Shown: one piece after another, positions 1 through 64,000 of the stretch | Numbering within the stretch: position 1 is the stretch's first letter | Layout: each line of letters starts with the position of its first letter | DNA from: [Eubacterium] siraeum | GTDB taxonomy: Bacteria; Bacillota; Clostridia; Oscillospirales; Ruminococcaceae | Assembly (NCBI GenBank): GCA_025150425.1 | Contig: CP102281.1 | Location: 1,550,001 to 1,614,000 of the forward strand | DNA: 64,000 nt | Direction: 5' to 3' | Position numbers and translations under genes: made by a program | The notes under the pieces: generated by a model | The model's input: the letters and a program-made list of their open reading frames with translations, nothing else | Databases searched by the model: none | What the model was told of the DNA's origin: nothing

Positions 1-188
1 ATCCAAAAAATATCGTCGAGTTTTTCTCTGAGTTGTGCAGATAGATTGGTCATTTTGCTAAATTCTTCTACTTTATTAATATGTAACCAATCGTATATCT
101 GTCCGGCTCTGAATTTTTTCTCGCCCATAGCCAGAATCTTTTCTTCCAGCTCCTCTTTCGACAGCGAAAGAATATCTGTTTTTTCCAT
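1..188 (-). CDS. rlmN: 23S rRNA/tRNA adenine-C2 methyltransferase, N-terminal part
   Basis: Partial gene; the left window edge removes everything after residue 62. The visible start reads MEKTDILSLSKEELEEKI and then FRAGQIYDWLH followed by EEFSKMTNLSAQLREKL, which is the conserved N-terminal region of RlmN, the radical-SAM enzyme that methylates A2503 of 23S rRNA and A37 of some tRNAs. The radical-SAM CxxxCxxC motif lies outside the window. It starts 9 bases after the rsmB stop, in the usual Bacillota order fmt, rsmB, rlmN. The identity rests on this short but characteristic segment and on gene order. Confidence 0.85.
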   Translation of the reverse strand, partial: MEKTDILSLSKEELEEKILAMGEKKFRAGQIYDWLHINKVEEFSKMTNLSAQLREKLDDIFW

Positions 189-197
189 TTATATGTA

Positions 198-1517
198 TTA
201 TTTCACCTTTCTAAGCGTTGCTGTGAAGAAACCGTCGCCGTTCACATCACAGGGAAGCATCGTTCTCTTGTAGCTGTCCTCAAGACCTTTGATGTTAAGA
301 GGAACGACTACCGGCACAAAGTCGCTGTGCTCTTTTAAAAACTCATCAACTATATCGTCATTTTCCGTCCTGCTTACAGTGCAGGTCGAATAAACAAGAG
401 TTCCGCCGGGTTTTACATATTCAGCGGCGTTGTTTATTATCTTCCTCTGTGTATCGGGGAGGGTTTCAAGCTGTTTCATAGGCTTGTACTTTATTTCGGG
501 CTTTCTTCTGATAACGCCGAGTCCTGAACACGGTACATCGCATATCACCCTGTCCGCTTTCGGTATATCGGGGTTGAATTTTGTCGCATCGTTTTCTGCG
601 GCGGTTATAATGGTAAGACCGAGCCGTTTAGCCGTATTTGCAATAACGGAAACTTTTCCGTCGTACAAATCGTAGCTGTATATTCTGCCCCTGTCGTTCA
701 TAATTTCGGCACAGGTGAACGTTTTGCCGCCGGGCGCACTGCAAAGATCCACAACCGTTTCGTTGAACACGGGGGCGGCTATTTTACAGCATATCTGCGA
801 CGAAATATCCTGAATGTGAAACATACCCTTTTTATATGCGGAGCTTTGCTCTATCCCTTTGGTGTTGGCAAGCTCTATGCAGGCATCTATAAGGCTGTTC
901 TTTGCTGCGGATATTCCTTCGGACTCAAGTTCGCCTATAACATCGTCAACCGTGTATCTGACGGTATTTACTCTGGCATATATCGGCGGTCTGCCGAAAC
1001 AGGAGTTTATCATCTGCATTGCTCTTTGCTCGCCAAGCTCGCTGTTCCACTTCTTCACAAGCCATTTCGGGCAGGAATATTCGATAGAGAGCTTTGCTTC
1101 TCCCGTAAGGTTGCCGTAATCTATCTGTTTTTCATTACGCAGAAATGTTCTGAGGATAGCATTAACATAACCCTTTGCCTTTGTACTGTTGCAGTAATCG
1201 CAAAGTGCCACCGATTCGTTCACCGCAGCGCTGTCCGGCACGGAATTCATGAACAGAAGCTGATAGAAGCCCATTCTGAGTATTTCAACGACCGCTGTCT
1301 TTATCTTATCGAATTCGATTCCCGAATAATAGCGTATAAGATAATCGAGCGTCATTCTGCGTTCAAGTACGCCGTAGAAAAGGGCCGCCGAGAAGGCTTT
1401 GTCACGCCTGTCCGCATCATTTTGCGTGAATGCGTGGTCAAGTATTATATTTGAGTATGCTCCCTGCGTATCCATACGGATAAGAAGGTCGAGCGTTATC
1501 TGTCTTGCGGTTTTCAT
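198..1517 (-). CDS. rsmB: 16S rRNA (cytosine-967-C5)-methyltransferase
   Basis: A 439-residue protein of normal RsmB (Sun/Fmu) length. The first ~130 residues are a NusB-like RNA-binding domain; the rest is a Rossmann methyltransferase. The SAM-binding loop VVDLCSAPGGKTF lies near residue 255. The two cysteines of m5C methyltransferases are visible in DVPCSG and in YSTCT near residue 380; in the family one is the nucleophile and the other helps release the product. It follows the zinc protease by 13 bases and precedes rlmN by 9, so it is co-transcribed in the remA-to-rlmN operon. Confidence 0.95.
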   Translation of the reverse strand: MKTARQITLDLLIRMDTQGAYSNIILDHAFTQNDADRRDKAFSAALFYGVLERRMTLDYLIRYYSGIEFDKIKTAVVEILRMGFYQLLFMNSVPDSAAVNESVALCDYCNSTKAKGYVNAILRTFLRNEKQIDYGNLTGEAKLSIEYSCPKWLVKKWNSELGEQRAMQMINSCFGRPPIYARVNTVRYTVDDVIGELESEGISAAKNSLIDACIELANTKGIEQSSAYKKGMFHIQDISSQICCKIAAPVFNETVVDLCSAPGGKTFTCAEIMNDRGRIYSYDLYDGKVSVIANTAKRLGLTIITAAENDATKFNPDIPKADRVICDVPCSGLGVIRRKPEIKYKPMKQLETLPDTQRKIINNAAEYVKPGGTLVYSTCTVSRTENDDIVDEFLKEHSDFVPVVVPLNIKGLEDSYKRTMLPCDVNGDGFFTATLRKVK

Positions 1518-1530
1518 TCATCTCTCCAAA

Positions 1531-2202
1531 TCAATCTCTTCTTGAGCTTGCGATAAGTCTTAAAAGCTGTAATAAAGCCACTGCAAGCGATGCTACATAA
1601 GTCATTGCGGCGGCTGTGAGCGTTTTCTTTGCACCTGTATACTCCGCACCGAACAGTATGCCTTGATTCTTTATTGTGGCAAGCGCTCTGTGGCTTGCGT
1701 TGAACTCAACGGGGAGCGTTATCAGCTGGAACAGCACTATTGCCGCAAAAAGTCCGATGCCTATGCCTCTGAGTATCGGCATATTAAAGACAATACCGAG
1801 TATGAAGAACAGTATCCACGCCGATGAGCCGAACTGTGCAACTGGAAGAATCGCCATTCTTATTCTTATAGGAGTGTAGTTTTCGGCATACTGTATCGCA
1901 TGACCGACCTCGTGAGCCGCAACTCCGATAGCTCCGACAGATACGCTGTCATAAACGGGAGCCGAAAGAGCAACGGTGTTTGTCCTGGGGTCGTAATGGT
2001 CGGTAAGCTCTCCCGATACTCTTGTTACCTGAACGTTGTAAAGTCCGTTGCTGTCAAGAATCTGTCTTGCTATATCTGCGGCGGACATTCCTCTTGAGCT
2101 TGGCATCTTGTTGTATTTTCTGAAAGTACCTTTTACATTGATTGAGGTGAATATAGAAAAGATAAAGGCTGCTATCAGCAGTAAATAAAGTATAAATTCC
2201 AT
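1531..2202 (-). CDS. YugP-type membrane zinc metallopeptidase
   Basis: A 223-residue protein of the zinc peptidase family typified by B. subtilis YugP. A hydrophobic N-terminal segment (residues 1-18) is followed by a soluble part and the zinc motif AAHEVGHAIQYAE, where the two His ligands and the Glu of HExxH are intact. Two further hydrophobic segments follow (about residues 120-165), and one more near residue 200. It is expected in the membrane with the active site close to it. It sits between fmt and rsmB with gaps of 27 and 13 bases, so it shares the translation/rRNA-modification operon. Its substrate is not known from the sequence. Confidence 0.88.
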   Translation of the reverse strand: MEFILYLLLIAAFIFSIFTSINVKGTFRKYNKMPSSRGMSAADIARQILDSNGLYNVQVTRVSGELTDHYDPRTNTVALSAPVYDSVSVGAIGVAAHEVGHAIQYAENYTPIRIRMAILPVAQFGSSAWILFFILGIVFNMPILRGIGIGLFAAIVLFQLITLPVEFNASHRALATIKNQGILFGAEYTGAKKTLTAAAMTYVASLAVALLQLLRLIASSRRD

Positions 2203-2229
2203 ATCCGTTCTCCTTTCCGTTTGACACTA

Positions 2230-3165
2230 TCAGTTCAACACAGTGTCACGCTGTAGCTTGTTGCCGTTCAGAAAGCTTGCGGTATTCATACGCTTTCCGC
2301 CCTCTCCCTGAACATCGGTAAATCTTATACATTTCTTGTCGCCGCATACTACGGTGAGGTCGTTTTCGTTCACGACAGTTCCGCACGGCTTATCGGAGGT
2401 AATATCTGTCATAACCGCAAAGTAAACCTTTAATCTTTTATCTCCTATAAAAGTATAGGCACAGGGCGACGGTGACATACCTCTTATGAAATTATATACA
2501 TCAATTGCATTTTTTGAGAAGTCTATCCTGCACATTTCTTTCGTGATGAGACCTGCGTAGCACGAAAGGCTGTCATCCTGAGGTACAGGCTTTATCGTAC
2601 CCTCCTCGCAGGCCTTCAGCGTTTCGATTATAAGCTCTCCGCCTGTTGCCGCAAGGCTGTCGTGAAGCTCTCCGCCGGTCATATCGGGAGTAATCTTAAC
2701 CGACCTGCTCATCAGCATATCGCCCGTATCAAGTCCCTTTGCCATAAGCATTGTTGTAACTCCGCTTTCTGTTTCGCCATCTATGATGCACTTCTGGATA
2801 GGTGCGGCACCTCTGTATTTGGGCAGAAGCGAAGCGTGTATATTGATGCACTTGTACTTCGGAAGCTCAAGTATGCTTTCGGGAAGAAGCTGACCGTAAG
2901 CCGCCACCACGATGCAGTCCGGAGCAAGCTGTTTAAGAAGCTCGAGCGACTTCTCAGCATCCTCGCCCTTTCTGAGCGACAGAGGCTGATATACGGGGAT
3001 ACCGTACTTTTCGGCGCACTCCTTTACGGGAGGTGCCTGCATCTTCTTTCCTCTGTTCTTAGGCTTGTCGGGCTGTGTGAATACAGCCATAACATTATGA
3101 TGCTTGTGTAACTCCTCCAGTGCCGATACGGCGAAATCCGGAGTACCCATAAATACTATGTTCAA
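2230..3165 (-). CDS. fmt: methionyl-tRNA formyltransferase
   Basis: 311 residues, normal length. Formylates the methionine on initiator tRNA using 10-formyl-THF. The N-terminal formyltransferase domain starts MNIVFMGTPDFAVSALE. The catalytic region reads INIHASLLPKYRGAAPIQ, with the Asn and His of the active site, followed by the conserved region GVTTMLMAKGLDTGDML. The C-terminal ~100 residues are the smaller OB-like tRNA-binding domain. It lies 12 bases after def, the enzyme that removes the same formyl group, which is the standard pairing. Confidence 0.97.
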   Translation of the reverse strand: MNIVFMGTPDFAVSALEELHKHHNVMAVFTQPDKPKNRGKKMQAPPVKECAEKYGIPVYQPLSLRKGEDAEKSLELLKQLAPDCIVVAAYGQLLPESILELPKYKCINIHASLLPKYRGAAPIQKCIIDGETESGVTTMLMAKGLDTGDMLMSRSVKITPDMTGGELHDSLAATGGELIIETLKACEEGTIKPVPQDDSLSCYAGLITKEMCRIDFSKNAIDVYNFIRGMSPSPCAYTFIGDKRLKVYFAVMTDITSDKPCGTVVNENDLTVVCGDKKCIRFTDVQGEGGKRMNTASFLNGNKLQRDTVLN

Positions 3166-3177
3166 ATGATTTCCCCC

Positions 3178-3660
3178 TTACTTTTTACGTTCCTCAAGCT
3201 GTTCGGAAGTCAGCAGTTCATCTGCCTTATCGGTAAACAGAATACCGCTCAGATGGTCGATTTCGTGACACAGAGCTATCGCTAAAAGCTCTGTACCCTC
3301 AATATCAAATTCTTTGCCATATCTGTCCTGTGCCTTTACCTTTACCTTTGCGGGTCTGTCAACATATCCCCACATACCCGGCAGTGAAAGACAGCCCTCA
3401 AGCTCGTGCTGTTTGCCTTTCATAGATGTGATAACAGGGTTTATAAGCTCGATTTTTCCGTGTTCGTCGCCTACATCTATGACCACAACTCTCCTCAGTA
3501 CGCTTATCTGAGGTGCGGCAAGACCTACGCCGTTTGCCTCCTGCATTGTTTCGTACATATCGTCAAGCATCGTCCACAGCTTATCGTCAAATACGGTAAC
3601 GTCCTTACATCTTTTTCTCAGCGATTCGTCGCCGTCCTTAGCTATTATTCTCTTTGCCAT
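3178..3660 (-). CDS. def: peptide deformylase
   Basis: 160 residues. Removes the N-formyl group from nascent proteins. All three family motifs are present: NGVGLAAPQ (motif 1), EGCLSLPG (motif 2, with the metal-binding Cys), and [14 protein letters not shown] (motif 3, HExDH with two His ligands and the catalytic Glu). Lies between priA and fmt in the operon with short gaps. Confidence 0.97.
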
Positions 3661-3681
3661 TTCAAAAATCCTTTCTTTTGT

Positions 3682-6156
3682 TTATATAATCTCGCCGTTC
3701 ATATCGGCGAAGAAGCTGACTTTATCAAGTGCAGGTGATTTATATGCATCAAGCAGTGTAGCCTGCATTACCGACCTGAACTCTTTATTATTCTTACATT
3801 TTATAATGATACGATAGCGGTACTTGCCGTTTACCTTTGCCACCGAGCAGGCGGACGGTCCAAGCACTCTTATAGGGATACCGTGACCCTCAAGATTTTT
3901 CATAAACAGCTTTACGAAGCTGTCAGAGCCTTTTTTGCAGACCGCTTCATCAACCGATGAAAGCCCTATTTCGCATATATCGCAGTACGGCGGAAACAAC
4001 AGTGCTTTTCTTATCTCGCATTCCTGTCTGAAAAACTCATCGTAATTCTGGTCAGCCGCAAGATTAAGAACATAATGTTCGGGAGAAAAGGTCTGCAGAT
4101 ACGCTCTGCCTTTTTTTGAGCCTCTGCCGCATCTTCCGACCACCTGTGTTATAAGCGAAAACGTCTTTTCATAACCGAGATAATCGCCTGCGTAAAGCGA
4201 TTTATCTATCAGCAGTACGCCGACAAGCGTCACATTCTCAAAATCAAGCCCTTTTGCTATCATCTGAGTGCCGACCATAATATCATACTCGCCGTTTTTG
4301 AATTTATCGAAATTCTTTTCGTATGAAAACTTGCTCATCGTGGTATCTGCGTCCATACGCAATACTCTGGCAGACGGAAACAATGTCGATATTTCATCTT
4401 CTATACGCTGTGTTCCTGTACCTGTGCTGTATATGAACTTCGAGCCGCACGATTTGCATTTTCCTGTGAATACCTCGGTATAGCCGCAATAGTGACATAT
4501 CATGCAATTGTTCGTCTTATGATATGTAAGAGGAATATTGCAGTTGGGGCATTTATACACCTCGCCGCACTTTATGCAGTTCATATAGGTGTTGTAGCCT
4601 CTGCGGTTAAGCAGAAGTATCGTCTGCTCTCCTCTTTGCAGATTATTCTTTATCTCATCGGCAAGCGCCCTGCTGAAATTGGAACGGTTACCGGTTTCGA
4701 CCTCGACCTTCATATCGACAAGATACACATCGGGAAGTACCGGCTGGCTGTAACGCTTTTTCATCTCAAACAGCTTGTATCTGCCGATTGACGCAAAGTA
4801 TGCGCTTTCAAGGCTTGGAGTTGCAGATGCTAAAAGAAGCGTGGCATTATGATAAAAGCATCTCTGCTTTGCTATGCTCCTTGCCTGATAACGTGGAGAT
4901 TTTTCGGATTTATAGGTATGCTCGCCCTCTTCGTCAATAACGATTATACCGATGTTGTCAAGCGGTGCGAATACGGCACTTCTTGTACCTATGACTATCC
5001 TTGCCTCGCCTTTTTCGATACGCTTGTACTCATCTGTCCTCTGACCGAGAGAAAGGTTGCTGTGTATTACCGCAACGTTACTTCCGAAAAGATCGGTAAA
5101 ATTTCTCACCATCTGAGGAGTGAGCGATATTTCGGGAACGAGCATAAGAGCTGTTTTCCCTTGTTTTAACGCCTTGTCGATAAGCTTTAAGAAAACGGTG
5201 GTCTTGCCGCTTCCGGTAACGCCTTTAAGCAAGGCGCACTGCGGCTTGCCGCTGTCCATAAGCTCGGACATTCCGCTGTATACGGCGGACTGTTCATCGG
5301 ACAGCACTATATCGTCAATGCTCCTTACCGCCTTTGCTCCTGCTGTAAGCGAGCGGGAAACTTCATTGTCAAAGCATTCTACAATGCCGTTTTTCTCCAT
5401 ATTGTTAATAACGGCGGATGTTACAACGCAATTATAGCATACTTCCTTTACCGATGCGGAATCGGCATCCGTCAGAAAATCGGCTACCTTTTTCTGCTTT
5501 GCGGTAAGGGGCTTTCCGCCTTTGTCGGCATACTCGCCGCTGAGATAGCTGTCTGTCAGCCTGACGTTTTTTTCGGTTTCACTGCCTACTCTCTGCTTTA
5601 TAATATCAAGCGAAACAAGTACGCTTTTTTCCGAAAGACGCCCAATCAGCTTTTTCTGCTGTTCGTCAAAGCCGTATTCTATCATATCGTTAAGCTCTCT
5701 GTCACTTTTACAGCCGAGGAGCATAGCCGATACCGCCTGCTCCGCAGGTTCAAGAGCAAAGCTGTCCGGAGCTTTTCTGAACTCATCGCTTATGGCATAT
5801 CTCTGAGATACATTCAGAGCCATACCTCCGGGCAGGATAGTCTTTACTGCATCAAAATAGGTACAGAAGGTATTGTCCTTCAGCCAGTGCATAAGACGCA
5901 GAGCCTCGTCACCCAGTATCACTCCGTCATTTATAACGCAGTATATATCCTTGAGCCGTCCGTAATCCGCATTCTGCTTAAAGCCGGTCACAAGGCCGAC
6001 ACGCTTCTTACCGCCTTTGCCGAACGGCACGATAACACGCTGACCTATGCTGACCTTAGCTCCTTGCGGAAGATAATAATCAAACTCGTTATCAAAGCTG
6101 TAAAGTGCCTTATCGACTACTACCGATACGATAGCCTTATCATAGCGGCCGCTCAT
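3682..6156 (-). CDS. priA: primosomal helicase PriA
   Basis: 824 residues. Restarts stalled replication forks by recognising fork structures and loading the helicase. An N-terminal DNA-binding domain (about 1-110) precedes a superfamily 2 helicase core: Walker A GVTGSGKTT near residue 315 and a motif II reading IVIDEEGEHTYKS. Eight cysteines of the two zinc modules are visible in CIKCGEVYKCPNCN, MICHYCGY and GKCKSCGS. The helicase C-terminal motifs GTQMIAKGLDF and QVVGRCGRG follow. In motif II the usual DEEH is DEEG with His two residues later; the alignment suggests a lineage variant. The start codon overlaps the gmk stop by one base (TAATG), implying translational coupling. Confidence 0.96.
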   Translation of the reverse strand: MSGRYDKAIVSVVVDKALYSFDNEFDYYLPQGAKVSIGQRVIVPFGKGGKKRVGLVTGFKQNADYGRLKDIYCVINDGVILGDEALRLMHWLKDNTFCTYFDAVKTILPGGMALNVSQRYAISDEFRKAPDSFALEPAEQAVSAMLLGCKSDRELNDMIEYGFDEQQKKLIGRLSEKSVLVSLDIIKQRVGSETEKNVRLTDSYLSGEYADKGGKPLTAKQKKVADFLTDADSASVKEVCYNCVVTSAVINNMEKNGIVECFDNEVSRSLTAGAKAVRSIDDIVLSDEQSAVYSGMSELMDSGKPQCALLKGVTGSGKTTVFLKLIDKALKQGKTALMLVPEISLTPQMVRNFTDLFGSNVAVIHSNLSLGQRTDEYKRIEKGEARIVIGTRSAVFAPLDNIGIIVIDEEGEHTYKSEKSPRYQARSIAKQRCFYHNATLLLASATPSLESAYFASIGRYKLFEMKKRYSQPVLPDVYLVDMKVEVETGNRSNFSRALADEIKNNLQRGEQTILLLNRRGYNTYMNCIKCGEVYKCPNCNIPLTYHKTNNCMICHYCGYTEVFTGKCKSCGSKFIYSTGTGTQRIEDEISTLFPSARVLRMDADTTMSKFSYEKNFDKFKNGEYDIMVGTQMIAKGLDFENVTLVGVLLIDKSLYAGDYLGYEKTFSLITQVVGRCGRGSKKGRAYLQTFSPEHYVLNLAADQNYDEFFRQECEIRKALLFPPYCDICEIGLSSVDEAVCKKGSDSFVKLFMKNLEGHGIPIRVLGPSACSVAKVNGKYRYRIIIKCKNNKEFRSVMQATLLDAYKSPALDKVSFFADMNGEII

Positions 6157-6761
6157 TATGACTTCTTGATTTCCTCAAGTAACGAAAGTGAACGCTTCGT
6201 GTTCATCTTTTCCGCAAGGATAACGGTATTCACATCATCTACCGCCTTTTCAAGCTCGCCGTTTACTACAAGATAATCAAACTTGTCTGCAAACTGAAGC
6301 TCGTTTCTTGCCTGCGCTATTCTTGCGGCGATAGTTTCTTCCGTTTCGGTGCCTCTTTTTCTGAGTCTTCTTTCAAGCTCGCTCATTGAGGGCGGAAGTA
6401 TGAATATAAGCACGCATTCGGGGAATATCTTCTTTATATTCATCGCACCCTCGACCTCAATTTTGAGTATTACGTCCCTGCCCTGTTCAAGCATATCCGT
6501 AACGGCTTTCTTAGGCGTGCCGTAATAGTTGCCGCAATACTGCGTGTATTCAAGCACTTCACCGTTTGCTATCATCTTTTCAAATGCGTCAGTAGTCGTG
6601 AAGTGATAGCTTACTCCGTCAATTTCGCCCTCACGCATCGCTCTAGTGGTAGCGGAAACCGACTGTGTAAGATTCGAGTTTTTCTTGTAAAGCTGTTCAA
6701 GTATCGTATCCTTGCCGCAACCCGACGGTGCAGAAATTACTATAGGCAATCCTTTGTTCAT
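6156..6761 (-). CDS. gmk: guanylate kinase
   Basis: Phosphorylates GMP to GDP. The chosen start gives 201 residues beginning MNKGLPIVISAPSGCGKDT, with the P-loop immediately at the N-terminus as in the family; a GGGGGAAG ribosome binding site lies 6 bases upstream. A longer start at 6785 would add 8 residues but has a poorly placed Shine-Dalgarno and overlaps remA. The GMP-binding segment VSATTRAMREGEIDGVSYHF starts near residue 33. It overlaps priA by one base. The usual rpoZ and coaBC between gmk and priA are absent. Confidence 0.95.
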   Translation of the reverse strand: MNKGLPIVISAPSGCGKDTILEQLYKKNSNLTQSVSATTRAMREGEIDGVSYHFTTTDAFEKMIANGEVLEYTQYCGNYYGTPKKAVTDMLEQGRDVILKIEVEGAMNIKKIFPECVLIFILPPSMSELERRLRKRGTETEETIAARIAQARNELQFADKFDYLVVNGELEKAVDDVNTVILAEKMNTKRSLSLLEEIKKS

Positions 6762-6777
6762 ACTGTTCTTCCCCCTG

Positions 6778-7026
6778 TTATTCATTTACCTCTTCACCTG
6801 CGGTTATGCCTGTGAAATGCGATATATCAAGTGCCGACAGGACTACATGGTTGCTGTCGGTTATTATGACGGTTTTGGTTTTCTTGCCGCAGGTCGCATC
6901 TATGGCAGTGTTGTTATCCTTTGCCGCCGATATGATACGCTTTACCGGTGCGGCATCGGCACTCACAGCAGCTATTACCCTGTCGGAATTGACGGTGTTG
7001 CCGTAGCCTATATTTATAAGCTTCAT
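6778..7026 (-). CDS. remA: RemA-family regulator (DUF370)
   Basis: 82 residues beginning [21 protein letters not shown], with [14 protein letters not shown] and [20 protein letters not shown], the signature of the RemA/DUF370 family. In B. subtilis RemA is a DNA-binding activator of matrix and osmoprotection genes; here it is the first gene of the gmk-priA-def-fmt operon, its usual clostridial neighbourhood. The C-terminal ~10 residues are less conserved. The target genes in this organism cannot be read from the sequence. Confidence 0.9.
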
Positions 7027-7060
7027 ACGCTCTCCTTTTCGCTTTAAATCATAGTTTGTT

Positions 7061-7088
7061 ATTATATCACCCTTATGTGATAATTCAA
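7061..7088 (-). promoter_or_regulatory. sigma-A promoter of the remA-rlmN operon
   Basis: On the minus strand TTGAAT (7083-7088) and TATAAT (7061-7066) are separated by 16 bases, ending 35 bases before the remA start. The preceding tgt gene ends at 7095 without a clear terminator, so some read-through from the queuosine operon is possible. Confidence 0.7.
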
Positions 7089-7094
7089 AGAAAA

Positions 7095-9335
<2,241 letters not shown>

Positions 9336-9339
<4 letters not shown>

Positions 9340-10367
9340 ATTATTATCATACTGTCGCCGAAGCTGAAGAAACGGTATTTCTCCTGTATCGCAACATTAT
9401 AAGCGTTGAGTGTCTTTTCCCTGCCTAAGAATGCGCTTACAAGCATTATAAGCGTACTTTCGGGAAGGTGGAAATTCGTTATAAGTCCGTCTATTGCTTT
9501 AAACTCATAGCCGGGGTAAATGAATATTCCCGTATCATGCGAGCAGGCTTTGATCTCGCCGTTAGGGTCAAGCGATGCGGCTGATTCGAGTGTACGACAG
9601 CTTGTGGTGCCTACTGAAATGACACGTCCTCCACGCTCTCTGCAAGCCTTTATCTTATCGGCGGTTTCCTGCGGTATAGAGTAATGCTCAACGTGCATCT
9701 TATGATCGAGTATATTATCCTCTTTTACGGGACGGAAAGTACCAAGTCCGACGTGGAGCGTTACAAAAGCTGTATCAACACCTTTTTCACGGAGCTTTGC
9801 AAACACGTTTTCGGTGAAGTGAAGTCCAGCAGTAGGAGCGGCGGCAGAGCCTACCTCGTGAGAATAGATGGTATTGTATCTGTCCTTATCCTTCAGCTTT
9901 TCGGTAATATAAGGAGGCAGCGGCATCTGACCGATACGGTCAAGCACTTCAAATATGCTGTCGCCGTCATAGGTAAACTCGGCTATCCTATCGCCACCCT
10001 CGGCATAGTCGACTATCTCGGCTGTCAGAATGCCCGAAAAGTCGACCTTTGTACCGATTTTAAGTCTTTTGCCGGGTTTGACCATAACCTCCCAGCGATT
10101 ATGTGAAATCTGGTGAAGAAGCAGGAACTGCACTGCCGCACCCGTTTCCTGCTTTACGCCGTAAAGTCTTGCAGGGAAAACCTTTGAGTCATTGAGAACG
10201 AGCAGGTCACCCTTTTCAAGATAATCGCATATATTATAAAAGCGGTCATGTGTTATTTTGCCGCTTTTGCGGTCAATTTTCATAAGCCGTGAGCTGTCAC
10301 GAGGCTCAAGCGGAGTCTGTGCGATAAGCTCCTGCGGCAAGTCATAATAAAAATCCGATTTAAGCAT
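9336..10367 (-). CDS. queA: S-adenosylmethionine:tRNA ribosyltransferase-isomerase
   Basis: Forms epoxyqueuosine in tRNA by transferring and isomerising ribosyl from SAM. The chosen start (343 residues, [20 protein letters not shown]) is the family N-terminus and has AGAGG 7 bases upstream; the 50 extra codons of the longest frame are leader. Conserved segments seen: [63 protein letters not shown] and [19 protein letters not shown]. First gene of the queA-phosphoesterase-tgt operon. Confidence 0.97.
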
Positions 10368-10431
10368 TGTTTTTCCTCTGTTTTTTGCGTTTTTCACGCA
10401 TTTTTTCTTTCTGGATATTGCATACTGTTTT

Positions 10432-10460
10432 ATAATAACACATTTACGAAAAAAAATCAA
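10432..10460 (-). promoter_or_regulatory. probable promoter of the queA operon
   Basis: Minus-strand TTGATT (10455-10460), 17-base spacer, TATTAT (10432-10437), 64 bases upstream of the queA start. Divergent from the lysine-operon promoter at 10483. No preQ1 riboswitch was recognised in the short leader. Confidence 0.5.
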
Positions 10461-10482
10461 ATTATTTTTTACCGCTTCGCCA

Positions 10483-10509
10483 TTGACAAACAGCAATAAA
10501 TATGATAAT
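10483..10509 (+). promoter_or_regulatory. promoter of the lysine biosynthesis operon
   Basis: A consensus TTGACA at 10483-10488 is followed by GATAAT at 10504-10509 (15-base spacer) or TAATAT at 10506 (17-base spacer). It lies just upstream of the lysine riboswitch. Confidence 0.7.
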
Positions 10510-10519
10510 ATAAACAAAG

Positions 10520-10700
10520 CAGGTAGAGGTGCGATTAAAGAAAAGTACCCGTTGCGTCAATCTGCCGACAGATTGCAGCGGGAAAAGGCTTTGTCGCCGA
10601 AGAACATAAGTGTCGGAGCTTATGTATCTGGTCGTGTGTCTAATATATGCACGATTGTCATCAAGCGGTTAAGCTGTAGGTGGAGAGCTATCACACAACT
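10520..10700 (+). promoter_or_regulatory. lysine riboswitch (L-box)
   Basis: The leader of asd-dapA-dapB holds the conserved L-box pieces in order: AGAGGTGCG at 10525-10533, GTCGCCGAAG near 10573-10582, CTGGTCG near 10628, GATTGTCATC near 10653, and GGTGGAGAGCTATC near 10679-10692. The closing P1 helix pairs GGTAG (10522-10526) with CTATC (10688-10692), including one G-U pair. A Rho-independent terminator follows. The family senses lysine and ends transcription when lysine is plentiful, consistent with the lysine genes downstream. Confidence 0.92.
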
Positions 10701-10717
10701 TTATCACATCTGCATAC

Positions 10718-10754
10718 AAAGCCGCCTGTAATCATTTTTACAAGCGGCTTTTTT
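10718..10754 (+). terminator. riboswitch-controlled terminator
   Basis: Stem AAAGCCGC (10718-10725) with GCGGCTTT, extended by TGTAA/TTACA across one mismatch, followed by a run of T. It sits between the L-box and the asd start, the expected place for the expression platform. Confidence 0.88.
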
Positions 10755-10796
10755 AAGAAAATATGCTAAAAGCAAAAAAGAAGGATGGAAACTAAA

Positions 10797-11876
10797 ATGA
10801 AAAACTACAACGTAGGTATTATCGGTGCTACGGGTATGGTAGGACAGCGTTTTGCCGTTCTGCTGGAAAATCACCCCTGGTTCAACGTAAAGGTGCTTGC
10901 CGCATCTCCCCGTTCCGCAGGAAAGACTTATAAAGAGGCTGTCGGCTCAAGATGGCTCATCGAAAAGCCTATGCCCAAGGCTATGGAAGACATTGTTATT
11001 ATGGACGCTACTGCCGATATTGAAAAGATCGCATCACAGGTCGACTTCGTATTCTGTGCGGTAGATATGAAGAAGGACGAGATAAAGGCTCTTGAAGAGG
11101 CTTACGCAAAGCACGAATGCCCCGTTATGTCCAACAACTCAGCTAACCGTTTCACAGACGACGTTCCTATGATTATCCCCGAAATCAACGACGAGCATAT
11201 GGCTATCGTTGAGGCTCAGAAGAAGCGTCTTGGCACAAAGAGAGGTTTCATATCAGTTAAGTCGAACTGCTCTATCCAGAGCTACGTTCCCGCTCTCAAC
11301 CCCTTACGCAAGTTCGGCATCACAAAGGTTCTCGCCTGCACATATCAGGCAATTTCAGGCGCAGGCAAGACATTTGAAACATGGCCCGAAATGGTAGATA
11401 ACCTTATCCCCTATATCGGCGGTGAGGAAGAAAAGAGTGAGCAGGAGCCTCTGAAGGTATGGGGCAAGATCGAGGGCGACAAGATTGTAAAGGCTGCCGC
11501 TCCCGCAATCACAACACAGTGCCTCAGAGTTCCCGTATCAAACGGTCATTTTGCCGCAGTATTCGTTAGCTTCGAGAACAAGCCCTCAAAGGAAGAAATC
11601 CTCAATATCTGGAAGGAATACAAGGGCGCACCGCAGGAGCTTGAGCTTCCCTCCGCTCCCAAGCAGTTCCTTCACTACTTTGAAGAAGACAATATGCCTC
11701 AGGCTAAGCTGCACAGAAACCTTGAAGGCGGTATGGCAGTTTCAATCGGCAGATTAAGAGAAGACACACAGTACGACTACAAGTTTGTCTGCCTGTCACA
11801 CAACACATTAAGAGGTGCCGCAGGCGGCGCAGTTGAAATGGCTGAGCTTTATGCCGCAAAGGGTTATTTCGACTGA
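10797..11876 (+). CDS. asd: aspartate-semialdehyde dehydrogenase, archaeal/fungal-type
   Basis: 359 residues. Reduces aspartyl phosphate to aspartate semialdehyde, the branch-point of lysine, threonine and methionine synthesis. The start MKNYNVGIIGATGMVGQRF is preceded by AAGGATGG about 8 bases upstream; the ATG at 10785 lies inside that site. The NADP-binding GATGMVG is at the N-terminus and the active-site Cys is in VKSNCSIQ. The length and the C-terminal region LSHNTLRGAAGGAVEMAELY fit the longer archaeal/fungal branch rather than the typical bacterial one. First gene behind the lysine riboswitch. Confidence 0.95.
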   Translation: MKNYNVGIIGATGMVGQRFAVLLENHPWFNVKVLAASPRSAGKTYKEAVGSRWLIEKPMPKAMEDIVIMDATADIEKIASQVDFVFCAVDMKKDEIKALEEAYAKHECPVMSNNSANRFTDDVPMIIPEINDEHMAIVEAQKKRLGTKRGFISVKSNCSIQSYVPALNPLRKFGITKVLACTYQAISGAGKTFETWPEMVDNLIPYIGGEEEKSEQEPLKVWGKIEGDKIVKAAAPAITTQCLRVPVSNGHFAAVFVSFENKPSKEEILNIWKEYKGAPQELELPSAPKQFLHYFEEDNMPQAKLHRNLEGGMAVSIGRLREDTQYDYKFVCLSHNTLRGAAGGAVEMAELYAAKGYFD

Positions 11877-11905
11877 TTTTGATTCATTGAACACGGAGGT
11901 ATCCG

Positions 11906-12790
11906 ATGAAAAAGACAATTTTTACAGGCTCTGCAGTAGCTATAGTGACCCCTATGAACGAGGACGGGAGCATCAACTACGATAATTTTGCAGACCGTAT
12001 AGAGGAGCAGATTGCCGGCGGAACGGACGCTATAGTAGTGTGCGGTACAACAGGCGAATCTGCGGCTATGACAGACGAGGAGCATAAGGAATGTATCCGC
12101 TTCTGCGTTGAAAAGGTAGCAAAGAGAGTTCCTGTCATAGCAGGTGCAGGCAGTAACGATACCGCTTATGCCATTCAGCTTTCAAAAGAAGCCGAGGCTC
12201 TCGGTGCTGACGCACTGCTCCTTGTGACACCTTATTATAACAAGACTTCGCAGAGAGGACTTGTCGCACACTTCAGTGCAATTGCGGACAGCGTAAGCCT
12301 GCCGATAATCCTCTACAACGTTCCCAGCCGTACAGGTGTGAACATTTCTGTTGAAACGTACAAGGAGCTTGCAAAGAAGGACAACATAGTTGCCGCAAAG
12401 GAAGCAAGCGGAAATATAAGCGCAGTAGCCAAGATAGCGGCTGAAACCGACCTTGACATTTATTCGGGTAACGACGACCAGATAGTACCTATAATGTCGC
12501 TCGGCGGTAAGGGTGTTATCTCGGTACTTGCAAACTGTCTTCCTGCCGAAACGCACGAGATAGCAAGCTGCTGTCTTGAAGGCGACTATAAGAAAGCGGC
12601 TGAGTTACAGCTAAAGCTCCTTGAATTTACAAACGATCTGTTTATAGATGTCAACCCCATTCCCGTTAAGGAAGCACTTAACATAATGGGTAAGAATGTT
12701 GGCGAGTGCAGACTTCCGCTTATAAGAATGGAAGACGCAAAGATAGCTAAGCTGTTTTCATCTATGGAAAAGCTCGGCCTTACAAAGTAA
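11906..12790 (+). CDS. dapA: 4-hydroxy-tetrahydrodipicolinate synthase
   Basis: 294 residues, normal length. Condenses pyruvate with aspartate semialdehyde. The TIM-barrel motifs are clear: VVCGTTGESAAM near residue 47 (the Thr pair of the proton relay), YNVPSRTG with the catalytic Tyr, and VAAKEASGN with the Schiff-base Lys near residue 165. The ribosome binding site CGGAGG lies 8 bases upstream. Second gene of the lysine operon. Confidence 0.97.
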   Translation: MKKTIFTGSAVAIVTPMNEDGSINYDNFADRIEEQIAGGTDAIVVCGTTGESAAMTDEEHKECIRFCVEKVAKRVPVIAGAGSNDTAYAIQLSKEAEALGADALLLVTPYYNKTSQRGLVAHFSAIADSVSLPIILYNVPSRTGVNISVETYKELAKKDNIVAAKEASGNISAVAKIAAETDLDIYSGNDDQIVPIMSLGGKGVISVLANCLPAETHEIASCCLEGDYKKAAELQLKLLEFTNDLFIDVNPIPVKEALNIMGKNVGECRLPLIRMEDAKIAKLFSSMEKLGLTK

Positions 12791-12811
12791 ATTCAGAAAA
12801 AGGACGTTAAT

Positions 12812-13570
12812 ATGACGAGAATTGTAATTACAGGTGCCTGCGGCAAAATGGGCAGAGTAATAAATGACATTGTCAATACGAGAGATGACTGCGAAATAAC
12901 AGCCGGCATTGATATAGCAGGTGAACAGTACGCTGACTTCCCCGTTTACAAGAAGTTATTCGATCTGCCGGAAAAGCCCGATGTTATAATCGACTTTTCG
13001 CACCCCTCACTGCTTGACGAGCTGCTCGACTACTGCAAGATAAACAATGTTCCCGTAGTTATTGCAACGACAGGCTACACAGATGAACAGATAAAGCAGA
13101 TAAAGACAGCAGCGGGTCAGATTCCCGTGTTCTTCACATTCAATATGTCGCTCGGAATAAATCTTCTTGTTGATCTTGCAAAGCGTGCAACAAAGGTACT
13201 CGGCGATCAGTTTGATATTGAGATAGTTGAAAAGCACCACAATCTCAAGAAGGACGCTCCTTCGGGAACGGCAATAATGATAGCGGAAGCGATAAACGAA
13301 GAGCTTGGCAACAAGATGCACTATGTATATGACCGCCACAGCGTGAGAAAGCCCCGTGAGAAAACCGAAATCGGTATGCACTCGATAAGAGGCGGTACGA
13401 TAGTAGGCGAGCATGATGTTATATTTGCGGGACGTGACGAAGTGATAACTCTTTCTCACAGCGCAGGCTCAAAACAGGTATTCGCAGTCGGCTCTGTCAA
13501 TGCGGCAGTATTCTTAAGCGGCTGTGAAAAAGGTCTTTATCAGATGTCGGATCTTCTTTCCGAAGCATAA
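12812..13570 (+). CDS. dapB: 4-hydroxy-tetrahydrodipicolinate reductase
   Basis: 252 residues. NAD(P)H-dependent reduction of the DapA product. The N-terminal nucleotide-binding loop reads ITGACGKMGRVI, and the substrate-binding signature EKHHNLKKDAPSGTA lies near residue 150 with the catalytic His and Lys. Follows dapA by 21 bases and precedes the ACT gene by 11. Confidence 0.97.
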   Translation: MTRIVITGACGKMGRVINDIVNTRDDCEITAGIDIAGEQYADFPVYKKLFDLPEKPDVIIDFSHPSLLDELLDYCKINNVPVVIATTGYTDEQIKQIKTAAGQIPVFFTFNMSLGINLLVDLAKRATKVLGDQFDIEIVEKHHNLKKDAPSGTAIMIAEAINEELGNKMHYVYDRHSVRKPREKTEIGMHSIRGGTIVGEHDVIFAGRDEVITLSHSAGSKQVFAVGSVNAAVFLSGCEKGLYQMSDLLSEA

Positions 13571-13581
13571 CGGAGGTCAAT

Positions 13582-14031
13582 ATGACAGATATTAAAGTAT
13601 ACGAAAACATATCAATCGTAACATTTTCAGATGTTCCGTCAAGAAAGCGTTTTGTTTCAACTACTCTTTCAGCGGTAGCCGAAAGCGGTATTAATGTAGA
13701 TATGATCTCGCAGACACCTCCTAAGTCGGATATGTTCTCATTCGGCTTTACGTTCAGCGATGATGATATACCCACACTGCTTACCGTTTTACCCAGAATA
13801 ACTGCGGTACACGGAATAACACCCTGTGTAAACAGCGGTAATGTAAAGATAGTTATCAAGAGCGAGGAAATGGTTGATCAGGCAGGTTTTGCGGCTAAGG
13901 TATTCCAGGCTTGCGAAAACATATGTGCCGATGTAATGCTCATAACAACGAGCGTTGACGAGATCAGCCTGTTGGTAGGCGACAGCTTCGCTGCCTCACT
14001 TCCCGAAGAAATCAAGAAAGTTCTTGGCTGA
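13582..14031 (+). CDS. stand-alone double ACT-domain protein, aspartokinase-tail-like
   Basis: 149 residues with no catalytic domain. Two ACT units are visible: residues ~8-70 (ISIVTFSDVPSRKRFV then AESGINVDMISQT) and ~80-145 (VKIVIKSEEMVDQAGFAAKVFQACE). The segment SGINVDMISQT closely resembles the effector-binding turn of the aspartokinase regulatory region. It is the last gene of the riboswitch-controlled lysine operon, 11 bases after dapB with a strong GGAGG. The inferred role is amino-acid sensing, perhaps by pairing with a separate aspartokinase; no aspartokinase lies in the window. Confidence 0.75.
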   Translation: MTDIKVYENISIVTFSDVPSRKRFVSTTLSAVAESGINVDMISQTPPKSDMFSFGFTFSDDDIPTLLTVLPRITAVHGITPCVNSGNVKIVIKSEEMVDQAGFAAKVFQACENICADVMLITTSVDEISLLVGDSFAASLPEEIKKVLG

Positions 14032-14049
14032 TAATAATTAAATATTCGT

Positions 14050-14079
14050 AATGGCATCGGATTTTGCTCCGATGTCATT
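14050..14079 (+). terminator. terminator of the lysine operon
   Basis: Twelve-base stem (AATGGCATCGGA with TCCGATGTCATT, including a G-U pair) and a 6-base loop, followed by a modest T-rich tail. It separates the lysine operon from the ABC exporter genes, which start 18 bases later. Confidence 0.7.
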
Positions 14080-14097
14080 ATTATTGGACGGTGAAAT

Positions 14098-15849
14098 ATG
14101 CTAAAACTGGTTAAGTATCTTAAAAAATACAGAAAAAACGTAATACTCGGACCTATTTTCAAGCTGACCGAGGCAGTATTTGAGCTTATTGTTCCTCTGG
14201 TTATGGCGAAGATAATAGACGTAGGTATTGCAAACAAAGACAGCGGTTATATATGGAAGATGGGCGGAGTGCTTGTTCTGCTCGGTGTATGCGGTCTTGG
14301 ATTTGCACTTATATGTCAGTATGTGGCATCGGTTGCATCACAGGGCTTCGGCACAGAGCTAAGACGTGAGCTGTATCATCATATCAACACTCTTTCGCAC
14401 AAGGAGGTTGACGAATTCGGCACGCCATCACTTATAACGAGACTTACCTCCGATATAAATCAGCTGCAGGTCGCTGTTGCAATGCTGATAAGACTTGTTG
14501 TAAGAGCACCGTTTTTGGTTATCGGTTCAACGATAATGGCTTTTATGATAGATGTGAAATTAGCGCTGATTTTCGTTCTCGTCATTCCGCTTGTTGCAAT
14601 TGTTATGTGGCTTGTCACAACAAGGACTATCCCCTTCTTCAAGTCGATACAGAAAAAGCTGGACAAGACCTCGCTCATCACCCGTGAAAATCTTGTCGGT
14701 GCAAGAGCCGTAAGAGCTTTTTCAAAGCAGCAGCACGAAATAGAACGTTTCAGGGATAACGCTGAGGATATTGAAAAAGCGGCAGTAAGAGCCGGCAAGA
14801 TTTCAGCACTGCTCAGCCCTGTCAACGCTATTATACTGAACCTTGCAATCGTTGCAATAATATGGTTCGGCGGATTCTCGGTAAATGTCGGCGACCTTAC
14901 ACAAGGTCAGGTTATCGCACTTGTAAACTATATGAATCAGATCCTGCTTGCCCTTGTGGTTGTTGCAAACCTTGTTGTTATATTCACGAAGTCGGCGGCT
15001 TGTGCGGCAAGAGTAAACGAGGTGCTTGACACAAAGCCGTCAGTTACAGAAACAGACAACACCGAAGAAAACGGCGACAGCTCTGCTCCTGCCGTAAAAT
15101 TCGACAAAGTATATTTCAGCTATCACGATAACAGCGAATATGCACTTGAAGATATATCATTCACAGCCGAAAAAGGTCAGACGATAGGCATAATAGGCGG
15201 TACGGGCAGCGGTAAATCAACGCTTATAAATCTTATCCCCCGATTCTATGACGCATCAGACGGTTTGGTCGAAGTTTACGGAACAGATGTCAGAAAATAC
15301 AGCCTTAACCGTCTTCGCAAAAAGATAGCGGTCGTTCCTCAGAAAGCCGTGCTTTTCAGCGGTACAATCCGTGAAAATATGAAGTGGGGCGGAGATAATA
15401 TAACTGACGAGCAGATATGGCGTGCGCTGAAAATCTCGCAGGCTTATGAGTTTGTTGAAAAGCTCGAAAACGGGCTTGATTATAAGATACTTCAGGGCGG
15501 TAAGAACCTTTCGGGCGGTCAGAAGCAAAGACTTACTATTGCAAGGGCAATAGCCGCAGACCCGGAGATACTGATACTTGATGACAGCGCAAGCGCACTT
15601 GACTTTGCTACAGACGCAAAGCTGAGAACAGCAATCAAGGAAAACTGCTCTGATATGACGGTGTTTATCATTTCTCAAAGAGCAAACACGGTCAAAAATG
15701 CCGATCAGATAATCGTGCTTGATGACGGTAAAACAGTCGGTATAGGCACGCATAAAGAGCTGTTACAGAGCTGTACCGACTACTGTCAGATCTGTCTTAC
15801 TCAGTTCAGTGCGGAAGAACTTGAAAAGGAGATAAACGGCGATGAGTAA
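14098..15849 (+). CDS. heterodimeric ABC exporter, subunit with degenerate nucleotide site
   Basis: 583 residues: six membrane segments in the first ~320 residues, then an ATPase domain. Walker A is GGTGSGKST and the signature is a canonical LSGGQ. The residue after Walker B is Asp rather than Glu (ILILDDSASALD), and the H-loop His is replaced (ISQR instead of AHR). This is the pattern of the non-catalytic half of asymmetric exporters such as BmrCD or TM287/288. It overlaps the next gene by 8 bases. The substrate (drug, peptide or lipid) cannot be told. Confidence 0.9.
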   Translation: MLKLVKYLKKYRKNVILGPIFKLTEAVFELIVPLVMAKIIDVGIANKDSGYIWKMGGVLVLLGVCGLGFALICQYVASVASQGFGTELRRELYHHINTLSHKEVDEFGTPSLITRLTSDINQLQVAVAMLIRLVVRAPFLVIGSTIMAFMIDVKLALIFVLVIPLVAIVMWLVTTRTIPFFKSIQKKLDKTSLITRENLVGARAVRAFSKQQHEIERFRDNAEDIEKAAVRAGKISALLSPVNAIILNLAIVAIIWFGGFSVNVGDLTQGQVIALVNYMNQILLALVVVANLVVIFTKSAACAARVNEVLDTKPSVTETDNTEENGDSSAPAVKFDKVYFSYHDNSEYALEDISFTAEKGQTIGIIGGTGSGKSTLINLIPRFYDASDGLVEVYGTDVRKYSLNRLRKKIAVVPQKAVLFSGTIRENMKWGGDNITDEQIWRALKISQAYEFVEKLENGLDYKILQGGKNLSGGQKQRLTIARAIAADPEILILDDSASALDFATDAKLRTAIKENCSDMTVFIISQRANTVKNADQIIVLDDGKTVGIGTHKELLQSCTDYCQICLTQFSAEELEKEINGDE

Positions 15850-17593
15850 AAAAAATAACGACAGCGGTTTTACAGTTCTTGCAAAGCTGCTGAAATATAC
15901 AAAGCCTTATACGTTCTATCTCGTTTTCACGATAGTCAGCGCTGTTATAAGCGCAATAGCAACGCTGTATGCACCCGTGCTTATCGGTCAGGCTGTTGAC
16001 TTTATCATTGAAATTAACAACGTTGATTTCAAAAAAATCCTGCCGATAATTATAAAGCTCGCCGTTGTGGTAATCGTAGGTGCGGGATTTCAGTGGTTTA
16101 TGGGATATTGTACCAACATACTCACTCAAAGAACGGTAAGGGATTTAAGAACAGATGCTTTCAACAAGCTCCAGCGTGTACCGCTGAAATATATAGACTC
16201 TACTCCGCACGGCGATATAATAGGCAGAGTCGTTGCGGATATTGATACCGTATCCGACGGTCTGCTGCAGGGATTTCAGCAGATATTCACAGGCTCTGTC
16301 ACTATAATAGGAACACTCTGCTTTATGTTCTCGATAAACGTAGGTATTGCGCTTGTAGTTATCGTTATAACCCCTGTATCGCTGATTGTGGCTTCCACCA
16401 TAGCAAGACTTTGCTCAAAGAAATTCAAGGAGCAGGCGGCGCTCAGAGGTCAGATCACCGGACTTGCCGAAGAATATATCGGAAATCAGAAGGTCGTAAA
16501 GGCTTTCTCCCGTGAAGAATACAGCGAAGAAAAATTCGAAGAACTTAACGCAAAGCTGTATAAGGTCGGCGTAAGAGCGCAGTTCTACTCTGCTCTTACC
16601 AATCCCTCCACAAGATTTGTAAACGGTCTTGTATATGCCGGTGTCGGAATTTTCGGCGCACTCAGCGCTATAGGCGGCGGTATCACGGTAGGTCAGCTTT
16701 CAGCATTTTTATCATACGCCAACCAGTATACAAAGCCGTTCAACGAAATTTCAGGCGTTGTTACCGAATTACAATCGGCGTTTGCATCGGCAAGACGTAT
16801 ATTCGCCCTCACCGAAAGCGGCGATGAAATATCCGATGCTGACAACAAGGTGCTTACAGATGTAAGCGGAAACGTAAAGATTGATCACGTTGACTTCTCT
16901 TACGTTCCCGAAAAAGAGCTTATCAAGGATCTTAATCTTGATGTAAAGAGCGGTCAGCAGATAGCTATTGTAGGTCCTACCGGCTGCGGTAAAACCACTA
17001 TAATCAACCTGCTTATGCGTTTCTATGATACGGATAAGGGCGGTATCTCGGTTGACGGCAACAATATAAAGGACGTGACCCGTGATTCGCTCAGGCTCAG
17101 CTACGGCATGGTGCTTCAGGAAACATGGATTTTTGAGGGTACAGTCCGTGAAAATATAGCTTACGGAAAACAGGACGCAACTGAAGAAGAAATTGTAGCC
17201 GCCGCAAAAGCTGCTCACTGCCATAGCTTTATAAAGCGTATGAAAGACGGTTATGATACGATAATAAGCGACAATGACGGTATTTCACAGGGTCAGAAGC
17301 AGCTTTTGTGCATAGCCCGTGTAATGCTTGCAATGCCTCCAATGCTGATTCTCGACGAAGCGACCAGCAGCATTGATACAAAGACCGAAATGAAGATTCA
17401 GAACGCTTTCGCAAAGATGACAAAGGGCAAAACGAGCTTTATAGTAGCTCACAGATTATCGACTATAAAAAATGCCGATACCATTCTGGTAATGGATAAA
17501 GGCAGGATTATCGAGATCGGTAATCACGAACAGCTTCTTGCTAAGAACGGATTCTATGCGGAACTTTACAACAGTCAGTTCAAGAAAACCTGA
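15842..17593 (+). CDS. heterodimeric ABC exporter, catalytic subunit
   Basis: 583 residues, the same layout as its partner. Walker A is GPTGCGKTT, Walker B carries the catalytic Glu (MLILDEATSSID) and the H-loop is intact (IVAHRLST). Its signature is altered to ISQGQ. Combined with the partner's canonical LSGGQ and defective Walker B/H-loop, the dimer has one consensus and one degenerate ATP site. AAGGAG lies inside the end of the first gene, so the two are translationally coupled. Confidence 0.92.
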   Translation: MSKKNNDSGFTVLAKLLKYTKPYTFYLVFTIVSAVISAIATLYAPVLIGQAVDFIIEINNVDFKKILPIIIKLAVVVIVGAGFQWFMGYCTNILTQRTVRDLRTDAFNKLQRVPLKYIDSTPHGDIIGRVVADIDTVSDGLLQGFQQIFTGSVTIIGTLCFMFSINVGIALVVIVITPVSLIVASTIARLCSKKFKEQAALRGQITGLAEEYIGNQKVVKAFSREEYSEEKFEELNAKLYKVGVRAQFYSALTNPSTRFVNGLVYAGVGIFGALSAIGGGITVGQLSAFLSYANQYTKPFNEISGVVTELQSAFASARRIFALTESGDEISDADNKVLTDVSGNVKIDHVDFSYVPEKELIKDLNLDVKSGQQIAIVGPTGCGKTTIINLLMRFYDTDKGGISVDGNNIKDVTRDSLRLSYGMVLQETWIFEGTVRENIAYGKQDATEEEIVAAAKAAHCHSFIKRMKDGYDTIISDNDGISQGQKQLLCIARVMLAMPPMLILDEATSSIDTKTEMKIQNAFAKMTKGKTSFIVAHRLSTIKNADTILVMDKGRIIEIGNHEQLLAKNGFYAELYNSQFKKT

Positions 17594-17602
17594 CAAAGCA
17601 GT

Positions 17603-17638
17603 AATAACGGCAATCGTATTGATTGCCGTTATTTTTTT
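17603..17638 (+). terminator. terminator of the ABC exporter operon
   Basis: AATAACGGCAAT pairs with ATTGCCGTTATT around a 7-base loop and is followed by a T tract. A second perfect hairpin without its own long T tract (stem 17653-17666 with 17674-17687) follows and abuts the IS200 left end. Confidence 0.9.
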
Positions 17639-17763
17639 GCCTTTATACAAGAAAACAGCTGTATGGTTTTTAGCCATACAGCTGTTTGGTTGTAGCTTTA
17701 GCAAAAATAAACCACCGCTTGAAGCGGTGGAATAAAAGACTTTAGTAAAAAGCCCTCCTATGA

Positions 17764-17769
17764 TATAAT
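17764..17769 (+). promoter_or_regulatory. tnpA promoter -10 box
   Basis: TATAAT inside the element, about 48 bases upstream of tnpA; the -35 region is weak. The leader contains a small GTGG/CCAC hairpin before the strong AAAGGAGG site. Confidence 0.45.
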
Positions 17770-17816
17770 AGAAGTGGGTTTGGCAACCACATGAATATCA
17801 AAAGGAGGACTGTCAA

Positions 17817-18281
17817 ATGAATGACAATCATAGTTTATCACATTCGAAGTGGAATTGCAAGTATCACATAGTATTCGCACCGAAATACCGAAGGCAGGTA
17901 GTGTACGGGCAGTTGAAAGCAGATATAGGGAAAATACTGCGAACATTATGTGAACAGAAAAAAGTGAATATAATCGAAGCAGAAGCATGCCCGGATCACA
18001 TACATATGTTGGTGGAAATACCACCGAACATAAGTGTAGCGCAGTTTATGGGGTATCTAAAAGGAAAGAGCTCATTGATGATATTTGATAGGCATGCAAA
18101 TTTGAAATACAAGTATGGGAATCGGCATTTCTGGTGCAGAGGATATTACGTAGATACAGTAGGAAAGAACAAAAAGGCAATAGAAGAATACATAAGAAAC
18201 CAACTTACAGAAGATATAGCAAACGATCAAATAACACTGAAAGAGTATATTGACCCGTTTACGGGTAGCAAGAACCAGTAA
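17817..18281 (+). CDS. tnpA: IS200-family Y1 transposase TnpA
   Basis: 154 residues. A Y1 HUH single-strand transposase: the HUH motif is HIHML near residue 62 (EACPDHIHMLVE) and the catalytic Tyr is in the segment RGYYVDTVGKN near residue 120. Starts behind AAAGGAGG. It differs from copy 2 by a single residue: Asp here, Gly there, immediately before the HUH histidine. Confidence 0.95.
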   Translation: MNDNHSLSHSKWNCKYHIVFAPKYRRQVVYGQLKADIGKILRTLCEQKKVNIIEAEACPDHIHMLVEIPPNISVAQFMGYLKGKSSLMIFDRHANLKYKYGNRHFWCRGYYVDTVGKNKKAIEEYIRNQLTEDIANDQITLKEYIDPFTGSKNQ

Positions 18282-18293
18282 GCAAAAAGAAAC

Positions 18294-18420
18294 AGCCACT
18301 TGAGTGGCTGCTGTAAATGAGATGCGGTTGCCAGACTTTTCAGTGTGCCTTCAGGCACAAGCCGATATTATGCCCTTGAAGGGCAAGTGCATACCACGCG
18401 TTCAACGCGTGGTTTTGATT
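18294..18420 (+). repeat. cluster of four near-perfect hairpins at the IS200 right side
   Basis: Four palindromes with two-base or very short loops follow tnpA in 130 bases: CAGCCACTtgAGTGGCTG, GTGCCTtcAGGCAC, GCCCTTgAAGGGC and ACCACGCGTtcAACGCGTGGT. The first probably ends tnpA transcription; the last is the right-end hairpin recognised by TnpA. The roles of the two middle ones are not known. Confidence 0.75.
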
Positions 18421-18429
18421 ATTCACCGA

Positions 18430-21400
18430 TTATTCTTCGGATTCATCCTTTTTCTTACGCTTACCGAGAAGAAGTCCTGCTGCCGCAAGAGCCGCTGTAG
18501 CCGCCGCACCTGCCGCAAGCGTTCCGTCAATGCCAACGCCGGTATTGGGGTTGCCGTTTGTGTTGTCAAAGTCAGTACGCTCAAGATTACCGTTGCTGTC
18601 ATCGCCGTTTACACGCTCACCCTGAGGTGTTCTGTCGTCGAAGTCAACTTCATCACCGTTTACACGATCATTATCGGTATCTGTGTCAGTATCAGTATCT
18701 GTATCCGTGTCTGCATCCGTATCAGTATCCGTGTCTGTGTCGGTATCCGTATCTGTATCTGTGTCCGTGTCGGTATCCGTGTCAGTGTCTGTATCGGTAT
18801 CCGTGTCTGTGTCAGTATCTGTATCTGTGTCTGTATCTGTATCTGTATCTGTGTCGGTATCAGTATCAGTGTCTGTATCAGTATCTGTATCGGTATCAGT
18901 ATCAGTATCCGTGTCCGTATCTGTATCTGTATCCGTGTCAGTATCGGTATCCGTGTCAGTATCGGTGTCTGTGTCTGTGTCTGTGTCAGTATCGGTATCT
19001 GTGTCAGTGTCAGTGTCTGTATCAGTATCGGTATCGGTATCCGTATCAGTGTCAGTGTCGGTATCCGAGTCAGTGTCAGTATCGGTATCTGTGTCTGAAT
19101 CTGTGTCTGTGTCAGTGTCAGTATCTGTGTCTGTATCCGTGTCAGTATCTGTATCGGTATCTGTGTCGGTGTCAGTATCGGTATCCGTGTCAGTATCGGT
19201 ATCCGTGTCAGTGTCAGTATCCGTGTCTGTGTCAGTATCTGTATCTGTATCCGTGTCAGTATCGGTGTCTGTATCTGTATCGGTGTCAGTGTCAGTATCA
19301 GTATCCGTGTCTGTATCAGTATCGGTATCAGTGTCTGTATCTGTGTCTGTATCCGTGTCTGTATCTGTGTCTAAGTCAGTATCTGTATCTGTATCCGTGT
19401 CAGTATCGGTATCAGTATCTGTGTCGGTATCCGTGTCTGTATCAGTGTCCGTATCGGTATCCGTGTCAGTGTCAGTATCCGTGTCTGTATCAGTATCCGT
19501 ATCGGTGTCTGTGTCAGTGTCAGTATCTGTGTCGGTATCAGTATCAGTATCAGTATCAGTATCAGTGTCAGTGTCGGTATCCGTGTCAGTATCAGAATCG
19601 GTATCAGTGTCAGTATCTGTGTCCGTATCTGTATCTGTATCTGTATCTGTATCAGTGTCAGTATCTGTGTCTGTATCCGTGTCAGTATCTGTATCCGTAT
19701 CTGTGTCAGTGTCTGTATCCGTGTCTAAGTCTGTATCAGTATCTGTGTCAGTGTCAGTATCTGTGTCAGTGTCTGTATCGGTATCCGTGTCTGTGTCAGT
19801 ATCCGTATCTGTGTCGGTATCAGTATCCGTATCTGTGTCTGTGTCTGTGTCTGTGTCGGTATCCGTATCTGTGTCAGTATCTGTATCCGTGTCAGTATCG
19901 GTATCTGTGTCAGTGTCTGTATCAGTATCGGTATCCGTATCAGTGTCAGTGTCGGTATCCGTGTCAGTGTCCGTATCGGTATCTGTGTCTGAATCTGTGT
20001 CTGTGTCTGTGTCAGTGTCAGTGTCAGTATCTGTGTCTGTATCGGTATCCGTATCTGTGTCGGTGTCAGTATCCGTGTCAGTATCCGTATCTGTGTCGGT
20101 ATCTGTATCTGTATCCGTATCTGTGTCTGTGTCCGTGTCAGTGTCTGTATCAGTGTCAGTGTCACTATCCGTGTCGGTATCCGTGTCTGTATCTGTATCC
20201 GTGTCAGTGTCCGTATCGGTATCTGTGTCGGTATCCGTATCCGTATCTGTATCCGTGTCTGTATCGGTATCTGTGTCTGTATCAGTATCTGTGTCTGTGT
20301 CGGTATCTGTATCCGTGTCAGTGTCTGTATCCGTGTCTGTGTCAGTATCCGTATCTGTGTCTGTATCAGTGTCTGTGTCGGTATCCGTGTCTGTGTCAGT
20401 ATCCGTGTCAGTATCTGTATCAGTGTCTGTGTCGGAATCCGTGTCTGTGTCTGTATCCGTGTCAGTATCTGTATCCGTGTCAGTATCTGTATCTGTGTCA
20501 GTATCGGTGTCTGTGTCTGTATCGGTGTCAGTGTCTGTATCAGTATCTGTGTCTGTATCTGTGTCCGTGTCAGTATCTGTATCCGTGTCAGTGTCCGTAT
20601 CAGTATCTGTGTCGGTATCCGTATCTGTGTCAGTATCTGTATCCGTGTCTGTGTCGGAATCCGTGTCTGTATCCGTATCAGTATCAGTATCTGTGTCAGT
20701 ATCGGTATCCGAGTCAGTGTCAGTATCGGTATCTGTATCTGTATCCGTATCAGTGTCAGTATCTGTATCAGTGTCCGTATCGGTATCTGTATCCGTGTCA
20801 GTATCTGTATCAGTGTCTGTGTCCGTATCAGTGTCTGTGTCAGTGTCGGTATCAGTATCTGTGTCAGTATCCGTATCCGTATCAGTATCTGTGTCAGTAT
20901 CCGTATCCGTGTCTGTATCAGTATCTGTATCCGTGTCAGTATCTGTGTCTGTATCCGTGTCAGTATCGGTATCAGTGTCTGTGTCTGTATCAGTGTCAGT
21001 GTCCGTATCTGTGTCGGTATCCGTATCCGTGTCAGTGTCTGTATCGGTATCTGTATCTGTGTCTGTATCAGTATCTGTGTCTGTGTCTGTATCTGTATCT
21101 GTATCTGTATCGGTATCGGTGTCTGTATCGGTATCGGTATCAGTATCTGTGTCCGTATCGGTATCCGTGTCTGTGTCAGTATCGGTATCAGTATCCGTGT
21201 CTGTATCGGTATCCGTGTCAGTATCTGTATCGGTATCCGTATCTGTATCCGTGTCAGTATCTGTATCTGTATCCGTGTCAGTATCTGTATCGGTATCTGT
21301 GTCAGTATCTGTATCTGTATCCGTATCAGTATCGGTATCTGTGTCAGTATCGGTATCGGTATCCGTATCAGTGTCAGTGTCGGTATCCGAGTCAGTGTCA

Positions 21401-24400
21401 GTATCGGTATCTGTGTCTGAATCTGTGTCTGTGTCAGTGTCAGTGTCTGTATCCGTGTCAGTATCCGTGTCAGTATCCGTATCCGTGTCTGTATCAGTAT
21501 CCGTGTCTGTGTCAGTATCTGTATCGGTATCTGTGTCGGTATCCGTATCTGTGTCAGTGTCTGTATCGGTATCCGTGTCTGTGTCCGTATCAGTGTCCGT
21601 ATCAGTGTCAGTGTCAGTGTCTGTATCGGTATCCGTGTCTGTGTCCGTATCAGTGTCTGTATCAGTGTCGGTATCCGTGTCAGTATCCGTATCTGTATCC
21701 GTGTCTGTATCAGTATCTGTATCCGTGTCGGTGTCGGTGTCGGTATCTGTGTCTGTGTCGGTATCCGTATCGGTATCCGTATCTGTGTCTGTATCTAAGT
21801 CAGTATCAGTATCAGTATCCGTGTCAGTGTCAGTATCTGTGTCTGTATCGGTATCCGTGTCAGTATCGGTATCTGTATCCGTGTCTGTATCCGTGTCTGT
21901 ATCTGTATCTGTGTCCGTATCAGTATCAGTATCAGTATCTGTGTCAGTATCCGTGTCTGTGTCAGTATCCGTGTCGGTATCTGTATCCGTGTCTGTGTCA
22001 GTATCTGTATCAGTGTCTGTGTCAGTATCAGTATCCGTGTCTAAGTCAGTATCTGTATCCGTGTCTGTATCTGTATCTGTATCCGTATCTGTATCGGTAT
22101 CTGTGTCAGTGTCAGTGTCTGTATCCGTGTCCGTATCAGTATCCATGTCCGTATCAGTATCTGTGTCAGTATCGGTATCCGTATCTGTATCGGTGTCTGT
22201 GTCGGTATCAGTATCAGTGTCAGTATCGGTGTCGGTATCCGTGTCTGTGTCAGTATCGGTATCGGTATCCGTGTCTGTATCTGTATCGGTATCCGTATCT
22301 GTATCAGTGTCAGTATCTGTATCGGTGTCTGTATCGGTATCCGTGTCTGTATCGGTATCTGTATCGGTGTCCGTATCAGTGTCTGTATCGGTATCTGTAT
22401 CAGTATCAGTGTCTGTATCCGTGTCTGTGTCAGTATCTGTGTCAGTATCTGTGTCAGTGTCTGTATCTGTATCTGTATCCGTGTCAGTATCTGTGTCAGT
22501 ATCCGTGTCAGTATCTGTATCCGTGTCAGTATCTGTATCCGTGTCTGTGTCTGTATCCGTGTCAGTATCCGTATCTGTGTCTGTATCAGTATCTGTGTCG
22601 GTATCTGTATCCGTGTCAGTGTCTGTGTCTGTATCTGTGTCAGTATCCGTATCCGTGTCAGTATCCGTATCAGTGTCTGTATCGGTATCAGTGTCAGTAT
22701 CAGTATCTGTATCCGTGTCTGTATCTGTATCCGTATCTGTATCGGTATCCGTATCTGTGTCGGTGTCAGTATCCGTGTCAGTATCCGTATCTGTGTCGGT
22801 ATCTGTATCTGTATCCGTATCTGTGTCTGTGTCCGTATCCGTATCTGTGTCTGTGTCAGTATCTGTGTCGGTATCTGTATCTGTGTCCGTGTCAGTATCT
22901 GTGTCAGTGTCCGTATCCGTGTCAGTATCGGTATCTGTATCGGTATCAGTGTCCGTATCCGTATCCGTATCAGTGTCAGTGTCAGAATCTGTATCGGTAT
23001 CAGTATCTGTGTCTAAGTCAGTATCAGTATCCGTATCAGTGTCTAAGTCAGTATCAGTGTCTGTATCGGTATCTGTGTCAGTGTCTGTGTCAGTATCGGT
23101 ATCCGTATCTGTGTCAGTATCTGTATCGGTGTCCGTATCCGTGTCGGTATCTGTATCCGTATCCGTGTCAGTGTCAGTATCTGTATCGGTGTCAGTATCT
23201 GTATCGGTGTCAGTATCCGTATCTGTGTCTGTATCGGTATCATTATCTGTATCTGTATCTGTGTCGGTATCCGTGTCAGTATCTGTGTCAGTATCGGTAT
23301 CTGTGTCTGTATCAGTATCTGTGTCTGTATCAGTATCCGTATCGGTATCAGTGTCATCATCGCCGTAGTCGAAATCATCATCGTCGAAGGCCGGATTGAA
23401 CGGGTTACTGCCTAACTCTGTATTACCGGAGAACGACTTACAAACGATGTTACCGTCATGGTGCCAACCGCCGCCGTTTATGTCGGAGTTAGGTGCAAGA
23501 ATCGAACCGTTAAAGCCGTTTATGTTAATAGTCGCCGCATTGGTAACGTTAAAGAGCAGGTTACCTGTCTGCTCGTTATTCTGTAAATGATGACCGTTTA
23601 CAATAAGGCTGTGCATAGCAAGGTTAAGAGTTGTGCTGCTGTCGCCTTCGCCACCTGTAATATTAATAAGTATTGTCGAGCCTTCGGGAACATTGATATT
23701 AAGAGCGTATCCGCCGTTACCCGCCATCGAATTCCATGTATACATATCGATGGTGAAAATATTCACGCCTTTATCATAGCCGTCAAGCGTAATATTTCCG
23801 TATGCACCGTTATATACTCCGTTTGCCTGTAATCCTGCAAGGTGTGCGGATGATGAACGTAAATATGCAAACGTATCGGCAAAATTAAACTTGCACTCGT
23901 CGCTGTTTACGCCGCCGATTACAGTTTTATAATTTGAATTGCTGTAATTCTCGCCGATGTTGTTTGCCCATACGTTACCGTTATTGGTGCAGAAATTATT
24001 CAGCGTGCCGCCTACGATAAGAGAAGCACATCCGTTAGGATCATTTCTGTTCGGATCCTGATGGTTTATATCATACCAACCCGGACCTGTGAAATCTCCG
24101 CCTGCCGCAATACGTCCACCGCTGTCTGCGCCCATAATGTTGCAATCTCCCTCTGTAAACAGAGTAAAGCCTGCAGCATAGCCGAATACGTCGTTATAAA
24201 CATCTCCGACGAGATTATTGTATACAGAAGACTGGCTGGCGGTTACCGAAGTGTCAAAATCCTCCGCTGATAAAATCGAAGGCAAATCGGTGCTGTAAAC
24301 ACTGTCGGTCACATATGTCTGCGAAGCAGAACTGTCTGTGAACACCTCAGCTTGTCTGAGCTGAGTGCCTGCAGGTCCGCCGAAGAATCTGGTGATCAGC

Positions 24401-24501
24401 ATATTTATCGCAAATACAAATGCGATTATCTTTCTGAGCACTTTCAGCTTAGCGTTGAGCTGCGGCTTCTGTGTGTAATTGTCGTAGCTGTTCTGAAGCA
24501 T
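18430..24501 (-). CDS. giant cell-wall-anchored choice-of-anchor-A protein with Asp-Thr stalk
   Basis: 2,023 residues. Residues ~20-45 are a hydrophobic export segment after a basic stretch (KLKVLRKIIAFVF). Residues ~85-350 match a choice-of-anchor-A adhesin-like domain (GADSGGRIAAGGDF; FNGSILAPNSDINGG). An Asp-rich linker leads into about 1,560 residues of Asp-Thr dipeptide, broken only by isolated Leu, Ser, Met, Asn or Ala in place of Thr. The C-terminal 80 residues hold NPNTG (~1984-1988), an Ala-rich hydrophobic span and KRKKK: a sortase-type sorting signal. The repeat is inferred to be a long acidic stalk like Ser-Asp repeats of staphylococcal Sdr proteins. The start has GGGAGG upstream. 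The stop lies 9 bases from IS200 copy 1, so the original terminator may be displaced. Confidence 0.9.
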   Translation of the reverse strand: MLQNSYDNYTQKPQLNAKLKVLRKIIAFVFAINMLITRFFGGPAGTQLRQAEVFTDSSASQTYVTDSVYSTDLPSILSAEDFDTSVTASQSSVYNNLVGDVYNDVFGYAAGFTLFTEGDCNIMGADSGGRIAAGGDFTGPGWYDINHQDPNRNDPNGCASLIVGGTLNNFCTNNGNVWANNIGENYSNSNYKTVIGGVNSDECKFNFADTFAYLRSSSAHLAGLQANGVYNGAYGNITLDGYDKGVNIFTIDMYTWNSMAGNGGYALNINVPEGSTILINITGGEGDSSTTLNLAMHSLIVNGHHLQNNEQTGNLLFNVTNAATININGFNGSILAPNSDINGGGWHHDGNIVCKSFSGNTELGSNPFNPAFDDDDFDYGDDDTDTDTDTDTDTDTDTDTDTDTDTDTDTDTDTDTDTDNDTDTDTDTDTDTDTDTDTDTDTDTDTDTDTDTDTDTDTDTDTDTDTDTDTDTDTDTDTDTDTDTDLDTDTDTDTDLDTDTDTDTDSDTDTDTDTDTDTDTDTDTDTDTDTDTDTDTDTDTDTDTDTDTDTDTDTDTDTDTDTDTDTDTDTDTDTDTDTDTDTDTDTDTDTDTDTDTDTDTDTDTDTDTDTDTDTDTDTDTDTDTDTDTDTDTDTDTDTDTDTDTDTDTDTDTDTDTDTDTDTDTDTDTDTDTDTDTDTDTDTDTDTDTDTDTDTDTDTDTDTDTDTDTDTDTDTDTDTDTDTDTDTDTDTDTDTDTDTDTDTDTDTDTDTDTDTDTDTDTDTDTDTDTDTDTDTDTDTDTDTDTDMDTDTDTDTDTDTDTDTDTDTDTDTDTDTDTDTDLDTDTDTDTDTDTDTDTDTDTDTDTDTDTDTDTDTDTDTDTDTDTDTDTDTDTDTDTDTDTDTDTDTDTDTDTDTDTDTDTDLDTDTDTDTDTDTDTDTDTDTDTDTDTDTDTDTDTDTDTDTDTDTDTDTDTDTDTDTDTDTDTDTDTDTDTDTDTDTDTDTDTDTDTDTDTDTDTDTDTDTDTDTDTDTDTDTDTDTDTDTDTDTDSDTDTDTDTDSDTDTDTDTDTDTDTDTDTDTDTDTDTDTDTDTDTDTDTDTDTDTDTDTDTDTDTDTDTDTDTDTDTDTDTDTDTDTDTDTDTDTDTDTDTDTDTDTDTDTDTDTDTDTDTDTDTDTDTDTDTDTDTDTDTDTDTDTDTDTDTDTDTDTDTDTDTDTDTDTDTDTDTDTDTDTDTDTDTDTDTDTDTDTDTDTDTDTDTDTDTDTDTDTDTDTDTDTDTDTDTDTDSDTDTDTDTDTDTDTDTDSDTDTDTDTDTDTDTDTDTDTDTDTDTDTDTDTDTDTDTDTDTDTDTDTDTDTDTDTDTDTDTDTDTDTDTDTDSDTDTDTDTDTDTDTDTDTDTDTDTDTDTDTDTDTDTDTDTDTDTDTDTDTDTDTDTDTDTDTDTDTDTDTDTDTDTDTDTDTDTDTDTDSDTDTDTDTDTDTDTDTDTDTDTDTDTDTDTDTDTDTDTDTDTDTDTDTDTDTDTDTDSDTDTDTDTDTDTDTDTDTDTDTDTDTDTDTDTDTDTDTDTDTDTDTDTDTDTDTDTDTDTDTDTDTDTDTDTDTDTDTDTDTDTDTDLDTDTDTDTDTDTDTDTDTDTDTDTDTDTDTDTDTDTDTDTDTDSDTDTDTDTDTDTDTDTDTDTDTDTDTDTDTDTDTDTDTDTDTDTDTDTDTDTDTDTDTDTDTDTDTDTDTDTDLDTDTDTDTDTDTDTDTDTDTDTDTDTDTDTDTDTDTDTDTDTDTDTDTDTDTDTDTDTDTDTDTDTDTDTDTDTDTDTDTDTDTDTDTDTDSDTDTDTDTDSDTDTDTDTDTDTDTDTDTDTDTDTDTDTDTDTDTDTDTDTDTDTDTDTDTDTDTDTDTDTDTDTDTDTDTDTDTDTDTDTDTDTDTDTDTDTDTDTDTDTDTDTDTDTDTDTDTDTDADTDTDTDTDTDTDNDRVNGDEVDFDDRTPQGERVNGDDSNGNLERTDFDNTNGNPNTGVGIDGTLAAGAAATAALAAAGLLLGKRKKKDESEE
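18673..23354 (-). repeat. ~4.7 kb Asp-Thr coding repeat, 6-base period
   Basis: On the minus strand the unit is GAY-ACN, about 780 times. The third bases of both codons vary freely: GAC and GAT alternate irregularly and all four Thr codons occur, so most neighbouring units differ. Longer exact duplications exist: 101 bases at 20036-20136 and 22736-22836, 101 bases at 19022-19122 and 21344-21444, and 47 bases at 21551-21597 and 21611-21657. The 6-base period leaves several other frames free of stops, which creates spurious long open frames. Confidence 0.95.
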
Positions 24502-24774
24502 CTAAAAGACCTCCCGTTAATATTTCATTAATCAAGAATGATTACTGTTTAACTTACAAATTCTGTAAACTGGTGTGTATTCTTTAACCAAGTATACTTT
24601 TATTCATTATCATTATATACCCAAAACCCGAAAATGTCAAGCATTACCGTTAAATTTGTAAATAATTCTCACGTTCCTGCGAATAATATTTGGTTATCAC
24701 TCCAATCAAAACTTCCTTCAAATATTTTTCGTCATTTTGCGTTATGAATTAAGTTAAAATAATCGCAAAAGTCA

Positions 24775-24803
24775 TTGCATTTATTGTTTTCCGGTGCTAT
24801 AAT
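24775..24803 (+). promoter_or_regulatory. promoter of the DacA/MurF-like fusion gene
   Basis: TTGCAT, exactly 17 bases, TATAAT. Transcription would begin near 24810, about 60 bases before the start codon. It lies in the 369-base AT-rich gap between the giant adhesin gene (minus) and this gene (plus). No other structured element was recognised in that gap. Confidence 0.75.
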
Positions 24804-24870
24804 TAATATGTTGAATTTTGCTTACGGATACTGAAATTCACATAAACTAACTACGGAAGGATGAATCTTA

Positions 24871-27075
24871 ATGTCAGAAGTCAGAGCTGTTCAGAAAACC
24901 GAAATGCCCGAGATAAATGCTCAGGCGGCAATCGTTGTTACTCAGCATGAGGGTCGCATACTGCTTGAAAAGAATGCCAGAATGAAACTGTCGCCTGCTT
25001 TTCTTATTAAAATAATGGCATCTATAATAGCTCTGGAAAAATGTAATCCTAATGATACCGTAACAGTATCGGACAGCGTCATAAAGCAGATTTCGAACTG
25101 GAAAGGCTCGGCGTCTATCAATCTTGAAGCAGGAGAAAAAATATCTGTACTTGATTTAATTTATTCGATGATGCTGGTTTCAGCCAATGACTCTTTATTT
25201 GCTCTTGCGGAATTCATATGCGGAAGCCTTGACAAGTTTGCCGCAATGATGCAGGAGAAGGCTAAATCTATCGGTGCGGCGGATACAACTGTGACTACCG
25301 CTGACGGCAGATTTACAGCGGAGCAGTATTCAAACGCATACGACCTTGCCATCATCTGCCGCTACTGCATGACCAACAGAATGTTCAGAACAATAGCGGC
25401 TACCGATAAATATACAATCCCGGCAACGAATAAAAACGGCTCAAGGGATCTGCAGAATACGAATCTTCTTATTAACAGCGGTAACAGAAGATACAGATAT
25501 GAAACGGCTATCGGCATAAAAAGCGGATATACGGCTCGCTCAAAATCGTGCCTTGCCTGCTCTGCCCTGCCGCCCGCAAACAAATTCGGAGAAGAAGTGC
25601 TTGCAATAATACTCGGAGCAGAAAACACAAAGCAGATGAAATACGTTTTCTATGACGCAATAACACTGCTCGACTTCACGTTCAACAATTATGAAGCGCT
25701 CAGCGGTAAAAAACCGGAACAGCAGAATTCCGAAGCGGAAAAATCCATTACCACAGTAGGAAAGCTGTGTGAAATTCTTAATGCTGAGCTTCGCAATGCC
25801 GCAGACGTTCCAATTACATCATTTGCCTTCGGTAAACAGAAAATAAAACCCGGATGTGCATATTTTGCCGCCGATAAGGAAACGGCTGTCACGGCATTTG
25901 AAAAGGGTGCGGCTGTTATTATCACAACTCAGCCGATAGAGAAGATTCCGAATATCGTTGTGGCAAATCTTGATACCGCTCTCAGCAGGACCGCAGTATT
26001 TATAAAGTCGGCACTGGGAATGTGGACTGTAGCTGTTATGGACAGTCCCGAAAAGATAAATCCCCTTTCGATGATAGAACAAATGCTTTCGAGCAAGATG
26101 GAAACCGTGCATTCAATTTCCGTTACAAACAACTACAATTCAATGCTCCATGCAATGTTTGCTTCTACACCTAAAACCGAGACGGCTGTCATCAATGTTT
26201 CGTGCGTAAACGGAGGAAACGTTGAACGTGTTTCGCAGACAGCCAACTTTGATGTTGCGATACTTACAAGCACGGTCGTATCCAAAAATCCGAGGGAACT
26301 GACAAAGCCTGAGCTTATTGAAGAAAAACTCAAGGTATGCGGCGGAATGAACGAATCGGGTGCGGTCATCATAAATATTGACGATAAGAATCTCGCAGGC
26401 ATATTCACCATACCGCAGGATATTATCACCATCGGCGTTGATAACAGAATGGCTGATTATTTTGCCGATAACATAGAGCTTTCCCATAATAAAATCTCGT
26501 TTGATATAATACACGGTGCGGATAATTATCATATCGAGCTTTATTCCGATGATAAGCACAGCGTATATCAGGCTCTGGCAACATTTGCACTGGGCGAGAT
26601 TATGGGCATACCGCCAAAGCAGATTATACCGGCAATCGAAAAATACCGCCCGTCAACAGGACTTACAACAGTACGCAACGAAAGAGGTATTTATGTAATA
26701 TCCGATTTTGAAAACGAGGCTGTTGAAAGCGTAGGTGCGGCTCTTAAGGAACTCTGCACCATGCAGCTTCCTCCCGATTCAAGAAGAATAGCGGTATTGT
26801 CTGAAGTAGGTGACGGTGACGAGCATGAACTTGAAATATACAGGAAGGTCGGCAATATCGTCAATAAAGCAAGCGTAAATATTACGGTTTGCTACGGTGA
26901 AACCGCCGCAGAACTGATGAAAACCGCCGATTTAAAAAGCAAATTCGTAATAAAGCTGAACACAAGACAGGCTCTTACAGAATTTTTAAAGCTGAATCTG
27001 CGTGATAATGACGCTGTACTTTTCAAAGGCTCGACGGTGACCGAGCTTGACGAAATTATGACGGACGTCACATAA
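24871..27075 (+). CDS. fusion of degenerate DacA-like and MurF-like domains (putative pseudoenzyme)
   Basis: 734 residues, no signal peptide or membrane segment, so cytoplasmic. Residues ~15-270 align with D-alanyl-D-alanine carboxypeptidases (S11): SAN at 104-106 and KSG at 217-219 are kept, but the serine of SxxK is Phe44 (FLIK). Residues ~290-734 follow the MurF plan: an N-terminal fold with KIKPGCAYFAADK, then VAVMDSPEKI at 387-396 where MurF has the ATP loop GSNGKT, then a central-domain trace (NNYNSML, ETAVINVS) and a C-terminal trace (SVYQALATFALG, VISDFENEAVES, RRIAVLSEVGDG). The ATP loop and the DDSYNANP-like motif are eroded. I infer two catalytically dead domains of opposite peptidoglycan steps in one chain, possibly a sensor of muropeptide precursors. 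The reading frame is intact and has a good promoter. Confidence 0.7.
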   Translation: MSEVRAVQKTEMPEINAQAAIVVTQHEGRILLEKNARMKLSPAFLIKIMASIIALEKCNPNDTVTVSDSVIKQISNWKGSASINLEAGEKISVLDLIYSMMLVSANDSLFALAEFICGSLDKFAAMMQEKAKSIGAADTTVTTADGRFTAEQYSNAYDLAIICRYCMTNRMFRTIAATDKYTIPATNKNGSRDLQNTNLLINSGNRRYRYETAIGIKSGYTARSKSCLACSALPPANKFGEEVLAIILGAENTKQMKYVFYDAITLLDFTFNNYEALSGKKPEQQNSEAEKSITTVGKLCEILNAELRNAADVPITSFAFGKQKIKPGCAYFAADKETAVTAFEKGAAVIITTQPIEKIPNIVVANLDTALSRTAVFIKSALGMWTVAVMDSPEKINPLSMIEQMLSSKMETVHSISVTNNYNSMLHAMFASTPKTETAVINVSCVNGGNVERVSQTANFDVAILTSTVVSKNPRELTKPELIEEKLKVCGGMNESGAVIINIDDKNLAGIFTIPQDIITIGVDNRMADYFADNIELSHNKISFDIIHGADNYHIELYSDDKHSVYQALATFALGEIMGIPPKQIIPAIEKYRPSTGLTTVRNERGIYVISDFENEAVESVGAALKELCTMQLPPDSRRIAVLSEVGDGDEHELEIYRKVGNIVNKASVNITVCYGETAAELMKTADLKSKFVIKLNTRQALTEFLKLNLRDNDAVLFKGSTVTELDEIMTDVT

Positions 27076-27087
27076 GCAATAACCAAA

Positions 27088-27116
27088 CGGCAGGTATCCC
27101 GATTAAATACCTGCCG
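27088..27116 (+). terminator. hairpin after the fusion gene
   Basis: CGGCAGGTAT pairs with ATACCTGCCG around a 9-base loop, with a weak T-rich tail, 12 bases after the stop codon. Confidence 0.65.
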
Positions 27117-27164
27117 TAAATTTATGCTATTTTATATAATAAATCAAAAAATCACAACATATAA

Positions 27165-27194
27165 AACGGGTATCGGTAAGTGCCGATACCCGTT
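27165..27194 (-). terminator. terminator of the papain-like protease gene
   Basis: Twelve-base stem AACGGGTATCGG with CCGATACCCGTT and a 6-base loop. On the minus strand the stem ends CCCGTTTTAT, giving a short T tail; it may act on both strands. Confidence 0.75.
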
Positions 27195-27213
27195 GCTGTT
27201 TTAATTATACCTA

Positions 27214-29964
27214 TCACTCGGTAGCCGCCGCAAGTCTGGTGTAACCGCTGTATTCGGTAACGCCGCCTGCTGTCTTGTATGCGGCTATTCTGAATGTGTA
27301 TGTTGTGCCTGCTTTAAGTCCCGATACACGACAGGTAACCGTTGCGTTGGATGTCGCATTCAGTATCTGCGTCCACTTACCGCCCTTATACTGCTCAACA
27401 ACATAGCCCGTAGCGGAATTGTTCTTAGCCCACTGTAAATTCAGCGTGGAAGCAGTACCGCTTTTCTTTATGAACGATGTAACGTTTGAAGGAAGTGTTG
27501 TTGCCGCAAGTCTTGTATAGCCACTGTATGCAGAACCGTTGAACGCTCTGATTCTGAAGGTGTATGTCGTGCCTGCCGCAAGACCGGTTACCGTATGAGT
27601 AACCGTTGCGTTGTTAGCGGTTCTCAGAATTTCAACCCACTTGCCGCCGGTATATCTTTCAATAGCATAACCGGTCGCATTCACATTCTTAGCCCACTGT
27701 AAAGTAAGTGTAGAGCTTGTAGCGGATTTTTTTGCAAATGAAGCTACATTGCCCGGCTGCGTAGTCTTATCGGTAACTGCCGCAAGTCTTGTGTAGTCGC
27801 TGTAAAGAACGGTTGAACCTACTGTCTTATATGCTTTAATGCGGAACGTATAGGTTGTTCCCGCTGCAAGGCCGTTTACTGTATGAGTAACCGTTGTGTT
27901 GTCAGCGGTCTTCAGTATCTGCGTCCATTTTCCGCCCTTGTACTGTTCAACAATATAGCCGCTTGAAGATGCGTTCTTGGACCACTGTAAAGTGAGCGAA
28001 GAACTTGTTGCGGATTTCTTTGCAAACGTTGCCACGTTTGTAACCGCTGTGCCTGCCGCAAGTCTTGCGTAATCACTGTATACTACCGAGCTACCCTCGT
28101 TTCTGTACGCTCTTATGCGAAATGTATAAACACTGCCTGCGGCAAGACCGTCTGCATTATAAGATACTGTGCCGTTACCTGACGTTCTCAGTATCTGCGT
28201 CCACTTTCCGCCCTTATATATCTCAAGCTCATATCCGCTTGCAGCCGCATTCTTATCCCACGATATTCCGACAGATGTTGTTGTTCCGGATACCTTGCGT
28301 ACATTACCGACAGCGTCAAGAGTCAGCTTTGATACATAATTATCAATATAGGAGCTGTTGCAAACCGAACACTTATGTATCGTATATCCGTCAGTTGTAT
28401 ATGTCGGTGCAACCACTGAAGTGATATAATTGTGAGGTTTCTTTTCGATTGTTGCCGTTTCAATATGACTGCACTTTGAGCATACTCTGTGCTTTTCGCC
28501 TGTTGCTGTACAGGTTGAATCCCTGTCGATTATCCATTCGCCGTATGTGTGTTCTGTGCATTCGGTATCGGAAACGGCATAAGCCTTTATCATCAGATTA
28601 TTTTTTCCGCTGTCGGTGCAATCGAACCATCCGTACGAAGGATTATATGTATAGAAGCTCTCGCCCTTGTTAGCTTTAAGGTCATATGTAAGGCCGTACA
28701 TGCTGTAGCCGTATTCACTGTAAATTCTGACTGTGCCGGAATCCTTGGTTATTTTTGCTACTATTGCGAAAGATTCTCCCTTCTTCACCTTTACGGGAGT
28801 ATCGAACTTCAGCGAATAATAACCCTCGTACTTGACATTGCTCATTGTGGCAACGGCGGATTTTGTGCCTGAAGTGGGATCGCTTGCATTCTTTAAACCT
28901 GTATACACACTAAGCTCGATGTTATTTCCTGCGGAAGTATAGGCTGCAGCTCCCGTAACATACGAATCTTCATCTGCGGTGAACACATTCGCACCGTATA
29001 TATCAGGTCTGGAATAGCCGAATGAGGCTACGCTGTTTCCGCCGTCATAGCTGTAACGGGTATCAAAGTAATCATCGGCGCCATCGACCGTAAAGTCATA
29101 GGCAATGCCGACACCGCTTATCGACTTATCATAGTATGACAGCCAGAAATATCCGTTATCTCTTGAATATTCTCCCCAGCTGTTCTTGATGAGCCATGCA
29201 CCGTCACCTGCAGGAGTTGTCTTGAAAGAAGACGCCGGAATGGTGTCATCCCATCCAACAACCGTTACGGCATGATTTGAAGTATATTCATTAGGATTAT
29301 AATAGTAACTGCTTCCATCTTCTCCGAACTTATTATCTGTATGGTTTTCGTTGTAACTCAATGAAGCGGCACCGTAATCCATAATAAGCTGTTTGAACTC
29401 GTCGTTGTCACTGTTGTTGTTGATATGAGCCTGGAACACTCCCGTGATTTTTGCAACAGAAGAATTTCTTACCTCATAATACTCGGATTCGGTAAAATTC
29501 TTTTCGGCAATGCTCGGCGTATTGTACTCGCTGTAAGGATAATCACTGCTTTCATTGTAAGGTCCTATGCCGTTCATCAGGCCAAGACCCGCAGCCCATA
29601 CATTACCGCCGTATTCAAGATAATATGTAGATCCTTCATTGTAGGTGGCAGTATCGCCCGAAGAATTGAGCTGACCGTAAAGTGCCGGATGACTCAGCAT
29701 ATAAGAGAGCAGATTTTCCGAAAGGTCTGTATTTTCTGCGTTGAACTTATCCGGGAACTCCTTTATCAGCGAAGCCTCGCTTATGGCTGTTGATGAAAAA
29801 GCCCAGCAAGTACCCCAGTTTCCCTGATTCTTCACAGATGTTATATATCCCTGCTCCACCGCACTGTATTTAGCGGGTGCGGCATAAACGGACAGCGACA
29901 ACACGCTTGCAGTCACTGCCAGTGCTGTACCCGAAGCACAGATTCTCATTAGTTTTTTATTCAT
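27214..29964 (-). CDS. secreted papain-like cysteine protease with lectin-like and Fn3 domains
   Basis: 916 residues from MNKKLMRICASG, chosen over a start 24 codons upstream because GGAGGAAGT precedes it and a signal peptide (residues 1-29, ending VYA-A) begins there. A C1 papain fold follows at once, without a visible propeptide: Gln47 and Cys53 (NQGNWGTCWAFSS), His231 (SNHAVTVVGWDD), Asn261 (WLIKNSWG). Next come a lectin-like domain often found after such proteases (~285-420), a Cys/His-rich segment with CSKCSH and CSVCNSS that could bind zinc, and four Fn3-like repeats each carrying a GGKW segment and a YTFRI strand. There is no sorting signal, dockerin or terminal membrane helix, so it is likely released or wall-associated through its repeats. 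Confidence 0.88.
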   Translation of the reverse strand: MNKKLMRICASGTALAVTASVLSLSVYAAPAKYSAVEQGYITSVKNQGNWGTCWAFSSTAISEASLIKEFPDKFNAENTDLSENLLSYMLSHPALYGQLNSSGDTATYNEGSTYYLEYGGNVWAAGLGLMNGIGPYNESSDYPYSEYNTPSIAEKNFTESEYYEVRNSSVAKITGVFQAHINNNSDNDEFKQLIMDYGAASLSYNENHTDNKFGEDGSSYYYNPNEYTSNHAVTVVGWDDTIPASSFKTTPAGDGAWLIKNSWGEYSRDNGYFWLSYYDKSISGVGIAYDFTVDGADDYFDTRYSYDGGNSVASFGYSRPDIYGANVFTADEDSYVTGAAAYTSAGNNIELSVYTGLKNASDPTSGTKSAVATMSNVKYEGYYSLKFDTPVKVKKGESFAIVAKITKDSGTVRIYSEYGYSMYGLTYDLKANKGESFYTYNPSYGWFDCTDSGKNNLMIKAYAVSDTECTEHTYGEWIIDRDSTCTATGEKHRVCSKCSHIETATIEKKPHNYITSVVAPTYTTDGYTIHKCSVCNSSYIDNYVSKLTLDAVGNVRKVSGTTTSVGISWDKNAAASGYELEIYKGGKWTQILRTSGNGTVSYNADGLAAGSVYTFRIRAYRNEGSSVVYSDYARLAAGTAVTNVATFAKKSATSSSLTLQWSKNASSSGYIVEQYKGGKWTQILKTADNTTVTHTVNGLAAGTTYTFRIKAYKTVGSTVLYSDYTRLAAVTDKTTQPGNVASFAKKSATSSTLTLQWAKNVNATGYAIERYTGGKWVEILRTANNATVTHTVTGLAAGTTYTFRIRAFNGSAYSGYTRLAATTLPSNVTSFIKKSGTASTLNLQWAKNNSATGYVVEQYKGGKWTQILNATSNATVTCRVSGLKAGTTYTFRIAAYKTAGGVTEYSGYTRLAAATE

Positions 29965-30150
29965 ACTTCCTCCTGATGTATATGTATAAATCGGCTGAAT
30001 GTCTTTTAACGGTAAAAAACGTTTGTTTTCGACCATTTTACTTATTAATTATACCATTTTACGATGTGACAGTCAATTGATAAATCGTTGAATTTTATGC
30101 GACTTTTTTGCACAGAATAGATAAAATTTAAGTTTTTCTCCAAAAAGGGC

Positions 30151-30179
30151 TTGTATATTTTAGCTAAATATGATACAAT
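30151..30179 (+). promoter_or_regulatory. probable hpf promoter
   Basis: TTGTAT, 17 bases, TACAAT. A leader of about 95 bases follows before the hpf start; it holds a TTGCAA/TTGCAA hairpin near 30217-30238 but nothing recognised as a known regulatory RNA. Confidence 0.5.
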
Positions 30180-30280
30180 TAACTCAAGTCAAAAGGGTAT
30201 CACCCCTCAGACCCTTGCAAACGGTTTCGCTTGCAAATAAAGTTCAAGGCGTATATCGCCCCGAAAGGAATGAAAGTTAT

Positions 30281-30805
30281 ATGACAGTAAACATTACAGC
30301 GAAGAAGATTCAGGTTACTCAGGCGTTCTCGGATTACGCAACAAAGAAGATTGAAGCTAAGCTCGATCGTTTCTTCTCAGGTGACGCAGACTGCAAGGTA
30401 ACACTTTCCGAGCAGAAAAATATGATAACGTGCGAAGTTACAGTCCGCACAGCAGGACTTATATTCCGTTCAGAGCAGAAAGCGGCAGACAAAAACGATG
30501 CTTTTGATGCCTGCATAGACCGTATCATAAGACAGATCCGTAAAAACAAGACAAGAGTTGAAAAACAGCTTCACAGCTCATTCAAGGGCAGTTTTGACGA
30601 TGTTGTTGAAGAACAGGCTGATTTCGAGGTAGTTAAACATAAAAAGTTCAATCTCCGTCCTATGTCGGAGGATGAGGCTATACTTCAGATGAATATGCTT
30701 GAACACGCATTCTTCATGTTCAGAAACGCTAAAACCGGAGAGATAAACGTAGTTTACAGACGTGACGACGGCAATTATGCGGTTCTTGAGCCTTCGGAAG
30801 CGTAA
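30281..30805 (+). CDS. hpf: ribosome hibernation-promoting factor, long form
   Basis: 174 residues from MTVNITAKKIQVTQAF, placed behind GAAAGGAA; the longer frame starting at 30170 would begin in the leader. Residues 1-100 are the HPF/YfiA RNA-binding domain. After a linker, the C-terminal domain (VVKHKKFNLRPMSEDEAILQMNMLEHAFFMFRNAKTGEINVVYRR) is that of long HPF, which dimerises ribosomes into 100S particles in resting Bacillota. Confidence 0.95.
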   Translation: MTVNITAKKIQVTQAFSDYATKKIEAKLDRFFSGDADCKVTLSEQKNMITCEVTVRTAGLIFRSEQKAADKNDAFDACIDRIIRQIRKNKTRVEKQLHSSFKGSFDDVVEEQADFEVVKHKKFNLRPMSEDEAILQMNMLEHAFFMFRNAKTGEINVVYRRDDGNYAVLEPSEA

Positions 30806-30848
30806 ACGATATAAAGCATAAAGCTGTATCAACGTAAATAAATAACAT

Positions 30849-30878
30849 ACTGCCGTGCAGCGTTCACTGCACGGCAGT
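30849..30878 (+). terminator. hairpin after hpf
   Basis: A perfect 12-base stem ACTGCCGTGCAG/CTGCACGGCAGT with a 6-base loop. The T tail is weak, so some read-through into the oxidoreductase gene 22 bases later is possible. Confidence 0.7.
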
Positions 30879-30900
30879 AATTCTATTAAAGGAGCGTTAT

Positions 30901-31896
30901 ATGAATAAAACAAACTGGGGAATCATCGCAACCGGATCTATCGCCGCAAAGCTGGCCGAAGCCATAAACAGCAATGAAAACTCCGTGCTTTATGCGGTAG
31001 CGTCAAGAAGTGAAAATAAAGCAAAGGGCTTCGCTGAAAAATTCGGTGCGATAAAGCATTACGGCAGTTATGAACAGCTGGCGGCAGATGAAAATGTCGA
31101 TGTTGTCTACATTGCCACACCGATGGCTCAGCATTACGAAAACGCAAAAATGTGTATCGAAAAAGGGAAAAACGTGCTGTGCGAAAAGACGATAACCCTT
31201 AACTGCAAACAGCTTGACGAGCTTATCGCACTTGCCCAAAAACACAACGTATTCTTTATGGAGGCAATGTGGATGAAGTTTATTCCTGCATTCAGGCAGG
31301 CAAAGGAATGGGTAGCCTCCGGACGAATAGGTGACATAAAGCTTGTCCGTGCAGATCTGTCATCTTTTTGCCCTTACAATCCCGACAACCCGTATGACCG
31401 TTTTTATACAAATTCACTCGGCGGCGGTTCTCTGCTTGATCTTGGCGTATATCCGCTGACATTCGCCTGTGATTTTCTCGGATACAAGCCGAAAGAGGCA
31501 GTAACAAACGCATATATCGGAAAAAGCAACGTAGATTATGACGCTTCCCTGCTGTTAAGATATGAAAACGGGAAATTTGCCGACTCGCATATCGGTTTTG
31601 ATTTTCTTAAAGACAATTCCGCCTGCATAATCGGCGATAAAGGCAGAATAGTTTTCGGTAACTGGTTCTTCTGCACTTGCTCGGTAAAGCTGTATGATGA
31701 GCTTGGCAACCTTGTTGCTGAGCCTTTGATAACTCACGATTGCAACGGCTATGAATATGAGGTGCGTGAGGTGGAACGCTGTCTTGACGAAAACAAAAAG
31801 CAGAGCGATATAAATCCGCTGTGGCAGACAAGAGCCGTCCTTGAAATCATGGACAATTGCCGCAAACAATGGAACTTGAAATTTGACGGAGAATAA
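30901..31896 (+). CDS. Gfo/Idh/MocA-family oxidoreductase
   Basis: 331 residues. The N-terminal Rossmann fold opens NWGIIATGSIAAKLAEA; the family motif is in KNVLCEKTITLN with the conserved Lys. The C-terminal domain includes FFMEAMWMKFIPAF and GGGSLLDLGVYPLTF, typical of the branch near dimeric dihydrodiol and sugar dehydrogenases. An NAD(P)-dependent sugar or polyol oxidoreductase is expected; the substrate is unknown and neighbours give no hint. Ribosome binding site AAAGGAG precedes the start. Confidence 0.88.
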   Translation: MNKTNWGIIATGSIAAKLAEAINSNENSVLYAVASRSENKAKGFAEKFGAIKHYGSYEQLAADENVDVVYIATPMAQHYENAKMCIEKGKNVLCEKTITLNCKQLDELIALAQKHNVFFMEAMWMKFIPAFRQAKEWVASGRIGDIKLVRADLSSFCPYNPDNPYDRFYTNSLGGGSLLDLGVYPLTFACDFLGYKPKEAVTNAYIGKSNVDYDASLLLRYENGKFADSHIGFDFLKDNSACIIGDKGRIVFGNWFFCTCSVKLYDELGNLVAEPLITHDCNGYEYEVREVERCLDENKKQSDINPLWQTRAVLEIMDNCRKQWNLKFDGE

Positions 31897-31900
31897 AAGC

Positions 31901-31931
31901 ATACCCCTTGCAAATTTACTGCAAGGGGTAT
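31901..31931. terminator. bidirectional terminator between convergent genes
   Basis: ATACCCCTTGCA pairs with TGCAAGGGGTAT around a 7-base loop, flanked by short A- and T-rich stretches. Lies between the convergent oxidoreductase gene and the Sir2 remnant. Confidence 0.75.
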
Positions 31932-31934
31932 TTG

Positions 31935-32648
31935 TCAGTTTACCTTTATCTTGTCCAGCACTTCTCCGACCTTATCATGTATCACAAGGTCAGCCTTATT
32001 ATCGTAAGGCGTGGACGACATATTTATAAGCACCAGATTATTGCCGTTAAAATAGCGTATAAATCCCGCCGCCGGATAAACTGTAAGCGACGTTCCGCCG
32101 ATGATAAGCGTGTCGCACCTCTCTATAGCCGACAGTGCGCCTGTTACCGTCCTGTCGTCGAGATTTTCGCCGTACAGCACAACATCAGGCTTTATTATTC
32201 CGCCGCATTCGCAATGAGGTACTCCTTCTGACTTGAGAATATCCTCTGCGCTGTAGCTTTTTCCGCATTTAAGGCAGTAGTTTCTGTGAACGCTTCCGTG
32301 CAGTTCATAAACCGTTTTGCTTCCTGCCGCCGTATGAAGCCCGTCAATATTCTGCGTTATGACCGCAGTCAGCTTTCCTGCCCTTTCAAGCTCAGCCAGC
32401 TTCAAATGCGCCTTGTTCGGCTTTGCGTCCAGGCACAGCATTTTCTCACGGTAAAATTCAAAGAATTTCCCGGTATGCTCAAAGAAATATTCGTGGCTTA
32501 AAAGTTCCTACGGCGGAACATCATATTTCTGATTATATAATCCGTCTGCCGAACGGAAGTCGGGGATACCGCTTTCGGTAGACACTCCCGCACCGCCGAA
32601 AAACACTATAGATCTGCTCTCATCAACAATCTGCTGCAACGTTTTCAT
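31935..32648 (-). pseudogene. Sir2-family NAD-dependent deacylase broken by an amber codon
   Basis: Read through one TAG at codon 47 (32508-32510), the frame gives a complete sirtuin of 236 residues plus the stop site. The N-terminal part is MKTLQQIVDESRSIVFFGG, then AGVSTESGIPDFRSADG. The stop falls in YDVPP*ELLSHEYFF, where relatives have Glu, so GAG to TAG is the simplest change. Downstream are TQNIDGLH, ELHGSVHRNYC, the four zinc Cys (CLKCGKS and CECGG) and GTSLTVYPA, all intact. Only one base change seems to separate it from function. A truncated protein could start at 32441 but would lack the NAD-binding loop. Other genes here end in TAG, so recoding is unlikely. Confidence 0.85.
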
Positions 32649-32663
32649 AAAAAAGACCCTCTT

Positions 32664-33347
32664 TCAGATTTCCTCGCCGTTATCATGGCAGAAATGACAC
32701 TCTCCGCAAAGCTCGCCGTGTCCGTATATCTCTTTTATTATACTCCAGTTGTCAAGCATTTTCTTTGCCACCGCAGGATCGTACATAAGTCCGATATTCT
32801 TTTCTATTTCATTTCTGACTATATCAAGCGGAAGTGCTTTTCTGTAGGCTCTTGCCGATGCCATTGCATCAATCGAATCACACACGGCGATTATTCTTGC
32901 GCCGATTGGAATCTCATCCGCCTTTGCACCGAACGGGTAGCCCTTTCCGTCATATCTTTCGTGGTGATGAAGTATTATTGCGGATATTCTCGAAAAGCTG
33001 GGCGACTTTGACAGTATATCCGCTCCTATCTGTGGATGCTGTTTCATCAGCGCCCATTCTTCATCGTCAAGTCTGCCCGGCTTCAGCAATATGGAATCGG
33101 GTATTCCGATTTTTCCTATATCGTGCAGGTGAGCGGCTATATGTATTTCCTGTATTTCGTCATCTGCAAGTCCCAGCATTTTTGCAAGAACCGTAGCCGT
33201 ATCGCTGACCCTCCTCGAATGATCTCCCGTATACGGATCTCTCGCATCAAGTGCAGACGATATACACTCCACAAACTCGTGATATAATTTGTTGTCCTGT
33301 GTAATTATACTGTTGGCGTCAATAATTTTCGGTTGTTCCTGCTCCAC
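32664..33347 (-). CDS. HD-GYP domain protein, probable c-di-GMP phosphodiesterase
   Basis: 227 residues: a short N-terminal extension, then an HD-GYP domain (~25-190). Metal and signature residues are seen in GDHSRRVSD, HLHDIGKIGIPD, HHHERYDGKGYP and ARIIAVCDSIDAM. No receiver, PAS or membrane domain is attached. The C-terminus ends in a Cys/His cluster, LCGECHFCHDNGEE, which could bind metal or form a redox switch. It lies 15 bases upstream of the Sir2 remnant and after the DtxR gene, both on the same strand. Confidence 0.88.
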   Translation of the reverse strand: MEQEQPKIIDANSIITQDNKLYHEFVECISSALDARDPYTGDHSRRVSDTATVLAKMLGLADDEIQEIHIAAHLHDIGKIGIPDSILLKPGRLDDEEWALMKQHPQIGADILSKSPSFSRISAIILHHHERYDGKGYPFGAKADEIPIGARIIAVCDSIDAMASARAYRKALPLDIVRNEIEKNIGLMYDPAVAKKMLDNWSIIKEIYGHGELCGECHFCHDNGEEI

Positions 33348-33424
33348 TCTGACATTCCTCTTTTCTTTCCCGTAACCGCCGTATGCAAGTTAGTTTAAGG
33401 CAACCGTGATATAAAACCAAATCG

Positions 33425-33814
33425 TTACACATTTTCTGCGGCAACGTGCTTTTCTTTTATATGCTTTTTCAGTTTGTCGAACGATTCGGAGCTTATATCG
33501 TGTTCCAGCTTGCACGCATCCTCTGCGGCCGTTTTTTCGTCTACGCCTATACCGATAAGCCAGTCGGTAAGCACTCTGTGACGTTCATATATACGCTGTG
33601 CTATCTCCTCGCCGGGTTCTGTAAGCGTTATATAGCCGTCCTTGTCCACCTCGATAAAACCGCCGCTTCTGAGTATGCTCATAGCACGGCTTACACTCGG
33701 CTTTGAAAGCTCCATTTCGTGTACTATATCAATAGAACGTACATCTACCCCTCTTTCTCTGAGAACAAGGATAGTTTCAAGATAGTTCTCGCCCGATTCG
33801 TGAATGTCTGGCAT
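33425..33814 (-). CDS. DtxR/MntR-type metal-dependent repressor
   Basis: 129 residues. A winged helix-turn-helix (SIDIVHEMELSKPSVSRAMSILRSGGFI) is followed by the dimerisation/metal domain (RIYERHRVLTDWLIGIGVDEKTAAEDACKLEHDISSESF), with the Glu, Cys and His of the metal sites in place. No C-terminal SH3-like domain, as in MntR-size members. Whether it senses manganese or iron cannot be decided here. It has its own consensus promoter and may autoregulate. Confidence 0.88.
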   Translation of the reverse strand: MPDIHESGENYLETILVLRERGVDVRSIDIVHEMELSKPSVSRAMSILRSGGFIEVDKDGYITLTEPGEEIAQRIYERHRVLTDWLIGIGVDEKTAAEDACKLEHDISSESFDKLKKHIKEKHVAAENV

Positions 33815-33873
33815 TAAAGTACCGCCTTTCAGTTTGGTTAATTCTGTCGGTTAGTCACCGCTTATTCGTTGTT

Positions 33874-33902
33874 ATTATAGCATTAAATTAAGTGGCTGTC
33901 AA
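33874..33902 (-). promoter_or_regulatory. consensus promoter of the DtxR-type gene
   Basis: Minus strand: TTGACA (33897-33902), 17 bases, TATAAT (33874-33879), a perfect consensus. Between it and the start codon the leader contains two GGTTA half-sites (plus strand near 33835 and 33849) that could be operator halves; this is speculative. Confidence 0.75.
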
Positions 33903-33937
33903 GCCACAGTGGCGGTACGCCACTGTTTTGCAAAGCA

Positions 33938-34668
33938 AATCAAAACCACGCGTTGAACGCGTGGTATGCACTTGCCCTTCAAGGGCATAATATCGGCTTG
34001 TGCCTGAAGGCACACTGAAAAGTCTGGCAACCGCATCTCATTTACAGCAGCCACTCAAGTGGCTGTTTCTTTTTGCTTACTGGTTCTTGCTACCCGTAAA
34101 CGGGTCAATATACTCTTTCAGTGTTATTTGATCGTTTGCTATATCTTCTGTAAGTTGGTTTCTTATGTATTCTTCTATTGCCTTTTTGTTCTTTCCTACT
34201 GTATCTACGTAATATCCTCTGCACCAGAAATGCCGATTCCCATACTTGTATTTCAAATTTGCATGCCTATCAAATATCATCAATGAGCTCTTTCCTTTTA
34301 GATACCCCATAAACTGCGCTACACTTATGTTCGGTGGTATTTCCACCAACATATGTATGTGACCCGGGCATGCTTCTGCTTCGATTATATTCACTTTTTT
34401 CTGTTCACATAATGTTCGCAGTATTTTCCCTATATCTGCTTTCAACTGCCCGTACACTACCTGCCTTCGGTATTTCGGTGCGAATACTATGTGATACTTG
34501 CAATTCCACTTCGAATGTGATAAACTATGATTGTCATTCATTTGACAGTCCTCCTTTTGATATTCATGTGGTTGCCAAACCCACTTCTATTATATCATAG
34601 GAGGGCTTTTTACTAAAGTCTTTTATTCCACCGCTTCAAGCGGTGGTTTATTTTTGCTAAAGCTACAA
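33938..34668 (-). mobile_element. IS200-type insertion sequence, copy 2
   Basis: 731 bases, the reverse complement of 17690-18420 with at least one base change in tnpA. All terminal and sub-terminal hairpins are retained. Its left end (34668 side) abuts the T tract of the ridA terminator; its right end (33938 side) faces the DtxR promoter. The near identity implies a recent copy or continuing gene conversion. Confidence 0.92.
34077..34541 (-). CDS. tnpA: IS200-family Y1 transposase TnpA, copy 2
   Basis: 154 residues identical to copy 1 except Gly instead of Asp directly before the HUH motif (EACPGHIHML). The residue at this place is commonly Asp in IS200 transposases, so activity may be reduced. 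The catalytic Tyr and both His are intact. Confidence 0.93.
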   Translation of the reverse strand: MNDNHSLSHSKWNCKYHIVFAPKYRRQVVYGQLKADIGKILRTLCEQKKVNIIEAEACPGHIHMLVEIPPNISVAQFMGYLKGKSSLMIFDRHANLKYKYGNRHFWCRGYYVDTVGKNKKAIEEYIRNQLTEDIANDQITLKEYIDPFTGSKNQ

Positions 34669-34673
34669 ACAAA

Positions 34674-34699
34674 ACCGCACCGGCAAAAGCCGATGCGGT
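34674..34699 (-). terminator. terminator of ilvA-ridA
   Basis: Minus strand: ACCGCATCGGC pairs with GCCGGTGCGGT (one mismatch), followed by TTTTG. The IS200 copy 2 left end begins within 6 bases of this hairpin. Confidence 0.8.
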
Positions 34700-34718
34700 A
34701 AGCGTAACTATGATATTA

Positions 34719-35090
34719 TCAGACCTTAGCGATAACCTCGACTTCGGCAAGAACACCCTTAGGCAGTGCCTTTACCGCAACGCAAGAACGGGCAGGCTTT
34801 GATGTGAAATACTGACCGTATACCTCGTTGAACTTTGCAAAGTCGCCCATGTCGGCTAAGAAGCAGGTCGTCTTGATAACATTTTCAAAGCTCGTTCCTG
34901 CCTGCTTTAAAACTTCGCCTAAATTCCGGCATATCTGATGTGTCTGACCCTCGATGTCCTTTGCCTCAACCTCAGATGTTTCGGGATTGATTGCAATCTG
35001 ACCCGATGTGTAAAGCACACCTGCGTGAACTATTGCCTGTGAATAAGGACCGATTGCGGCAGGCGCCTTGTCTGTATGAATCTTTTCCAT
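34719..35090 (-). CDS. ridA: RidA-family enamine/imine deaminase
   Basis: 123 residues from MEKIHTDKAPAAIGPYSQA; this start has GGAAGG 8 bases upstream, while the ATG two codons earlier is too close. Conserved segments are GPYSQA, YTSGQIAI, NVIKTTCFLADM and the substrate-binding Arg in KPARSCVAV. RidA hydrolyses the reactive 2-aminocrotonate made by threonine ammonia-lyase, encoded immediately upstream, so the pairing is functional. Confidence 0.95.
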   Translation of the reverse strand: MEKIHTDKAPAAIGPYSQAIVHAGVLYTSGQIAINPETSEVEAKDIEGQTHQICRNLGEVLKQAGTSFENVIKTTCFLADMGDFAKFNEVYGQYFTSKPARSCVAVKALPKGVLAEVEVIAKV

Positions 35091-35113
35091 TGTCATTACC
35101 TTCCTTTGATTTA

Positions 35114-36307
35114 TTACTCGATGCTGTATCCTGCATCAGTAAGTGCTTTTCTTATCTGAGCGATATGCTCATAGTTTCTTGTTTCAAGTTCAACACGCAG
35201 ATAGCAGCCGTTGACATCTTCACCCTCGTTTGCACGCTCGTGGTGAACGGATATAACGTTACCGCCGAGGTCTGCGATTATCTGCGATACGCCCTTGAGC
35301 TGACCGGGCTTGTCGATAAGTGCAATATTAAGCTGGCAGGTACGTCCGGACTTTATAAGACCTCTCTTGATTACTCTCGAAAGAATCGTTACATCAATAT
35401 TACCACCGGATACAAGGCATACGACCTTCTTGCCCTTTACGGGAACCTTGTTGAACATTACAGCCGCAACGGGAACTGCGCCTGCACCCTCGGCTATCAG
35501 CTTGTGCTTTTCGATAAGAGTAAGTATAGCGGTAGAAATTTCATCATCCGTAACAGTTACAATATCATCTACATACTTTCTGCAAAGCTCGAATGTATTT
35601 GAGCCGGGCTCCTTTACTGCGATACCGTCTGCTATGGTGGAAACGTGGTCAAGGCACTCTATCTTGCCGTCCTTGACAGATGTCTGCATACTGGGTGCGC
35701 CTGCCGCCTGAACACCGTAAATCTTTATATCGGGCTTTAATGACTTCATCGTGAAAGCAACGCCCGAAATAAGTCCGCCGCCGCCGATAGGCACTACAAC
35801 AGCGTCTATATCGTCAAGCTGTTCAAGCAGTTCAAGACCTATCGTTCCCTGTCCTGCAATTACATCCTCATCGTTGAACGGATGAATAAATGTATAGCCG
35901 TGTTCGTCACGGAGCTGTAAAGCCTTGTTGTATGCATCGTCATATACGCCCTCAACAAGACATATCTCCGCACCGTAGCTTCTTGTAGCCTCGACCTTTG
36001 AAATGGGAGCACCGTCCGGCAGACATATTATCGACTTGATACCGCTTCTCTGTGCCGCAAGAGCAACGCCCTGAGCATGGTTACCTGCACTGCACGCAAT
36101 AACGCCGTGCTTCTTTTCCTCGTCTGTAAGGGTAGAAATCTTGTAGTAAGCACCTCTTACCTTGAACGAGCCTGTCACCTGTAAATTTTCCGTCTTGAGA
36201 TAAACATCCGCATCGGGATTTATCTGAGGAGCGTGAATAAGGTCGGTAGGTCTTATTACCTCTTTCAGTTTAAAAGCCGCATGATAAACCTTGTCTAATG
36301 TCAACAT
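35114..36307 (-). CDS. ilvA: threonine ammonia-lyase with ACT domain
   Basis: 397 residues. Deaminates threonine to 2-oxobutanoate, first step towards isoleucine. The PLP Lys is in TGSFKVRGAYYK; SAGNHAQGVA and PIGGGGLISG are the cofactor-binding loops. A C-terminal ACT domain (~325-397; LIDKPGQLKGVSQIIADLGG) places it in the short single-ACT class also called TdcB-like. The upstream T-box with an Ile specifier argues for a biosynthetic role. Confidence 0.93.
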   Translation of the reverse strand: MLTLDKVYHAAFKLKEVIRPTDLIHAPQINPDADVYLKTENLQVTGSFKVRGAYYKISTLTDEEKKHGVIACSAGNHAQGVALAAQRSGIKSIICLPDGAPISKVEATRSYGAEICLVEGVYDDAYNKALQLRDEHGYTFIHPFNDEDVIAGQGTIGLELLEQLDDIDAVVVPIGGGGLISGVAFTMKSLKPDIKIYGVQAAGAPSMQTSVKDGKIECLDHVSTIADGIAVKEPGSNTFELCRKYVDDIVTVTDDEISTAILTLIEKHKLIAEGAGAVPVAAVMFNKVPVKGKKVVCLVSGGNIDVTILSRVIKRGLIKSGRTCQLNIALIDKPGQLKGVSQIIADLGGNVISVHHERANEGEDVNGCYLRVELETRNYEHIAQIRKALTDAGYSIE

Positions 36308-36391
36308 CTTTCTTCTTTCCTTTCCTGTCTTTGCTTTATAAACGATTCTGCGATTTCAATGATACAAAGCACTTTTCGGTAGCTGATAAAA

Positions 36392-36667
36392 TAAAAAAGC
36401 CCCGCCTTATGAAACTTATCGTTTCAAGAGGCGAAGGCTTGAAGTCTCCGTGTTACCACTCTTATTGCCCGTTGATAACGAGCCGCTCTGTACATATCCG
36501 TCAATATGCTACTCTGTAACGGGAGTACCCGTACAGGCTTACTGCTGTTTCTGCCTGTCTGCTCAGAGGTGATTATCTTTTGCGGTATTACCTGCCGTTT
36601 CGCACCTTCAACGGCTCTCTGTGAGGCTTTTCCCGCCGACTTCCTCGTCAACGCATTCTTGTTATCG
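36392..36667 (-). promoter_or_regulatory. T-box leader, isoleucine specifier
   Basis: Read on the minus strand. Stem I pieces include CACAGAGAGCCG. The specifier reads AUC at 36573-36571, followed by ACCTCTGAGC, the usual context after the codon. The T-box itself, GAGTGGTAACACGG (about 36462-36449), should pair with the tRNA acceptor end. A terminator hairpin follows (36440-36392) with a run of T. An uncharged tRNA-Ile would stabilise the antiterminator and allow ilvA-ridA transcription. Confidence 0.9.
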
Positions 36668-36673
36668 TTTTAG

Positions 36674-36702
36674 AGTATAGCACTGTTTTTGCGATTTGTC
36701 AA
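36674..36702 (-). promoter_or_regulatory. promoter of the T-box-ilvA-ridA transcript
   Basis: Minus strand TTGACA (36697-36702), 17 bases, TATACT (36674-36679). Confidence 0.82.
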
Positions 36703-36731
36703 CACTAATTTTCAAAAAATCGCTTACACGT

Positions 36732-37376
36732 TTACGCAAAATAGTTATCAAAGGCTTTAACGCCGATGTCGATCTGCTTTTCCGCAAACTTTGCCGCATC
36801 ATCGTCATTTTCGCTTGTATCGTCTGTTTCGCCAAGTATCATAAAGCAGTAATAACCGTCTTTTTCAAGCACCTTACCTGCGTTTACCTTTGCAACATTT
36901 ACGGGATACTGCATCTGCTGTTCCTTCATAACAAGCAGTGCGTCCTCAAGCGCACGCTTTACATCGGCTTCTTTACCTTTTTTCGGCTTGACTATTACAA
37001 GCCTGTCCGGGTGGAAACCTATTAACGGCGCTTCCGCTACAACCTCATCATACATATCCTTTTTAAGCCCGAACTCACTTTCAAGCATTTCCGTATCCAT
37101 AGTCTGATCCGGCAGATATTTGTCGCCGTATGCCTTTGCTATAGCGTTTCTTAGACCCTTTGCTGATAATGTGCTGTTTTTATCGTTGCTTTCCGAGCCG
37201 CTTGTATTTCCCGATGAGCTTCCTGCGCTTTCCTGAGCCGAAGTCGAAAGACCCGGTGCGGCAGATGACGCATTGCTCTTACTGTCTGATGTGCAGGCGG
37301 ATAAAATTACGGATGCAGCGGCAACCGCCGCTACAGCAGATATGATATACCTGTACTTCTTCATTTTCCTGTTCAT
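36732..37376 (-). CDS. DUF4358 lipoprotein
   Basis: 214 residues. An N-terminal signal with lipobox LSAC (Cys28) is followed by a Ser/Asn-rich linker to about residue 70, then a globular domain resembling DUF4358 (LRNAIAKAYGDKYLPDQTMD; LIGFHPDRLVIVKPKKGK). DUF4358 proteins are common surface lipoproteins of Clostridia with no assigned function. GGAGGG precedes the start. Monocistronic, between the T-box promoter and the divergent beta-glucosidase gene. Confidence 0.8.
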   Translation of the reverse strand: MNRKMKKYRYIISAVAAVAAASVILSACTSDSKSNASSAAPGLSTSAQESAGSSSGNTSGSESNDKNSTLSAKGLRNAIAKAYGDKYLPDQTMDTEMLESEFGLKKDMYDEVVAEAPLIGFHPDRLVIVKPKKGKEADVKRALEDALLVMKEQQMQYPVNVAKVNAGKVLEKDGYYCFMILGETDDTSENDDDAAKFAEKQIDIGVKAFDNYFA

Positions 37377-37477
37377 TGAAACCCTCCTTTTACGGTTTAT
37401 ATCCGGATTATATTATTGCCGTGTGAAATCGGTATTATACCTATGTAGAATTTATATGAAAATTTCGGAAAAATCTA

Positions 37478-37506
37478 TAGACATTTCCGGATGCAAATGC
37501 TATAAT
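37478..37506 (+). promoter_or_regulatory. promoter of the beta-glucosidase gene
   Basis: TAGACA, 17 bases, TATAAT, 46 bases before the start codon. A divergent -10 (ATTATA at 37434-37439) probably serves the DUF4358 gene. Confidence 0.7.
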
Positions 37507-37551
37507 TGAATCATCAAAATAACCAATTTTCACACAGAAAGGAATAGTAAA

Positions 37552-39810
37552 ATGCACGATATTGATAAACTTATTTCTGAAATGACACTTGAAGAAAAAG
37601 CAGGTCTTTGTTCGGGTGCGGATTTCTGGCACACGAAAAAAGTTGACCGTCTCGGAATTCCCGATGTTATGGTAAGCGACGGCCCTCACGGACTTCGTAA
37701 ACAGGATATTGATACCGTTGATCCTAACGAAAGCATCGAAGCCGTATGCTTCCCTGCCGCCTGTGCTACCGCCTGCAGCTTTGACCGTGAGCTTATGCTG
37801 TCGATGGGCGAAACGCTCGGTGAAGAATGCCGTGCAGAAGACGTATCCGTACTGCTCGGTCCTGCCGTAAACATAAAGCGGTCGCCTCTTTGCGGAAGAA
37901 ACTTCGAATATATTTCGGAAGACCCTTATCTTGCAGGTGAGCTTTCTGCGGCATATATAAACGGTGTGCAGAGCAAGAATGTCGGCACATCTATAAAGCA
38001 CTTTGCCGCAAACAGCCAGGAAACTCGCCGTATGACCTGCTCATCGGATATGAGTGAACGTACTCTGCGTGAAATCTACTTTCCTGCTTTTGAAACTGCC
38101 GTTAAAAAGGCTCAGCCGTGGACGGTAATGTGTTCATACAATCTGATAAACGGGGAATATTCATCAGAAAACGACAATCTGCTGAACAAGGTTCTTCGTG
38201 ACGAGTGGGGCTTCAAGGGCTATGTAATGTCCGACTGGGGAGCGGTAAATGACCGTGTCAAAGGTCTTGCCGCAGGACTTGATCTTGAAATGCCTTCAAG
38301 CAACGGCTTGAACGATGCAAAGATTGTCGAGGCGGTAAAGAACGGCACTCTTGACGAAAAGGTGCTTGACACAGCAGTGAAGCGTATACTTGAGCAGGTT
38401 TACCGCTACCGTGACGTAAAGGGCGGAGAGCATATTTTCGACCGCAGCGCCGACCATAAGAAAGCGGCTGATATTGCAAAGGAATGTATGGTTCTTCTTA
38501 AAAACGACGGCGCTTTGCCCCTGCCCCACAGCAACGCCAAGATAGCGTTTATCGGTGCTTTTGCGAAAGTTCCCAGAATACAGGGCGGCGGCAGTTCGCA
38601 CATTAATACGGGGAACATTTCAAACGCACTTGACAGTGCCGCAAAATATTCCGACGTTTCCTATGCCGAAGGATATGAGCGTGAATCAAACGATACAAAC
38701 CCTGCACTTCTTGAGGAAGCTGTACAGCTTGCCGCAGACAGTGATGTTGCGGTAATTTTCGCAGGACTTCCCGACAGCTTTGAATCGGAAGGCTATGACA
38801 GACAGCATATGCGTATGCCCGACTGCCAGAACGAATTGATTGACGAAATCTGCAAGGTGCAGGAAAACGTAATAGTTGTACTGCACAACGGCTCTCCCGT
38901 TGAAATGCCGTGGAACGATAATGTAAGCGCAGTTCTTGAGGTTTATCTGTGCGGCGAGGCTACAGGCGAAGCTACGGCGGATATACTTTTCGGCAAGGCA
39001 AACCCCTGCGGAAAGCTCGCAGAAACAATACCGATGAAATTATCCGATACTCCCTGCTACCTTACCTTCCCCGGCGACCGCCACGCAGAATACAACGAGG
39101 GTGTATTCGTCGGCTACAGATACTACGATAAAAAGGAAATGGCAGTACGCTATCCTTTCGGTCACGGCTTATCCTATACCACATTTGAATATTCCGATAT
39201 AAAGCTATCCGATACCGCAGTAGGCGATGATGATATTCTCACAGTAAATGCGGTTATCACGAATACCGGCAACTGTGCCGGTAAGGAAATCGTACAGCTT
39301 TATGTAGCGGATAAATCGGGCTTTGCTGTTCGTCCCGAAAAGGAACTTAAAGATTTCATCAAGATCGAGCTTCAGCCCGGAGAAAGCAAGACAGTCACAT
39401 TCAGGCTCGACAAGAGGGCGTTCAGCTACTATAACGAGGAACTTGGCGATTGGTACGCACCTAACGGCAAGTATGATATAATGATAGCAAGCTCGTCCCG
39501 TGATATAAGACTTACGGCTGAGGTTACGCACAAAACAGCGGTAAAGCTCCCGTTTGTCGCAACGGAAAACACGGTATTCGGCGAGTTTATGGACTATGCC
39601 GAGGGCAAGGCTACTCTTGAACTGCTCTTCAGCAAGGTCGCAAAGGGTCTGCTCGGCGGCGATCACTTTGAGCCTGAGGCTGTACGCAGTATGATAGGCA
39701 GTATGCCGCTCCGTCAGATACGCTCGTTCGGCGGTATCAGCGATGAACTGCTGCAGCAGGCTGTTGATATGCTGAATAAGGACTTCGGCGGATTTAAGGC
39801 GCAGATGTAA
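37552..39810 (+). CDS. glycoside hydrolase family 3 beta-glucosidase
   Basis: 752 residues without signal peptide, so cytoplasmic. The order is (alpha/beta)8 barrel, alpha/beta sandwich, C-terminal Fn3-like domain (~560-650). The nucleophile is Asp228 in GYVMSDWGAV. Substrate-binding segments are VSDGPHGLRKQ near residue 45, KHFAANSQE and RNFEYISEDP. RYPFGHGLSYTTFEY opens the Fn3-like domain. Expected to hydrolyse beta-linked oligosaccharides such as cellobiose after uptake. It has no sugar transporter or regulator next to it. Confidence 0.93.
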   Translation: MHDIDKLISEMTLEEKAGLCSGADFWHTKKVDRLGIPDVMVSDGPHGLRKQDIDTVDPNESIEAVCFPAACATACSFDRELMLSMGETLGEECRAEDVSVLLGPAVNIKRSPLCGRNFEYISEDPYLAGELSAAYINGVQSKNVGTSIKHFAANSQETRRMTCSSDMSERTLREIYFPAFETAVKKAQPWTVMCSYNLINGEYSSENDNLLNKVLRDEWGFKGYVMSDWGAVNDRVKGLAAGLDLEMPSSNGLNDAKIVEAVKNGTLDEKVLDTAVKRILEQVYRYRDVKGGEHIFDRSADHKKAADIAKECMVLLKNDGALPLPHSNAKIAFIGAFAKVPRIQGGGSSHINTGNISNALDSAAKYSDVSYAEGYERESNDTNPALLEEAVQLAADSDVAVIFAGLPDSFESEGYDRQHMRMPDCQNELIDEICKVQENVIVVLHNGSPVEMPWNDNVSAVLEVYLCGEATGEATADILFGKANPCGKLAETIPMKLSDTPCYLTFPGDRHAEYNEGVFVGYRYYDKKEMAVRYPFGHGLSYTTFEYSDIKLSDTAVGDDDILTVNAVITNTGNCAGKEIVQLYVADKSGFAVRPEKELKDFIKIELQPGESKTVTFRLDKRAFSYYNEELGDWYAPNGKYDIMIASSSRDIRLTAEVTHKTAVKLPFVATENTVFGEFMDYAEGKATLELLFSKVAKGLLGGDHFEPEAVRSMIGSMPLRQIRSFGGISDELLQQAVDMLNKDFGGFKAQM

Positions 39811-39829
39811 TATAACAGAATATAATAAA

Positions 39830-39865
39830 CCGGTGCAGTCTGTGTGGCCTGCACCGGCTTTTATT
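39830..39865 (+). terminator. terminator of the beta-glucosidase gene
   Basis: CCGGTGCAG pairs with CTGCACCGG, followed by CTTTTATT. It may also end the convergent gene whose stop is at 39864. Confidence 0.85.
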
Positions 39866-40655
39866 ATAAAGGAAAATAAGAGGCATCATTCAGCGTAAAT
39901 CCGCTATACAGCACGTCATATATTCTGCCGTCCTGTGCGGTATAATGCGTAAATACATCGTTTTCGTCTAATGAGAAAACATAGTCATCCGAATAAATAT
40001 CACGCATATCAAACATATCAGACATATCAATCATATCACGCAATCCGGTTTCATTTATCCATTGCAAATGTTTTGATATTAATTCTTTATCGCTGTTATT
40101 AAAATATGTATATCTTCTGAAAGCAACTTTATCGTCCTGATAAAAGTAACAATCCTTTTCTACCATCGATATTCCGATACCGGGCAATATATTGAAATAT
40201 GTACATTCCTTTGCTTTTCCGCCGTCAAAACGGTATTTTGTAAACATATCTATCAAAAAAAAATGCTCATCATCATTTATGTAAAAGCAACCGACCCTAT
40301 ACACATATTCACTGTTATAAAAATATAATCCGTAATTATTACTGCCACACATATAGTCGTAAATCAGACGACCGTTTTCATCAAAGCCATATTCATAGCC
40401 GTATTTCTGAGGCTTGCTTTTACATTTTTTAATTTTTCCCCTATGGTAACCTCCGACAGCAAGGAACAGATAGTAATCGGGATTATACCAACCTCCTGTA
40501 CCGTTGCACTCCACGGTAGTATATTCATATCTTACCGCACTTTTCAAAGCGTTATTGAGTATATCTTGGAAATTGTCCTTGTGCGAATTTACAAACGCTT
40601 TTACCTCACTTATTTCGCTGTCAAAATCTTCTTTTGCTATATCTGCGATACTCAT
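39864..40655 (-). CDS. hypothetical protein, AT-rich, Tyr/Asp-rich
   Basis: 263 residues from MSIADIAKEDFDSEI; GAGG lies 6 bases upstream of this ATG, while an ATG 4 codons earlier has no binding site. I do not recognise the family. It is rich in Tyr, Phe, Asp and Asn, with segments such as YGFDENGRLIYDY and VFSLDENDVFTHYTAQDG that recall beta-strand-rich proteins, and a short repeat DMIDMSDMFDMRDI near residue 215. No signal peptide or membrane helix. Codon use is more AT-rich than its neighbours, which suggests a recent arrival. An immunity or phage-related role is possible but unsupported. Confidence 0.6.
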   Translation of the reverse strand: MSIADIAKEDFDSEISEVKAFVNSHKDNFQDILNNALKSAVRYEYTTVECNGTGGWYNPDYYLFLAVGGYHRGKIKKCKSKPQKYGYEYGFDENGRLIYDYMCGSNNYGLYFYNSEYVYRVGCFYINDDEHFFLIDMFTKYRFDGGKAKECTYFNILPGIGISMVEKDCYFYQDDKVAFRRYTYFNNSDKELISKHLQWINETGLRDMIDMSDMFDMRDIYSDDYVFSLDENDVFTHYTAQDGRIYDVLYSGFTLNDASYFPL

Positions 40656-40676
40656 ATTTTGCCTCATATAAAAGAA

Positions 40677-40706
40677 ACCGACTGATATAGGACTACCAAT
40701 CGGTTT
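40677..40706 (-). terminator. possible terminator after ruvX
   Basis: Minus strand AACCGATTGG with an imperfect partner ending GTCGGTT, then TTCTTTT. The stem is interrupted, so it is moderate evidence. Confidence 0.55.
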
Positions 40707-40715
40707 ATTCTGACA

Positions 40716-41165
40716 TTACTTCTCTTCCTGCTTAGCCTTTTCCCTTGCAAGCAGATTTGCCTTATAGTCAAGATAATTCTGGAGAATAACTGCGGCGGCA
40801 ACTGCGTCAATCACTTTTTTACGCTCCTTGCCACGCTTGTTTACGTCATTCATCATATTGTGTGCAGTGACCGTGGTCGAACGCTCGTCCCACATAACAA
40901 CGGGTATTTCGAGAAAATTCTGAAGCATATCTGCAAACATTCTGCACTTCTCACTTCTCGGTCCGTATGTTCCGTTCATATTTATCGGATTTCCGACCAC
41001 GACCTCGCCGACCTCATATTCGACAGCGGCGGCGGCTACCTTTTCAACACACGTCTGAAAATTTCTCTCGTCTATAACGCCTATAGGTGACGCAAGCGTC
41101 TGCGTTCTGTCACAGCAGGCAAGACCTGTGTGTGCATCGCCGTAATCAACAGCCATTATTTTCAT
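40716..41165 (-). CDS. ruvX: Holliday junction resolvase-like / pre-16S rRNA nuclease YqgF
   Basis: 149 residues. RNase H fold: the first acidic strand is MAVDYGDAHTGLA, then VVGNPINMNGTYGPRSEKC, and MWDERSTTVTAHNMM near the end, with the family's acidic residues. Needed in bacteria for 16S rRNA 5' end processing. Start overlaps the Nudix stop by one base. Last gene of the PHP-malic enzyme-TSCPD-Nudix-ruvX operon. Confidence 0.93.
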   Translation of the reverse strand: MKIMAVDYGDAHTGLACCDRTQTLASPIGVIDERNFQTCVEKVAAAAVEYEVGEVVVGNPINMNGTYGPRSEKCRMFADMLQNFLEIPVVMWDERSTTVTAHNMMNDVNKRGKERKKVIDAVAAAVILQNYLDYKANLLAREKAKQEEK

Positions 41166-41701
41166 TATTTTTTATTTCCTTTCGGACAAGTAGTTTTTCC
41201 TGTAACAAAGCTGAATTCAAGCTCCGTCATAAAATCGAACAATCCGGGAATGAGTTTTTTCTCTTTCTGCATTTTCTCAAATTCCGCAAGCGTGACAAAC
41301 TTCGCACCCGACACTTCCTCTGTCTGAAGCGTCAGATCGTCAAGCGACAGATCTCTGTGCAGCTCGTAGCAATCTATAAAGAAAGCCGCACCGTGCTTTG
41401 TTCCTTTGAATGTAAGCTCCTCATCGGCAACATCTATGCCGATTTCTTCCTTTATCTCACGCTTGATACAGTCAATGCTTGATTCTCCCGCTTTGACCGC
41501 ACCGCCCGTGCATTCCCACAGACCGCCGAAATTCTTATACTTACAGCGTTGTGTAACGAGCAGCCTGTTACCGCTTACTATCCACGCCTCACAGACGATA
41601 TTGTATTCGCCGGGCTGCATACGGATACCTCTTTTATGAAGTTTTCCGGTACGCTTTCTGTTCTTGTCGTACACGTCCCAGTATTCCGCCACCCGTTTCA
41701 C
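41165..41701 (-). CDS. Nudix hydrolase
   Basis: 178 residues. The Nudix box is complete: GGAVKAGESSIDC followed by IKREIKEEIGI. The N-terminus (EYWDVYDKNRKRTGKLHKRG) is like the isopentenyl-isomerase-type Nudix branch (YfcD-like), whose physiological substrates are mostly unknown. Located between the TSCPD gene and ruvX. Confidence 0.88.
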   Translation of the reverse strand: MKRVAEYWDVYDKNRKRTGKLHKRGIRMQPGEYNIVCEAWIVSGNRLLVTQRCKYKNFGGLWECTGGAVKAGESSIDCIKREIKEEIGIDVADEELTFKGTKHGAAFFIDCYELHRDLSLDDLTLQTEEVSGAKFVTLAEFEKMQKEKKLIPGLFDFMTELEFSFVTGKTTCPKGNKK

Positions 41702-41723
41702 CTCCCTGCGATTATCCGTTTAA

Positions 41724-41975
41724 TCAGTTGTTGGCTTTATACTCTTTCAGTGCCTCGGCAAGCTGAGCAGGACATGAACTGCTCTTTGAGCCGCACTTTA
41801 TACCGTCAAGACGCTCGATAACCTCATCAACAGGCATACCCTGTACAAGATGGGCTATACCCTGCAGATTTCCGTTGCAGCCGCCTATTACCTGAAGGCC
41901 TTCTACCTTGCCGTTTTCAACATCTATTATCATTTTACGGGAACATACTCCCTTGGGTGTGTATTCAAATGTCAT
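41724..41975 (-). CDS. TSCPD-domain small protein
   Basis: 83 residues with VCSRKMIIDVENGKVEGLQVIGGCNGNLQGIAHL and a C-terminal CGSKSSSCPAQLAEAL. This is the small free-standing TSCPD family, related to the C-terminal region of B12-dependent ribonucleotide reductases. Four conserved Cys suggest metal binding. Function unknown. Lies 22-23 bases from each neighbour. Confidence 0.85.
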   Translation of the reverse strand: MTFEYTPKGVCSRKMIIDVENGKVEGLQVIGGCNGNLQGIAHLVQGMPVDEVIERLDGIKCGSKSSSCPAQLAEALKEYKANN

Positions 41976-41998
41976 TTTTGTCTGCCTTTCTTGTTTTC

Positions 41999-43159
41999 TT
42001 ATTTCTGTGCCGCTTTCTCAACGGCTGTGGCTACCGCTTCGGCTACCGACTTGTCAAGCGGGCTTGGGATTATGTATTCTCTTGATAATTTGTCGGGGGT
42101 TACAATATCGGCTATAGCATAAGCGGCAGCCTTCTTCATTTCTTCAGTTATTGCCTTTGCTCCGCACTGTAAAGCGCCCTTGAATATTCCTGGGAATACA
42201 AGAACGTTGTTTATCTGGTTGGGGAAGTCGCTTCTGCCCGTACCTACGATATAAGCGCCTGCGGCAAGAGCCTTGTCGGGCATTATCTCAGGCTCGGGAT
42301 TTGCCATAGCGAATACTATCGGCTTTTCCGCCATCGACTTTATCATATCCTCGCTCACAAGACCGGGCTTTGATACGCCTATGAATACGTCTGCGCCCTT
42401 CATAGCCTCAGAAAGTCCGCCCTTTATATTATTCTTGTTTGATTTTACAGCCATCTCTGCGTGGGCGGGATTTTCGTACTTGTCATCCCTGTTGATGATA
42501 CCGTTTATATCGACCATGATAAGATTGCCTATTCCCATATTAAGCAGGAATGTGCCTATTGCGATACCTGCCGCACCTGCACCGTTTATTACAACCGTAA
42601 TATCCTTCATCTGCTTGCCTGCACAACGTACCGCATTGATAAGAGCCGCACCCACTACAACGGCTGTTCCGTGCTGATCGTCATGGAATACGGGAATATC
42701 GAGCTTTTCCTTAAGTCTGCGTTCGATCTCAAAGCATCTCGGAGCGGATATATCCTCTATATTTATACCGCCGAAGCTGTCGGATATAAGCTCTATCGTT
42801 CTAACTATCTCGTCAACATCCTTAGACTTTATGCAGATAGGGAATGCGTCAACGCCTGCGAACTCCTTGAACAGACAGCATTTGCCTTCCATTACGGGCA
42901 TACCTGCAAGTCCGCCTATATCACCAAGACCGAGTACGGCAGTACCGTCCGTGATAACCGCAACTAAATTCTTACGGCGTGTCAGCTTGTATGACAGCGA
43001 AGGGTCCTTTTCTATTTCAAGACAGGCCTGTGCAACACCGGGCGTATAGCAAAGCGAAAGATCCTCCCTTGTGTTAACGGGTGCTCTTGAAATAACTTCT
43101 ATCTTGCCTTGCCATTCATAGTGCTTTTCCAGTGCCTGCTGTTTAATATCGGTTGCCAT
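41999..43159 (-). CDS. NAD(P)-dependent malic enzyme
   Basis: 386 residues, the short bacterial form. Oxidatively decarboxylates malate to pyruvate. The catalytic Tyr is in LCYTPGVAQ; metal and substrate segments are GTAVLGLGDIGG, EDISAPRCFEIE and FHDDQHGTAVV; the nucleotide-binding loop is INGAGAAGIAIG. Central operon gene, 23-26 bases from its neighbours. Confidence 0.95.
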   Translation of the reverse strand: MATDIKQQALEKHYEWQGKIEVISRAPVNTREDLSLCYTPGVAQACLEIEKDPSLSYKLTRRKNLVAVITDGTAVLGLGDIGGLAGMPVMEGKCCLFKEFAGVDAFPICIKSKDVDEIVRTIELISDSFGGINIEDISAPRCFEIERRLKEKLDIPVFHDDQHGTAVVVGAALINAVRCAGKQMKDITVVINGAGAAGIAIGTFLLNMGIGNLIMVDINGIINRDDKYENPAHAEMAVKSNKNNIKGGLSEAMKGADVFIGVSKPGLVSEDMIKSMAEKPIVFAMANPEPEIMPDKALAAGAYIVGTGRSDFPNQINNVLVFPGIFKGALQCGAKAITEEMKKAAAYAIADIVTPDKLSREYIIPSPLDKSVAEAVATAVEKAAQK

Positions 43160-43185
43160 TTTTCTTTTCCTTCCTTTTGGGACAA

Positions 43186-44031
43186 TTATTTTATTTTCCG
43201 TTTCAGAATACGCTGAAGCGATTCATCGGGAGTGTAGTTCGTGCCGATAGCTATCGGATAGTGGTTATAGAATCCGTGAAAATCCGAACCGCCCGTTGTG
43301 ATAAGATTATGCTCTCCTGCTGTTTTGAGCAACCTTTCACGCTGTTCTTCGGTCGCACTCTGGTGCCATACCTCCACGCCGTCTATCTTTCCTGCTGCGG
43401 CAAGCTCCTCGAGCAGTTCGAAATTGTCGAATACCGCAGGGTGAGCAAGTACAGCCACACCGCCTGCAGAATGTATAAGCTCCAGTACGAAATGTACTTC
43501 GGGATAATCCTGCATATCCGTGCTGACTTCCTCTGCGCAAAGTCCCGTTGCAGGATTGAACAGCTCGTCATACACCTTGCCGTAAAGGTCGGTCGTATAT
43601 CCGTAATCCATCAGGGCGTGCATGATATGACACTTGAATATGACTTTACTGCCTGTCGCATAACGCAATATGCTCTCAAGCGTTATAGGATACTTTTCAA
43701 TCACCTTCATAGCCATCTGCTTGCCACGCTTCTTACGAAGCTCACAGGTACGCAGACATAAACCCTCAAGCCTGTTCGGTTTTTCGGGGTTGTAGCATAT
43801 TATGTGTGCCTTAGTTCCGTGTTTGCTGTCATATGTGGAAAACTCGACAGCAGGAATTACGTTTACGCCGTAACGTTCTCCGAGAACTACTGCCCTTGAC
43901 GAAGAAGAAAGCGTGTCGTGGTCGGTTATCGCAAAATAATCAATACCGTAACGCTTAGCCTGTGCAATGGTTTCCTCAAGTCCCAGTGAGCCGTCAGACA
44001 TTGTGGTGTGGCAATGTAAATCAGCCTTCAT
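43186..44031 (-). CDS. PHP-domain phosphoesterase (YciV/TrpH type)
   Basis: 281 residues. The PHP metal motifs are DLHCHTTMSDG at the N-terminus, AITDHDTLSS, PAVEFST, VLAHPAV and GGSDFHG. The family includes 3',5'-nucleoside bisphosphate phosphatases and 5'-3' exonucleases acting on RNA ends (E. coli RNase AM/YciV). First gene of its operon, with its own promoter. Confidence 0.88.
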   Translation of the reverse strand: MKADLHCHTTMSDGSLGLEETIAQAKRYGIDYFAITDHDTLSSSSRAVVLGERYGVNVIPAVEFSTYDSKHGTKAHIICYNPEKPNRLEGLCLRTCELRKKRGKQMAMKVIEKYPITLESILRYATGSKVIFKCHIMHALMDYGYTTDLYGKVYDELFNPATGLCAEEVSTDMQDYPEVHFVLELIHSAGGVAVLAHPAVFDNFELLEELAAAGKIDGVEVWHQSATEEQRERLLKTAGEHNLITTGGSDFHGFYNHYPIAIGTNYTPDESLQRILKRKIK

Positions 44032-44098
44032 ATCAATACCCTTCTTTCTTTGTGTTCTGCCTGTAACGCTACAGCCGCAAACTGCACGATACTAAATA

Positions 44099-44127
44099 AT
44101 TATACCACTTTTAAAGGTATAATGCAA
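44099..44127 (-). promoter_or_regulatory. promoter of the PHP-ruvX operon
   Basis: Minus strand TTGCAT (44122-44127), 17 bases, TATAAT (44099-44104). Confidence 0.78.
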
Positions 44128-44170
44128 CAGTTTTTGTAAATTCGGAGCAAACGCTCTTTTTTTATGCGAA

Positions 44171-44203
44171 ACGGCACTCCCGCAATTAATGCGGGAATGC
44201 CGT
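44171..44203 (-). terminator. hairpin after the DUF624 gene
   Basis: A stem of about 14 pairs (ACGGCAcTCCCGCA with TGCGGGAaTGCCGT) with a 5-base loop, 10 bases past the stop. The minus-strand tail is not T-rich, so termination efficiency is uncertain. Confidence 0.55.
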
Positions 44204-44212
44204 CGAACTTTA

Positions 44213-45037
44213 CTATTTGATAACTTTTCCGTGAGCCTTGGGAGCCGCCTTGATCTCTTTTTCACTGCCGCCTCTGTCAACAAACACGGCATTTTCGGCA
44301 ATATCCTCCTCGGTTATCGGGCCAAGCTCGGGGTTGCGTTCACCACGCTCCTCATAATACGGATTGACAATATACTTCTGTATCACGGGATAACAAATGA
44401 ATGTAGTGGTAAAGCACATAAGCGACAACGGTAAGAATATAACCGCAAATACCGAAAAAGGTAAAAAAAGCACAATAAGACTTATTATAGCGAGATTGAT
44501 GATAAGCGCAATGAAATTACGCTTTACTCCCAGGAAAACAAGGAAAACAGCGTTCTTGAGTATCGAGCCGATTGAAAGGTTCAGTGCAACGATCTCAAGA
44601 TAAATATAGAAGTGCATTATAAACACAAGAGTAGCACAGCATATCATAATGCAGATAAACACAAGCGAGCCGTCGGGAAGCGATTCGTTCATAAGGAACT
44701 GGAAGCAGGCAATCCAGACGGATACTATCATTATAACGTCAACTATACCGATAAAGACCGACTGCTTGAAATTCTTCTTGAAAGCAGTAAAGAATTCATC
44801 AAAAACAAAGCACGGCTGTTCGAGAATGAACTTTCTCATAACGTGAGTAAGAGCCGCCGTAGCAGGTCCAAAGGTAATTATGGGTATGCAGAAAAGAACA
44901 TACAGCATATTAAGCTCTATCAGCTTCCAGAACTTTCTGCCGAATATTTCCCAATATTTGAAAAACGGCTTTTTCTGCGGTGCCGATTTTGATACGCCCT
45001 TGCCCGAGCTTTGATAATCGAATAACTTGAATGCCAA
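44213..45037 (-). CDS. DUF624 (YesL-like) membrane protein
   Basis: 274 residues with five to six hydrophobic segments between ~35 and ~225: LIELNMLYVLFCIPIITFGP, FIGIVDVIMIVSVWIA, LVFICIMICCATLVFIM, LIINLAIISLIVLFLP and the following one. The N-terminal WKLIELNMLYVLFCIPI region is the YesL/DUF624 hallmark. YesL-like proteins often accompany carbohydrate uptake genes; none is adjacent. The C-terminal ~45 residues are charged and cytoplasmic. Confidence 0.82.
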   Translation of the reverse strand: MAFKLFDYQSSGKGVSKSAPQKKPFFKYWEIFGRKFWKLIELNMLYVLFCIPIITFGPATAALTHVMRKFILEQPCFVFDEFFTAFKKNFKQSVFIGIVDVIMIVSVWIACFQFLMNESLPDGSLVFICIMICCATLVFIMHFYIYLEIVALNLSIGSILKNAVFLVFLGVKRNFIALIINLAIISLIVLFLPFSVFAVIFLPLSLMCFTTTFICYPVIQKYIVNPYYEERGERNPELGPITEEDIAENAVFVDRGGSEKEIKAAPKAHGKVIK

Positions 45038-45165
45038 GATAACAACTCCTTAACGTGAAAACGTGAACATTTACTGCCTTAACGGCATTATGTCAATGAT
45101 AACACCGTAATGTTAACAGCGTTTAAATAATCCGTTACACTCATGCGGTAAAAATACCGTGTAAT

Positions 45166-45194
45166 ATTATACAATATTTTTTGACGAATTGCAA
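45166..45194 (-). promoter_or_regulatory. promoter of the DUF624 gene
   Basis: Minus strand TTGCAA (45189-45194), 17 bases, TATAAT (45166-45171). A leader of about 120 bases follows with a GCGGTA/TACCGT mini-hairpin; no known regulator recognised. Confidence 0.65.
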
Positions 45195-45266
45195 GTTAAA
45201 AATAGGAATATTGTATAAAAAGATTCAGATTGGCGGCAACTTCCGTATTCACAGCCTCATAAACTA

Positions 45267-45295
45267 TTGAACAGACGATAAAAAAGTGCTATAAT
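45267..45295 (+). promoter_or_regulatory. promoter of the dus operon
   Basis: TTGAAC, 17 bases, TATAAT, 40 bases before the dus start. Confidence 0.65.
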
Positions 45296-45335
45296 AATTT
45301 AAATATATTCCGAAAGGAGTCAACTTAAACCGACA

Positions 45336-46319
45336 GTGGAATACATTACAATCGGAAATGTTAAAATAGAAAAAACCGCTTCACTGGCTCCGATGGCATC
45401 TGTTGCCGATAAGGCAATGCGTACTATGTGCAAGAAATACGGAGCGGCATTACTCACAGGAGAAATGGCAAGCGCAAAAGGGCTGTGCTATTCCGACAGG
45501 AAAACTGCGGCTCTGCTTACCGTCACCGATTATGAGCGTCCTATGGCGATACAGCTTTTCGGCAGTGAGCCGGAATTTATGGCAAAGGCGGCTGTTATTG
45601 CGGCGCAGTACAAGCCCGACTTCATAGATATAAACTGCGGCTGTCCCGTACCAAAGGTAGCAGGCAACGGCGCAGGCTCCGCACTTATGAATGATCCCGT
45701 TCTTCTCGGACATATCGTTGAAGCTGTTGTAAAAGCCACCGATATTCCTGTAACGGTGAAGATAAGAAAGGGCTGGGACGAAAAGAACGTGAACGCCGTA
45801 GAGGTTGCCCGTGTTGCTCAGGAAAGCGGAGCGTCTGCCGTTGCCGTTCACGGCAGGACAAAAAATCAGATGTACAGCGGTAAGGCTGACCTTGAGATAA
45901 TCGCAGAGGTTAAGCAGGCACTCAGCATAGCGGTGATAGGAAACGGCGATGTTGACAGTGGCGAAAGCTGTAAACGTATGTACGATTACACAGGTTGCGA
46001 TCTGGTTATGGTCGGCAGAGCCGCCTGCGGCAGACCGTGGATATTTTCGGAAATAAAGCACTATCTTGAAACAGGTGAAACACTGCCTCCCCCCTCCCCC
46101 GACGAACAGCTTGAAATAATGAACGAGCATATAAGACTGCTTTGTGCCGATAAGGGCGAATATATCGGTATGAAGGAGGCACGCAAGCATACCGCATGGT
46201 ACCTCAAGGGCAGACCCGGTGCGGCTAAACTGCGCAATATGTGCGGCAGCCTTGCAACACTTGAAGATTTCGACAATATGCTGACGCTGATAAGAAATAC
46301 GGCTCAGCAGGATATATAA
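45336..46319 (+). CDS. dusB: tRNA-dihydrouridine synthase
   Basis: 327 residues starting with GTG; AAAGGAG is 16 bases upstream, an unusually long spacing, but no other start codon exists in frame nearby. FMN-dependent reduction of uridines in tRNA. Motifs: LAPMASVADKAMR, FIDINCGCPVPKVAGNGAGSALM with the catalytic Cys, KIRKGW, VHGRTKNQMYSGKAD and GNGDVDS. DusB-type by size and motifs. Followed 22 bases later by the AAA ATPase gene. Confidence 0.92.
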   Translation: MEYITIGNVKIEKTASLAPMASVADKAMRTMCKKYGAALLTGEMASAKGLCYSDRKTAALLTVTDYERPMAIQLFGSEPEFMAKAAVIAAQYKPDFIDINCGCPVPKVAGNGAGSALMNDPVLLGHIVEAVVKATDIPVTVKIRKGWDEKNVNAVEVARVAQESGASAVAVHGRTKNQMYSGKADLEIIAEVKQALSIAVIGNGDVDSGESCKRMYDYTGCDLVMVGRAACGRPWIFSEIKHYLETGETLPPPSPDEQLEIMNEHIRLLCADKGEYIGMKEARKHTAWYLKGRPGAAKLRNMCGSLATLEDFDNMLTLIRNTAQQDI

Positions 46320-46341
46320 GCACAAAAAGAAGGAATGACAA

Positions 46342-47535
46342 ATGAAAGAAACGGCACACAAGTTAAAATCACTTACGGCATTTGACATAAGCGGCGATTA
46401 TCTGATAGATCAGTTTGAACGCCTTGCAAGCGACGATGAAGAAACCGCTATCAATGCTTATACAAACATAGCACGGTATCTGCTGACGAACGACATAACG
46501 CTTGCCGATTACCTCCGTGAGCTTCTCACCTACGCAGACTCAAAGCTCATCGAAAGCTACATCAGAAAAGAAGATACCAACAAGCAATATGCGGTTGAAT
46601 ATGACGTATCGGTAATCAAGGAGCTTGCCAAAATGTCGGCTCACAAGCTGAAGGATTATCTTTTCCAGAAGTTCAACGAGAATTTTATTTTCTCGCTCCC
46701 CGAATATGTTACGGGCGGCTTTGACTGCAACGCCGAATACTTCATCCGCCATATAAGCGAGAACGGAAGCGGCATTTACGCAAAATATAAAGCGTTTGTA
46801 TATGATAACGGCTTGCTTCATCCGATAGAAAAGCCCGACGCAATACGTCTGTCAGATCTGAAGAAATACGAATCGCAGAGAAAGCAGATAGTCGACAACA
46901 CAAGAGCATTCATAGCAGGTCACCCTGCCGACAATGCCCTGCTCTACGGCGACAGAGGCACGGGAAAATCATCGACCGTCAAAGCGCTTCTCAACGAATA
47001 TGCAAATCTGCGTATCGTACAGGTCGACAAAAAGGATGTTGCCTGCCTGCCCACGCTCTACAAAACACTCAGCGAAAGCCCACTGAAATTCATAATCTTT
47101 ATAGACGATCTTTCATTCGGTGAAAACGATGAAGGCTTCGGCATACTCAAGAAGGTTCTGGAAGGCTCTGTCTGCGGAAGACCGTCAAATATACTCATAT
47201 ATGCGACCACCAACCGCCGCCATCTTATCAAGGAAACCGAAAGCAGCCGTATGGGCGACAATGTTCACAGTGCGGATGAAATTGACGAAAGTATGTCACT
47301 GTCCGACAGATTCGGTCTGTTTGTGACATTCCTCGCACCGAACAAGGAAACCTATCTCGAAATAGTCCGCAGCCTTATCCTTGACAGAGGCATAATAATA
47401 GACGCAGACAAGCTCGACAGATGTGCGGAAAGATTTGCTCTTAAGAGAAACGGCAGATCCCCGAGAATAGCAAGACAGTTCGCCGACAGCCTGCAATCAA
47501 AGCTCGCACTCGGCATAGATCCGGAGAAAATGTGA
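46342..47535 (+). CDS. DUF815-type AAA ATPase
   Basis: 397 residues. The first ~170 residues are a helical region of unknown role; the AAA core has Walker A LLYGDRGTGKSST, Walker B FIIFIDDLSF and sensor 1 IYATTNRRHLI. This is the DUF815 family, annotated as ATP-binding and of unknown function. It overlaps the next gene by one base. Confidence 0.85.
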   Translation: MKETAHKLKSLTAFDISGDYLIDQFERLASDDEETAINAYTNIARYLLTNDITLADYLRELLTYADSKLIESYIRKEDTNKQYAVEYDVSVIKELAKMSAHKLKDYLFQKFNENFIFSLPEYVTGGFDCNAEYFIRHISENGSGIYAKYKAFVYDNGLLHPIEKPDAIRLSDLKKYESQRKQIVDNTRAFIAGHPADNALLYGDRGTGKSSTVKALLNEYANLRIVQVDKKDVACLPTLYKTLSESPLKFIIFIDDLSFGENDEGFGILKKVLEGSVCGRPSNILIYATTNRRHLIKETESSRMGDNVHSADEIDESMSLSDRFGLFVTFLAPNKETYLEIVRSLILDRGIIIDADKLDRCAERFALKRNGRSPRIARQFADSLQSKLALGIDPEKM

Positions 47536-48566
47536 TGAAGAAAAAAATACCGCTTTTGATTTCGGCACTGCTTATGCTGACCTTTGCGATAAGCGGATGT
47601 GAAAATATCGTACTCGTACCGGGCAGATCGTCCGGTGCGATAACGGAAAGCAGTGAGGCTTCAGAGCCGCTGAGCGCATACCCCGTGACGCTGAACGACA
47701 CGGAGATATTGAAAGCTCCCGAAAAAATAGTATCGCTTACCCCCGCCTATACAGAGATTCTTTTTGAAATGGGCTACGGCGACAGGATAGTTGCCGTCAG
47801 TGACTACTGTGACTACCCCGAAAGCGTAAAGGAGCTGCCGAAAGCCGCAAGCAGTGCGAATCCCGATATTGCGGCGATAAAAAAGCTCTCACCCGACCTT
47901 GTGATAACCGCAACACCTATCGTCACAAAGGACAGAATCTCACTGGAGGCGCAAGGCACAAAAGTTCTGACAATTGCGTCCCCGAAAACCATTGAGGAAT
48001 TTGAAAACATCTACAAATTTTTCGGGCTTGCAATGAACGGCATTTTCGACGGTGAATCTGCAGGTGAAAAAGCATTCGCCCCCGTAAAAAAACAGCTTGA
48101 TTCGATTAAAAAGACCGACAAAACTTTTATATACGTCACCGCCGCAAATACCCCCGCAGGCAAGGATACGTTTGAAAATGCAATACTCAGCCTTTTCGGC
48201 ACAAACATAGCCGAGAGTGCAAGCGGTTATACCTATAACCCCGAAATGTTGAAGGACAATCAGCCCGACCTTATTTTCGTCAGCGACACTATAGGCAAGG
48301 ATATGCTTACCACAAACGAAAATTATTCCGGACTTAAGGCGGTAAAGGACGGAAAAATCACCGTTGTGAAAAACAAATATTTTGAACGTCCGAGCGGCAG
48401 GATTACCGAGCTTCTGACAGAGATCGCAAAGGCATTCCCTGCCGAAAAGCCCGAAACCGCAAGCAGTAAGACCGAAAGTACCGACAGCAAAGAAAGCAAC
48501 AATGAAAACAGCAAAGAAACCGAAAACAGCAAGCCTGAACCGGTTTCATCCGATGTTTCCGAATAA
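47535..48566 (+). CDS. orphan ABC-type solute-binding lipoprotein (BtuF-like)
   Basis: 343 residues; ATG at 47535 chosen over an adjacent GTG. Signal peptide with lipobox ISGC (Cys22). The binding-protein fold (~55-305) begins EKIVSLTPAYTEILFEMG and includes KLSPDLVITATP, like vitamin B12, haem or siderophore binding proteins. The last ~40 residues are a Ser/Glu/Lys/Asn-rich tail. No permease or ATPase gene is adjacent; the first gene in the pair is the AAA ATPase, so the transporter must be elsewhere or the protein has another role. Confidence 0.85.
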   Translation: MKKKIPLLISALLMLTFAISGCENIVLVPGRSSGAITESSEASEPLSAYPVTLNDTEILKAPEKIVSLTPAYTEILFEMGYGDRIVAVSDYCDYPESVKELPKAASSANPDIAAIKKLSPDLVITATPIVTKDRISLEAQGTKVLTIASPKTIEEFENIYKFFGLAMNGIFDGESAGEKAFAPVKKQLDSIKKTDKTFIYVTAANTPAGKDTFENAILSLFGTNIAESASGYTYNPEMLKDNQPDLIFVSDTIGKDMLTTNENYSGLKAVKDGKITVVKNKYFERPSGRITELLTEIAKAFPAEKPETASSKTESTDSKESNNENSKETENSKPEPVSSDVSE

Positions 48567-48580
48567 TTTCAATTGCATAT

Positions 48581-48613
48581 AAAGAGCCTGAACGTAAAAG
48601 GCTCTTTATTTTT
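48581..48613 (+). terminator. terminator of the dus-AAA-lipoprotein operon
   Basis: AAAGAGCCT pairs with AGGCTCTTT around a 9-base loop and is followed by ATTTTTT. Confidence 0.92.
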
Positions 48614-48647
48614 TACCCCTCTCTCACCTCTTTGTCACAAAAAAATA

Positions 48648-48675
48648 TTGACTTTTTTCCAAATTCGTATATAAT
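48648..48675 (+). promoter_or_regulatory. alaS promoter
   Basis: TTGACT, 16 bases, TATAAT. The leader of about 70 bases holds a short GGGTA/TACCC hairpin (near 48702-48723) but no T-box. Confidence 0.75.
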
Positions 48676-48753
48676 TTAATAGGTATGTTTAATTAAAAAT
48701 CGGGTACGGCTTTTTTGCTACCCTGATGATAAACGGAAGGAATCATAAATTAT

Positions 48754-51390
48754 ATGAAATGGACAGGACTAAACGATCTTAGAGAAAGCTATCTGAAATT
48801 TTTCGAAAGCAAAGGACATCTGAGAATGGCATCGGCACCGCTGGTACCGCAGGGAGATAACTCCGTACTGCTTATAAACGCAGGTATGACACCTCTCAAG
48901 AAATACTTCCAGGGCATTGAAGAACCGCCCAGACACCGTGTAACAACTTGTCAGAAGTGTATCAGAACACCCGACATCGACAACGTAGGTAAAACTGCAA
49001 GACACGGCACATATTTCGAAATGCTCGGCAACTTCTCATTCGGAGATTACTTCAAGCACGAGGCTACGGCATGGGCGTGGGAGTATCTCACAAAGGTACT
49101 TGAAATCCCTGAGGACAGACTCTGGGTAACGATTTACGAAGAAGACGATGAAGCTGGCGACATCTGGGCTAACGAAGTCGGCGTACCCCGTGACAGAATA
49201 ATCAAACTCGGCAAGGCAGACAACTTCTGGGAGCACGGAAGCGGCCCCTGCGGCCCCTGCTCTGAGATACACTTTGACAGAGGTGAAAAGTACGGTCCTT
49301 TCGAGAGCTTTGAACAGGCAGGAGAATGTGACAGAATTATCGAGATATGGAACCTCGTATTCACACAGTTCGACAATGACGGCAAGGGTAACTATACTCA
49401 GCTTGCAACAAAGAACATTGATACAGGTATGGGACTTGAGCGTCTTGCCTGCGTAATGCAGGATGTTGACAACCTGTTCGAGGTTGATACTATTCAGAAC
49501 ATAATGAAGAAGATTTGCTCCGTTGCAGGTGTAAACTATCACGATGACCCCACAACAGACGTTTCTATCCGTGTTATCACCGACCATATCCGTTCAACGA
49601 CATTTATGGTTGGCGACGGTATCCGTCCTTCAAACGAAGGCAGAGGTTACGTTCTGCGCCGTCTGTTAAGACGTGCCGCAAGACACGGCAGAATGCTCGG
49701 CGTAAACAGACCCTTCCTCTATGAGATATGCGACACGGTTATAAATGAAAACCTCACAGCTTATCCCGAGCTTGACGAAAAGAGAGAATATATAAAGAAG
49801 GTCATCAAGACCGAAGAAGAGAGCTTTGCAAAGACAGTTGACAAGGGTATGCAGATACTCGGCGAGTTTATAAAGGAGCTTTCGGCAGACGATACACGCA
49901 AGCCCATCTTAAGCGGCGAGAACCTTTTCAAGCTGCACGACACATACGGCTTCCCCATAGACCTTACAAGAGAAATCCTTCAGGAGAAGAATATCGGTAT
50001 AGATGAAGAACGATTCTTTGAGCTTATGAATGAGCAGAAAGCAAAGGCACGCTCAAATCAGGCATTCAAGGGCGGCTGGGACGAAGCTACGGCCAATGCG
50101 CTCAGCGGACTTACTACCACATTCGTAGGCTACAAGTCGCTTACCGCCGACAGCAAGATTCTTGCTATGATAAAGGACGGCGAGGTCACCGATGTATGCA
50201 ACGAGGGTGACGAGGTAACGGTAGTTCTTGATATTACACCTTTCTACGCAGAAAGCGGCGGACAGGTAGGCGACTGCGGTACAATTACGGCAGGCGAAAA
50301 CGTAATGCAGGTTATCGACACCAAGAAGACAGGCGCAGGACAGTTTATCTGCAACTGCCATGTCGAGAGCGGTTGCTTCTATACGGACGACAGCGTAAAA
50401 TCGGCTGTCGATGAAAAGAAGCGTATGGCTACAGCAAGAAACCACACCTGTGCACATCTTTTACAGGCGGCGCTCAGAAAGGTTCTCGGCGACCACGTTC
50501 ATCAGGCAGGCTCTTTTGTAGATCCCTACAGATGCCGTTTCGACTTCAGCCACTTCAGCGCAGTAACTCCCGAAGAGCTTGAAAAGATTGAAATGCTCGT
50601 AAATGACTGGATTCTTGCAGGTATCCCCGTTGTAACCGAAGAACTTCCTATCGAGGAAGCACGCAAGAAGGGCGCAATGGCTCTGTTCGGTGAAAAGTAC
50701 GGCGATATTGTAAGAGTTGTACAGGCAGGCGATGTTTCTACGGAATTCTGCGGCGGTACTCACCTTGACAATACCGCAAAGGCAGGTCTGTTCAAGATAA
50801 TTTCCGAAACATCGGTAGCTTCAGGCGTAAGAAGAATCGAAGCTGTAACAGGCTACAATGTACTCTCCGCATACGATCAGACAAAGGCAATGGTTACAAA
50901 CATTGCTCAGGTACTGAAAATAGCAAATCCCACCGCCGTAATGCAGAAGTGCGAAAACATGATGAACGAGATGCACGCTATGCAAGCTGAAATAGACCGC
51001 CTTAACGGCATCATTTCAATGAGCCAGATGAAGAATGTAACAGAGGGCGCAACAGAAGTAAACGGTATAAAGGTATTCTCCGCTATGCTTTCGGGTGTAA
51101 CGGGCGACAGCCTCAGAAAAGCCGGCGACAAGCTGAAAGACGCTAACGATTCGTTCATCGCCGTGCTTGCAGGTGTATCCGACGGCAAGGGCAACTTCCT
51201 TTGTATCGCAAGCCCCGAAGCTGTTGCCAAGGGTGCAAACGCAGGAAAGATAGTAAAGGAAATTGCGGCTATTGCAGGCGGTAAGGGCGGCGGAAAGCCC
51301 GACACAGCTATGGCAGGCATCGCAGATGTAACAAAGATTGACGAGGCTCTGCTTGCGCTTACCGATATAGTAAAGAATATGATTGGCTGA
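48754..51390 (+). CDS. alaS: alanyl-tRNA synthetase
   Basis: 878 residues, full length. The class II catalytic domain opens the protein (NSVLLINAGMTPLKKYFQG; PDIDNVGKTARH). The editing domain carries RNHTCAHLLQAAL and the zinc/editing CGGTHLD near residue 670. A C-terminal domain (~720-878) with GGKGGGKPDTAMAG is the DHHA1-like part. First gene of a run of closely spaced plus-strand genes. Confidence 0.98.
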   Translation: MKWTGLNDLRESYLKFFESKGHLRMASAPLVPQGDNSVLLINAGMTPLKKYFQGIEEPPRHRVTTCQKCIRTPDIDNVGKTARHGTYFEMLGNFSFGDYFKHEATAWAWEYLTKVLEIPEDRLWVTIYEEDDEAGDIWANEVGVPRDRIIKLGKADNFWEHGSGPCGPCSEIHFDRGEKYGPFESFEQAGECDRIIEIWNLVFTQFDNDGKGNYTQLATKNIDTGMGLERLACVMQDVDNLFEVDTIQNIMKKICSVAGVNYHDDPTTDVSIRVITDHIRSTTFMVGDGIRPSNEGRGYVLRRLLRRAARHGRMLGVNRPFLYEICDTVINENLTAYPELDEKREYIKKVIKTEEESFAKTVDKGMQILGEFIKELSADDTRKPILSGENLFKLHDTYGFPIDLTREILQEKNIGIDEERFFELMNEQKAKARSNQAFKGGWDEATANALSGLTTTFVGYKSLTADSKILAMIKDGEVTDVCNEGDEVTVVLDITPFYAESGGQVGDCGTITAGENVMQVIDTKKTGAGQFICNCHVESGCFYTDDSVKSAVDEKKRMATARNHTCAHLLQAALRKVLGDHVHQAGSFVDPYRCRFDFSHFSAVTPEELEKIEMLVNDWILAGIPVVTEELPIEEARKKGAMALFGEKYGDIVRVVQAGDVSTEFCGGTHLDNTAKAGLFKIISETSVASGVRRIEAVTGYNVLSAYDQTKAMVTNIAQVLKIANPTAVMQKCENMMNEMHAMQAEIDRLNGIISMSQMKNVTEGATEVNGIKVFSAMLSGVTGDSLRKAGDKLKDANDSFIAVLAGVSDGKGNFLCIASPEAVAKGANAGKIVKEIAAIAGGKGGGKPDTAMAGIADVTKIDEALLALTDIVKNMIG

Positions 51391-51412
51391 TAAAAGCCGG
51401 AAAGGAAAAAGT

Positions 51413-51751
51413 ATGGATTGCATTTTTTGTAAAATTGTTTCAGGCGAAATCCCTTCCGAAAAGGTATACGAGAGCGATAAAGTAATCGCTTTCAAGGATA
51501 TTAATCCTATGGCACCGGTACATATCCTTATCATTCCCAAAGAACATATCGGCGGTGTCGATGAGCTTAACGAAAGCAATGCCGGTATAGTAAAAGACAT
51601 TATGCTTGTTGCAAAGCATCTTGCCGAGTCCTTCAACCTTGAAAACGGCTGGAGAATCGTTTCAAACGTGGGTGAAGACGGCGGCCAAACAGTGCGTCAC
51701 CTCCACTTCCACTTACTCGGCGGCAAAAAGCTGAGCGTTGAGCTTGCTTAA
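51413..51751 (+). CDS. HIT-family hydrolase
   Basis: 112 residues from MDCIFCKIVSGEIPSE behind AAAGGAAAA; a longer frame from 51383 overlaps alaS and is unlikely. The HIT motif is HLHFHLLGG near the C-terminus and CxxC is at the N-terminus, as in Hint-type nucleoside phosphoramidases. Confidence 0.93.
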   Translation: MDCIFCKIVSGEIPSEKVYESDKVIAFKDINPMAPVHILIIPKEHIGGVDELNESNAGIVKDIMLVAKHLAESFNLENGWRIVSNVGEDGGQTVRHLHFHLLGGKKLSVELA

Positions 51752-51764
51752 AAGGTGAATAGTT

Positions 51765-53786
51765 GTGAGGCGGAAATTAGCGGCTGTTGGAGGTTCATAT
51801 CTGATAGGACTGATTTTCGCCTCAATTTTCTTTGATTTTGCAATTTTTCTCATTTGTGGAGTAATATTGCTTATAGCTGTTGCAATAATAACAGCGATTT
51901 TAACAAGAAAATATGACATATCCGTAGCACTGCTCTGCTGTGCCGCAGGAATAACCGTATTCAGCTGTGTATCCTTGTCTATGGCAAAAGCGGCTGAACC
52001 GTTATTGGACGGAACCTACGACATAACCGCAACTGTGGCACAAAAACAAGTAATTGGTAATGATTCAGCCGTTTTCAGCCTTTATACCTATACATCAGAC
52101 GGCAAGGTCGGCGTGATTATGTATACCGATGACATTGATGCAAAAAAGGGCGATATGTTACATTTCAAAGCCCGGTTTGAAAAGCTGACAAATACGGCAT
52201 ATTACGGCACTGCCGACCGATACAGGAGCGACGGTATAATTTTATCCGCCATACCTTACGGCGACATTTCCGTAACAAAGGGAGATTACCCGTTATCGTT
52301 CATTGATGATTACCGTGAATATCTGATAGGGCGTATTGACGATAGCTTTCCCGATGACAGCGGTGCGCTGATGAAAGGTATATTCTTCGGTGACAAACGT
52401 TCTTTTTCCGATGACCTTTACAGCGATATAAAGCTGTCGGGAGTATCGCATCTTACCGCTGTGTCAGGTATGCACCTGACGCTTATTATGACCGTACTGT
52501 CGGCTTTGCTGACAGCTACACGGCTCGGATACTCCTACCGTGTAAGGTTTGTGATAACTGCGGTGCTTACAGTAGGCTTTATGGCTTTTTTCGGCTTTAC
52601 GGCTTCGGTACTGAGAAGCGGAATAATGATTATCACGGCAAACACAGGCGCTCTGTTTTACCGCAGGAGCGATTGTCTTAATTCTGTCGGACTTGCCGTA
52701 CTGCTGATAACGCTTTTCGACCCTCTCTCCTGCCTTGACGCAGGTCTGATACTCTCTGCGGTAACTACCGTGGGAGCAGGTGCTGTCGGCGTTTCGGCTT
52801 CCGCATGGCTGAAAGACAAGCTCCCGTTTTTAAACGGCAGACTTTGCGATACGTTATGCGTGTCATTGTGTGCCGCACTTGCGGGAATACCGCTTTCGGC
52901 TATATACTTCGGTACGTTTTCGCTTGCTGGCATAATCGTATCGGTGATAACAGTGCCTCTTTTCACACTGTGCCTGTCGGCAATGCTGATATTTGCACTG
53001 ACAGGCGGTGCGGTAATACCGCTTGCCGCAATAGCGCACTTCTGCTGTGACATTATGCGGATAGTATTCTCGGCATTTGCCGCTGTACCGTTCCTGCACT
53101 TCAGCTGTGAGCCGTTTACGGTGATTATAACGATTGCTGTGATTTCAGCCGTTGCTGCTGTGTGTTATCTTCTGCTTAAAAAGAAATACGCTGTTCCGAT
53201 ACTTATTGTTTCACTGCTGTGCTTTACCGCAGTAAACACTGTACTGCCTCAGATTCCGGACGACAGCATAAGAATACTTATGCACAGTGACGGAGCAAAC
53301 GGCTCTGTTGTGATACTTTCACGTGATTATTCGGCGGCGGTACTTATCGGAAACGATAAAAAAGAGCTTAGCACAATAAAAAACGTGCTTCTGGGAAACA
53401 ATAAGACCAATGCCGACACGCTCATTTTCTGCAATAATCAGAATCCCGGAAATGAACTTGTCAAAGCCGCACACGCTATTTCCGAAAACGTATCCGAGTG
53501 TGACGGCGGCAATGATATAAACGGCGGACTTTTTTCGGTCAGATGCCGTAACGATGCCCTGCTCCTGTCGGCATACAACACAAAAATCAACATCTCCTCC
53601 GCAGGAAAGGCACAGACGGATATGATAAATATCCTATGGGATAAAAGCAGATATATCTCTGCCGGTACACCCTGCTTTCTGATAAACAGGTATCAGAAAG
53701 CGTCAAACGGAATATCTCTTTATTTTACCGAGTGCGAATTGTGCATAAACGAGGACGGGATAACCGCCCGATGCAATTACAGATAG
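51765..53786 (+). CDS. comEC: ComEC/Rec2-type DNA uptake channel
   Basis: 673 residues starting with GTG behind AAGGTG. Several N-terminal membrane helices, an OB-like region (~90-180), then the Competence domain with LSGVSHLTAVSGMHLTLIM near residue 230 and more helices up to ~480. ComEC carries single-stranded DNA across the membrane. The C-terminal ~180 residues sit where the metallo-beta-lactamase nuclease domain lies, but no HxHxDH motif is visible, so that domain appears degenerate or absent. No other late competence genes are nearby. Confidence 0.9.
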   Translation: MRRKLAAVGGSYLIGLIFASIFFDFAIFLICGVILLIAVAIITAILTRKYDISVALLCCAAGITVFSCVSLSMAKAAEPLLDGTYDITATVAQKQVIGNDSAVFSLYTYTSDGKVGVIMYTDDIDAKKGDMLHFKARFEKLTNTAYYGTADRYRSDGIILSAIPYGDISVTKGDYPLSFIDDYREYLIGRIDDSFPDDSGALMKGIFFGDKRSFSDDLYSDIKLSGVSHLTAVSGMHLTLIMTVLSALLTATRLGYSYRVRFVITAVLTVGFMAFFGFTASVLRSGIMIITANTGALFYRRSDCLNSVGLAVLLITLFDPLSCLDAGLILSAVTTVGAGAVGVSASAWLKDKLPFLNGRLCDTLCVSLCAALAGIPLSAIYFGTFSLAGIIVSVITVPLFTLCLSAMLIFALTGGAVIPLAAIAHFCCDIMRIVFSAFAAVPFLHFSCEPFTVIITIAVISAVAAVCYLLLKKKYAVPILIVSLLCFTAVNTVLPQIPDDSIRILMHSDGANGSVVILSRDYSAAVLIGNDKKELSTIKNVLLGNNKTNADTLIFCNNQNPGNELVKAAHAISENVSECDGGNDINGGLFSVRCRNDALLLSAYNTKINISSAGKAQTDMINILWDKSRYISAGTPCFLINRYQKASNGISLYFTECELCINEDGITARCNYR

Positions 53787-53800
53787 AAAGGGGAAACAGT

Positions 53801-54853
53801 ATGAAGCTGGACGAGGATAAGCTGTCAACAGCCATCAAAAGTCGTGAAATCAGCCGTGTAAACTATCTTTACGGCGAAGAACGCTTTCTTGTAAAGACTT
53901 ATACCGACCGCCTGCTTGACGCAACCGTCGGCAAGGACAGGAATGATATAAATCTCATAAAGCTCGCAGGAACATTCCCTGTTGACACGCTCACGGACAG
54001 TATAGACAGTATGCCCCTCTTTGCAGACAGCAAGGCTGTTCTGATAAGCGACCTCGACCTTGAAAAGTTCGATGATAACGGTATCGAAACGATACTGAAC
54101 TCCCTGAAGGATGTTCCCGATGAATGCACGGTAATAATCAGTATGACGGGAAACACGGAACAGCTTAAAAAAGCAAAGAACAAAAAACTCATAACCGCCC
54201 TCACAAAGCAGAAGAATGCCGCAGTCTGCGAATTTGCCCATCTTACGACGGCAAGAGTGACGGAGCTTATTATGAAAAAAGCGGCGAAACGTGGCTGTGT
54301 AATATCACGGGCTGACGCTCAGCATATAGCGGAGCTTACACTATGCGATCTTTCCCTTGCTTCTGCCGAAACCGATAAACTGTGCAGTTATGCCGGCACA
54401 GGCGAAATAACAGCAGAAATGATAGACAAGCTGACAATAAAACAGCTTGACACAAGCATATATTCGCTTGCGACAGAGCTTCTGAAGGGTAATCGCAGAC
54501 AGGCGCTCCTGATACTTGACGACCTGCTGACGCAAAAAATCGAGCCTGTTGTTATACTGGCGGCTCTTTCTTCGAATTATATCGACTTCTACCGTGCAAA
54601 AACCGCACAGGGAGCAGGAAAATCCTCACAACAGACAGCCGATGATTTCGGATATGCAAAAAACCGTACCTTCGTTGTGACAAAAGCGATGAATCTCGTA
54701 TCACGACTCGATACGGAGCATATAAGAAACTGCCTTGATATTCTGTTCAACGCCGACCTTGCCCTCAAGACGTCAGCGATAAACTACAGAACTGTGCTTG
54801 AGGAAACGATAGTAAAACTCTCCCCCGAAAAAATCAGGAGGTCGTACTATTGA
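53801..54853 (+). CDS. holA: DNA polymerase III delta subunit
   Basis: 350 residues from MKLDEDKLSTAIKSREISRV, behind GAAAGGGGAA; the longer frame begins within comEC. YLYGEERFLVKTYTD and the AAA-like layout without a P-loop identify the clamp-loader delta subunit, which opens the sliding clamp. In many Bacillota it follows comEC, as here. Overlaps the next gene by 4 bases. Confidence 0.92.
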   Translation: MKLDEDKLSTAIKSREISRVNYLYGEERFLVKTYTDRLLDATVGKDRNDINLIKLAGTFPVDTLTDSIDSMPLFADSKAVLISDLDLEKFDDNGIETILNSLKDVPDECTVIISMTGNTEQLKKAKNKKLITALTKQKNAAVCEFAHLTTARVTELIMKKAAKRGCVISRADAQHIAELTLCDLSLASAETDKLCSYAGTGEITAEMIDKLTIKQLDTSIYSLATELLKGNRRQALLILDDLLTQKIEPVVILAALSSNYIDFYRAKTAQGAGKSSQQTADDFGYAKNRTFVVTKAMNLVSRLDTEHIRNCLDILFNADLALKTSAINYRTVLEETIVKLSPEKIRRSYY

Positions 54854-55452
54854 TAAAGCTCAGACGTGCCGTAATAGTCGAAGGCAAATATGATAAAATA
54901 AAGCTCTCCTCCCTGCTCGATACCGTTATAATAACCACAGACGGTTTCGGAATATATAAGGATAAAGAAAAAACCGAGCTGATAAGAACTCTTGCATCTA
55001 CCTGCGGAATAGTGATACTTACCGACAGCGACAGCGCAGGACTTAAAATCAGAAATCATATAAAAGGCTGCTGTAAAAACGGCGATATAATAAACGTATT
55101 CGTGCCTCAGATAAAAGGCAAGGAAAAACGCAAAACCGTTCCCTCGTCCGAAGGCTATCTCGGGGTTGAGGGACTTGACACAGAGATACTGGAGTCTGCT
55201 CTGAAAAAAGCCGGTGTTGCGACCGAAGGCGATACAGCTTATAAAAAGCACGACTTTCTGACCAAATCCGATATGATGGATGACGGAATGATAGGCTCTG
55301 CCAACAGCTCACAGCTAAGACGTGACGTATTGCTGGCACTCGGCTTACCGCCGATACTCAGCGCAAATACTATGCTTGAAGTGATAAACAGGCTTTATAC
55401 AAAAGAAGAATATGAAAACGCAGTACACACTGCGTTTGAAAATAAAAAATGA
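54850..55452 (+). CDS. RNase M5-like toprim protein
   Basis: 200 residues; TTG start behind AGGAGG and overlapping the holA stop by 4 bases. The toprim domain has AVIVEGKYDKIKLSSLLD (Glu motif) and VILTDSDSAG (DxD-type motif). The C-terminal half (~110-195) is the DUF4093-like part of clostridial RNase M5 homologues, which mature 5S rRNA. The neighbours differ from the classical rnmV-ksgA order, so the assignment is by motif. Confidence 0.82.
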   Translation: MIKLRRAVIVEGKYDKIKLSSLLDTVIITTDGFGIYKDKEKTELIRTLASTCGIVILTDSDSAGLKIRNHIKGCCKNGDIINVFVPQIKGKEKRKTVPSSEGYLGVEGLDTEILESALKKAGVATEGDTAYKKHDFLTKSDMMDDGMIGSANSSQLRRDVLLALGLPPILSANTMLEVINRLYTKEEYENAVHTAFENKK

Positions 55453-55478
55453 AACCGTACACGAAAGGTAATTAATTT

Positions 55479-56921
55479 ATGGTCTTTTCAACATCGATAT
55501 TCATATATCTGTTCCTGCCGATAACCCTGCTGATATATTACATTGCTCCTAAAAAAAGCAAGAACTTCATCATCCTGCTCAGCGGTCTTGTTTTCTATTC
55601 GTGGGGCGAGCCTATATACGTTGTGGTAATGCTCATCTCAACAATGATAGACTATTTTGCGGGTCTTGCAATGAACCACTTTGAAGGAAAAAAGCTCCCC
55701 CGCAAGCTATGCCTTATTGTGTCGGTTGTTATGAATCTCGGACTACTCGGCGTGTTCAAATACAGCGGATTCATCGCTGAAAACATCAACGCAATAGCAG
55801 GAAGTCAGATAATCGACATAAATAATATGAACTTCTTCGGCATTGATTTTCTGCCTATGAATATGCTGCCTATCGGTATCAGCTTCTTCACGTTCCAGTC
55901 AATGTCCTATACGATAGACTTATATATGGGCAACGTAAAGGTTCAGAAAAATCCTATAAGCTTTGCGGCTTTCGTGACCCTGTTCCCGCAGATTGTCGCA
56001 GGTCCTATCGTAAGATATGACGATGTGGCAAAAGAGCTTGACGACAGAACGATAACTCTCGACCTTATCTATGACGGCATTATAAGATTCATAATCGGAC
56101 TTTCCAAAAAAGTGCTTATCGCCAACAGCATAGGCGCACTGTGGACAGCGGTAAAATCAACCGACATTTCACAGGTATCTGTAGTAAGCTCGTGGCTCGG
56201 AATACTCGCATTCACCTTCCAGATCTACTTTGACTTCTCGGGATACTCCGATATGGCTATAGGTCTTGGCAAAATGATGGGATTCCACTTCCCCGAAAAC
56301 TTCAATTACCCCTACCTTTCAAAGAGCATTTCTGAATTCTGGCGCAGATGGCATATCACGCTCGGTTCGTGGTTTAAATCATACGTCTACTTCCCTCTCG
56401 GCGGCAACCGCAAAGGTATGCCGAGAACTATAATGAACCTTGCTATAACGTGGTTCCTTACGGGCGTATGGCACGGCGCAAGCTGGAACTTCATACTCTG
56501 GGGTTCGCTGTACGGCGTTGTCATCATACTTGAAAAGCTCTTTCTCGGCAAATGGCTTCAGAAGATTCCGGCAGTATTCTGCCACATCTATACAATGCTG
56601 CTTGTAATACTCGGCTGGGTGCTGTTTGACACAGCGGATTTGCCCACAGCCTTCGCCTATGCAGCCAATATGTTCGGCGCAGGCGGCACACCGTTTATAG
56701 ACAGCACAGCAATGTATCAGATATCCACCTACGGAATAACATTCATTATATGCATAATCGGCTGTACAGACCTTCCCAAGCTCGCAGTGGAATATCTGAA
56801 GAAAAAACTGCCTCTGCTTATCAATTACGGCGGAATTGCCGGTCTTATGGGAATGTTCGTTATGTGCGCCGCATACCTTGTAGATCAGACCTACAACCCG
56901 TTCCTGTACTTCAATTTCTGA
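55479..56921 (+). CDS. MBOAT-family O-acyltransferase (AlgI-like)
   Basis: 480 residues with about ten membrane helices. The MBOAT signatures are FFTFQSMSYTIDLYMG, FPQIVAGPIVRYDD and the catalytic His in TGVWHGASWNFILWG. AlgI-like enzymes move acetyl groups across the membrane for O-acetylation of extracellular polysaccharide. Paired with the following DHHW gene, 16 bases downstream, as a two-gene acetylation unit. Confidence 0.92.
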   Translation: MVFSTSIFIYLFLPITLLIYYIAPKKSKNFIILLSGLVFYSWGEPIYVVVMLISTMIDYFAGLAMNHFEGKKLPRKLCLIVSVVMNLGLLGVFKYSGFIAENINAIAGSQIIDINNMNFFGIDFLPMNMLPIGISFFTFQSMSYTIDLYMGNVKVQKNPISFAAFVTLFPQIVAGPIVRYDDVAKELDDRTITLDLIYDGIIRFIIGLSKKVLIANSIGALWTAVKSTDISQVSVVSSWLGILAFTFQIYFDFSGYSDMAIGLGKMMGFHFPENFNYPYLSKSISEFWRRWHITLGSWFKSYVYFPLGGNRKGMPRTIMNLAITWFLTGVWHGASWNFILWGSLYGVVIILEKLFLGKWLQKIPAVFCHIYTMLLVILGWVLFDTADLPTAFAYAANMFGAGGTPFIDSTAMYQISTYGITFIICIIGCTDLPKLAVEYLKKKLPLLINYGGIAGLMGMFVMCAAYLVDQTYNPFLYFNF

Positions 56922-56937
56922 GAAAGGAGTAAATAAG

Positions 56938-58122
56938 ATGAAAAAAGAAAAAATCTATAAGTTCCTGCTTATCGGGCTGTTTGCTCTTATCTCGATAGCA
57001 GTACCCGTTGCAACCATAATATCAAGCGCACAGCTTCCCGAAAATGCGTTCAGCGAAAATGAAAACCGCTACCTTGAAAAAATGCCGAAGTTCAATTTCG
57101 ATACCGTAACCGACAAAACGTTTATGACTAAGTTTGAAAACTACTTTTCGGACAGAATAGTAATGCGTGAACAGTGGATAAGCCTTATGAACGATTTCGA
57201 CAGATTGCTCGGCAAAAAGGAGATAAAGGGAATATTCACCGAGGACGGCAGAATGATGCAGTCGTGGAGAGAAAGCGATTACGATAAGGAAAGCGTATTG
57301 AAAAACCTTGCCGCTATGGAAAGCTTCGCTCAGAAATACCCCAAGATCAAGATGTACTTTATGCTTGCACCTAACGCACAGGAGATATACAGCGATACCC
57401 TTCCGGCAAACTGCGGTGCGGCAGATCAGAAGCTGTTCATAAAGGACTGCTACGACAGCGTTCCCACAATCAAGGGAATTGACATATATTCAGCTCTCAG
57501 CAGTGCCAAAAACGATTATATTTATTACCGCACCGACCACCACTGGACAAGCTACGGCGCATATATAGGCTACACAGAGGCAGGAAAAGCAATGAAATTT
57601 TCCGCATATACCGCCGATAAGTTCAGCGTAGAACACGCTTCTGACACTTTCAGAGGCACGCTCTATTCAAAGACGCTCGACAACAGCATAACCCCCGATA
57701 CTATAGACATTTACGCTCTGGCGGATAATGAACCTAAGGTCAGCGTAACCGTATATAAAAGCGGAGCACAGCCCGACGGAACGTATGACAGTATGTATTT
57801 CCGTGAGTTCCTTGATGTAAAGGATAAATATTCCACCTTCCTCGGTCAGAACGTACCCAGAATAGACATAAATTCCGTTCTCCCCGAAAATGCCGACAAC
57901 GGCAGTCTGCTTGTGATAAAGGACAGCTACGCACATTCGCTGATACCGTTCCTTGCAAAGAATTACAGCCATATAACCGTACTTGACCTTCGCTATATAA
58001 ATGGCGACATAAAAACGCTCGGTGTCAATATCGGTGATTACAAGAACGTTCTGTTTATGTATAACGTAATAACCTTCTCGCAGGATACGAACGTAAAGAA
58101 ATTAAACTTCATATTCAAATAA
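56938..58122 (+). CDS. DHHW-family (AlgJ/AlgX-like) SGNH acetyltransferase
   Basis: 394 residues. One N-terminal membrane anchor (~8-30) and an extracytoplasmic domain. The SGNH-like site has the DHHW motif in YYRTDHHWTSYGAY and the serine in LLVIKDSYAHSL. It is expected to receive acetyl groups from the MBOAT partner and pass them to a cell-surface glycan. The glycan is not identified. Confidence 0.9.
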   Translation: MKKEKIYKFLLIGLFALISIAVPVATIISSAQLPENAFSENENRYLEKMPKFNFDTVTDKTFMTKFENYFSDRIVMREQWISLMNDFDRLLGKKEIKGIFTEDGRMMQSWRESDYDKESVLKNLAAMESFAQKYPKIKMYFMLAPNAQEIYSDTLPANCGAADQKLFIKDCYDSVPTIKGIDIYSALSSAKNDYIYYRTDHHWTSYGAYIGYTEAGKAMKFSAYTADKFSVEHASDTFRGTLYSKTLDNSITPDTIDIYALADNEPKVSVTVYKSGAQPDGTYDSMYFREFLDVKDKYSTFLGQNVPRIDINSVLPENADNGSLLVIKDSYAHSLIPFLAKNYSHITVLDLRYINGDIKTLGVNIGDYKNVLFMYNVITFSQDTNVKKLNFIFK

Positions 58123-58123
58123 C

Positions 58124-58163
58124 AAAACTCCCGACGGTATTTTAAGTGCCGTCGGGAGTTTTT
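58124..58163 (+). terminator. terminator of the alaS-to-DHHW gene run
   Basis: AAAACTCCCGACGG pairs with CCGTCGGGAGTTTT around a short loop, followed by more T. It also lies past the stop of the convergent DUF305 gene. Confidence 0.92.
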
Positions 58164-58186
58164 GTCATACCTGCCTTTGCAATCCG

Positions 58187-58750
58187 TCATACCTTGCACT
58201 GCAGCAGCTTTTTCATCTCCTCAATACCTTTTACCTGAGCTTTGACAGCATCCTTAAGCACTGCTCTTAACTGAGGGCATATACTGAATCTCATCGCATT
58301 CCTGCACATCGCAATACCGCCCTCGTGGTGCGGTATCATCTGCCTTATGTAGCTTATATTTATATCGTTATCCGGGCAAGCCGACCTCATACGGCTGAAC
58401 ATATTCGTAACAATAATGCCGTACTGCCGCCTGTATCCGCACAGCGATTGACCGTCATTACGGTATCCTGCACATCCGCAGAGCATTTTTCTCATTTCTT
58501 CCGTTTCTTTTGTCTGCGTCACAACAATTTCCGTTGCGATATTCTGTAGCGCAATGCAGGTCGTATATCTCAGCAGCTCCTCCGAGATTCGTATTGCCGC
58601 CTGATGATGCGGTATCATTTTCACGATGAAATTATAAGAAATACTGTCATTTTCCTTTGCGCAGTTCATCGTTCCCGTCATAGTATCAAGTATGCCTGCA
58701 TAGCTGTCAAGATATTTCTGCGTAACTGTGCTGAATGTACATTTTTCCAT
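58187..58750 (-). CDS. double DUF305 protein
   Basis: 187 residues with two copies of the DUF305 helical unit, each with a MIPHH core: FIVKMIPHHQAAI (~45) and YIRQMIPHHEGGI (~138). The family is ferritin-like and often linked to copper. No signal peptide is seen, so it may be cytoplasmic, unlike many relatives. Several Cys are present. Confidence 0.85.
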   Translation of the reverse strand: MEKCTFSTVTQKYLDSYAGILDTMTGTMNCAKENDSISYNFIVKMIPHHQAAIRISEELLRYTTCIALQNIATEIVVTQTKETEEMRKMLCGCAGYRNDGQSLCGYRRQYGIIVTNMFSRMRSACPDNDINISYIRQMIPHHEGGIAMCRNAMRFSICPQLRAVLKDAVKAQVKGIEEMKKLLQCKV

Positions 58751-58865
58751 AGCTTAACCTCCGCAATATGTTTTTGTTATATTCTATGAAACTTGCTTGG
58801 GTTTTGGAACAATACGAAAAATAAATGAAATTTCTTTCACAATCGCCTTTTATAAAGGTTAGAAA

Positions 58866-58894
58866 TTGACTTTTTACGCCTTATGTGCTAAAAT
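58866..58894 (+). promoter_or_regulatory. promoter of the 58948 lipoprotein gene
   Basis: TTGACT, 17 bases, TAAAAT, 53 bases before the start codon. Confidence 0.75.
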
Positions 58895-58947
58895 ATCATT
58901 TATAAAGCCTATCGGCTGACTATTTGATTATCGAAAGGAATTTCAGT

Positions 58948-59652
58948 ATGAAATCAACTTATATAAAACTCATTGCCGTATCTCTGATACTCTCCTGCAC
59001 AGCGGCGCTCACCGCCTGCAGTTCGTCCTCGACCTCATCTGATGCATCAACAGGTAATGTCGGCGACACAACGTCCGTTTCGGAATCCTCCGCCACATCA
59101 TCGGAAGCTGTCAACAGCGAAAGCAAAACCGACAGCAGTTCAGAGGATACCAAGAGCAGTGACGAGAATAAAAGCGGCGAAAACAGCACCGAATCGACCG
59201 TCACTTACGAATATGTAAAGGACGGCAAATTCTCTCTTGCAAACGGCAACCTGTCATTCAAAATGCCTGAGGACTGGAAACTCGCAAGTGCCTCTATAGC
59301 ATATCAGTTTGCGTCAACAGACGAATACAACGAGAATAAATTCAATCTTGTAGTCAGCAAGACCAACAGCCCTATCGAAGATGTGACCTCCGAGCAGATG
59401 ACCGCCACATATAAGGCTACTATGGAGGACTTCAAGCTGGTTGATTTTCAGCACACCGAAATAGCAGGCAAAAAGGCAATCTATATGCAGCTGACAGGCA
59501 TGGTGTCACAGGTAACAAAGCAGACCACCATAACACAGTATATGATCCAGTCGGGCGAAGATGCTTATTGTTTCTCATTCACACAGTCTACAGACGATGA
59601 CGCATTCCCCGACCTTATAGCAGGCGTTATAGATTCGCTCGAAATTAAGTAA
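58948..59652 (+). CDS. lipoprotein of unknown function
   Basis: 234 residues from MKSTYIKLIAVSLILS behind GAAAGGAA; a TTG 8 codons earlier is ignored. Lipobox LTAC (Cys24) is followed by ~65 residues very rich in Ser, Asp and Glu, a flexible linker across the wall. The C-terminal ~140 residues form a small domain with FSLANGNLSFKMPEDWKLAS and a later KKAIYMQLTG, reminiscent of PsbP-like or DcrB-like folds. No function is assigned. Confidence 0.8.
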   Translation: MKSTYIKLIAVSLILSCTAALTACSSSSTSSDASTGNVGDTTSVSESSATSSEAVNSESKTDSSSEDTKSSDENKSGENSTESTVTYEYVKDGKFSLANGNLSFKMPEDWKLASASIAYQFASTDEYNENKFNLVVSKTNSPIEDVTSEQMTATYKATMEDFKLVDFQHTEIAGKKAIYMQLTGMVSQVTKQTTITQYMIQSGEDAYCFSFTQSTDDDAFPDLIAGVIDSLEIK

Positions 59653-59660
59653 ATTAATAG

Positions 59661-59690
59661 AGAAACAGCCGTACAAGCTGTTTCTTTTCC
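59661..59690 (+). terminator. terminator of the lipoprotein gene
   Basis: AGAAACAGC pairs with GCTGTTTCT around a 7-base loop, followed by a T-rich tail. Confidence 0.9.
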
Positions 59691-59767
59691 TTTTTACGTT
59701 GCATTTTCACATCGGATATGCTACAATAAATCTGAAAATAACAGCCGTAAGGCAAACAGGAGTTACT

Positions 59768-60949
59768 ATGAACAAGAATAAACTAAACCGCCTTGATGAA
59801 ATGATGCAGTCGCAGGTCGACAGCGGAATGATCCCGGGCGGACATTTAAGAATAATCAAGGACGGAGAGCGAGTATACGATAAATGCTTCGGAATGGCTG
59901 ACGTTGCCCGTAATCTTAAGGTATCCGACAATACGATATACCGTCTTTACAGTATGACAAAGCCCATAACCGCAGTTGCGACAATGATACTCTACGACAG
60001 AGGGCTTATTGACCTTTCCGACAGTGTAAGCTGGTTTCTTGAGGGCTTTAAGGATCAGAAGGTCGAAACCAAAGACGGCATTGTTCCGGCAAACCGTGAA
60101 GTCAAAATCATCGACCTGCTTACAATGACCGCAGGACTTATGTACCCCGACAGAAACGTAAATCCCTCCGGCGATAAAATGGCAGATTTATTCGATAAAT
60201 TCTACGAAAGAGCGTTTTCGGGAAACGGCACATATTCAACCGTTGAGATGTGCAACGAAATGGGTAAAATACCGCTGTTCGCACAGCCCGGCACCTGCTG
60301 GAACTACAGTGTCTGCGCCGATGTTCTCGGTGCGATAGTTGAAGTTGTAAGCAAAAAGCGTTTAGGCGACTTCCTTAAAGATGAGATATTCACGCCTCTC
60401 GGTATGAACGATACCGATTTCTATGTACCTGCCGAAAAGCGTGACCGCTTTGCAGAAATCTATATCAGAGGCGAGGACGGAAAGCTCGCTCCGTGCGACT
60501 GGCAGCACTTAGGACTTGTTTACAAGTACACAAAGCGTCCCGAATTTGAGATAGGCGGTGCAGGACTTGTTTCCACCGTAAACGACTATGAAAAATTCGC
60601 TCAGATGCTGTTAAACGGCGGAAAATACGGCGATACCCGCATACTCAGCCGCAAGGCAGTTGACCTTATATCTCACAATATCATCACCGCCGAGCAGGCA
60701 AAGACATTCAACTGGGATTCGTGTATCGGTTACGGATACGGCGGACTTATGAGAACGCTAATAAACCCTGAAATAACTACTGTCGGCAGTACAGGCGAAT
60801 ACGGCTGGGACGGCTGGACGGGAAACTACTTCTGCAACGATCCCGAAAACAATCTTACATTTATGTACTTTATACAGGTCTGCGGCGGTAACGGCATACG
60901 TCCGCTCAGAACATTAAAGCAGGTTATGTACTCGGCTCTTGACGACTGA
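59768..60949 (+). CDS. class C beta-lactamase-like serine hydrolase
   Basis: 393 residues from MNKNKLNRLDEMMQSQ behind CAGGAG; no signal peptide, so cytoplasmic. Ser62 and Lys65 form SxxK (YSMTKPI). Tyr180 is in WNYSVCADVLG. The third motif is replaced by GEYGWDGWTGNYF, as in EstB-like esterases and related family VIII hydrolases. An esterase or peptidase role is likelier than antibiotic resistance. Confidence 0.88.
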   Translation: MNKNKLNRLDEMMQSQVDSGMIPGGHLRIIKDGERVYDKCFGMADVARNLKVSDNTIYRLYSMTKPITAVATMILYDRGLIDLSDSVSWFLEGFKDQKVETKDGIVPANREVKIIDLLTMTAGLMYPDRNVNPSGDKMADLFDKFYERAFSGNGTYSTVEMCNEMGKIPLFAQPGTCWNYSVCADVLGAIVEVVSKKRLGDFLKDEIFTPLGMNDTDFYVPAEKRDRFAEIYIRGEDGKLAPCDWQHLGLVYKYTKRPEFEIGGAGLVSTVNDYEKFAQMLLNGGKYGDTRILSRKAVDLISHNIITAEQAKTFNWDSCIGYGYGGLMRTLINPEITTVGSTGEYGWDGWTGNYFCNDPENNLTFMYFIQVCGGNGIRPLRTLKQVMYSALDD

Positions 60950-60967
60950 GCAATTTACCGGAATACA

Positions 60968-61208
60968 GCACTGCCCCGTGAGAAAGCTCACGGGGCAGTT
61001 CAGCTTGTAGAAAAAGTATGTTTTTTCAAAAAAAGTGCTTGTTCTCAATCCCTATCCCCAAACCCCTTTCCCCGGGAAAGGGGCTATATTACTGGGGCTA
61101 CCGCCCCTAGACCCTGTCGGGGGCTACGCCCCTGCGACCCCATTTTTATATAATCAAGAGGTTTATCGACAGTCTGCACTGCCCCGTGAGAAAGCTCACG
61201 GGGCAGTT
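60968..61208. repeat. GC-rich segment flanked by a 33-base duplicated hairpin
   Basis: The same 33-base hairpin (stem GCACTGCCCCGTGAG/CTCACGGGGCAGT) occurs at 60968-61000 and 61176-61208. Between them are stretches rich in runs of C and G: CCCCGGGAAAGGGG, GGGGCTACCGCCCC and GGGGCTACGCCCC. A small open frame inside is judged non-coding. It looks like a small interspersed repeat lodged in or made from the terminator of the serine hydrolase gene. Confidence 0.7.
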
Positions 61209-61232
61209 TCATATTAGTTTTTTCTGTACCGT

Positions 61233-63407
61233 TTACAGCTTGTCAAAATACTTCTGCACAGGGCTGTACTGTACGATATAATCCACATACTCTGCCGTTG
61301 CCGAGTAAAAATCCGCCTCGAACCTTGCTATACCCGCACCGCCCGATGCAAAATTCTCATCAGAAACATAATTCTTTGAGTTATCCAGTATGTAGCAATC
61401 CGTATTTTCTGCAAATCTCTCCTCGCACAGCTTTAGCAGTGCCTTTGCATTTGCGAATTTCTTCTTGTCTGTCACAAGCGGCTTTATTTTGCCGTCATAA
61501 TCCCTAACCTTGTCATTGAGCGACACCTTGCACAGAATTATATTACTGCCGTATTTCTGCTTCACAAACTGCGACAGCTTATCACAGGCGGCAAGAATAC
61601 GCTCCTTATCCTTTTGAGCGTCAAGCGTGAACGGTTGTCCTGATTTTCCGAGAATAACGGCAAGGTCGGAATTTGCATACTGCTTGTCTACAGTAAATCC
61701 CTCGCCGTTATATTTTGCGTTATCCGCAATAACGTCCGCCATATCTATCGCTATCCACCGTGACTGACTTACCGTGAGCCTTTGCACAGTTGTCCTCATA
61801 AGCTGTTCCAAAGCCTTAGCACCCGACTTATCTGCAGTGGCAAACCTCTTTTCCTCTACGGAATGAGGCTTGTCGAACGCCCATACAAACGACTCTCCGC
61901 TCACCGCCACATTCATTCTGATAGTTGTAGCCTTTGCAAGCGCTCTCTTTATGACACCCGTACCCCACATATCTATCAATGTGAAGTTGTGTATCTTTTC
62001 GTATTCATCTATTTTCTGAGGCACTGCCTTAGGATCTCCGTCGTTCCACAGTTCGTATGCGACCCTTGTCATAAACCGCAGGTTCTGCTCGTTTACATCT
62101 ACTTCTTTTCCCAATGCACCGCCAAGCGTAGCCCTTACAAAGTTTGCAATAGGACGCTTTATCCTGTACTGCCTGTCAAGAAGTCTTATAAGTTCGCCGT
62201 GGGTCACATTCTGTAACGTATTGCTTTCAAGTGCCGCAATAACCTTCACCGCATTCTTCATCTCGATATTGTCGCCGAAATCGTAATATCTGTAAATATC
62301 GGTTATGCTTGAATAATGCTGTTCGATTATATCCTTTATTTCAGCCCTGTTCTCCGCAATAAATTCTCTTGAAGTATGGAACATAAGTGCGTCTGCAGGC
62401 TCTTTTCTGTCAAGCAGAACGGTAAGCAGTCCCCTTGCACACGCATTGTCATAATAGCACAGTATCTGTTCCAGCCTTGAATCAATATCCTGCTCCTTGT
62501 ACACTCTGCCGGGCTCTCCCGATGTGATCTCATCAAGCGCCTTTTCGCAGTCCGCAAAATAGAAACGGTTGAACACCGCCTCTTTTCCGTCACCGGTCAA
62601 CGACAAATCGCCGAAATACCTTCCTGAAAGGTCTATTATAACAGGGTGTACCTTTTTGATAAAATAATTCTCAATATCCTCAAGGAATGCGTTCAGCTTG
62701 TTCTTCGGCGTGCTTTTTCTGACCTGTCTGCCTATTGCGTAGAATTCGGGAGAAATCGTCCTTACAAGAATGATTCTCTCCGCAGGATACAGCTTTAATA
62801 TCTCTTTTGCGAAAATATCGACAAGCGGCTTATAAACATCTTCGGGCAATATGTTCGGCAGTTTTTCGCCGTGCTTTTCATTGCCGTCAATACCGCCCGT
62901 CAGAAATGAATTTTCGGTCTTGACAAGTCCGTGTACCGCAGTACCGTAAAAATCAAAAATAAAATAGTCCGAGCGGTTTTCCTTTATATATTCAAATGTC
63001 CTGCTCTCCCCCTGAGCATCGCTGTTATCGATTTTTTCAGGAAAGAAAGCCGCAAGCGGAGATATTTTTCTTACAGTATTATCGGCTGTGAACTTAGGGC
63101 TTCTTTCGACTATCTTCTGTACATTGTAAGAGCCCATAGTAATAAAGCCGGTACGCTTCATAAGCGAAGAAGTATCCACAGTGCCTATATTCACCGTTCT
63201 TCCGCCGCTTGTCTGTCCTGTTATCCTGAAATAACACAGCCCTTCGACAGCGTTCACTCTGACAGCCGTTTTCTCTGTTGTTATAAGAAATTTGAATCTG
63301 CCGTTCTCACGTCTGAAATAAACCGTGTACTTTTCACAGTCATCACGCTTTTCAAAACGCAATATAACAGCACCGTTCTCATCTTTGGTTATGCGGATTT
63401 TATCCAT
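61233..63407 (-). CDS. tandem DUF6270-like protein
   Basis: 724 residues, no signal peptide. The N-terminal ~80 residues look like a beta-sandwich. Two related units follow: ~90-290 (GFITMGSYNVQKIVERSP; SDYFIFDFYGTAVHGL; PVIIDLSGRYFGD) and ~450-724 (NFTLIDMWGTGVIKRA; SRWIAIDMADVIAD; a terminal ARFEADFYSATAEYVDYI). Both resemble the SGNH-like DUF6270 family found near capsule genes; the middle (~300-440) is helical and unassigned. The match is by motif memory only. It is divergent from the Fur-family gene. Confidence 0.55.
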   Translation of the reverse strand: MDKIRITKDENGAVILRFEKRDDCEKYTVYFRRENGRFKFLITTEKTAVRVNAVEGLCYFRITGQTSGGRTVNIGTVDTSSLMKRTGFITMGSYNVQKIVERSPKFTADNTVRKISPLAAFFPEKIDNSDAQGESRTFEYIKENRSDYFIFDFYGTAVHGLVKTENSFLTGGIDGNEKHGEKLPNILPEDVYKPLVDIFAKEILKLYPAERIILVRTISPEFYAIGRQVRKSTPKNKLNAFLEDIENYFIKKVHPVIIDLSGRYFGDLSLTGDGKEAVFNRFYFADCEKALDEITSGEPGRVYKEQDIDSRLEQILCYYDNACARGLLTVLLDRKEPADALMFHTSREFIAENRAEIKDIIEQHYSSITDIYRYYDFGDNIEMKNAVKVIAALESNTLQNVTHGELIRLLDRQYRIKRPIANFVRATLGGALGKEVDVNEQNLRFMTRVAYELWNDGDPKAVPQKIDEYEKIHNFTLIDMWGTGVIKRALAKATTIRMNVAVSGESFVWAFDKPHSVEEKRFATADKSGAKALEQLMRTTVQRLTVSQSRWIAIDMADVIADNAKYNGEGFTVDKQYANSDLAVILGKSGQPFTLDAQKDKERILAACDKLSQFVKQKYGSNIILCKVSLNDKVRDYDGKIKPLVTDKKKFANAKALLKLCEERFAENTDCYILDNSKNYVSDENFASGGAGIARFEADFYSATAEYVDYIVQYSPVQKYFDKL

Positions 63408-63438
63408 ATTAACACCTCGCTATAGGCTATATAGCATT

Positions 63439-63467
63439 ATTTTATCATATTTAAATGGAAATTTCAA
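63439..63467 (-). promoter_or_regulatory. promoter of the DUF6270-like gene
   Basis: Minus strand TTGAAA (63462-63467), 17 bases, TAAAAT (63439-63444), 32 bases before the start codon. Confidence 0.65.
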
Positions 63468-63485
63468 GATTCTTTGCGTTGCCGC

Positions 63486-63514
63486 TTGACATTCACGGCT
63501 AAGGAGTGTATAAT
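63486..63514 (+). promoter_or_regulatory. consensus promoter of the Fur-family gene
   Basis: TTGACA, exactly 17 bases, TATAAT: a perfect sigma-A promoter. Confidence 0.88.
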
Positions 63515-63525
63515 ATCAAAGGATT

Positions 63526-63546
63526 TGAAAATGAATTTCATTTTCA
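63526..63546 (+). promoter_or_regulatory. palindromic Fur/Zur-type operator
   Basis: TGAAAATGA, ATT, TCATTTTCA: a perfect 9-base inverted repeat just downstream of the -10 box, covering the first transcribed bases. Its AT-rich 9-3-9 form resembles Fur-family operators, suggesting autorepression by the downstream gene product. Confidence 0.75.
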
Positions 63547-63580
63547 TTTTAATATTCGTATTTACTGCGGAGGGATAAAT

Positions 63581-64000
63581 ATGTCATACAATACCCGTCA
63601 GCGTGAACTTATACTCGATTATATTAAAAAGAACGCAAAAAAGCATCTTACCGCAGACGATATAGCCGATGCGCTGAAAGCTGAGCAGGTCGGCAAAACC
63701 ACCGTATACCGTTATCTTGAAAAGCTATGCGAACAGAATATCGTCAGGAAATTCATTCTCAGCGAGGGAAAAAGCGCCTGCTATCAATATAACGATGAAC
63801 AGCAATGTCACGATCACTTTCATATGAAATGTCTTAAATGCGGAAGGCTGTTTCATCTTGAATGCGACCACCTGAAAGATATTGCGGCGCATATTTCGAA
63901 AATGCACGATTTTACAATAGACAGCTCACGCACCGTTTTTTACGGTATTTGCGGAGAATGTGCCAAAAAGACCCCGACAGCAAAAGAAAAGAGTGATATA
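63581..64000 (+). CDS. Fur-family metalloregulator, 3' end outside the window
   Basis: 140 residues visible; the frame is still open at the right edge. N-terminal winged helix (LTADDIADALKAEQVGKTTVYRYLEKLCEQNIV) and the metal-binding C-terminal part with CHDHFHMKCLKCG, HLECDHL and CGECAKK. The two CxxC pairs fit the structural zinc site. Whether it is Fur, Zur or PerR cannot be fixed; the Cys/His-rich sensing region without an obvious PerR Asp favours Zur or Fur. The GGAGGG site precedes the start. Confidence 0.9.
   Translation, partial: MSYNTRQRELILDYIKKNAKKHLTADDIADALKAEQVGKTTVYRYLEKLCEQNIVRKFILSEGKSACYQYNDEQQCHDHFHMKCLKCGRLFHLECDHLKDIAAHISKMHDFTIDSSRTVFYGICGECAKKTPTAKEKSDI

Follow-up and report, generated by a model that had tools for sequence, protein, structure and literature searches.

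The protein described here joins two families of peptidoglycan enzymes that are known separately. Its N-terminal half matches the Peptidase_S11 D,D-carboxypeptidases (DacA/PBP5, DacB) and shares with them the SxxK lysine, the SxN motif and the KTG-type motif, but it differs in having a phenylalanine instead of the serine in all 11 copies, no signal peptide and a Mur ligase attached. The other half shares the three-domain fold of MurF, the UDP-MurNAc-tripeptide:D-Ala-D-Ala ligase. Unlike MurF it lacks the ATP loop, the glutamate at position 442 and the motifs of the N-terminal domain, and its score against the NCBIfam murF profile TIGR01143 is 128.5 bits (3.3e-37), under the curated cut-off of 288.6. 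A Mur ligase fold that resides in a complex with another job is known from PAP11, the MurE-like subunit of the plastid RNA polymerase, which is not known to act as a ligase. The entries 8r5o and 8r6s were among the matches of the present protein; however, PAP11 is of the MurE type, plastid and without an S11 half, and sits in RNA polymerase.

The MurB/MurC fusion enzyme of Verrucomicrobium is likewise a lineage-restricted joining of wall-synthesis domains. According to the summary of that report its ligase part is active and both of its parts are enzymes of the cytoplasmic pathway (PMC4803751), which distinguishes it from the S11-MurF protein. Nearest in spirit as a process is the septal trafficking of the YSIRK surface proteins of Staphylococcus aureus, which is described as tied to envelope synthesis by their signal peptide (PMC13104630). 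These are wall-anchored surface proteins, as the adhesin encoded next to the fusion gene is predicted to be, but this adhesin has no YSIRK/GxxS motif, and neither a Mur ligase nor an S11 gene is among the hits named in the abstract of that study. Among the literature matches listed, no paper names an S11-MurF fusion in its title or at the start of its abstract.

The fusion gene was found in [Eubacterium] siraeum, probably a gut bacterium, in a stretch of 64,000 nucleotides that was analysed as a whole and is referred to below as the window. The positions of the features are given in Table 1.

Table 1. Features of the fusion gene, its divergent partner and the region between them (positions in the window)
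Feature	Position	Strand	Basis
Double pseudoenzyme gene, S11-MurF fusion, 734 aa	24871..27075	+	ORF, Pfam, NCBIfam, orthologues
Peptidase_S11 match, residues 8-251	24892..25623	+	Pfam
Codon 44 (TTT), Phe where the SxxK serine is expected; Phe in 11/11 orthologues	25000..25002	+	Alignment
Lys47 of SxxK, invariant 11/11	25009..25011	+	Orthologue alignment
Ser104-Ala-Asn106, SxN motif, invariant 11/11	25180..25188	+	Orthologue alignment
Lys217-Ser-Gly219, KTG-type motif, invariant 11/11	25519..25527	+	Orthologue alignment
MurF N-terminal domain fold, about residues 294-384; STDTR and GxxxDGH lost	25750..26022	+	Alignment, structure comparison
Mur ligase middle domain, about residues 385-597	26023..26661	+	Pfam, structure comparison
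Former ATP loop (GxxGK[ST] position), residues 391-396, DSPEKI	26041..26058	+	Alignment
Mur ligase C-terminal domain, about residues 598-734	26662..27072	+	Pfam, structure comparison
Shared intergenic region between the divergent fusion and adhesin genes	24502..24870	.	ORF positions
Candidate fusion-gene promoter, TTGCAT-17-TATAAT	24775..24803	+	Read by eye; not listed by scan
Adhesin-gene promoter, perfect sigma-70 type, TTGACA-17-TATAAT	24612..24640	-	Promoter scan
Divergent partner gene, 2023-aa surface protein	18430..24501	-	ORF, domain and signal reading
Partner N-terminal signal region, residues 1-41	24379..24501	-	Conservation windows
Partner pAdhesive_15 (PF20597) domain	23413..24186	-	Pfam; 6.1e-40 in window copy
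Partner (Asp-Thr)n repeat, limits approximate	18673..23355	-	Translation
Partner C-terminal sorting signal: NPNTG, hydrophobic stretch, basic tail	18433..18552	-	Sequence reading

Domains and catalytic positions of the fusion protein

The initial annotation had described an intact frame of 734 residues that encodes a DacA-like domain fused to a MurF-like one and lacks a signal peptide, and the analysis agreed with it on each of these points. The frame starts with ATG, and three Pfam matches score above the gathering threshold, Peptidase_S11 (7.1e-42), Mur_ligase_M (1.6e-11, residues 400-574) and Mur_ligase_C (4.3e-8, residues 600-721). A stop at the third codon upstream of the start implies that no signal peptide is hidden in front of it. 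A hydrophobic N-terminus was absent from all 11 fusion proteins, in-frame upstream codons included.

It had further been proposed that both active sites are damaged. This holds overall, but the damage is uneven, because the S11 half has lost just the nucleophile among its three classical motifs and the MurF half most of its catalytic positions. The phenylalanine noted earlier at the place of the SxxK serine is indeed present. At this position serine is found in 15 of the 17 S11 proteins compared; the other two (L019 with Cys and L024 with Ala) both have a hydrophobic N-terminus, and loss of the serine is thus by itself not unique to the fusion. Seventeen of the 21 columns that are conserved in at least 16 of the 17 comparison proteins are kept in all 11 fusions, and among the orthologues 130 of the 271 positions between residues 13 and 283 are invariant. 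The four other S11 proteins of the same genome all have the nucleophile serine. As the full-length model of the fusion is poor (pLDDT 53.6), also in the S11 half, this half is identified by sequence alone; in the structure-library comparison it was absent among the matches listed, which were filled by Mur ligases.

The signal-less protein also contains two invariant CxxC pairs (residues 163-166 and 227-230) and six other invariant cysteines. A metal site made of C163/C166 and C227/C230 was considered and rejected, C227 being common in ordinary S11 proteins.

In the MurF half the ATP loop reads DSPEKI, as the initial annotation had stated, and residues G391, G394 and T396 of the loop are kept in none of the 11 fusions. 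The glutamate expected after the loop at position 442, a residue of the MurF catalytic site with a metal role, is replaced by N, G or S in all of them. Two further motifs, STDTR and GxxxDGH, which presumably bind the nucleotide-sugar in the N domain of active MurF, were also missing from all 11 fusions when these were aligned with Escherichia coli MurF and homologues of the active type. Lys486 is invariant and aligns with a lysine of E. coli MurF, presumably the carbamylated one. Altogether 54 columns are invariant in six MurF-type proteins, 16 of which are kept in the fusions, and the residues invariant among the 11 orthologues amount to 15 of 91 in the N-terminal, 58 of 213 in the middle and 32 of 137 in the C-terminal domain. 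A three-domain Mur ligase fold is nevertheless supported by the profiles and by structure comparison, the best PDB matches of the MurF half being MurF itself, and on this point the reading was not refuted. Since the N-domain motifs are also lost, binding of UDP-MurNAc-peptides through the MurF half is unlikely. The earlier idea of a putative muropeptide-precursor sensor or scaffold is weakened in the portion that rests on this half.

A new activity of the S11 or MurF half, not requiring the classical nucleophile or ATP loop, would be in line with the retention of Lys47, SxN and KSG and with the invariant Lys486. With phenylalanine at the nucleophile position of every copy and G391, G394, T396 and the glutamate at 442 in none, such an altered chemistry is very unlikely.

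Another MurF-type ligase, with its ATP loop intact (GSYGKTS), is encoded elsewhere in the genome, and a role of the fusion protein as stand-in for a missing housekeeping MurF was rejected on this ground. This ligase (L035, G000:C1:686428-687432) is encoded by a frame of 532 aa; its N-terminus is hydrophobic, and its match to the murF profile does not begin before position 74. The murF matches listed for the genus mostly resemble it, with a profile start at about 70 and frames mostly of 490-600 aa. A murF match at 1e-30 is present in 68 of the 71 genomes of the genus (fusions counted), and in just 2 of the 71 does any match exceed the cut-off of the family.

Orthologues, selection and a fusion of reverse order

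Full-length orthologues of the fusion (61-86% identity) are present in 10 of the 71 genomes of the genus, and the genome of the window is one of the ten. If completeness of 90% or more and contamination of 5% or less are required, the count is nine of 41. One further copy (62% identity) lies on contig L003, which brings the total to 11. Beyond the genus no full-length match was found in samples of 39 other genomes, 297 genomes of the family and 394 of the order. The samples overlap and include members of the genus, and in the last two the best two to three candidates per genome were scored. None of the 154 matching plasmid records covers 80% of the fusion query, and carriage on plasmids was rejected for this reason.

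The loss of two catalytic motifs within one frame could be taken to indicate a decayed or misassembled gene. However, internal stops are absent from the 10 genome matches and from L003, the same losses are seen in all 11 copies, with the catalytic residues in none, and dN is lower than dS in every comparison that yielded a dS value, for the whole gene or per domain (seven pairs, one without a computable overall dS). For G035/G030, the sole unsaturated pair among the seven, dN is 0.0077 and dS 0.203; for the window and G031 dN is 0.090 and dS is saturated. The fusion gene is under purifying selection with its catalytic losses fixed, and it is not a freshly decayed copy. Decay was rejected on the dN values and the shared losses, and this explanation is very improbable. 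The double pseudoenzyme is real, under selection and so far met in one lineage only.

Four genomes of the genus (G039, G104, G106 and G099; L117, L118, L119 and L115) contain a fusion of the same two families in the opposite order, MurF followed by S11, which could not be seen from the window itself. The copies of G104 and G106 are 82-83% identical to that of G039, and the copy of G099 is 46% identical; Pfam domain calls were made on three of the four. As in the forward fusion, a hydrophobic N-terminus is absent. Unlike the forward fusion, all four reverse fusions keep the ATP loop and the glutamate, and their S11 part has retained the serine, Lys217 and Gly219 and has lost the SxxK lysine, the SxN asparagine and Thr221. 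When a tree was made for either half (30 rows for S11 and 19 for MurF after removal of three near-duplicates from each, and with a long-branch warning for the MurF half), forward and reverse fusions were placed on separate branches and did not group. A shared origin is not supported by this placement in both trees, and the reverse-order fusion looks to have arisen independently of the forward one.

A UvrB tree was made for 29 of 30 genomes; G024, whose UvrB shares 91% identity with the query by BLAST, is absent. Nine of the ten forward-fusion genomes fall within one 14-row clade of this tree. The same clade contains G039, G104 and G106, as well as G018 and G025, which have neither fusion. Forward and reverse fusion do not occur together in any of this clade's 13 carriers. 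Mutual exclusion of the two is not claimed, because the fusion stretch may be missing from the assemblies of G018, G025, G104 and G106. In these four the contigs break off within the (Asp-Thr)n repeat of the gene that neighbours the forward fusion, leaving the adhesin C-termini at their ends. As this repeat breaks assemblies, the absence of the fusion in them, and perhaps in G039, may partly be due to lost contigs.

In G106 the reverse fusion is one gene away from an adhesin C-terminus related to that of the window. In G104 this adhesin end lies together with the gene that follows it on another contig, without the reverse fusion, and no such neighbour was seen in the stretches read around the reverse fusions of G039 and G099. 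With an adhesin-type neighbour at one of its four loci, the reverse fusion is not consistently paired with such a gene, which speaks against a general tie to the adhesin.

Another Mur ligase fusion was observed in G099 (L115), in which Pfam recognizes PGA_cap, Mur ligase and leucine-rich-repeat parts. Similar parts are divided over two genes in G055 (L116). Near the PGA_cap/Mur ligase genes of both genomes lies a gene that reads as sugar-dehydrogenase-like, in G055 accompanied by a gene of the D-Ala-D-Ala ligase family.

The divergent adhesin gene

The neighbour from which the fusion gene diverges is of the same kind at all 11 loci: it encodes an (Asp-Thr)n adhesin with a signal-peptide-like N-terminus and a pAdhesive_15 domain. 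This constant neighbour of the double pseudoenzyme, which the initial annotation did not report, is the new clue, and from it we infer a partnership. An NPxTG-type sorting signal, with hydrophobic stretch and basic tail, ends all six adhesins that were assembled whole (the window, L067 and L069-L072). Four of the 11 copies run off their contig within the repeat and that of G013 is frameshifted.

The frameshift in G013 (L068:10315-11963) stems from decay or from an assembly error; the fusion protein of this genome forms the longest branch of the tree. An S11 protein with a hydrophobic N-terminus and the serine (L068:6473-7612) directly adjoins the fusion there.

The most conserved segment of 27 residues in the adhesin is formed by residues 15-41, with a mean pairwise identity of 0.74, narrowly above the segment at 109 (0.73); for the adhesive domain as a whole the value is 0.56. 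A YSIRK/GxxS motif was not found in the adhesin, the conserved stretch being LRKIIAFVFAIN in the window copy. That the signal region is more conserved than the whole adhesive domain would fit a dedicated cytoplasmic export or targeting factor, which binds the signal peptide or the repeat chain of the adhesin and has no peptidoglycan ligand any more, and so would the constant pairing of the two genes. Such a role by itself leaves the invariant motifs of the S11 pocket unexplained, and we hold it to be quite unlikely.

The complete N-terminal part of the adhesin is present in the same 10 of 71 genomes as the fusion, and partial matches, mainly to the adhesive domain (28-39% identity), occur in 19 more genomes of the genus. 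As the genes are adjacent, their shared distribution is not independent evidence, and because of this linkage a Fisher test was not used as proof. On the other side of the fusion the neighbouring gene differs, with nine contexts over the 11 loci; it is common only to G029 with G009 and to G035 with G030. On the far side of the adhesin, ABC-transporter and dap-type genes are common to the window and G031, and a sensor kinase gene is found in G029, G009, G024, G018 and G025. Since some of this gene order is shared too, part of the constancy of the fusion-adhesin pair may be plain inheritance.

If the adjacency reflected inherited linkage, the double pseudoenzyme could have no tie to the adhesin and instead sense or buffer peptidoglycan precursors or regulate Mur ligases. 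The conserved pocket motifs and the partly inherited gene order are consistent with this, and possible targets exist in the genome, namely the MurF-type ligase with its intact ATP loop and the four serine-bearing S11 proteins. However, the junction on the fusion side has been broken in nine ways over 11 loci, whereas that between fusion and adhesin is unbroken in all of them, and the MurF half has lost its N-domain motifs. This alternative is possible, if on the doubtful side.

The sensor kinase gene lies near the C-terminal end of the adhesin in L069, L070, L187, L185 and L184 (not in the window), with a response regulator gene in four of the five. On the fusion side the window encodes a papain-like protease with lectin-like and fibronectin domains (27214-30036), of which no relative was present in the ten other stretches compared. 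The long open frames that face the (Asp-Thr)n repeat on the plus strand (18558-23399) look like by-products of the repeat and not like genes. Two similar IS200-type transposase genes are located at 17817-18278 and 34080-34541, one of them just past the C-terminal end of the adhesin.

A strong promoter had initially been assigned to the fusion gene. This assignment could not be maintained, as the sole perfect sigma-70 consensus listed by the scan (TTGACA-17-TATAAT at 24640-24612) lies in front of the divergent adhesin gene, on the minus strand, and both of its hexamers are invariant at all 11 loci. The fusion gene's own candidate has a perfect -10 hexamer and a poor -35 (TTGCAT, 24775-24780). 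Pfam revealed no DNA-binding domain in the fusion protein; transcriptional control of the adhesin by this protein is therefore not supported and is unlikely.

Proposed function and significance

Eleven intact copies, divergent from the gene of a giant surface protein, suggest a non-catalytic helper role for the fusion protein, of which no description was found. The reading that we prefer, with a probability of roughly 0.45 and hence tentatively, is that of a cytoplasmic double pseudoenzyme that has kept its S11 pocket for binding and its MurF half as a scaffold, and that serves the export or anchoring of the divergent adhesin. The pseudoenzyme part of this reading is well supported. That the protein binds a ligand, touches the adhesin or the adhesin's signal peptide and is coupled to precursor supply is what we infer beyond it.

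Neither the D,D-carboxypeptidase half nor the MurF half would be likely to perform its old chemistry. As the nucleophile is gone and yet the frame of the pocket is invariant, the S11 half would most likely bind a peptide end, of the D-Ala-D-Ala type or another, and leave it uncut. D-Ala-D-Ala ends occur in the cytoplasm in the dipeptide, in UDP-MurNAc-pentapeptide and in the lipid precursors of the inner leaflet, and such an end could be bound by the S11 pocket. Phe44 could also fill the pocket and block ligands, and the invariance of Lys47, SxN and KSG could serve folding instead. The MurF half, hardly a ligase and without its N-domain motifs, would persist as a three-domain scaffold. Sortases in general join surface proteins of the adhesin's kind to wall precursor. 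Because the constant neighbour is of this kind, the fusion protein is proposed to serve the divergently encoded (Asp-Thr)n adhesin with its sortase signal, most likely by making the export of this very large adhesin, or its attachment to the wall, depend on the state of peptidoglycan precursor synthesis. A more specific version, a precursor checkpoint in which the dead carboxypeptidase pocket reads precursors ending in D-Ala-D-Ala and, via the dead MurF scaffold, licenses the export or sortase anchoring of the giant adhesin, is unlikely.

A pseudoenzyme that descends from peptidoglycan metabolism, keeps its pocket and always has the same kind of gene beside its own offers an unusual way into wall biology. 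That MurF-type and S11-type domains were fused twice in one genus, apparently independently, suggests that there is a use for joining these folds in the cytoplasm. The S11-MurF protein belongs with the pseudoenzymes derived from wall enzymes, and it holds a chance, as yet a prospect, of a new kind of wall-protein control. If its pocket binds a precursor end, this would provide a direct link between the intracellular supply of precursors and the display of wall-anchored proteins outside; judging from the abstract of the study in Staphylococcus aureus, envelope-linked display of such proteins is still being worked out there (PMC13104630). If the checkpoint version were true, the two genes would form a dedicated wall-protein system, the control part of which is built wholly from retired peptidoglycan enzymes.
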